Made by a program: the position numbers and the translations under genes. A stretch of 30,696 bases of DNA from Candidatus Mcinerneyibacteriota bacterium (lineage in GTDB: Bacteria > Macinerneyibacteriota > Macinerneyibacteria > Macinerneyibacteriales > DSCS01), in contig JAFGWL010000067.1 in assembly GCA_016937175.1 (NCBI GenBank), positions 1 through 30,696 of the forward strand. Direction: 5' to 3'. A model generated the notes under the pieces. It ran no database searches. It was not told the DNA's origin and was given only the letters and a program-made list of their open reading frames with translations. Below are positions 1 to 30,696 of this stretch, one piece after another (the first letter of the stretch is position 1; every line of letters starts with the position of its first letter).

Positions 1-749
1 GAGAGGTTTTTGACAAGCTTCAGGACTGAGAAGACCCCTTTCCCACCCATGGCGTTCTCCACCCGGGCGGTCTTCTTTTTCTCTTCTGGAACAGCCCCTT
101 CGATGGCCACGTCTCCGCTCACAGAGGTCGCTGTCACCATTTGATCCCCCTCGTAGTGAAGGGCCTTGAGATGAATATCCCCTGATACAGAGACAGCGCG
201 CATGGGCTGTTCCGGAGCGAAATCACCCGTGACCGAAATATCGCCGGCCACCGTCTTACAGTTCATAGCTGTCAGGCGTCCGTTTCTGACGATGATATCT
301 CCGTTTACCGTCACAGCCGACATAGCTCCGTTCATCTCGTTGATGACAAGATCCCCTTTGACCACACGTGCGGAAAGGTCTCCATCCAGAGTCTTGCGGA
401 AGGCCAGGTCTCCCATTCTGATCTCAGTCTTTCCGGTAAAGGCCAAAGATTCCTCGACGATGCAATCCCCCTTGTCCAGCTGGATCGTCCCCTTCACGGG
501 AAGATCGGGCAGAGTAAGGATCAGGTCACTGGCGCCCCTGGTTCCCAGGGTAAGCCCGCTTTTCCTCTCCCGGATCTTTAACCCTTCATCTTCGGAGTAA
601 TCTACATCGATAAAGGCTTCCAGGGCTCCTTTCCGCAGATCGGGAAACTCTACAGAAAGAGTCTTCCCTTTACCTTTTTTCACTACGATATCTCCCGCAA
701 AAAGAAAGATATCCAGATTAATACATGCTCCCTTGACTTCATATTCCAT
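1..749 (-). CDS. DUF4097-type beta-repeat protein (C-terminus cut by window edge)
   Basis: I translated this frame by hand from an ATG at 749 to the window edge: about 249 residues with no stop, so the gene continues to the left. Short beta-strand repeats recur about every 20-25 residues around a Gly-Asp turn (for example VKGDLVINE, VNGDIIVRN, VAGDISVTG, VSGDIHLKA, VSGDVAIEG). This is the pattern of the DUF4097/adhesin-like right-handed beta-helix proteins. No signal peptide is visible, so a cytoplasmic or membrane-peripheral location is likely; the function of the family is unknown. The start is supported by an AGGAGA ribosome site just upstream. The gene begins 8 bases after the DUF2089 gene stops and must share its transcript. 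The family call rests on the repeat pattern only; a bactofilin-like polymer protein is the main alternative. Confidence 0.7.
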   Translation of the reverse strand, partial: MEYEVKGACINLDIFLFAGDIVVKKGKGKTLSVEFPDLRKGALEAFIDVDYSEDEGLKIRERKSGLTLGTRGASDLILTLPDLPVKGTIQLDKGDCIVEESLAFTGKTEIRMGDLAFRKTLDGDLSARVVKGDLVINEMNGAMSAVTVNGDIIVRNGRLTAMNCKTVAGDISVTGDFAPEQPMRAVSVSGDIHLKALHYEGDQMVTATSVSGDVAIEGAVPEEKKKTARVENAMGGKGVFSVLKLVKNL

Positions 750-757
750 GATCTCTC

Positions 758-1114
758 CTATTCCTCAAGCTTTTTCATGGCTTCCTCGAAGGTAATCTTA
801 CCTTTGTCGAGCTGTTCCAGGACAGCCGTTTTCTCTTCGGGAGAGACCCGGCTGCTCCCCTGGCCGACTCGGAGCTCCTCCTTCGCCTGCTTCAAAAGAT
901 TCTTCACTTTGGGATAGGAGCAGTTCATAAGCCGTTCGACTTGCTTGATATTGCCTTCGGCATAAATAAAGACCTTGATGAACTCCATAATATCCGCTGA
1001 AACGGCACACCCCGTATCAGGGACAAAACGTCCTGTCAGGGAAGTCCCGCAGCCTTCACAATGGAGGGCCGTCACAAAAAGATTTTCACCGCAAATGGGA
1101 CACTTATTTATCAT
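758..1114 (-). CDS. DUF2089 zinc-ribbon/HTH protein
   Basis: A 118-residue protein opening with a four-cysteine zinc ribbon (CPICG near residue 5 and CEGCG about 16 residues on). A helical segment follows (FIYAEGNIKQVERLMNCSYP) that resembles a helix-turn-helix. The C-terminal tail (LDKGKITFEEAMKKLEE) is the short amphipathic module seen at the end of DUF2089 proteins. The family is uncharacterised, and a DNA-binding regulator is the usual guess. I chose the ATG at 1114 because an AAAGGAGAG ribosome site lies directly upstream. Longer in-frame starts, including an ATG at 1129, would add a hydrophobic or linker sequence that lacks such a site. It leads a two-gene unit with the beta-repeat protein downstream, which it may regulate (inference). 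Confidence 0.8.
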   Translation of the reverse strand: MINKCPICGENLFVTALHCEGCGTSLTGRFVPDTGCAVSADIMEFIKVFIYAEGNIKQVERLMNCSYPKVKNLLKQAKEELRVGQGSSRVSPEEKTAVLEQLDKGKITFEEAMKKLEE

Positions 1115-1133
1115 ACTCTCTCCTTTCATTAAT

Positions 1134-1162
1134 ATTATGAATACTAATATTAATAATGTCAA
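1134..1162 (-). promoter_or_regulatory. Promoter of the DUF2089 unit
   Basis: Reading the minus strand, a perfect TTGACA (1162-1157) is followed by 17 bases and then CATAAT (1139-1134). The region is strikingly AT-rich compared with the flanking genes. The predicted transcription start is near 1127, which gives a leader of roughly 13 bases that still contains the ribosome site for the ATG at 1114. Confidence 0.65.
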
Positions 1163-1204
1163 TATAAAAGACAATTTTAATTCATATTATGTTTCAGAAA
1201 AATT

Positions 1205-1233
1205 AAAAAAAAGAGGGGGCGATACCCCCTCTT
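1205..1233 (-). terminator. Rho-independent terminator of the DUF2225-HIT-fba-OMP operon
   Basis: A perfect 9-bp inverted repeat (1211-1219 with 1225-1233, AAGAGGGGG against CCCCCTCTT) encloses a 5-base loop. On the minus strand it is followed by a run of T (TTTTTT, then AATT). It lies about 20 bases past the stop of the outer-membrane protein gene, so it terminates transcription coming from the right. Confidence 0.9.
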
Positions 1234-1254
1234 AAGGCTGAGAAAAGATGTAAA

Positions 1255-1884
1255 TCAGAAATTCAACCGAACTCCGGCATCCACGGAAATAGCTTTGATC
1301 CCCTTTTCCATGGTCGAATCATCGACTTTCAGCATATGGTACTTGGCCCCCACCCGGAAGGAGAGAGGAAGCATGGGCAATCCCATCTTCACTCCTGCCC
1401 CGAGAAAGCCTCCCCAGCGTGATTTTGACTCATCATAAAGGAGAGTCCCGCCCCCCTCTTCCCTGACAGTCACTTTGCTTTTATAAAGGCCGTAGCCGGC
1501 ATGGCCGTAGAGAGGCAGAAGCGGCGGGTCCAGCATGATCTCCAGGCAGACAGGTGTCGTGGAAAACTCGATGTCAAGATCCTCAGCTGCGGCTGTTATC
1601 TCATCCTGAAGCTCTCCGGAGAGGTCTGCGAACTGGACCGCTTCGTTATCACTCAAGCTGATCCGGTCTATACTCAGACCCACTTTCACCATGGGGAAGA
1701 CAGCTTTTCTCAACGACCCTCCGATGAGAAAACCATTCCCGAACATATTCCGGGCCTCTTCGGGGGAAACGGTCATATAGCCTCCGGCACGGACTTCAAG
1801 CTGCATGCCCAGTGAAGGCCCCAGGGCCAGGGCCGAAAGGCTCATGCTCAGAAAAAGAGCTAAAATCATAATCGCTTTTTTCAT
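1255..1884 (-). CDS. Putative outer-membrane beta-barrel protein
   Basis: A 209-residue protein with a clear N-terminal signal peptide: MKK, then a hydrophobic stretch ending near ALALG. Alternating beta-strand sequence follows (VGLSIDRISL, GHAGYGLYKSKVTV, WGGFLGAGVKMGL, SFRVGAKYHML), and the protein ends in aromatic Phe (VRLNF), as expected for an 8-strand-sized barrel assembled by BamA. No specific family is recognised. The ATG at 1884 is preferred over the TTG at 1890 because AAGGAGG sits 8 bases before the ATG but only 2 bases before the TTG. The gene follows fba by 15 bases and ends just before a strong terminator, so it is the last gene of that operon. The link between a glycolytic aldolase and a barrel protein is unexplained. 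Confidence 0.7.
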   Translation of the reverse strand: MKKAIMILALFLSMSLSALALGPSLGMQLEVRAGGYMTVSPEEARNMFGNGFLIGGSLRKAVFPMVKVGLSIDRISLSDNEAVQFADLSGELQDEITAAAEDLDIEFSTTPVCLEIMLDPPLLPLYGHAGYGLYKSKVTVREEGGGTLLYDESKSRWGGFLGAGVKMGLPMLPLSFRVGAKYHMLKVDDSTMEKGIKAISVDAGVRLNF

Positions 1885-1899
1885 ACTCAATTCCTCCTT

Positions 1900-2829
1900 T
1901 TAAATCTTCCCGTCACTGCCCAGTATAGCGATCTTCCGCCTGACCATCTCTTTGATGGCATCCCGGGCCGGCCCCAGGTACTTTCTGGGGTCGAAGTTTT
2001 CGGGGTCTTCTGTGAGTTCTTTCCGGATCACTCCGGTCATGGCCAGGCGGAGGTCAGTGTCGATGTTCACTTTACAGACCCCGTATTTCACAGCTCTGGA
2101 TATCATCTCCTCAGGCACTCCCCGGGCACCGGGCAAAGCCCCCCCGTAGCGGTTGCAAAGCTCCACAAACTCGGGAATGACTGTGGAAGCCCCGTGGAGG
2201 ACCAGGGGAAATCCTTTCAGTTTTTCTGTAATGACCTCAAGGCGTTGAAAATCCAGAGAAGGTTCTCCTTTGAATTTATAGGCTCCGTGGGAAGTCCCGA
2301 TGGCGATGGCCAGAGAATCGACCTCCGTCTTTTCCACAAACTCCACAGCCTGGTCCGGATCCGTGTAGCTTGATTCCTTCTCAGAGACACGGACATGCTC
2401 CTCCACTCCTGCAAGCCTTCCCAGCTCTGCTTCAACAACGACACCGCGGGGATGGGCATACTCTACGACCTTTCTGGTCAGTGCGACATTCTCCTCAAAG
2501 GGAAGATGAGACCCGTCGATCATCACCGACGTGAACCCCCCGTCGATACAGCTCTGGCATAGTTCAAACGAATCCCCATGGTCCAGATGCAGGACGATGG
2601 GAAGGTCCTTATTGATCTCCAGGGCCGCCTGGACCAGGTGGACCAGATATTCATGCCGTGCATATTTACGGGCCCCTTTTGAGACCTGGAGGATCAGAGG
2701 AGAGCGCATCTCAGATGCCGCTTCACAGATCCCCTGGATGATCTCCATGTTGTTGACATTGAACGCCCCGACGGCATAACCCTTCTCGTAGGCGTCCCGG
2801 AACATCTCCTGACTTGTCACAAGTGCCAT
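1900..2829 (-). CDS. fba: Class II fructose-bisphosphate aldolase
   Basis: A full-length 309-residue zinc-dependent class II aldolase. It cleaves fructose-1,6-bisphosphate to glyceraldehyde-3-phosphate and dihydroxyacetone phosphate in the cytoplasm (glycolysis/gluconeogenesis). Visible family landmarks are LHLDHG (catalytic Asp83, zinc ligand His84), VVEAELG (Glu133/Glu135), the GTSHG zinc histidine (His181), LHGAST (His212) and VNIDTDLR near the C-terminus for phosphate binding. The long RxxxxYAR region is also typical of the fructose-bisphosphate branch rather than the tagatose-bisphosphate branch, although substrate cannot be fixed by eye. An AGGAGG ribosome site lies 7 bases before the ATG. 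The gene sits between the HIT hydrolase (16-base gap) and the barrel protein in one operon. Confidence 0.95.
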   Translation of the reverse strand: MALVTSQEMFRDAYEKGYAVGAFNVNNMEIIQGICEAASEMRSPLILQVSKGARKYARHEYLVHLVQAALEINKDLPIVLHLDHGDSFELCQSCIDGGFTSVMIDGSHLPFEENVALTRKVVEYAHPRGVVVEAELGRLAGVEEHVRVSEKESSYTDPDQAVEFVEKTEVDSLAIAIGTSHGAYKFKGEPSLDFQRLEVITEKLKGFPLVLHGASTVIPEFVELCNRYGGALPGARGVPEEMISRAVKYGVCKVNIDTDLRLAMTGVIRKELTEDPENFDPRKYLGPARDAIKEMVRRKIAILGSDGKI

Positions 2830-2845
2830 GACAAAACCTCCTTGT

Positions 2846-3349
2846 TTAGGCGTGAAAAGCCTTTCTCAATTTTTTGACAGTCTCTGCGGGGTTTTCAATA
2901 TATATTTTAGCTCCGCCGATAATGTCCATGAAGCCCAGCTCCCCCCTGTCACGGGGAACCACATGCAGATGCAGGTGTTCGATGCTGGCCCCGCTGGCTT
3001 TTCCGATATTAAAACCGATATTGAACCCTTCGCAATGGTAAAGGCCTTCTATGATATCAAGGCTCTTATTACGGATCCGGATAAAGGCAACCTCCTCTTC
3101 CGGCGTGAGTTCCCGCAGATCGGTGATATGCCGTTCGGGAAAGATCATAATATGGCCGGGGTTATACGGATAGAGGTTTACCGTTACGATAAAGCCGTTT
3201 TCGCGGTAGACATCAAGCTTGGCTACGTCAGGGTCTCCATCGCGCACGGCACACAGGATGCACTTCTCCTCCCGAGCCTTTACGGACCTCCGCTTTCTGA
3301 TATAATCTCCTTTGTCCGGGGGATAGAGGTGTTTTCTGTAGAGGCTCAT
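2846..3349 (-). CDS. HIT-family nucleotide hydrolase/phosphorylase (Ap4A phosphorylase-like)
   Basis: A 167-residue histidine-triad protein. The catalytic triad HLHLHV is at residues 125-130, preceded by the typical nucleotide-binding segment GFNIGFNIGKASGASIEH. An N-terminal CxxC (Cys30, Cys33) following a charged leader resembles the long HIT proteins annotated as Ap4A phosphorylase-like, which act on dinucleoside polyphosphates or nucleotide adducts in the cytoplasm. The start is supported by AGGGAGAT before the ATG. The gene lies 9 bases after the DUF2225 gene and is cotranscribed with fba. The substrate is not determinable from sequence. Confidence 0.9.
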   Translation of the reverse strand: MSLYRKHLYPPDKGDYIRKRRSVKAREEKCILCAVRDGDPDVAKLDVYRENGFIVTVNLYPYNPGHIMIFPERHITDLRELTPEEEVAFIRIRNKSLDIIEGLYHCEGFNIGFNIGKASGASIEHLHLHVVPRDRGELGFMDIIGGAKIYIENPAETVKKLRKAFHA

Positions 3350-3358
3350 GACATCTCC

Positions 3359-3997
3359 CTATCCTTCGTTTTTATGCCCCTTGAGGAAATCCAGGGCGAA
3401 TTTGATCTGCTTTTCATATTGCGTGGGGATCGTCTTTATCCGCATCATCCGTGAAAACTGAAAGGCAGCTTCCTCCATGTTGCCCTGCTCGTAGTAGATG
3501 GTCCCGGCAAGATAAAGGGCAATAAAGAGGTCCTCCGACTCACCGGCCTCCTCATAGATCTGCTCAGCCAGCTCCAGGATACGTTGGGAGCTTTTTTTCA
3601 CCCACTCCTTTTTCTTCATATCCTTGGCGGCCCAATACGATTTCAGAAAATAATCCATGAGGGCGACTCCCTTTTCCCCCATAAGCTCTCCGATCTCACC
3701 GGCCCGGTAAAAGCGATAAGGGAGAGGAGCCGGGCTCTTTTTCGGAAGTTTCATCACCGCTTCGATAAAGGCGGGCTCCAGGGAGACACTGTTCTTTCCG
3801 AAAGAGAAGCGGTTGTCATACCCTGCATAGTGGCAAGCGGGGCAGAACCAGATGAAATATTTGAGGAGTTTTTCCCCGTTTTCAAAAAGCGGCTTAAAGT
3901 CAAGGGTGTATCCCTCCACATGATATTCCGCCAAGACGTGCCCTTTAAAGGATGTGCCGCAGACAGGACAGGTGACGGGGACCGTGAATAGTTTCAT
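3359..3997 (-). CDS. DUF2225 zinc-binding/TPR protein
   Basis: A 212-residue soluble protein. The N-terminus carries two Cys pairs (CPVCG at residues 10-14 and CPACHYAGY about 40 residues later) that probably bind one metal. The C-terminal half is helical with TPR-like repeats (LFIALYLAGTIYYEQGNMEEAAFQFSRMM). This matches the DUF2225 family of Firmicutes and spirochaetes, whose function is unknown. It is the first gene of an operon with the HIT protein, fba and the barrel protein. No ribosome-binding site is visible before the ATG; instead a TATAAT box ends only 6 bases upstream, which predicts a leaderless message. Confidence 0.8.
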   Translation of the reverse strand: MKLFTVPVTCPVCGTSFKGHVLAEYHVEGYTLDFKPLFENGEKLLKYFIWFCPACHYAGYDNRFSFGKNSVSLEPAFIEAVMKLPKKSPAPLPYRFYRAGEIGELMGEKGVALMDYFLKSYWAAKDMKKKEWVKKSSQRILELAEQIYEEAGESEDLFIALYLAGTIYYEQGNMEEAAFQFSRMMRIKTIPTQYEKQIKFALDFLKGHKNEG

Positions 3998-4003
3998 ATG
4001 TCC

Positions 4004-4031
4004 ATTATATCAAAGCGGGACGCTTTTACAA
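4004..4031 (-). promoter_or_regulatory. Promoter of the DUF2225-HIT-fba-OMP operon
   Basis: On the minus strand, TTGTAA (4031-4026) is followed by a 16-base spacer and a perfect TATAAT (4009-4004). Six bases (GGACAT) then separate the -10 box from the ATG at 3997, so transcription would begin at or next to the A of the start codon. Confidence 0.7.
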
Positions 4032-4047
4032 GGCAAAGTATAGAGTG

Positions 4048-5481
4048 TCAGAACCGGACATGTTTCCAGCTCCCTTTCTTATAAAGGATAAAGGCCCACA
4101 AAGCGGCCAGGAAGTTGCTGATGATCATGGACCACCAGAGGGCATCATACGGGTGACTGGCCAGAGGGCGGGCTAAAAAATCGAGAAGGGCCGCTATCCA
4201 GCCCGTCTCAGGCCCGCTGATACGGCCTGAAAGGAGATAGACGAAGGGGATCCGGAAAAGCCATAGCCGTGAGACATTAAAGAGAAAGACAGCTCCTGTC
4301 TTTCCGGCTCCGTTAAAAAGCCCGATAAACATGAAGACAGCTCCGAAGATAAAGGATGCAACAGAGGTGATCTTGAACATCCTGACACCGATATCCACCA
4401 CAGCGGGATCATCGATGAAAAAACGGGTAAGATAGGCTCCGAAATTAAAGATGATCAAGGCCCCGGCGCCCATGATCCCCATGACCAGCACCGTGGCGCG
4501 GTGAAAACTTTTGATCGCTCTCCGGGTGTTTCCCGCCCCGAGGTTCTGTCCCACCATGGCGGTCAGCGCATTGCTGATCCCCATGGCCGGCATCATGAAA
4601 AAACCCGTCATCCGGTTCCCGATGGAATGGATGCTGATGACCACTGTTCCGAAGGAGTTGACAAAACCCTGCAGAAAGAGGAATCCGAAACTGGTCATGG
4701 ACTGGGCCAGGGAGGCAGGGATACTGATCTTGAGGATCTGTCCCATAAGCCTCTTTTCGGGAAACATCTCATGTTTACCCGGAAGGTGTCGCCGGTGGAC
4801 ACGTACCATATAGAAAAGAGCCATGAAAGCCCCTACAAAACGGGCCAGAAAAGTGGCGTAAGCCGCACCCAGTGTCCCTCCGGCAGGGAAAAACCCCCAG
4901 CCGAAGATAAAGAGAGGGTCTATGACCACATTGATCATAACAGAGATGATCTGGACTTTCATGGGGTGGATCGTATCTCCCAGGCCATGGGCGATGCTCT
5001 GGAAAAAGACGACAAGATACATAAAGGGGAGCCCCATGAGGATTACACTGATATATTGACGGGCCAATCCCATGATCTCCGGAGGAGTCGACAGGACTTT
5101 CAGAATATCTTCCAAAAAAAAGGTTCCCATGAGGATAAAAAGAAGCGAGAAAAACCCCACGATCCAGACCAGATGGGCCACAACGCGCCTGATCCTGGGG
5201 ACTTCGTCACCTCCTTTGAAGCGGGCTATGAGGGCTGTCCCCGCCACGGCGAACCCGATGCCGAAGGAGGAAAAGAAAAAGATCAGGGGAAAGGTCATTC
5301 CCACCACAGCCACGGCATCCCGGGCCGACTCTCCGAGCTTGCCCAGCCAGAACATATCCGTAAGATTGTAAAGAGTCTGCATGAAATTTGACAGCATGAT
5401 GGGGAGAGAGAGTGAGATAAGCGTCTTGAGGATCGGCCCCTGGGTCAGGTCCATTTCATGTCTGTTTTCTATAGTTTTCAC
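4048..5481 (-). CDS. MATE-family multidrug/cation efflux transporter
   Basis: An integral membrane protein of about 477 residues with some 12 hydrophobic segments. It has the family opening DLTQGPILKTLISLSLPIMLSN, the conserved NLTDMFWLGKLG segment in helix 1-2, and internal two-fold similarity (the second half opens with QILKISIPASLAQSM and continues with AMVGQNLGAGNTRRA). MATE proteins export cationic drugs or metabolites in exchange for Na+ or H+. The start is uncertain. The GTG at 5481 is chosen because a promoter -10 box ends exactly 6 bases upstream, the same geometry as two neighbouring genes. A TTG at 5502 lies upstream of the predicted transcript, and an ATG at 5454 lacks a ribosome site. 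The gene is divergent from the kinase gene and 50 bases upstream of the DUF2225 gene. Confidence 0.9.
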   Translation of the reverse strand: MKTIENRHEMDLTQGPILKTLISLSLPIMLSNFMQTLYNLTDMFWLGKLGESARDAVAVVGMTFPLIFFFSSFGIGFAVAGTALIARFKGGDEVPRIRRVVAHLVWIVGFFSLLFILMGTFFLEDILKVLSTPPEIMGLARQYISVILMGLPFMYLVVFFQSIAHGLGDTIHPMKVQIISVMINVVIDPLFIFGWGFFPAGGTLGAAYATFLARFVGAFMALFYMVRVHRRHLPGKHEMFPEKRLMGQILKISIPASLAQSMTSFGFLFLQGFVNSFGTVVISIHSIGNRMTGFFMMPAMGISNALTAMVGQNLGAGNTRRAIKSFHRATVLVMGIMGAGALIIFNFGAYLTRFFIDDPAVVDIGVRMFKITSVASFIFGAVFMFIGLFNGAGKTGAVFLFNVSRLWLFRIPFVYLLSGRISGPETGWIAALLDFLARPLASHPYDALWWSMIISNFLAALWAFILYKKGSWKHVRF

Positions 5482-5487
5482 CTCCCG

Positions 5488-5515
5488 AGTATAAGGGAAC
5501 AAAACGCGAGGTCAA
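5488..5515 (-). promoter_or_regulatory. Promoter of the MATE gene
   Basis: On the minus strand, TTGACC (5515-5510), a 16-base spacer and TATACT (5493-5488). The next six bases (CGGGAG) lead directly into GTG at 5481. The GGGAGGTG string looks like a ribosome site, but it would coincide with the predicted transcript start. Confidence 0.6.
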
Positions 5516-5546
5516 CATTAATTTAGGTAAGCGAAATTATTCCGTC

Positions 5547-5574
5547 TTGATATCACTCCCAAAGAGAGTAAAAT
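5547..5574 (+). promoter_or_regulatory. Promoter of the kinase-GGDEF gene
   Basis: TTGATA (5547-5552), a 16-base spacer and TAAAAT (5569-5574), with the ATG at 5584. The predicted start near 5581 would leave a leader of only about three bases and no usual ribosome site. It lies back to back with the MATE promoter in an 80-base divergent region. Confidence 0.5.
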
Positions 5575-5583
5575 AGATGAAGC

Positions 5584-8500
5584 ATGAAGAAGATCAATGA
5601 CCGCTATGAGATCATCAAAGAGATAGGAGCCGGAGAATACGGCATCATTTATCAGGTCCGCGATAACGAAGACAAAGCGGTACCGGTCAAGGCTCTGAAA
5701 CTTTTTGACTCAGACAAACACGGTAAAGACCCCCTTCCCTTTTTCGAAGAGTATTGGTACACCCGCTCGGTGACAGCCACCTGCTCGGTCAAGGTCTTCG
5801 AATTCAACCGGGTCTATGCCATTGATGAAAGCCCTTTCCACGGAAATTACTATTACTACACCATGGAGTATGTAGATGGCCTAACCCTGGCCGACTATCT
5901 ATTTATCGACAAAGAAGAGAAGAAGGAGATTCTGGAGCGCATCGCCATCAAGGTCCGCTGGCTTCATGCCAACGGTTTCTGGCACGGGGACCTCTCCCCG
6001 GAGAACATCATCATCTCTTTTAACAAGGATATCGTTTTTATCGACTTTTTTCCCCACGGCCATATCCGGGAAGAAGAAGAAAACTTTAAGAGTCTTATGA
6101 ATGAATCCTTCGGTTTTTCCGTGGACAAGTTCTGGGACTCCGTTTCAGGCCAGAAGGTCTCATCTTCCCTCCTCAGGAGTATTGCCCGGCGCCACGGTTT
6201 CTCTCCGGCTCTTATCGAGCCTGCCCTGGAAAAACTACATCTTACCGTCAGGGACATGAAAAACAGAGACATCCCCCTGACGCTCTTCAACCTGGTCAAT
6301 TTTACTGAAGACTATTTCACTTTGGCCATGCAATCGGCTAAACCCCTTCTGGTCATGAACGGTTTTATCACCAAAGAGATCCTTGTCAACGAAGACCCCT
6401 ACTCCTTTATCAGGGAGCTCTATTTCAGCCTTCTCCATGATCCGCGCCTTAAAGAGATCTTTTCCTCGGAACCCTCATTAAAAGACAGCCTTAAAAGCCT
6501 TACTTACGAGTCCTTCTCCAACATCCATAAGACCTATGCCCGTTTCCTTATAGAGAGGATCCTGGAAGGCCTTCATGCTTCAGGAAAGACGGCCATAATC
6601 ATCAGGAATGTCCGAACGGCGGATCCCTACAGCAAAGAGATCATCCGGGATATTCTTCATGAGCATACCGGGAAAAACCTTGTTCTCTTTATCAACGACA
6701 ATATCGGGCGGGAGTCCTATTACAAAGCAGCAGGTCAGAACTGGCTTATCGAGGAGGATTTTACCAATCCGACCGGACCTGAATTCCGCTCTTTTTATTG
6801 CCGTATCCTGGATTCCTTCCTCATAAACAACCTGACCGGCCTCTCCTTTACCCACCTCTGCTCTATGAAACAGGTCGATCTCCTGGAAGCCATGCGTTTT
6901 CTTACTTACCTGGATCCCGGACGCCCTTATCCCGATATCAAAAACCTTATCGCTTCCTTCGACCCCAGGCGTGATAAGGCTCTCTTTTATGACTCTCTGC
7001 TGGGTGATCCAGATCTCCGTCTTTTCCTCTATGAGCTCTATTTTATGGACAACCCTTCCCGTACCGTTTTCCTCTCGGAACTGGCCGGGCCGAAATTTCA
7101 GCGCCTTTTTCAACAGCTGATCGTCGAAAGTGTCCTTCTTCCGGGAGCCGAGCAGACAGTCTATTTTGCAGACCCGGACCTTTTCACCCGTCTGGGAAAA
7201 GAGATCCGAGCACTGCCTGAGGAACAGCAGAAAAGACTTGCAGAAAAAGTCATGGCTCTGTATGAAAGGCATGAAGAGGACCTCTCTCCCCAGGAAAAGA
7301 TCGTCCTGTGTATCACCATCAGCCGGGCAGGATTTCATGACAAGGCCATGGAATATCTTTTCAGCCACTTTTTTGTACGGTCCGAAGCTACAGAATCACT
7401 GTTGAAGAGCAATCTCTACTGGTATATCGAAAAACTCTATGAGAAGATGAAAAAAGACCCGGAGGCTTTTTCTCCCAGGTCGCTTCAGATCCTTCATATC
7501 GCCTACCATGCTTTAGCTCCCGACGCCACTCCCGAGAAGACCATCAGCGCCCTGCAGAAGCTGGACAGATCTGTCTCTCTGGATGCCGATATCCGAATGG
7601 TCCTCTACACGGATATGGCCCGCAAGCTCTATGTCCTAAGCCGCACAGAGAAGATGAAGGGTGTCATCAAAATCATCAAAGAACTTATTCCCCGGGTCCC
7701 CTTTGACCTGGCCTACACCGCCTACAGAGCTGAGATCCAATACTACTATTCCATCCGCGACCTGGAGACCATGATCCGCCTCTGCCGTGAACTGGCCCTG
7801 AAGTTAAACAAGGTTTCTGCAGAGGTAAGTGAACACCGGGGCATGGACCTGATCAGCTACTACTCCCTCTACTACCGCCACCAGGGACAGATGAAAAAAC
7901 ACAAGATCCTTTTGGATATTTTTCTTACAAAGGCGCGCCGCCTCAATGACCCCCGCTACCTCTATATCGCCCATACCAATTACGGGATGCACTATTACCT
8001 CCTGGGAAACAGAGAACAGAGCCACCACCATTTTCAGCTTGCCGCCCGGCAGGCTGAAGCCATGCAGGATTTCTACTACCTCATGCAGGCTTACAACAAC
8101 CTGGCTGTCAATGAGCCTGACCCGGAAAAACTCGTTCAGGACCTCTATCAGGCTCTCAAATATACGGAATTCACAGAAGACAGTAAGAACAAGATCCTGA
8201 TCCTCTATAACCTCATCGACACCATTCCTCCCGAAGAAGGCTACAGACTCTATGAAAAGCATAAAGACTTCATCCTGGAGCAGAGCAGTGACGACGCCTT
8301 TATCGCCCTTTATCGCGGACTGCTCTATTTTTCACTTACCGATGTCCTTTTTACTTTGGGAAAAGAGGATGAACTCCTAAACCTGGCTTCCCTTATCACA
8401 GATACAGAAATCACCAATCCCTACGCCACAGATGCCCGGACCCTCCGGGAACTCCTTTTGAAAAAGATAAAAGTCATAACGGGAGAAAGATCAGATATCT

Positions 8501-9999
8501 TAAAGGATTTCCCTTCTCTTCTCAAACATGCCACCGGAGAGACCATCAATTCCTTTAAGAGCTTTCTCTTTGAGACAGCTGCCTGTATCCTTTCTCCAAA
8601 GGAGCTTCTGGAGGCTGCCTCTTCCCTGGCTGCCTGGCATGAGCAAAACGAGATGCGGCAGAGCATCGGTGATATCTTGGTATGGATACGCCTGGAGAGT
8701 GACCCGGTCCTCAGAAAAGATCCCCGGAAATGCGCCCGTTATATCCGTCTTTATTACCGTAAATCCTCCTACTCCTTTATCTGCGGTTCTGTCTCTCTCC
8801 ATCTGGCCCGGGCTCTGAAAAAGCTTGACGACCCCTCTTACCTCTGTGAATTATCAAGGACAGCAGAGATCTTCTCCCACGATTGCTCCCTCTATCACCG
8901 GGAAAACTCCCTGATATCGATTTTCCGGAAGGAATTCCCCGCAGAATTCGAAACCCTGGTCACCAAAGGAAAAGATCCCATGATCCGTGTTACAGATTTT
9001 TCTCCCCTGATCGCAGAATTGAAATCCCTCGCTGATAAAAATCTGGAGCAGCATGATTTTTTCACTTCTCTCCTCCCCCTCATGGCGCGTACCCTGCACT
9101 TTGACCGAGCCCTCTTTGTCCGTAACAGCTTCGGCCGCCTGGAAGAGTCCATGCATTTTGAAATGAGGCCCCAGGTCTTCTCTCCCCGGGCCAACCCGTC
9201 CTATGAAGAATATCTTCCCCGCCTTAAAGATACCCCCTTCTCCATGACAGTCAAAAACCATCCGGAAATCAAAAGAGTCCTCATCCTGCCCTTGATCGAC
9301 AGAAAGGTCTGGATGCGGGCACGGGAAGACAGCCGCTACAAGCGGTCCACATCCCTCACCCATATGAACTATATCGAAGCCTTTATCTACCTTGACCAGA
9401 ACCATGGCGCCCGGGTCAGATATAATCAGGATGCTCTCAAAATTCTCCTTCTCTTCCTTAATGAATACTGGCATAACCGTCTTTCAGAAGACAAATATAT
9501 GCGGGATTCTCTGACAAATCTCTATTTCCGGGAAGTCTTCCTGCGCAAACTCAGCGATCTTGTCTTCACAGGAGGAGAGCGCCAACCACTTCCTATCTCC
9601 CTGCTTATGATCGATGTGGATAATTATAAGGAAATCAATGATATTTTCGGGCACCAGAGAGGTGACACGGTCCTTCGGGACATCGCCGCTATCCTGGGGA
9701 AAGCCATACGCGGCTATGACCTGGCCGGGCGATACGGCGGTGATGAATTCATCCTGGCCCTTCCCAACACCACGCCCGCTTCAGGACGTCTCATCGCCAA
9801 CCGTATCCGAGACCGGATCGAAAAGGCTCAGATCATGGGGCTTATTCGGAAAATCACCGTAAGCATAGGCCTTTCCCACTATCCCACCGATTCCCGCCTT
9901 CTGGAAGAATTGATCCAGAAAGCCGACCAATGCCTTCTTCAGGCTAAAAAAATGGGGAAAAATACCGTGGTAACGACCCATAGCTCGCTGCGCAGCTGA
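5584..9999 (+). CDS. Giant sensor: atypical Ser/Thr kinase - degenerate STAND - TPR - GAF-like - GGDEF
   Basis: A 1471-residue cytoplasmic protein with no membrane segment. Residues 8-170 are a Hanks-type kinase: glycine loop IGAGEYGIIY (14-23), likely ATP Lys39, catalytic HGDLSPEN (134-141; Arg of HRD replaced by Gly, Lys replaced by Ser) and DFF (154-156) in place of DFG. Catalytic Asp136 and metal Asp154 remain, so activity is possible but reduced activity is equally plausible. Residues about 325-400 resemble the Walker B half of a STAND/AAA domain (IIIRNVRTADPYSKEIIRDIL), but the acidic residues are lost. Helical TPR-like repeats cover about 600-1000, and a GAF-like region about 1140-1300. 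The C-terminal diguanylate cyclase domain keeps GGDEF (1385-1389) and the RxxD product-inhibition site (1376-1379) five residues before it. It probably makes cyclic-di-GMP in response to an unknown signal. It is the only plus-strand gene. Confidence 0.85.
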   Translation: MKKINDRYEIIKEIGAGEYGIIYQVRDNEDKAVPVKALKLFDSDKHGKDPLPFFEEYWYTRSVTATCSVKVFEFNRVYAIDESPFHGNYYYYTMEYVDGLTLADYLFIDKEEKKEILERIAIKVRWLHANGFWHGDLSPENIIISFNKDIVFIDFFPHGHIREEEENFKSLMNESFGFSVDKFWDSVSGQKVSSSLLRSIARRHGFSPALIEPALEKLHLTVRDMKNRDIPLTLFNLVNFTEDYFTLAMQSAKPLLVMNGFITKEILVNEDPYSFIRELYFSLLHDPRLKEIFSSEPSLKDSLKSLTYESFSNIHKTYARFLIERILEGLHASGKTAIIIRNVRTADPYSKEIIRDILHEHTGKNLVLFINDNIGRESYYKAAGQNWLIEEDFTNPTGPEFRSFYCRILDSFLINNLTGLSFTHLCSMKQVDLLEAMRFLTYLDPGRPYPDIKNLIASFDPRRDKALFYDSLLGDPDLRLFLYELYFMDNPSRTVFLSELAGPKFQRLFQQLIVESVLLPGAEQTVYFADPDLFTRLGKEIRALPEEQQKRLAEKVMALYERHEEDLSPQEKIVLCITISRAGFHDKAMEYLFSHFFVRSEATESLLKSNLYWYIEKLYEKMKKDPEAFSPRSLQILHIAYHALAPDATPEKTISALQKLDRSVSLDADIRMVLYTDMARKLYVLSRTEKMKGVIKIIKELIPRVPFDLAYTAYRAEIQYYYSIRDLETMIRLCRELALKLNKVSAEVSEHRGMDLISYYSLYYRHQGQMKKHKILLDIFLTKARRLNDPRYLYIAHTNYGMHYYLLGNREQSHHHFQLAARQAEAMQDFYYLMQAYNNLAVNEPDPEKLVQDLYQALKYTEFTEDSKNKILILYNLIDTIPPEEGYRLYEKHKDFILEQSSDDAFIALYRGLLYFSLTDVLFTLGKEDELLNLASLITDTEITNPYATDARTLRELLLKKIKVITGERSDILKDFPSLLKHATGETINSFKSFLFETAACILSPKELLEAASSLAAWHEQNEMRQSIGDILVWIRLESDPVLRKDPRKCARYIRLYYRKSSYSFICGSVSLHLARALKKLDDPSYLCELSRTAEIFSHDCSLYHRENSLISIFRKEFPAEFETLVTKGKDPMIRVTDFSPLIAELKSLADKNLEQHDFFTSLLPLMARTLHFDRALFVRNSFGRLEESMHFEMRPQVFSPRANPSYEEYLPRLKDTPFSMTVKNHPEIKRVLILPLIDRKVWMRAREDSRYKRSTSLTHMNYIEAFIYLDQNHGARVRYNQDALKILLLFLNEYWHNRLSEDKYMRDSLTNLYFREVFLRKLSDLVFTGGERQPLPISLLMIDVDNYKEINDIFGHQRGDTVLRDIAAILGKAIRGYDLAGRYGGDEFILALPNTTPASGRLIANRIRDRIEKAQIMGLIRKITVSIGLSHYPTDSRLLEELIQKADQCLLQAKKMGKNTVVTTHSSLRS

Positions 10000-10021
10000 G
10001 GCAAGAGCCTTGATCCGATAA

Positions 10022-12238
10022 TTACTTTTGCAAAAGAGAGAGTCTGTAGAAGGCTTCCGGAGAAGATTGGGCCTGATACCAGGAGAGCAGCTCTTCCCGG
10101 GAGACCGTGGCTGATTGAAAGAGATCCTCCAGTAAAAACTGGATTTCCCAGAAAAAGGGGTCTTCCCTGTCCGCCCCCTTAAGAGAGTCCAGAAGGTGCT
10201 CCTTAGCGCCGGGTATCCCTTCCCGCCCTTCGATCTCCATCTTACGGAGGTCCATCTCTTTCCAGAGCTTTTCCGGAATCTTCTTTTTTTTAAATTGAAG
10301 CTCCAGTTCCCCGAAGGCCTCCCGGGCTTTTTCCGTATCGCCCTCCCGGAGGAAGGCATCGATGAGAACGGGAACATCCCATTGCCACTCCTGGACGCCC
10401 ATTTCCTGTTCGGTTCGGATGGATTGAGTCAGATAAAAAGCCGCCCTTTCTCCGTTTCCCTTCAAATGGAGGTAGACCCGTCCGAAGTTAGCCTGGCTTC
10501 GGGCCAGAAGCCTCTTTTCTCCCCACTCACGGAGCATCTTCTCCAGAGTGGCATAATAGAGGAGGGCACTCTTCTCGTCTTTCATCTTATAATAGTTCAG
10601 GGCCATGTATTCCTGGGCGATATAGATCCCCCGTCGGTAGCCGATCTCTCTGAAGATGCGTAAGGCCTTTTCGTAACAGACAAGAGAACGGCCCATTTGG
10701 CCCTGGTCTGCATAAACGATCCCGAGGTTTCCGTAAACGTTGCCCACGATCATTTTGACATCAGCGCGGAGGGCTCCGTAGAGAGCCTCCTCAAGGACCT
10801 CCACGGCCCGGGAATAATCTTTCGTATAGGTATGGAAAAGCCCGATATTGGCGTTCATCATCACTTCTTTCAACGGAAGACGTTTCTCCGCTGCAAGGTC
10901 TAACGCCTTCTTCAGGTACTCATAGGCCTTCTCCCATTCACTCTTGTTCTCACGGATAAAGCCCAGGATATTCAGCGCTTCGATATCCCTTTCTGGAATC
11001 CGGGGCAAGAGTGTGGATCCGAGAAGCCTGCTCGATTGCTCTTCAGCCTCTTCATAATCGGAAGCCATGTAGGCGCGGTAACAGAGCAGGCTCAGGATAT
11101 CATAATACTCCCTGGGCCACTTCCTGTCCCGGGCGATCCGGCAAAGTTCTTCCAGCCCGGAAGCCTCGGACCCGTCTCCTCCCTTGACAGAAAACAGGGT
11201 CTTATAATAACGAAGATGTGTCTTTTCCCTCTCCGGAAGAGACTCTGCAGAAAAAGAGGCGGCTATGGACTCTCCCTTCTCCCAGTACTGGACAGCATCA
11301 TAAAGGGGAAAGAGATCATCCAGATAGAGCCGTAGCCGGGACAGGCCTTCAGGAAGAAGCCCTGTCAGAGTCTCGTTTACATAAATCGCAGCGCTGATAT
11401 TCATACTTCCGGAAAGTCTTTTTTTCTTTTCTTCCAGAAAACGGATCTCGTCGTCACGACTCATAGAGGCTCGCTCCAGGACGTAACGGTCGACCCAGTC
11501 AAAATAACCTTTTTTTTCCTCCTCGACTGTGTGAAGGAGATGAAACTGCTCTTCTCTGCTTGTCTCCTTTCCCGGTTCCAGAAAGAGGAGGTAAGGGCCG
11601 TATTTCAACCCGGAAGCCGCCTGAGGCAGATCCCCGAATATCGCTTCTGGAAGAGACGCCCCGAAATAATCATAGAGATACGAGCCTGTGGAAACAGTTT
11701 CTGCCGCCTTCACTTCCGGCATATAGGTCAGATGTTCGAAATAGAGGGGCTCATGGGAAAAGATGACCATGGTCAACGGGATCTCAGTAGCATAAGTCGT
11801 AATAAAATAACGGGTCAGAGAGTCGAGACGGGCCCAGTCAAGGATGACCAGCAGACGTTTTCGTTCAAAGAGATACCGGAGTTGATCGAAGAGCAGCTCC
11901 CAGTCGCTCTTTTTCAGGACCCCGGGCCCTGTGACATAATAGGCTCCGGAAGAGGATTCGATTCCCAACTCTTCCCGGCAGAAACGAATGAACTCTTCCG
12001 CGTTCTCCCCTGAATCAAAATGCTTCCCCCACTCCTCCAGGCTGATATTCTCTTCATAGAGAGTGGCGATGATAAGCCGCTTCAGTGCAAGGAGAGGCCG
12101 GGATTGTGTCCCCCCGGATAAAAAGCAGGTCTCGTTTTCCACATCTCGCGCTTCCTGAAGGAAGGCGAGGATGACTGAAGGATGGATCGATTCAATAAGG
12201 ACAGGCTTCGGATCTTGAAAAAGACGATCTATGCTCAT
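10022..12238 (-). CDS. TPR protein with degenerate STAND/ATPase N-terminus
   Basis: A 738-residue soluble protein. Residues about 1-250 look like the remnant of a STAND-type ATPase. A strand-loop LLVILDWARLDSLTRYF (129-145) sits where Walker B would be, followed by a second strand (PLTMVIFSHEPL), but no Walker A is visible. Residues about 380-640 contain at least five TPR repeats (for example ALNILGFIRENKSEWEKAYEYLKKAL, with later repeats opening NANIGLF, YGNLGIVY and ANFGRVYL), a protein-interaction scaffold. No output domain is recognised. The gene converges on the kinase-GGDEF gene with 22 bases between stops, and both share the STAND-remnant plus TPR plan. It is probably monocistronic. 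No ribosome site precedes the ATG; a promoter -10 ends 6 bases upstream. A role as partner of the kinase protein is inference. Confidence 0.75.
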   Translation of the reverse strand: MSIDRLFQDPKPVLIESIHPSVILAFLQEARDVENETCFLSGGTQSRPLLALKRLIIATLYEENISLEEWGKHFDSGENAEEFIRFCREELGIESSSGAYYVTGPGVLKKSDWELLFDQLRYLFERKRLLVILDWARLDSLTRYFITTYATEIPLTMVIFSHEPLYFEHLTYMPEVKAAETVSTGSYLYDYFGASLPEAIFGDLPQAASGLKYGPYLLFLEPGKETSREEQFHLLHTVEEEKKGYFDWVDRYVLERASMSRDDEIRFLEEKKKRLSGSMNISAAIYVNETLTGLLPEGLSRLRLYLDDLFPLYDAVQYWEKGESIAASFSAESLPEREKTHLRYYKTLFSVKGGDGSEASGLEELCRIARDRKWPREYYDILSLLCYRAYMASDYEEAEEQSSRLLGSTLLPRIPERDIEALNILGFIRENKSEWEKAYEYLKKALDLAAEKRLPLKEVMMNANIGLFHTYTKDYSRAVEVLEEALYGALRADVKMIVGNVYGNLGIVYADQGQMGRSLVCYEKALRIFREIGYRRGIYIAQEYMALNYYKMKDEKSALLYYATLEKMLREWGEKRLLARSQANFGRVYLHLKGNGERAAFYLTQSIRTEQEMGVQEWQWDVPVLIDAFLREGDTEKAREAFGELELQFKKKKIPEKLWKEMDLRKMEIEGREGIPGAKEHLLDSLKGADREDPFFWEIQFLLEDLFQSATVSREELLSWYQAQSSPEAFYRLSLLQK

Positions 12239-12244
12239 ACTCTG

Positions 12245-12272
12245 ATATTATCACAAATTTTAAAATTTACAA
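12245..12272 (-). promoter_or_regulatory. Promoter of the 738-residue TPR gene
   Basis: On the minus strand, TTGTAA (12272-12267), 16 bases and TAATAT (12250-12245), then six bases (CAGAGT) and the ATG at 12238. The -35 box and spacing are identical to those of the DUF2225 promoter. The spacer contains a 14-base palindrome. An overlapping GATAAT is an alternative -10. Confidence 0.6.
12255..12268. repeat. Perfect 14-bp AT palindrome in promoter spacer
   Basis: AAATTTTAAAATTT is its own reverse complement. It fills most of the spacer between the -35 and -10 boxes of the TPR gene promoter, a position typical of a repressor operator. It could also be simple AT-rich sequence. Confidence 0.5.
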
Positions 12273-12317
12273 CAGAGTTCACCCGAAAAAAATGCCGGGG
12301 ACTCTCAAGGGTTTCTT

Positions 12318-14108
12318 TCAGGCTCCGGGAGATTCCTGATCCTTGTACTGAAGCTGGTAGAGGTCGTAGTAGATCCCTTTCCGGCGGATGAGCTCATCGT
12401 GTGTCCCTGCTTCACGGAGCTCTCCCCTGTGAATCACCATGATGCGGTGAGCATGCTTGATAGTGGCCAGCCGGTGGGCGATGATGATGGCGGTCCTTCC
12501 TTCGGTCATCCGCAGTGTGGCCTCCTGAATATACTTCTCTGTCTCCGAATCGATATTAGCTGTCGCTTCATCCAGGATCAGGACGGCAGGCCGGTAGGTC
12601 AGGGTCCGGGCAAAGGAGAGGAGCTGGCGCTGTCCCACAGAAAGGGCTTTCCCCCGCTCCATGATGAGGGTCTCATACTTTTCAGGAAGTTTGTCGATAA
12701 ATTTATCCGCATTCACAAAACGGACGATCTCACGGATCTCATCCAGGGAGATCTCCTCATTATAGAGCGAGATATTCTCCCTGACATTGCCGGAAAAGAG
12801 GAAGACATCCTGCAGGACGATTCCCATCTTACGCCGTAATGCGCTGATGTCCCACTCTTTGATGTCCACTCCGTCTACAAGGATCTTTCCCTTCTGAATA
12901 TCGTAAAACCGCCCGATAAGATTGATGATGGTGGTCTTTCCCGAGCCGGTCTGCCCCACGATGGCAACGGTCTCTCCCTTTTCGATCTTAAATGAGACAT
13001 CTTTCAACACCCAGTTCTCCTCGTCATAGGCAAACCAGACATTACAGAATTCAATGGTTCCGTCCAGGGGGCCGGTGAACCCGTTTCGGACGCTGTAGAC
13101 TACAGATTCGGGCTCATCCATGATCGAAGTGATCTTCTCTGAAGCGGCCATAGCCGCCTGGAAGATATTGTAACTCTGGCTGAGTTCCCTCAGCGGTTTG
13201 AAAAACATCTCGATGAAGATAAGAAACGCCGCCAGCTGCCCTGTGGTCAGCTGCATCTTGAGGATCTGGACTCCGCCGAACCAGATGATAAAGGCTTTGG
13301 CGAAGATAGAGAGAAAACTGATAAAGGGAAAGAAGGTTCCGTTGACGATCAGCGCTCTGATGGTCGTTTTGTAATAGCTCTCATTCAGGCTTTGAAAGCG
13401 TTTCATATCCCTCTTCTGCCTGTTGAAGAGCTGGATGATATCCATGCCTACGATACTCTCCTGGAGGAAGGCGTTGATCCGGGCCACAAGAGAACGCATC
13501 TCCCTGTAGATGACTGTGATTTTTTTGCGGAAGACTGTCATGCCGAGTAGGAGCAGAGGGATCGTCCCCAGCAGAGTCACCAGGGTAAGGACCCAGTTTT
13601 TAAAGAGGAGGAAGACAAGGATACCCACAAGCATGATGGATTCGGAAATGATCAGGACAAGGCCCGACTGGAGGAGTTCTGCCAGGGCTTCCACGTCGGA
13701 TGTCACCCGGGTCATGATCCGTCCGATGGGATTCTTGTCGAAAAAGCGCTTGGGAAGGCGCATGATGTGAGAGAAAATATCGAGGCGGAGATTATACATG
13801 ATCCGCTGCCCCAGGAAGGTCATGATATAGACCTGGAGATACTGGATGAAGAAGAGCGCGGCATTGATCCCCAAAAGGATCCCGGCGATGACAAAAAGCC
13901 CGTGTATATCCCCCTGGGGAATATAGATGTCAAAGGCTCTCTGGATGACCTCGGGGAGCGCTATGGGAAGCATGGCTCCCAGGAGAAGGAAGATGACTGC
14001 CACTCCCATGAGCAGCTTCATCTCCTTCACATAACTAAGAAGCCAGAAGACGAGTTTGATATCAAATTTTCTTTTCTTTTCGTCAAAAGATCCTGCAAAA
14101 CGTCTCAC
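12318..14108 (-). CDS. ABC exporter half-transporter, catalytically complete subunit (TM288-like)
   Basis: A 596-residue type IV ABC exporter subunit: six membrane helices in residues about 30-310, then a nucleotide-binding domain. Walker A is GQTGSGKTT (385-393), the signature is LSVGQ (489-493), Walker B is LILDEA with catalytic Glu514, and the switch His is 545. It pairs with the 575-residue subunit encoded 3 bases upstream. The non-classical signature LSxGQ together with the intact Glu mirrors the consensus-site subunit of the Thermotoga TM287/288 exporter and LmrD. The GTG start at 14108 is preceded by AGGGAG within the last codons of its partner. Substrate is unknown: drug, lipid or peptide. 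It is the last gene of the long array, and no convincing terminator follows. Confidence 0.95.
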   Translation of the reverse strand: MRRFAGSFDEKKRKFDIKLVFWLLSYVKEMKLLMGVAVIFLLLGAMLPIALPEVIQRAFDIYIPQGDIHGLFVIAGILLGINAALFFIQYLQVYIMTFLGQRIMYNLRLDIFSHIMRLPKRFFDKNPIGRIMTRVTSDVEALAELLQSGLVLIISESIMLVGILVFLLFKNWVLTLVTLLGTIPLLLLGMTVFRKKITVIYREMRSLVARINAFLQESIVGMDIIQLFNRQKRDMKRFQSLNESYYKTTIRALIVNGTFFPFISFLSIFAKAFIIWFGGVQILKMQLTTGQLAAFLIFIEMFFKPLRELSQSYNIFQAAMAASEKITSIMDEPESVVYSVRNGFTGPLDGTIEFCNVWFAYDEENWVLKDVSFKIEKGETVAIVGQTGSGKTTIINLIGRFYDIQKGKILVDGVDIKEWDISALRRKMGIVLQDVFLFSGNVRENISLYNEEISLDEIREIVRFVNADKFIDKLPEKYETLIMERGKALSVGQRQLLSFARTLTYRPAVLILDEATANIDSETEKYIQEATLRMTEGRTAIIIAHRLATIKHAHRIMVIHRGELREAGTHDELIRRKGIYYDLYQLQYKDQESPGA

Positions 14109-14111
14109 GCT

Positions 14112-15839
14112 CTACTCCCTGCCTAACTTTTCTTCAAGTTTCTGTCTGTTAAAGATATCATAGTAGGCCCCGCGGGCCTCGAGCAGCTCCTGATGAGTGC
14201 CCTCTTCCACAATACGCCCCTCATCCAGGACCACGATCCGGTCAGCATAGCGCAATGTAGAGATACGGTGGGCAATGATCAGGACGCTTTTGTTCTCAAA
14301 CAAAGGGGCGAGTGAAGTGAGAATACGCTCCTCTGTATCCGTATCGATGCTGGAAAAAGAGTCGTCAAAGATAAAGAAGGGAGCGTCCTTCAAAATAGCC
14401 CGGGCTATGGTCATCCGCTGCTTCTGCCCACCAGACAGGTTGACCCCGCGTTCTCCCAGGGATGTATCCAGGCCTGCGGGCATCTCTTCGATGGTTCCTG
14501 AGAGGTCTGCCTTGCGGAGAGCCTCCATGACCGCCTCATCATCCAGGGAGGTGTCATAATAGGCCACGTTTTCCCGGATCGTGGTGGAAAAGAGGAAGGG
14601 CTCCTGGGGGACATAGGAGATGAGGGCTCTGAGGTCGTTGAGCTTATACCGGTTGATATCCACGCCGTTGAAAAAGATCGTATCATCCCCGGTCTTAAGA
14701 AGCCGGGAGAGGAGTTTGACCAGAGTCGATTTCCCGCTCCCGATACGCCCGATCAGCCCTACAGTCTCTCCCGGAGCGATGGAAAGGGAGACATTCTCCA
14801 GAATGGGAGCCCCCTCACCGAAAGAAAAGGTCAGGTCACGGACCTCTACAGAGAGAGTCTCAGGCTTCTTTTCAGGAAGAAAGGGGTTGGGAGGATCGGT
14901 GATCACAGGTTTATACCCGGTAAGCTCCTCCACCCTTTCCAGCGAAGCCCGCCCCCGCTGATGGATATTGATGGCGAATCCGATGGCGATCATGGGCCAG
15001 ACCATCATATTGAGGTAGGAGAGGAAGGCGATGAGGTCTCCTTTGGAGGTGATCCCGTTGATGACATTCTTCCCTCCCACATAGATCACCAGGACATTGC
15101 TGATGGCGATGATAAAAGTGATAGAGGCATGCAGGAGAGCCTGGATACGCCCCAGACGGACATTTTTATCCAGATAGTCCCGGCTGACAGAAGCAAAACG
15201 GTTCTTCTCCTCTTCTTCTCTGTTCAGCGATTTTAAGACAAAATTCCCCGAAAAATCCTCCTGGACAAAGGTGGAAAGGCGTGAAAAGCGGTTCTGGACC
15301 AAAAGAGAGAGCCGGTGGATCCTCTTTTCGAAATAGAGGACGACAAAGGTCAGAAGCGACAGGGGAGAGACGGCGATAAGGGTGAATTTGACATCATAAC
15401 TGAGCATAAAGCCTAACGTCATGAGCCCCATGACCACGGCATCGAAGATGGAGACGATCCCGAAGGAAAACATCCGCTGGATGTGGTTGATATCATTGAT
15501 GGCCCGGGCCATAAGGTCCCCTGTATTCCATTTACCGAAAAAGTGCTGGGAAAAGGTGAGAAGCCTGTAAAAGAGGTTTTCCCTGATATCCCGTTCCACT
15601 TTTCTGGACATCCGGATCAGGAAGATCCGCCAGAAAAAGCGGAAAGCAAAGACAGAGAGACCAAGGCCGGCGATCTTCAGCCCCGATATGAGAAAGAAGC
15701 GAAAGCTCCCCTCTTCGCCCAGGGTATCGTAGATCTGTCCTATAATACGGGGAATAAGAAGCTGGGAAAAATCGACCAGCAGAAGGGCCAGAAGGGAGAT
15801 GAAAAAGAGAAGTTTATACTTTTTGATATATTTCCACAT
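14112..15839 (-). CDS. ABC exporter half-transporter with degenerate catalytic site (TM287-like)
   Basis: A 575-residue membrane-fused ABC subunit. Helices lie in residues about 10-295; Walker A is GRIGSGKST (364-372), the signature is a canonical LSGGQ (468-472), Walker B ends FDDS and the switch His is 524. The residue after the Walker B Asp is Asp493 instead of the catalytic Glu, which marks a degenerate ATP site in heterodimeric exporters such as TM287/288. Its canonical signature completes the active site formed by Walker A/B of the other subunit. The ATG at 15839 abuts the stop of the DUF1844 gene (TAAATG), so translation is probably coupled. Confidence 0.95.
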   Translation of the reverse strand: MWKYIKKYKLLFFISLLALLLVDFSQLLIPRIIGQIYDTLGEEGSFRFFLISGLKIAGLGLSVFAFRFFWRIFLIRMSRKVERDIRENLFYRLLTFSQHFFGKWNTGDLMARAINDINHIQRMFSFGIVSIFDAVVMGLMTLGFMLSYDVKFTLIAVSPLSLLTFVVLYFEKRIHRLSLLVQNRFSRLSTFVQEDFSGNFVLKSLNREEEEKNRFASVSRDYLDKNVRLGRIQALLHASITFIIAISNVLVIYVGGKNVINGITSKGDLIAFLSYLNMMVWPMIAIGFAINIHQRGRASLERVEELTGYKPVITDPPNPFLPEKKPETLSVEVRDLTFSFGEGAPILENVSLSIAPGETVGLIGRIGSGKSTLVKLLSRLLKTGDDTIFFNGVDINRYKLNDLRALISYVPQEPFLFSTTIRENVAYYDTSLDDEAVMEALRKADLSGTIEEMPAGLDTSLGERGVNLSGGQKQRMTIARAILKDAPFFIFDDSFSSIDTDTEERILTSLAPLFENKSVLIIAHRISTLRYADRIVVLDEGRIVEEGTHQELLEARGAYYDIFNRQKLEEKLGRE

Positions 15840-16133
15840 TTAGGTCGTCTTCTCCCCGTCTCTCTTCTCATCACCCTGGGATGTTTCCATCCCGGGTTCC
15901 TTTTGCATCTCCAAAAACTGAAACTTGAGATTCGCCGTCGTTGCATCCAGCATCTTCTTCTCTTCATCATCCAGGTTGCCCTTGGTCTTCTCTTTCAGCA
16001 TATCCAGGATCTCGATGGTAAACCTGACCAGGCTGGCGTTTTTCTCCTTCTTTCCCGTCACGGGGTTTTCCACCAGGCCCAGGCCCAGCAAAGCATTGGT
16101 CGACAGAAAAGCAATATACTCTTTGAAATCCAC
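15840..16133 (-). CDS. DUF1844 protein
   Basis: A 97-residue protein matching the DUF1844 pattern: an N-terminal helix with FLSTNALLGLGLVENP, then a second helix with LVRFTIEILDMLKEKTKGNLDDEEKKML. The ending is charged and low-complexity. The family is widespread next to core-metabolism genes and has no known function. It starts at GTG 16133 with AGGAGG 7 bases upstream. It lies 70 bases after pyrG, the largest gap in the array, and directly abuts the ABC exporter. It may be expressed partly from an internal promoter in that gap. Confidence 0.85.
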   Translation of the reverse strand: MDFKEYIAFLSTNALLGLGLVENPVTGKKEKNASLVRFTIEILDMLKEKTKGNLDDEEKKMLDATTANLKFQFLEMQKEPGMETSQGDEKRDGEKTT

Positions 16134-16165
16134 GGCTTATCCTCCTATATATTTCGGTTTAAGAA

Positions 16166-16194
16166 ATAATAAAACCTCTTTTAATTTTCCGCAA
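16166..16194 (-). promoter_or_regulatory. Possible internal promoter before DUF1844 and the ABC exporter
   Basis: In the AT-rich pyrG-DUF1844 gap the minus strand reads TTGCGG (16194-16189), 17 bases, then TATTAT (16171-16166). The leader would be about 26 bases and would include the AGGAGG site of DUF1844. The -35 match is weak. Confidence 0.3.
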
Positions 16195-16203
16195 GGGAAA
16201 AAA

Positions 16204-18535
<2,332 letters not shown>

Positions 18536-18539
<4 letters not shown>

Positions 18540-19018
18540 TTCTTCTCCTCATGTTTTCTCATCTTTTCTATCAGGCTTGTGGTCGATTTCCCCGGGACAA
18601 AAGGCAGGCTCATGACCTTTCCCCCGCGTGCGAGGACATCCCGGCTCCCGACAATGGACTCAGGAGGCCAGTCTCCTCCCTTGACAAGGTAATAGGGCTT
18701 TACCGCCCGGATGAGGTCCAGGGGGGTCTCTTCATCAAAGATCACAACATAATCCACAGACCGGAGAGCCAGAAGCATCTCTGCACGCTCTTCTTCGTTG
18801 TTGACCGGGCGCCCGGGGCCCTTGAGCCTCTTCACAGAAGCGTCGGAATTCAATCCCACCAGAAGGGCATCCCCGAGGGAAGCCGCTTCTTTCAGATAAC
18901 GGATATGCCCGATATGAAGGATATCAAAGCAGCCGTTCGTAAAGGTCAGCTTCTTTCCCTCTTCCAAAAAAGAGCGGCCCAGATCAGCCGCGCACTTTTT
19001 CGATAATAATCCTCTCAT
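18536..19018 (-). CDS. rfaE2: Heptose-1-phosphate adenylyltransferase (HldE C-terminal domain as separate gene)
   Basis: A 160-residue cytidylyltransferase-fold enzyme. The nucleotide site is TNGCFDILHIGH (residues 27-38, with the HxGH pair His35/His38), and the C-terminal PGKSTTSLIEKM is typical of RfaE domain II. It transfers AMP to D-glycero-beta-D-manno-heptose-1-phosphate, making the ADP-heptose precursor. In Escherichia coli this domain is fused to the kinase as HldE; here it is a separate gene. It overlaps the preceding kinase gene by 35 bases in a different frame. The ATG at 19018 gives the usual length, but no good ribosome site is visible, so coupling to the kinase gene is likely. 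Confidence 0.93.
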
Positions 19019-19973
19019 CCTTCAATCTTTCTTTAAGCTGTCCGAGTCCGATGGGAACCACTCCGGGCTGCTCCACGACGATCCCCGCAGCTACGTTGCT
19101 TATGGCCGATGCCTGCCCGAAATCGAATCCTGCAGCCAGCATGGTGCTGAGGACGGCGATCACGGTATCCCCGGCCCCTGTCACATCGAACTCCTCCCGC
19201 GCGACGGTGGGGATCAAAAAGACCTCCCCGTTGCGGAGGAATAGACTCATGCCGTCTTTTCCCAGGGTAATGATCAGCGCCTGAAGGGAGAGGTCGTTCA
19301 TAATCCCGTCTCCCACGGTGAGCAGATCCTCCCGTGTTTCGATTCTTTTTCCGTACATACGCCCTGCTTCATGGTGGTTGGGCGTCATCACTGTTGCCCC
19401 TTTATACATAAGATAATGAGCTTCTTTGGGATCCACGGCGATGGGAACGCCCTGAAAAAGTGAGATAATATCTTTGATGAGGCCGGGTGTAACGACACCT
19501 TTCCCGTAATCCTCTATGATCACTCCGCTGATATGGTCTCTGACTGCCCTGATCCGCTCCCATAAAGCTGTGGTAACCTCCCCGGATAGAGGTGAGCGCT
19601 TCTCTTTATCGATCCGGACCACATGCTGGTTATGGGCGATGACCCGTGTCTTGACAGTAGTCGGGCGTGAGGCGTCTTCCACAAGTCCCTCAGTCTCGAT
19701 CCCCTTCTCCTGAAGGAGAGACGTCAGAAGAGCTCCGTCGCTGTCCCGGCCGATGACTCCGCAGACGACGGCCCGGGCTCCCAGGCCCACCACATTGTTG
19801 GCGACATTGGAGGCCCCGCCGGGAACCATGGTCTCCCGTATCACATCCACGACAGGAACCGGGGCTTCCGGGGAAATGCGTTCCACTTCACCCCAGAGAT
19901 GTTTATCCAGCATCAAGTCGCCGATGATCAAAATCCTGCTTTTTTGTAATCTTTTTTCATCCAGAGACTTCAT
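18984..19973 (-). CDS. rfaE1: Heptose-7-phosphate kinase (HldE N-terminal domain as separate gene)
   Basis: A PfkB-family sugar kinase of about 329 residues. It shows IIGDLMLDKHLWGEVERISPEAPVPV near the start, the substrate-binding PGGASNVANNV, and the catalytic EEFDVTGAGDTVIAVL (anion hole GAGD). These are RfaE1/HldE domain I features; it phosphorylates D-manno-heptose-7-phosphate at C1. The ATG at 19973 has GGAGGA upstream and gives the usual N-terminus. A TTG at 20021 would add 16 atypical residues. It lies 54 bases after the CYTH gene and overlaps rfaE2 by 35 bases. Confidence 0.93.
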   Translation of the reverse strand: MKSLDEKRLQKSRILIIGDLMLDKHLWGEVERISPEAPVPVVDVIRETMVPGGASNVANNVVGLGARAVVCGVIGRDSDGALLTSLLQEKGIETEGLVEDASRPTTVKTRVIAHNQHVVRIDKEKRSPLSGEVTTALWERIRAVRDHISGVIIEDYGKGVVTPGLIKDIISLFQGVPIAVDPKEAHYLMYKGATVMTPNHHEAGRMYGKRIETREDLLTVGDGIMNDLSLQALIITLGKDGMSLFLRNGEVFLIPTVAREEFDVTGAGDTVIAVLSTMLAAGFDFGQASAISNVAAGIVVEQPGVVPIGLGQLKERLKDERIIIEKVRG

Positions 19974-20027
19974 CGCTCCTCCGTTCGTGTCAAGTGTACC
20001 GTCTCCTTCTCCATTTTTCAATGAGAA

Positions 20028-20696
20028 TCACTCTTCCCACTCCCGCTTTAAAGGGCACTTTTTATCCTTGCGAAGGAAAAACCGGACGATCTTCGGGTAA
20101 GGCGAAGGAACAGGAGGAATATCCAATCGCCTGAACAGGGCTCCGATCACGGATTCCGCCATCTCCAGCTGATCCGTCTCCGACTCCAGCTCATATTCCG
20201 TGAAACCGTCTTCATAGCGGACCTCATCCAGTTCCAGGGGGACCCGGTAAGGGGGAAGGAGAGTCTTTTCACGTTTGACTTCCATATGCCCCAGACACCG
20301 GACCCTCTCCCACCAACCTGCTTCCCCTTCGAGCTCCTTTTTCAGGCGGTTCAAAAAGGGGATATCCAGGGAGAAAAGTCTCTTTTCACCCCGGACAAGT
20401 TCCTGAGCTTCTCCAGCATGAAGAGGAACATTCAGCTCTTCAGAGATTAGCACCCCGGGGCGCCGTTGCGCAAAGAGCTTTCCTTTGATCCGGCACTTGT
20501 AGGTGAGCTCCCACTGGTTTTCCCGGTTGCGCAGGCGCAGGGCCACTCCTGAAAGTAGAAGATCAAAAGCAGGAGTATCGAAATAATAATTGGTTAATTT
20601 TTTCCCTTTAAGAGAAAGGCCCCGTTTCAGAAGCTCCCTTTTCAGGAGATGATAATCAGACGGGGCCAGCAGATATTTGAGCTCTTTTTCGATCAT
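20028..20696 (-). CDS. CYTH-domain (triphosphate tunnel) protein
   Basis: A 222-residue protein with the CYTH signature EKELKYLL at residues 3-10. Further tunnel strands follow: NYYFDTP, ALRLRNR, ELTYKCR, MEVKREK, LELDEVRYEDG and YELESE. Enzymes of this fold hydrolyse or cyclise triphosphate-bearing substrates (inorganic triphosphate, thiamine triphosphate, ATP to cAMP) with Mg2+ or Mn2+. The acidic and basic tunnel residues look intact, so activity is likely, but the substrate cannot be told. The ATG abuts the stop of the endonuclease V gene (TAGATG). Confidence 0.9.
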   Translation of the reverse strand: MIEKELKYLLAPSDYHLLKRELLKRGLSLKGKKLTNYYFDTPAFDLLLSGVALRLRNRENQWELTYKCRIKGKLFAQRRPGVLISEELNVPLHAGEAQELVRGEKRLFSLDIPFLNRLKKELEGEAGWWERVRCLGHMEVKREKTLLPPYRVPLELDEVRYEDGFTEYELESETDQLEMAESVIGALFRRLDIPPVPSPYPKIVRFFLRKDKKCPLKREWEE

Positions 20697-21347
20697 CTAA
20701 ACCTGAGCCCCCTTTCTCGACTCTTTTGTCATTTTGTCCGCCCTGTGAAGAGGGAGAGGCACCCTGTACCTCCCGGATACCATTCTAACCACATCCAGTG
20801 ATTTTTCAAAAGAAATCAAGTTCCCCGGAGAGACAAAGACCGGTTTTGTGCAGGCCCGGTTACGCCAGACATACCCCAGAAGGCTCCCTTCCTTATCGGT
20901 GACCGGAGAGTGATCTCCTTTTTCAGGCCCGGGCGGGGAAAAGGAACCGCAGAGAGCGCTTTTGGCGATTCCCACCGAAGGTTTTTTCAGAAGCCATCCC
21001 AGATGAGAGGCCAGGCCGAACCGGCGGGGATGCATCACGCCCTGGCCGTCACAGAGGAGACAGTCCCACGAGACATCCCACGAAGAAAGAAGCCTCAGAA
21101 TAGGGGGAATCTCCCGAAAAGAGAGATAGGTGGGGACGTAAGGAATATTTACACGGGATACAGCGTCTTTTTTCTCCACCTCTTTTCCGGTGAGGGCATC
21201 ATAGAGTAGAGCAGCCGTAAAAGCATATCCCCTGGCGTAGGAGACATCCAGGGCCAGAAAAAAGCGCGGATGAAAAGAGGGAGCTTCTTTCAGGATGAGT
21301 TCACGGGCCTTTGCCTCCTGAAAAGAGCGACATTTTCTCCAATCCAT
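20697..21347 (-). CDS. nfi: Endonuclease V
   Basis: A 216-residue enzyme with all signature segments of endonuclease V: ALDVSY (metal Asp34), PYVPTYLSFRE (Glu79), LLCDGQGVMHPRRFGLASHLG (Asp100), VGIAKS (Lys129) and PVFVSPGNLISFEKSLDVV. It cleaves DNA or RNA one nucleotide 3' of deaminated bases, chiefly inosine. The ATG at 21347 is chosen because upstream in-frame codons lie inside the NFACT gene and encode nothing typical. The ribosome site is weak, and the gene starts 7 bases after the NFACT stop, so coupled translation is likely. Confidence 0.95.
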   Translation of the reverse strand: MDWRKCRSFQEAKARELILKEAPSFHPRFFLALDVSYARGYAFTAALLYDALTGKEVEKKDAVSRVNIPYVPTYLSFREIPPILRLLSSWDVSWDCLLCDGQGVMHPRRFGLASHLGWLLKKPSVGIAKSALCGSFSPPGPEKGDHSPVTDKEGSLLGYVWRNRACTKPVFVSPGNLISFEKSLDVVRMVSGRYRVPLPLHRADKMTKESRKGAQV

Positions 21348-21354
21348 TGCACCA

Positions 21355-22956
21355 TCAATCCCTGTCGGGAGAAGCCTCGAGAAGTTTCCGCACCAAATCG
21401 GCGTCCTGGTCGATGATAAGGGTCTTGAAATGGTCATAGAGGACAAAACCTGCCGGTGTCCCTTTAGGTTTACGGACATGCCGGGCCAAAGTCACGTCTA
21501 CAGGGACCTTCCCCCCTCCCCGGGACTGGCTGAACCAGACGGCGATCTGGGCAGCAGCGTGAAGAAGCTCATCAGATACCTCGCCCTCCCCGTCTTTTTT
21601 AACGATGACATGAGCCCCGGGAATATTACGTACATGGAGCCAAAGGTCGTCGGGAGATGCTGTCTTGAGAGAGAGCTGCTCATTGGCCCGTCCGCTTTTC
21701 CCATAGAGGATGGACCCGCCGGCGATTTCGATGCGGCGGTGACCCGCCGTTGGCCTCTTTTTCTGCTGCTGCTTTTTCGGTTTTCGGTAAGCCGGGATAT
21801 CCAGCTCTTCTCCCAGTTCCGCAAGTGATTGCTTGTCTTCAGCTTCACGTGCGTAGAAGAGGGACTCCCGGAGGTAACGCTCTTTTTGGAGAAGAGCCTC
21901 TTTTCTCTTTTTGACCCTCTCCACGGCCCGTTTTCCCCGAGTATAACGTTTGAAATACTTCTGAGCATTCTCAGAAGGCGTAAGAGCCGGATCGATGATG
22001 ATCTCCACATCCTCTTCACTCTCAGGATCGGTCAATGTCACTTTTTTGTGATACCCCTTGATCCGGGAAGCATAGATCAGAAGAAGCTCTCCCCTCTTCC
22101 TGTAGGCTTCATACTCTCCGTGCTCTCTCTCTTCCTCTTCCACTTTGTCCAGTGTATGCAGCGTCTTTTTGATCTCCTTTTTAATATATTTTGTGACCTC
22201 TTTACGGGCTCTGTCCAGGGTCTCTGCCTGAAGGTAATGTCCGTAAAAGGCATTCACCGCTTGTGTGACCCGTTCAAACTCTTCCAAGACCTCGCTTCCC
22301 GTATAGGGGAGCAGGGTAAGGAGAAGGCGTCCCCCGCTCCTAATGATATAGAAACGGGGCTTATCAAGAAGGCGGGCCACAAAGGCGCCCTCTTCTTTGG
22401 GAGAGACCCCCTGACGCGCCATCTCATCCCTCAGATGGGTGGGAACAAGAAAAGACCCCGGATACCGGGCTTCCGGCTCCTGCCCGTCAGAAGCCTCGCG
22501 AGGCAGAAGATAGACATCACCGGGCTCCAAAGCCCGGCTGGTCCTGTCAGGCTTCCACATCTGCTGAACTTCACTTTCTGATACGATAAAGGCGTTGACC
22601 TTCCCCGTGATCATCTCCGCCACCAGAGTCATCTCGGTCATCCCCAGGGCCTGAAGAGAGAGAAGTGTCAGAAAAACGACCCGGTCTTCCCCCTTTAAAG
22701 CAAGTTCCTTGATACGGCCCTTTCCCATATTCTTCTTAATAAAGGAGAAAAAAGGGTAGGAGGAGTTCTTCTCCTTATATCCTGCCGAAGGAGCGACCTG
22801 GATCCAGGGGTCCTGTCCGCCCAGATGAAAGGCAAGGTCACCCTCTTCTGTGGAAAAGACCAGGGACTTCCCGTAGAAAGAGACACTCTGGACCATCTTT
22901 CCGGTGAGTTCCCCTGAAGCCTCTTCGATAAGCTGTTTCAGAATGATCCCGTCCAT
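21355..22956 (-). CDS. rqcH: RqcH/NFACT-family ribosome quality-control protein
   Basis: A 533-residue NFACT protein. Residues 1-200 are NFACT-N, with the Asp91-Arg92 pair (GEDRVVFL) in the position needed by RqcH for tRNA-Ala binding. A charged, partly coiled-coil middle spans about 220-400. The C-terminal NFACT-R domain (407-525) carries DDLWLHVRNIPGAHVIV. RqcH binds stalled 50S subunits and adds C-terminal alanine tails that mark nascent chains for proteolysis; older annotation calls it fibronectin-binding protein. AAAGGGAG precedes the ATG. The gene lies 11 bases after an unrecognised gene and 7 bases before nfi. Confidence 0.9.
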   Translation of the reverse strand: MDGIILKQLIEEASGELTGKMVQSVSFYGKSLVFSTEEGDLAFHLGGQDPWIQVAPSAGYKEKNSSYPFFSFIKKNMGKGRIKELALKGEDRVVFLTLLSLQALGMTEMTLVAEMITGKVNAFIVSESEVQQMWKPDRTSRALEPGDVYLLPREASDGQEPEARYPGSFLVPTHLRDEMARQGVSPKEEGAFVARLLDKPRFYIIRSGGRLLLTLLPYTGSEVLEEFERVTQAVNAFYGHYLQAETLDRARKEVTKYIKKEIKKTLHTLDKVEEEEREHGEYEAYRKRGELLLIYASRIKGYHKKVTLTDPESEEDVEIIIDPALTPSENAQKYFKRYTRGKRAVERVKKRKEALLQKERYLRESLFYAREAEDKQSLAELGEELDIPAYRKPKKQQQKKRPTAGHRRIEIAGGSILYGKSGRANEQLSLKTASPDDLWLHVRNIPGAHVIVKKDGEGEVSDELLHAAAQIAVWFSQSRGGGKVPVDVTLARHVRKPKGTPAGFVLYDHFKTLIIDQDADLVRKLLEASPDRD

Positions 22957-22967
22957 ACTCCCTTTCC

Positions 22968-24554
22968 TTACGGTTCTTCATCTTCGTAAAAGAGGTCCCG
23001 GAGCAGCTGAAAGAGGGATTGACGGATTCCTTCCGAAGGAGCCTCTTTCAACCCCCGTGTCAGGGCTTCTTTAACGTCCATGGCTTTGAGCTCAGCTTCT
23101 GCCGGGCCCATTTTATCCGATTCCCTCAGTTCTCTGAAGAGTTTCCGATACGATTGCGGAGTAATCAGGCCCATGACCGCTTCTGCCGCCTCTTCTTCGC
23201 CGTTGAAGAGCTCTTCTAAAAAGTCTGAATGATATTCGACCAGAGCTGATGTGGCTGCATCCTCCAGAGAAGGACGCCCCCCCTCTTCAGGCTCCCCGGC
23301 CAACCAAAAGAGCTTTTCCACCGTCTGAAAGAGAAGGAGATAGCGGACGATCTTTTCCAGGCGGTAAGCCCTCCGGGGCTCTCCCGGATGAAACCCTTCA
23401 GCATAATGGTTGAAGATCTCCTGATATCCTCCGGCTGCCCGCCGGGCGATCTTTTTTAAGAAGTAATCATCCAGGGAGACAGAGAGAAGAAAATCCATGA
23501 CCGGGCCCATATCCCGGAAAAAGGGAAAAAGCATAAGGTCCACGGCAAAAAAGACTTTTTTCATCTTCTCCTCTTCGGTGAGGAAAGCCTCCTTCATGAT
23601 CTGATAATCCATTTTGTTGTTTTCATGGGCGATATTGACACTCTGGATCACATCCAGCATCTCGGCGGTCTCGCTGTCTCCCTCCTGATACCGGCTGTAT
23701 TTATGAAGAGTCATGAACTTAGCATCATTATAGACCCTGTAGAGGCGCCCTTCCCGGATAAGATAATCGAGGTTATAGATAAAGGATTTCAGGGGAAGCT
23801 TCCGTGAAGGAATGATATCTTCCAGTCCCGGAGGCAGGGGAAGGTCCGTCATGATATAGTTTTTCCCCTCATGTACTCCTGAGAAGATCATCCCGCTTTG
23901 GCATTTTTGGGCCCCTCCGGCGACAAGGTCTGCAGGCTTGACGCTCTTCCCGGGAGGGATCTCATAGGCCGGGACCGTCTCAGGAAAGGGAGCCGATTCT
24001 AGAAGGTCCGATGCATACAAAAGTTCTCCCTGCAGTGCGGAAGTATCGGGGCCGGGATCCCCGGTCACGATGGCGTAGAGTTCTTCCAGGCTCTCCCTGT
24101 CCATAGAAAGATTATACCGGGCCAAGATATCTACCCCCTCATCTGTGGGGCTGAAAAGGTTGATGGCCAGCTTCCCTGTCTTGATCAGGGCAGCCAGGTA
24201 GGGAAGGTCCTCTTCCGATGCCCGTCGGCCAAAAGCCAGGACGAACCGCTTCTCTTCCAGAAGGGAGCCGGACGGGGAGAAGAGGTTGACGGTAAAATGG
24301 ACAGCCTCATTTCGGTAAAAGGAGATAAGAATATTTCCAATGATCTCCTCGACGGCTTCCGGCGGCTTCCAGGCCCCGAAAAAGAGTTCCAGCCCGATCT
24401 GCCGGTTCACCGCCGGGAAAAAACGCATAAAACGGTTTTCCACAAACAGACGGGTCAAAGTCTCTTTTTCCTCCTCGGTGGGAGTATTGAAATATTCCCT
24501 GACAGGGTAGACGGGAATCGCGTTTTCGTTCCAGAGACGGTCGCGCTTAATCAT
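22968..24554 (-). CDS. Unrecognised 528-residue protein
   Basis: I do not recognise this protein. It is soluble, acidic and mainly helical, with no signal peptide or membrane segment. The first 180 residues look alpha/beta (IIGNILISFYRN, VHFTVNLFSPSG, KRFVLAFGRR, GKLAINLFSP). A Gly/Cys-containing linker follows, then long helices to the end (VFFAVDLMLFPFFRDMGPVMDFLLSVSLDDYF, among others). No nucleotide-binding or catalytic motif is obvious. The ATG at 24554 is preferred: it overlaps the trmJ stop by 8 bases and has AAGGGA just upstream, while the longer start at 24587 lies deeper inside trmJ. Its position between trmJ and rqcH suggests a link to RNA modification or translation, which is inference. 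Confidence 0.75.
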   Translation of the reverse strand: MIKRDRLWNENAIPVYPVREYFNTPTEEEKETLTRLFVENRFMRFFPAVNRQIGLELFFGAWKPPEAVEEIIGNILISFYRNEAVHFTVNLFSPSGSLLEEKRFVLAFGRRASEEDLPYLAALIKTGKLAINLFSPTDEGVDILARYNLSMDRESLEELYAIVTGDPGPDTSALQGELLYASDLLESAPFPETVPAYEIPPGKSVKPADLVAGGAQKCQSGMIFSGVHEGKNYIMTDLPLPPGLEDIIPSRKLPLKSFIYNLDYLIREGRLYRVYNDAKFMTLHKYSRYQEGDSETAEMLDVIQSVNIAHENNKMDYQIMKEAFLTEEEKMKKVFFAVDLMLFPFFRDMGPVMDFLLSVSLDDYFLKKIARRAAGGYQEIFNHYAEGFHPGEPRRAYRLEKIVRYLLLFQTVEKLFWLAGEPEEGGRPSLEDAATSALVEYHSDFLEELFNGEEEAAEAVMGLITPQSYRKLFRELRESDKMGPAEAELKAMDVKEALTRGLKEAPSEGIRQSLFQLLRDLFYEDEEP

Positions 24555-25299
24555 GAGGTCCCTTCCCGCCTGAAAGTTCTGATTCATACCATTCCAGCTG
24601 ACGCAGCATCCCTCTGAGAATGCGGATATCCCGGTCAGAGGGCCGGGAACGGTCCAGAAGGTCTTTCAGGGAGGCCATGATATGGCCCCGGCTGGAAGAG
24701 TGGAAAAAACCGATACGGGCCAGGTTCTCTTCAAGATGGTTCAAATAGGCCATGCGGGCATCCAGGTCGGCAGCCTGATAAAGTGGCTCTGCCGGGATGC
24801 GGTCCGGGTCGTACTCCTGAAAGATCTCGTAAGAGACCAGGAGGACCGCCTGGGAGAGATTGATGGACGAGAGACGTTTGGACGTCGGGATGGTGACGAT
24901 ATCAGCCGCCATAAGGATCTCTTCGTTAAAAAGGCCTTTATCTTCCCGGCCGAAGAGAATGGCCGTCCTTCCGCTCCGGGCCTCTTCCAGGATCCGGGGA
25001 GCCAGGCCCCGAGCTGTGTACCGGCGGGGATGCCCTTTGCGTTTTCTTGTCGTGGTCGCTGCAATATAATGATACGGCTTCAGCGCCTCCTGAAGAGAAG
25101 AAAAAACCGGAGCTTTCTCTATGACATCAAAAGCGCTTACGGCCATTTTCCTGGCCTCGACAGACAAGGGGTCTTCGGCCGGAGCGACAAGAACCAGGCG
25201 GCTCAGCCCCATATTTTTCATGGCCCGGGCCGCCTGTCCGATATTCCCTGCATAGAGGGGATTGACAAGGACGATATCAATATTGTTCAGGATATTCAT
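24547..25299 (-). CDS. trmJ: tRNA 2'-O-methyltransferase TrmJ (SPOUT)
   Basis: A 250-residue SpoU/SPOUT methyltransferase with the three knot motifs: NIGQAARAMKNMG (residues 19-31), ILFGREDKGLFNEE (114-127) and IPTSKRLSSINLSQAVLLVSYE (137-158). The C-terminal extension (ARIGFFHSS, then LRGMLRQLEW) matches TrmJ rather than TrmL or TrmH. It methylates the ribose of tRNA nucleotide 32 using S-adenosylmethionine. It overlaps the FmdB-type gene by 4 bases (ATGA) and the following unknown gene by 8 bases. Confidence 0.92.
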   Translation of the reverse strand: MNILNNIDIVLVNPLYAGNIGQAARAMKNMGLSRLVLVAPAEDPLSVEARKMAVSAFDVIEKAPVFSSLQEALKPYHYIAATTTRKRKGHPRRYTARGLAPRILEEARSGRTAILFGREDKGLFNEEILMAADIVTIPTSKRLSSINLSQAVLLVSYEIFQEYDPDRIPAEPLYQAADLDARMAYLNHLEENLARIGFFHSSSRGHIMASLKDLLDRSRPSDRDIRILRGMLRQLEWYESELSGGKGPHD

Positions 25300-25514
25300 T
25301 TTTCAGCAGTCTCTTTTGCTGATTCTGTTTTCTGAGAACGCAGATAATCTGTGGTGTAGTATCCGTCCCCTTTGAAGATCACCCCGTTCCCGAAAATAAC
25401 ACGCTCCACAGGAGCGTCACACCGGGGACAGGATTTCAGGGGCTCCTCGGTAATGCGCTGTTTTACTTCAAATTCGTGCCGACAGCCCCGGCAACGGTAG
25501 ACATAGGTGGGCAT
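25296..25514 (-). CDS. FmdB-family zinc-ribbon protein
   Basis: A 72-residue protein opening MPTYVYRCRGC with paired cysteines Cys8/Cys11 and Cys29/Cys32, the zinc ribbon of the FmdB regulatory protein family. A short acidic tail ends in a Lys/Glu-rich stretch. The function of most members is unknown. The ribosome site AAGGAGGTGAT is near-perfect, lies 8 bases upstream and overlaps the stop codon of the GAF gene. The gene overlaps trmJ by 4 bases. Confidence 0.93.
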   Translation of the reverse strand: MPTYVYRCRGCRHEFEVKQRITEEPLKSCPRCDAPVERVIFGNGVIFKGDGYYTTDYLRSQKTESAKETAEK

Positions 25515-25521
25515 AGAATGA

Positions 25522-26589
25522 TCACCTCCTTTTCAGTTCTTCTATCTCTTTTTTCATGGACTGATGGTTGATGGCGATGGCAGCCTGGGAAGCCAGGATC
25601 GCCAACAGCTCTTCATCTTTATCATTGAACTGATGGATCTCGTCACTGTCCACGGCGATGACGCCGATGACTTTCCGGTCGACGAGCAGGGGAGCCGCCA
25701 GCTCTGAGCGGACCTCTTCATTGGTCTTCACATACCGGGGGTCGTTACGCACATCATCCACCCTTTGTACTTTCCCGGTCTTAGCGGCCCATCCGGTGAT
25801 TCCCTCTCCCATATGAAGGTGGATCGACCGGATAAAATCCTCCCCGATCCCCCGGGCGCATCGGATATCAAGAGTCTGGGTCTCTTCGTTAAGAAGCATG
25901 AGAGCACCGGTACGTCCATCCACCAGGGAAAGCCCCTCTTCAAGGATCATGTTCAGCAAAGCGTCCAGGTCGTTCATGGAGTTCATCTCGTTGGCGATCT
26001 TGTAGACTGTCTCCAGCTTTGCTTCCTTATGGCGCATCCGCTCCATGATCCGGGCATTCTGGATGACAATGGAAAGCGTCCCCACAAACTGTTCCAGATA
26101 GGTTATATCCCCTTCTCCGAAGGGCGTTTTGTCACGTTTGGTATCCAGGACGAGGATCCCCAGGGAGTCTTTGCGGAACATCAGCGGAGCAAACAGGAGA
26201 TAGGTGGATCCCACTTTTCTGAAAAGATCCGGGATACGGCTGTCTCCCGAGACATCGGTAATGATATAATCTCCGTTTTCCAAAAGGTCTTTTACAAAAA
26301 AATTGGCCACTGAGAGTTCTGTCCCGTTCTTGACATCCATCCCCAGCATGCCCGTACAGGAGAAGAGCCGAAGCTTCGTCTTGGGCTCATTGAAGAGAAA
26401 GACGAAGGAGCGCTCCACATGAAGGAGGCTGATAAGAGAGCTGTTGATGTAGTGAACGGTATCGTTAAAACTTGAGAAAGAGTTCACCAGGGCGTTGGTA
26501 ATGCTGTTTAGAAAATAGATCACATGCTTATCCTGGACTTTGTCGATAAACTGTCTTTTCCGTTCAAAGATCCGCCTGATCAGCCGCAT
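25522..26589 (-). CDS. Tandem GAF-domain sensor protein
   Basis: A 355-residue cytoplasmic protein with a basic N-terminus (MRLIRRIFERKR) and two GAF domains. The first is at about 40-178 (RSFVFLFNE to LGILVLDTKRDKTPFGEGD). The second is at about 200-345 (ALMLLNEETQTLDIRCARG, GEGITGWAAKTGKVQRVDDVRND, APLLVDRKVIGVIAVDSDEIHQF). It ends in a short charged helix with no kinase, phosphatase, GGDEF or HTH output. It may bind a small ligand and act through a partner. The ATG at 26589 has AAGGAGG 6 bases upstream; this start overlaps the preceding gene by 26 bases. Confidence 0.88.
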   Translation of the reverse strand: MRLIRRIFERKRQFIDKVQDKHVIYFLNSITNALVNSFSSFNDTVHYINSSLISLLHVERSFVFLFNEPKTKLRLFSCTGMLGMDVKNGTELSVANFFVKDLLENGDYIITDVSGDSRIPDLFRKVGSTYLLFAPLMFRKDSLGILVLDTKRDKTPFGEGDITYLEQFVGTLSIVIQNARIMERMRHKEAKLETVYKIANEMNSMNDLDALLNMILEEGLSLVDGRTGALMLLNEETQTLDIRCARGIGEDFIRSIHLHMGEGITGWAAKTGKVQRVDDVRNDPRYVKTNEEVRSELAAPLLVDRKVIGVIAVDSDEIHQFNDKDEELLAILASQAAIAINHQSMKKEIEELKRR

Positions 26590-27397
26590 AGGAAACCTCC
26601 TTTTTTGGATTATAGACATCCAGTACATAATGACTGTGAAAAACAAAACCGTTTTCACTCCTCAATGCCGATACCTTGTCGGCGAAATAGTCGATATGAT
26701 CCTGGATTGCCACCCCCTGTGACGACAGGTATTGAAAAAGAAAGAGAAGGAACCCGCTCAATCCCGGGAACTTGACCTCGTTCATCCACGGTTCACGGCG
26801 GACATGTTCAAAATAAGTTTCCGGTGAGTACTTTTTTTTAGCTTTCGGTTTCCGCCCCCGTGTCTCCCGGGGTTGTCGAAAGGGGGTCAAAAGCTCTTTG
26901 ACCTCAAGCAGGTTCTTCTCTCCTTCCGCAAAATGGAGTACTTGTCCCCCGGCCTTGATCCGTCTGGAGAGGGTTTTAGCAACAGCTTCGTTCTCCCGGA
27001 AATCCTCATCAAAGGCGATCACCAGGGAAAAAGGGCCGTATTGAGCCGGAATATTCTCCCCGGTACTGAAAAGGGTGATCTTCTGGGCCGGGACAGAGAG
27101 GCGATATTCCCTTGTGAAAAGTTCCAGCTCCTTGTAGGCGGAATGAAGGTAGGTATAGTGGTGCACCGGGTAGCGGAAAATAATATCGCCGGCGAAGTGA
27201 TAGGGGATCTTGTAAAGAAGAATACGGTCTCCGACTCTTTTTTGCGTCAGGAGATGTCTGATCCTGCTCTGATAGAAGACTTTGAAGAAATCTTCGACAG
27301 AAAGAGGCACAGGGCGGCTCTCTCCGGCCCTGACATTCAGTCCGTAGTCGTTGATGATCTCAAAGATTTCGTTTCTGACTTCCTGTCTATCTCTCAT
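26564..27397 (-). CDS. Unrecognised protein with AT-hook-like basic segment
   Basis: A 277-residue protein of no family I can name. The N-terminal half is alpha/beta (VPLSVEDFFKVFYQSRIRHLL, KIPYHFAGDIIFRYPVHHYTY). A central strand-helix part (FSLVIAFDEDFRENEAVAKTL) follows. A strongly basic linker at 174-190 contains RGRKPKAKKK, which resembles an AT-hook core. The C-terminal helical region is rich in aromatic residues. No signal peptide or membrane span is seen. It overlaps the cyclophilin gene by 11 bases and the GAF gene by 26 bases, so it is firmly embedded in the operon. The basic segment suggests nucleic-acid or ribosome contact, which is inference. Confidence 0.75.
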   Translation of the reverse strand: MRDRQEVRNEIFEIINDYGLNVRAGESRPVPLSVEDFFKVFYQSRIRHLLTQKRVGDRILLYKIPYHFAGDIIFRYPVHHYTYLHSAYKELELFTREYRLSVPAQKITLFSTGENIPAQYGPFSLVIAFDEDFRENEAVAKTLSRRIKAGGQVLHFAEGEKNLLEVKELLTPFRQPRETRGRKPKAKKKYSPETYFEHVRREPWMNEVKFPGLSGFLLFLFQYLSSQGVAIQDHIDYFADKVSALRSENGFVFHSHYVLDVYNPKKEVSYAADQADL

Positions 27398-27983
27398 TTT
27401 CCTCTTTTTCTATGAGAAGCGCTTTTTCCAGAACCACAGGAGTCGAGGGCCAATGTGTGAAAGGCCCCAGGGCCGTTACAGGCATCTGTGCTATCTTTTC
27501 GATTGTATCCCATCCGGAGACCACCTTTCCGAAGACGGTATAGGACCGGCCCAGGCTCCCTTCGCCCTGATAGTTGAGATGTGTATTAGACTGGAGATTG
27601 ATAAAAAATTGAGAGGTCGCCGAATCGGCATCCTCTCCCACCCGGGCCATGGCCAGAGTCCCCTTCACATTGTAGAGGCCGTTGTCGGCTTCGCTCACGA
27701 CTGTTCCCAGGGTCTCTATGGCTGTGACTGTCCCCTCTTCGATTGTATAGCCTCCGCCCTGGATGACAAACCCCTTCACTACACGGTGAAAGACAGTCCC
27801 GTCAAAGCGGCCTTCCCGGACGTAACGCAGGAAGTTGGCACAGGTCTGCGGGGCATCGTCGCTATAGAGTTTGATGACGATATCTCCCTCACTGGTCTCA
27901 AGGCGGACCCGGGGCTGAGCCAGGAGGCCGGGAGCTGCAAAGACAAGGCTCAGCAGTATCATGATAAGGACTTTACTTCTCAC
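27387..27983 (-). CDS. Secreted cyclophilin-type peptidyl-prolyl isomerase
   Basis: A 198-residue protein with an N-terminal signal peptide (about residues 1-22, ending LLAQ), followed by a complete cyclophilin domain. Catalytic FHRVVKGFVIQGG lies at 65-77 (Arg67), with SQFFINL around residue 125 and VFGKVVSGWDTIEKI near the C-terminus. It accelerates proline isomerisation during folding in the periplasm, like E. coli PpiA. Start GTG 27983 is preceded by AGGAGG and overlaps the ATPase gene by 11 bases. Confidence 0.93.
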   Translation of the reverse strand: MRSKVLIMILLSLVFAAPGLLAQPRVRLETSEGDIVIKLYSDDAPQTCANFLRYVREGRFDGTVFHRVVKGFVIQGGGYTIEEGTVTAIETLGTVVSEADNGLYNVKGTLAMARVGEDADSATSQFFINLQSNTHLNYQGEGSLGRSYTVFGKVVSGWDTIEKIAQMPVTALGPFTHWPSTPVVLEKALLIEKEENER

Positions 27984-29160
27984 GCTTTCCTCCTTCTGTT
28001 ATGGATCCCCCGTGAATATAGGGGAGCCTGTAGACTTTCTGCTTATCGATATAATCAGGCACCAGCAGCCGTTTAGACGCCAGGTCGGCCATGCGCATGG
28101 AGAGGCTTACCGTGTCAAGGGCCGTCGCCTCTTTCAGGCGGTTGTCCCCTGCGATGACATAGGGGTCTTCCGAAGCCCGCCTCAGGATAGCCAGGGATTT
28201 TTCATCCAGGGCAAGGGCGTCCGACATGAGGGACAGGATCTCTCCGGCGGAGATCCGTCCACTTTCCTGGTCGAGGGCGGCCCTGAGAGAGCGGGTCAGA
28301 AGAAACATCAGGGTCCTGGGATTCCCTTTGGCCAGTCCGAATAGAAGACGCAGGGCATCTTCAGCGAACATCTCCTCCGGGCGCCCGTCGAGCCTGCTGT
28401 AGAGAAGCTCTCTGAACTCCTCTTCCGTAAAGGCCGGAAGGGGGATAATATCATTGACCATGGCCAGCAGGCTCTTTTTCGTCTCGGCATTGAGAAGTCC
28501 CTGCATGTCTTCATAAAACTCCCGGGAAAGGGAGAAGGCCCATACGCCTTTCCCGGCATTCAATACTTCGTAATTTTCCAGAAAAAAGGCCAACAGCCGC
28601 TCCGGGACGGTTCCTTTGGGAACATCGTCTCCCAGAGCTTTATCCAGGTCGTCCACCAGGAAGACGACCTTTTTCCCCAGGGCTTCGATGAGCTTTACAG
28701 AGGCCTTCCGCATCTCTTCCAGAGAAAAAAGGCGGTGGCGCCAGAGTTCCTGGCGTTTCAGCAGTGTCCCCAGAAGAGAAAGCATCTGTTCCTCTTCAAG
28801 GGAAGAGAGGGTCTCTCCTTTGAAGAGAAACCGGATCAAAGTCTCGACTTCCTGGGTATAGGCCAGTTTTTCCCTTATCTCCTCTTCGCCCCCCGGAATG
28901 AGCTCGGTGAGGCCGTAGAGGATCTTTTTGTAAAAATAGGCGGTATCCACTACCGGCATGGAGATGCGCACGACGGGATACTTCGCTTTCATCTCATGGG
29001 AAATGGCATTGAGAAATGTCGTCTTCCCGACCCCGGGATTCCCCGAGACAGCACAGTTCAAGCCGTTTTCAATAAGAGTGAGAATATGCCCCTTCTCTTT
29101 ACGACGGCCCACAAAAAGAGCCATCTCATGTTCCTGAAGGGGCGTTGTCCTGGTATTCAC
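27973..29160 (-). CDS. Orc/STAND-like AAA ATPase
   Basis: A 395-residue ATPase. Walker A is GNPGVGKTT (residues 40-48), preceded by the typical FVGRRKEKGHI lead helix. Walker B is VVFLVDDLDKA (165-175). A lid-like region (FTEEEFRELLYSRL, then LAKGNPRTLMFLL) and a C-terminal winged-helix-like segment (about 320-395) follow. This order is that of Cdc6/Orc1-like and MSP-type STAND ATPases, which act as switches or DNA-binding adaptors. No effector domain is fused. GTG 29160 overlaps the ispG stop (GTGA) with GGAGG upstream; an internal ATG at codon 13 is the alternative start. The partner and role are unknown. Confidence 0.85.
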   Translation of the reverse strand: MNTRTTPLQEHEMALFVGRRKEKGHILTLIENGLNCAVSGNPGVGKTTFLNAISHEMKAKYPVVRISMPVVDTAYFYKKILYGLTELIPGGEEEIREKLAYTQEVETLIRFLFKGETLSSLEEEQMLSLLGTLLKRQELWRHRLFSLEEMRKASVKLIEALGKKVVFLVDDLDKALGDDVPKGTVPERLLAFFLENYEVLNAGKGVWAFSLSREFYEDMQGLLNAETKKSLLAMVNDIIPLPAFTEEEFRELLYSRLDGRPEEMFAEDALRLLFGLAKGNPRTLMFLLTRSLRAALDQESGRISAGEILSLMSDALALDEKSLAILRRASEDPYVIAGDNRLKEATALDTVSLSMRMADLASKRLLVPDYIDKQKVYRLPYIHGGSITEGGKREK

Positions 29161-30200
29161 CGTTTCCTCCTCAACTCTTCCATTATGACATCTTTAAGGC
29201 GTTTGACAAGTTCCTCTTCGGGGTATTTCCCGATGATCTTCCCGCGGGCGAAAAGAAGCCCCTCCTGTTTTCCGCCGGCGATACCGAAATCAGCGTCGGC
29301 GGCTTCTCCGGGGCCGTTGACCGCGCATCCCATGACAGCAACGGTGAGAGGTTCTGTGACCTCGGACAACTCTTCTTTCACGCTCCGGGCCATGGACTCG
29401 AGGTCTATCTCGGTCCGCCCGCAAGTAGGGCAGGAGATCAGGGTAATGCCCCGGCGACGCAGTCCCAGGGCATCCAGAAGAGCATAGGCGGCCTCAACTT
29501 CCTGAACCGGGTCCCCTGTCAGAGAGATCCGGACGGTATCGGCCAGGTTCTCATTCAAAAGCAGGCTCAGTCCAGCTGCAGAGCGGATAAGTCCCGAAGG
29601 CCCGAACCCCGCTTCTGTGATCCCCGCATGAAGGGGATAATCACGCAAAGAGGCAAAGAGGCGGTAGCTCTCCAGAGTCAGGGGAATATCATGGGACTTG
29701 AGAGAGACCTTGATCTTGTCAAACCCTGTTTCTTCCAGAATCCGGATATGAAAAAGAGCGCTCTCCACCATGGCTTCAGGGGTGATGCGCGGAAATCTTT
29801 TGCGGTCCACAGAACCGGCATTGACCCCTACCCGGATAGGGACATCCCTTTTTCCCGCCTCTTCTACGACTTTTCTGATCCCGTCGGGATCTTTCATGTT
29901 TCCCGGGTTCAGACGAAGCCCGTGGACTCCTGCCTTCAAAGCCGCTTCAGCCAACCTCCAGTCAAAATGGATATCCGCCACCAGGGGAATGGTTGTGCGT
30001 TCCAGAAGAGCTTTGAGCGCCCGGGCAGCTTCTTCATGGGGGACCGCCACCCGGGCTACTTCACAGCCGCTTTTTTCCAGGCGGGCTATCTGGGCCGCTG
30101 TGGCTTCCACATCCTCCGTCTTTGTATTGGTCATGGACTGGACCACGATCTTGTGGCCCCCGCCCACGGGGACCGGGCCCAGGTAGACGGTTTTACGCAC
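29157..30200 (-). CDS. ispG: 4-hydroxy-3-methylbut-2-enyl diphosphate synthase
   Basis: A 347-residue short bacterial form of IspG (GcpE). It opens with VQSMTNTKTEDVEAT, contains VADIHFDWRLA and GLRLNPGN, and carries the [4Fe-4S] ligands Cys257 and Cys260 (SCPTCGR) and Cys292 (GCAVNGPGEA). It reduces MEcPP to HMBPP in the non-mevalonate isoprenoid pathway. GTG 30200 shares one base with the stop of rseP, and AAGGAG lies upstream. The rseP-ispG order is common in diderm bacteria. Confidence 0.97.
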   Translation of the reverse strand: MRKTVYLGPVPVGGGHKIVVQSMTNTKTEDVEATAAQIARLEKSGCEVARVAVPHEEAARALKALLERTTIPLVADIHFDWRLAEAALKAGVHGLRLNPGNMKDPDGIRKVVEEAGKRDVPIRVGVNAGSVDRKRFPRITPEAMVESALFHIRILEETGFDKIKVSLKSHDIPLTLESYRLFASLRDYPLHAGITEAGFGPSGLIRSAAGLSLLLNENLADTVRISLTGDPVQEVEAAYALLDALGLRRRGITLISCPTCGRTEIDLESMARSVKEELSEVTEPLTVAVMGCAVNGPGEAADADFGIAGGKQEGLLFARGKIIGKYPEEELVKRLKDVIMEELRRKR

Positions 30201-30696
30201 TAAAAGACTCCTTTGATAATCCTCATAATATCGTTATACGTAGTAAGCACCAAAAGAGCGATGACCAGGTAGAGGCCGATATTCATAATGACCCCCATGG
30301 TCTTTTTGCTTAAGGGACGGCCTGTAGCCTTTTCAATACCCAGAAAGACGATCTGCCCCCCGTCGGCGATGGGAATGGGCAGCAGGTTGACGATCCCCAG
30401 GTTCACGGAAATAAAGGCGATAAACTCCAGTACAGCCACAAACCCGAACTGGGCCACCTGCGCTGTCATCTGGACGATGCCGATGGCTCCGCCCATGGAG
30501 CGTGCCGGCAGGTCTCCTGTCAGGAGGAGCTTGAGGATCACAAAGAGTTGGGCGATCATGCCGAAAAGTTTTTTGAAAGCCTGTCCCACAGCTGCGAAGA
30601 CGTTATACCGGACCAGTTTGGTCCTGATTTCAGGAGTCAGGTCTACCCCGAGGATATAACGGCGGGTCTCTTCGTCCCTTACAGCATCCACGGGAA
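30200..30696 (-). CDS. rseP: Site-2 protease RseP, C-terminal part (cut by window edge)
   Basis: About 165 residues of the C-terminal half of an RseP-type intramembrane zinc metalloprotease. The reading frame is open to the right edge, so the N-terminal HExxH helix and most of the PDZ region lie outside. The visible part has membrane helices and the conserved third zinc-ligand motif NLLPIPIADGG; Asp is kept, while Leu and His of the usual LDGGH are replaced by Ala and Gln. It is followed by GIEKATGRPLSKK and a last transmembrane helix. RseP cleaves anti-sigma factors and signal-peptide remnants. It is directly coupled to ispG. Confidence 0.9.
   Translation of the reverse strand, partial: PVDAVRDEETRRYILGVDLTPEIRTKLVRYNVFAAVGQAFKKLFGMIAQLFVILKLLLTGDLPARSMGGAIGIVQMTAQVAQFGFVAVLEFIAFISVNLGIVNLLPIPIADGGQIVFLGIEKATGRPLSKKTMGVIMNIGLYLVIALLVLTTYNDIMRIIKGVF

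Follow-up and report, generated by a model that had tools for sequence, protein, structure and literature searches.

A Hanks-type kinase fold lacking an activation segment as a putative input module of a diguanylate cyclase in a Candidatus Mcinerneyibacteriota bacterium

One long gene in the genome of a Candidatus Mcinerneyibacteriota bacterium appears to place the synthesis of cyclic-di-GMP under the control of a stripped-down kinase fold. Its product, as we read it, would be a soluble diguanylate cyclase regulated by an N-terminal signalling chassis, in which an allosteric kinase module bearing an ATP site is joined to STAND-like and TPR-like parts; we give this reading a probability of roughly 0.5. 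The kinase domain keeps the residues of the ATP site and probably binds Mg-ATP. Together with a STAND domain that has lost its P-loop and with TPR-like helices, it would most likely form a nucleotide- or partner-gated switch, whose conformational signal may pass to a GAF-like domain and on through a connecting helix to a GGDEF dimer, there to govern c-di-GMP production under product feedback at an RxxD site. ATP binding, allostery, cyclase activity and the direction of regulation are things we infer from sequence, and the link between kinase and GGDEF solely from their fusion.

The gene lies on the forward strand of the window (the whole stretch of 30,696 nucleotides that was analysed) and reads without interruption from ATG to stop (Table 1). 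The sister genome SpSt-1200 carries an orthologue of equal length and 55% identity within a conserved gene order (OMP barrel, FBP aldolase, DUF2225, MATE, the 1471-aa gene, TPR protein, ABC transporter), so the frame is not a chance one. Its neighbours are mostly housekeeping genes, none of them indicated as an operon partner; an Rfam search of the window returned no match, and a promoter-like site upstream of the gene (5547-5574, 10 of 12) is within chance, six such sites having been found against 4.3 expected. No transmembrane-like stretch occurs in the protein, the highest 19-residue hydropathy mean being 1.43. The layout given in a preliminary description (Hanks kinase, decayed STAND region, TPR repeats, GAF-like region and GGDEF with its RxxD) is borne out, with the TPR part sub-threshold in the query protein itself; in a Pfam scan, only an overlapping ABC1 kinase-like model rises above cut-off between Pkinase and GGDEF. 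The source genome (1.88 Mb, 98.7% complete) belongs to a phylum represented by three genomes in our collection. SpSt-1200, the closest relative, is deposited as a Bacillota MAG, and Candidatus Mcinerneyibacterium aminivorans is a relative from the same order.

Table 1. Features of the 1471-residue protein and its gene, with positions in the window.
Feature	Residues	Position	Strand	Evidence
Whole gene: kinase / STAND-like / TPR-like / GAF-like / GGDEF	1471 aa	5584..9999	+	ORF, translation, sister-genome synteny
Minimal Hanks-type kinase domain; glycine loop 15-22, Lys39, Glu56	1-191	5584..6156	+	Pfam Pkinase; model superposition on PknB
Catalytic loop HGDLSPEN	134-141	5983..6006	+	sequence; clade table
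DFF at DFG position; Asp kept, Gly replaced	154-156	6043..6051	+	clade table
Expected place of activation segment and APE; short loop and helix (161-175) only		6052..6108	+	model secondary structure; comparison with relatives
STAND/AAA_16-derived alpha/beta region without P-loop; invariant Asn239 in P-loop place	231-385	6274..6738	+	profile comparison, model, clade table
Helical TPR-like region	about 561-1060	7264..8763	+	sub-threshold TPR_2; paralogue TPR matches
GAF-like domain	about 1140-1304	9001..9495	+	family profile vs GAF; fold model
Connecting helix, GAF to GGDEF	1282-1306	9427..9501	+	model
GGDEF diguanylate cyclase domain	1307-1460	9502..9963	+	Pfam; fold comparison
RGYD inhibitory I-site, R1376-x-x-D1379, five residues before GGDEF		9709..9720	+	sequence, clade table
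GGDEF motif	1385-1389	9736..9750	+	sequence, clade table

The protein does not stand alone. Five further long chains of the same layout are encoded in the source genome (C46, C10, C6a, C6b and C48), most of them with a stretch added C-terminal to GGDEF. In a small GGDEF tree, where nine outside domains give a thin sampling of the remainder, all 19 fusion sequences fall together (support 0.95), the query clade (0.84) separating from the longer paralogues (0.86). Each of the three genomes of its own phylum has orthologues from the query clade, as do all four genomes of another small phylum, to which Desulfuromonas sp. SDB and a WOR-3 MAG belong; a sampling of 290 genomes across bacteria yielded full-length matches from these two lineages alone. 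Between the sister species, identity reaches 69-77% in the kinase core and 77% in GGDEF, far above the 44-45% of the post-kinase and TPR regions, which argues that the kinase fold is under constraint. Sequence conservation thus suggests a fold that is selected for, even though a peptide-binding platform is missing and two orthologues seem to manage without intact catalytic residues.

That the N-terminal domain is a kinase fold is firm on the evidence of the predicted structure: residues 1-191 of the model superpose on PknB (4-278) with a Z of 16.9 over 183 residues (rmsd 2.9), and all matches listed in a fold search with the 600-residue model are kinases. Model confidence is low at 197-212, the end of the kinase C-lobe, and at 387-459. 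Pfam Pkinase matches residues 8-155 (E 1.3e-13), covering profile positions 1-142 of 263 only. Of the features of a Hanks kinase, the fold, the glycine loop, the beta-3 Lys, the alpha-C Glu, the HxD...N loop and the DFx Asp are all in place (Lys39, Glu56, Asp136, Asn141 and Asp154), and the activation segment, the APE and a full C-lobe are missing. Activation segment and APE are absent from every family member examined; a short loop after Asp154 runs into a helix, and the distance from DFx to the next helix is much shorter in the family than in wider relatives. Lacking both the activation segment and the APE/P+1 platform on which a substrate would bind, the domain probably does not work as an ordinary protein kinase.

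The preliminary description had likewise called the kinase divergent, and in that it was right, albeit on other grounds. It correctly read HGD at 134-136 and DFF at 154-156 and took both as non-canonical signs, for which they are weak evidence. Among 15 wider relatives from other phyla whose kinase motifs were compared, 12 have a non-RD loop (HGD, HYD, HFD, HLD, HCD or HHD), and HGD often occurs where the kinase is otherwise complete: DFG is found in 13 of the 15 (the remaining two have DLG and DFD) and an APE-like motif in 14. In DFF, the Asp of DFG is kept, and ILK, with DVK, is a published case of the glycine replaced (PMC4718504), showing that it can be. Given HGD in complete relatives and the retained Asp, we do not take the two motifs as marks of a dead kinase. 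Relatives with intact DFG and APE do exist, and this is half of what the preliminary description said would tell against it, namely relatives with restored HRD/DFG and demonstrated kinase activity. The term pseudokinase is usually reserved for kinases that have lost the beta-3 Lys, the HRD Asp or the DFG Asp (PMC4718504); the query protein, with K39, D136 and D154 all present, falls outside that definition, such losses occurring in two orthologues only. The stronger oddities are that the kinase lacks an activation segment and APE, that the P-loop is gone, and that two orthologues whose GGDEF is intact have lost catalytic residues.

These losses emerge from a residue table of the eight full-length members of the query clade, in which the beta-3 Lys is conserved in 8/8, the alpha-C Glu, the catalytic Asp and Asn141 in 7/8 each, and the DFG-position Asp in 6/8. 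The five catalytic residues are complete in six members (the query protein, its sister and four others). In the SDB orthologue they are changed to E56D, D136E (HGE) and D154N, and in the Candidatus Mcinerneyibacterium C7 orthologue to N141S and D154K; in a pair of paralogues, the source genome's own C48 and Mcinerneyibacterium C31, the catalytic loop is unrecognisable. The six complete members argue for a rival view, in which an active minimal kinase would hydrolyse ATP or transfer phosphate to itself, to the GAF/GGDEF part or to a partner bound by the TPR-like helices, and so switch the cyclase. RIO, Bud32 and ABC1/ADCK proteins combine related HxD loops with a reduced C-lobe, and the catalytic loop of the query protein is the part that best matches the Pfam kinase-like profiles ABC1, RIO1, Kdo, APH and Bud32. 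Against this view, orthologues with D136E and D154N/K persist with GGDEF intact, the C48/C31 group has lost the loop altogether, no activation segment or peptide platform is present, and the fold matches are Hanks kinases. No RIO, Bud32 or ABC1 structure is among the fold matches listed, which does not tell against a resemblance to them. We consider it the strongest of the alternatives, and nonetheless rather unlikely.

Beyond the kinase, the STAND region of the query protein has no Pfam match and was placed by hhalign, whose E-values here are single comparisons: against AAA_16 of the wider relatives, the whole-family profile gave Prob 94.5 and E 7.7e-8 over 220 columns, the C46/C6 paralogues alone E 6.5e-10, with the typical C-terminal G-x-P segment included, and the query clade alone E 0.007, as against 0.4-0.7 for unrelated regions of the same protein used as controls. 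The family profile thus supports homology to AAA_16/STAND domains. The C48 group still shows a P-loop relic (GESGSLKE versus GEVGVGKS); in the query protein the place is taken by NLVNFTEDY, with Asn239 invariant in the clade, and its STAND region contains neither a Walker A P-loop nor the acidic residues of Walker B, the place of which reads IIIRN. The resemblance of GLHASGKT (330-337) to Walker A is a coincidence, since it sits in the helix that precedes the Walker-B strand; the sister alone shares it. TPRs are represented in the query protein by one sub-threshold match (TPR_2 at 796-823, E 0.21), and rise above the curated cut-off at the matching place in three of the five paralogues.

A STAND region without a P-loop would also suit a plain scaffold, in which ATP binding and catalysis are irrelevant and both folds, kinase and STAND, survive only as structural adaptors through which the protein dimerises or binds partners; the catalytic residues missing from two orthologues and from one group of paralogues point the same way. 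The invariant beta-3 Lys and a kinase core as conserved as GGDEF between sister species speak against it, and we hold it to be decidedly unlikely.

The GAF-like region has no Pfam match in the query protein, and the query clade alone compares with GAF at a non-significant E of 0.047; the family profile matches GAF domains of the wider relatives with Prob 88 and E 2.9e-6 over 135 columns (controls 0.04-0.7), which supports homology to GAF. In the model, the GAF-helix-GGDEF arrangement resembles the sensor-linked cyclases 5llw and 4zmu. GGDEF itself is matched by Pfam with E 1.2e-38 and 132.8 bits against a curated cut-off of 23.8, and its model compares with solved GGDEF domains at a Z of about 25. 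D1344, N1352, D1361, R1376 and D1379 are present, and 8/8 orthologues retain the GGDEF or GGEEF motif, the residues for metal and substrate, and RxxD. By its sequence the domain has every hallmark expected of an active cyclase, RxxD included, in agreement with the preliminary description, to which it looked fully active. No PilZ or EAL domain was detected in the source genome; five HD_5 (HD-GYP-type) and two MshEN proteins were, so c-di-GMP could be both degraded and sensed there. An inactive GGDEF, or one making another dinucleotide, in a protein that works by binding c-di-GMP at RxxD would fit the lack of PilZ and EAL, but the complete metal, substrate and I-site residues, the HD-GYP and MshEN proteins, and an Asp1361 position invariant in 17 family members (Ser in the cGAMP-making Hypr enzymes) make it very improbable.

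The allosteric head is thus ranked first, the active minimal kinase second and the pure scaffold third. What favours an allosteric head is the partial loss of catalytic residues in two of eight orthologues set against GGDEF and RxxD intact in all eight; further support may be drawn from the constrained kinase core, the absence of an APE that 14/15 relatives possess, the GAF-helix-GGDEF model, the lack of a transmembrane-like stretch, and the HD_5 and MshEN proteins, which are of the sort that a c-di-GMP circuit would need as partners. The counterpoint is that the five catalytic residues are kept, so that the domain may transfer phosphate after all, as in autophosphorylation. We read the kinase fold as sensing or allosteric, close to the ligand-sensing or weak-activity input to the cyclase that the preliminary description proposed. 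If true, a Hanks kinase fold that began as a signalling enzyme would have been pared down to the input of a second-messenger cyclase, with the stages preserved in one family: complete kinase and ATPase in the outgroups, stripped but residue-complete kinases here, and residue-losing kinases in two orthologues. The link between kinase fold and c-di-GMP would be unusually exclusive in the source genome, where the Pfam kinase model matches three proteins, all of them members of the fusion family, a count that may miss divergent kinases, as it missed three of the family paralogues themselves. The idea of ATP sensing is directly testable with purified fragments.

The design as such is already known, and the query protein is a variant of it. 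A 2005 survey, which proposed a link from Ser/Thr kinases to c-di-GMP, described a Clostridium thermocellum protein of 1826 aa with a kinase, six TPRs and GGDEF (PMC1262709); in its layout it resembles the query protein, with an N-terminal Ser/Thr kinase and a C-terminal GGDEF in one soluble-looking chain and with TPR repeats as the counterpart of the TPR-like helices. Beyond that survey, a literature search for Ser/Thr kinase-diguanylate cyclase fusions found nothing direct. A Pfam scan of six wider relatives shows five to be chains of kinase, AAA_16, TPR, GAF and sigma-54 activator, most with HTH_8, and wider relatives mostly have a complete kinase and intact AAA_16; the input chassis therefore appears common to both groups, joined to GGDEF in the present family. 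Such activators from several phyla (L080, L081, L083, L085 and L086) share with the query protein the order of the input parts and the non-RD loops HGD, HYD and HLD, and differ from it in having a complete kinase with DFG and activation segment, a Walker A that is intact in most of them, and sigma-54/HTH_8 as output. In cyanobacterial dual kinases, too, a Hanks kinase and GAF feed a second signalling enzyme in one chain, but the output is a histidine kinase and the kinases are described as catalytic domains (PMC1262709). Receptor guanylyl cyclases, cited in PMC4718504, offer an analogy only: there an ATP-binding kinase homology domain governs a nucleotide cyclase within one chain, but they are eukaryotic membrane receptors with a class III cyclase and cGMP as product, and common descent is not implied. 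That the present family might be their bacterial counterpart, its detected Hanks kinases turned into activation-segment-free, ATP-sensing cyclase heads through which c-di-GMP levels would respond directly to cellular ATP or an adenine ligand, is a bolder proposal that we regard as unlikely.

In the window's own genome, every Hanks kinase that was detected by genome search forms part of a GGDEF fusion, and a search of the same genome detected no PilZ or EAL domain; its proteins include five with HD_5 and two with MshEN. In the paralogue group of C48 (L031, from this genome), L039 and L096, the catalytic loop of the kinase has been lost, GESGSLKE stands as a relic of the P-loop, and the cyclase motif reads MGEEF/MGDEF in place of GGEEF; all three enzyme domains may be degenerate in this group.

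Around the query gene, a promoter-like site ends just 10 bases 5' of the start codon, so almost no leader would remain. The C-terminal half of the convergent neighbour bears the TPR repeats; by eye, the N-terminal half looks like a STAND region without a P-loop. In the sister genome SpSt-1200, the orthologue of this neighbour likewise adjoins that of the query.

Features in the window
Feature	Position	Strand	Remark
Promoter-like site (5547-5574) and the bases up to the query start codon	5547-5584	+	match not beyond chance
TPR-repeat protein, 738 aa	10022-12238	-	convergent to query gene
Four-gene cluster	25522-29160	-	GAF-domain protein, peptidyl-prolyl isomerase, AAA_16-type ATPase and one further protein

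Among the wider relatives, L080, L081, L083, L085 and L086 are Kinase-AAA_16-TPR-GAF-sigma54 activator chains, most with HTH_8. Such one-chain transcription activators, headed by a kinase that is in most cases non-RD, appear to be widespread.
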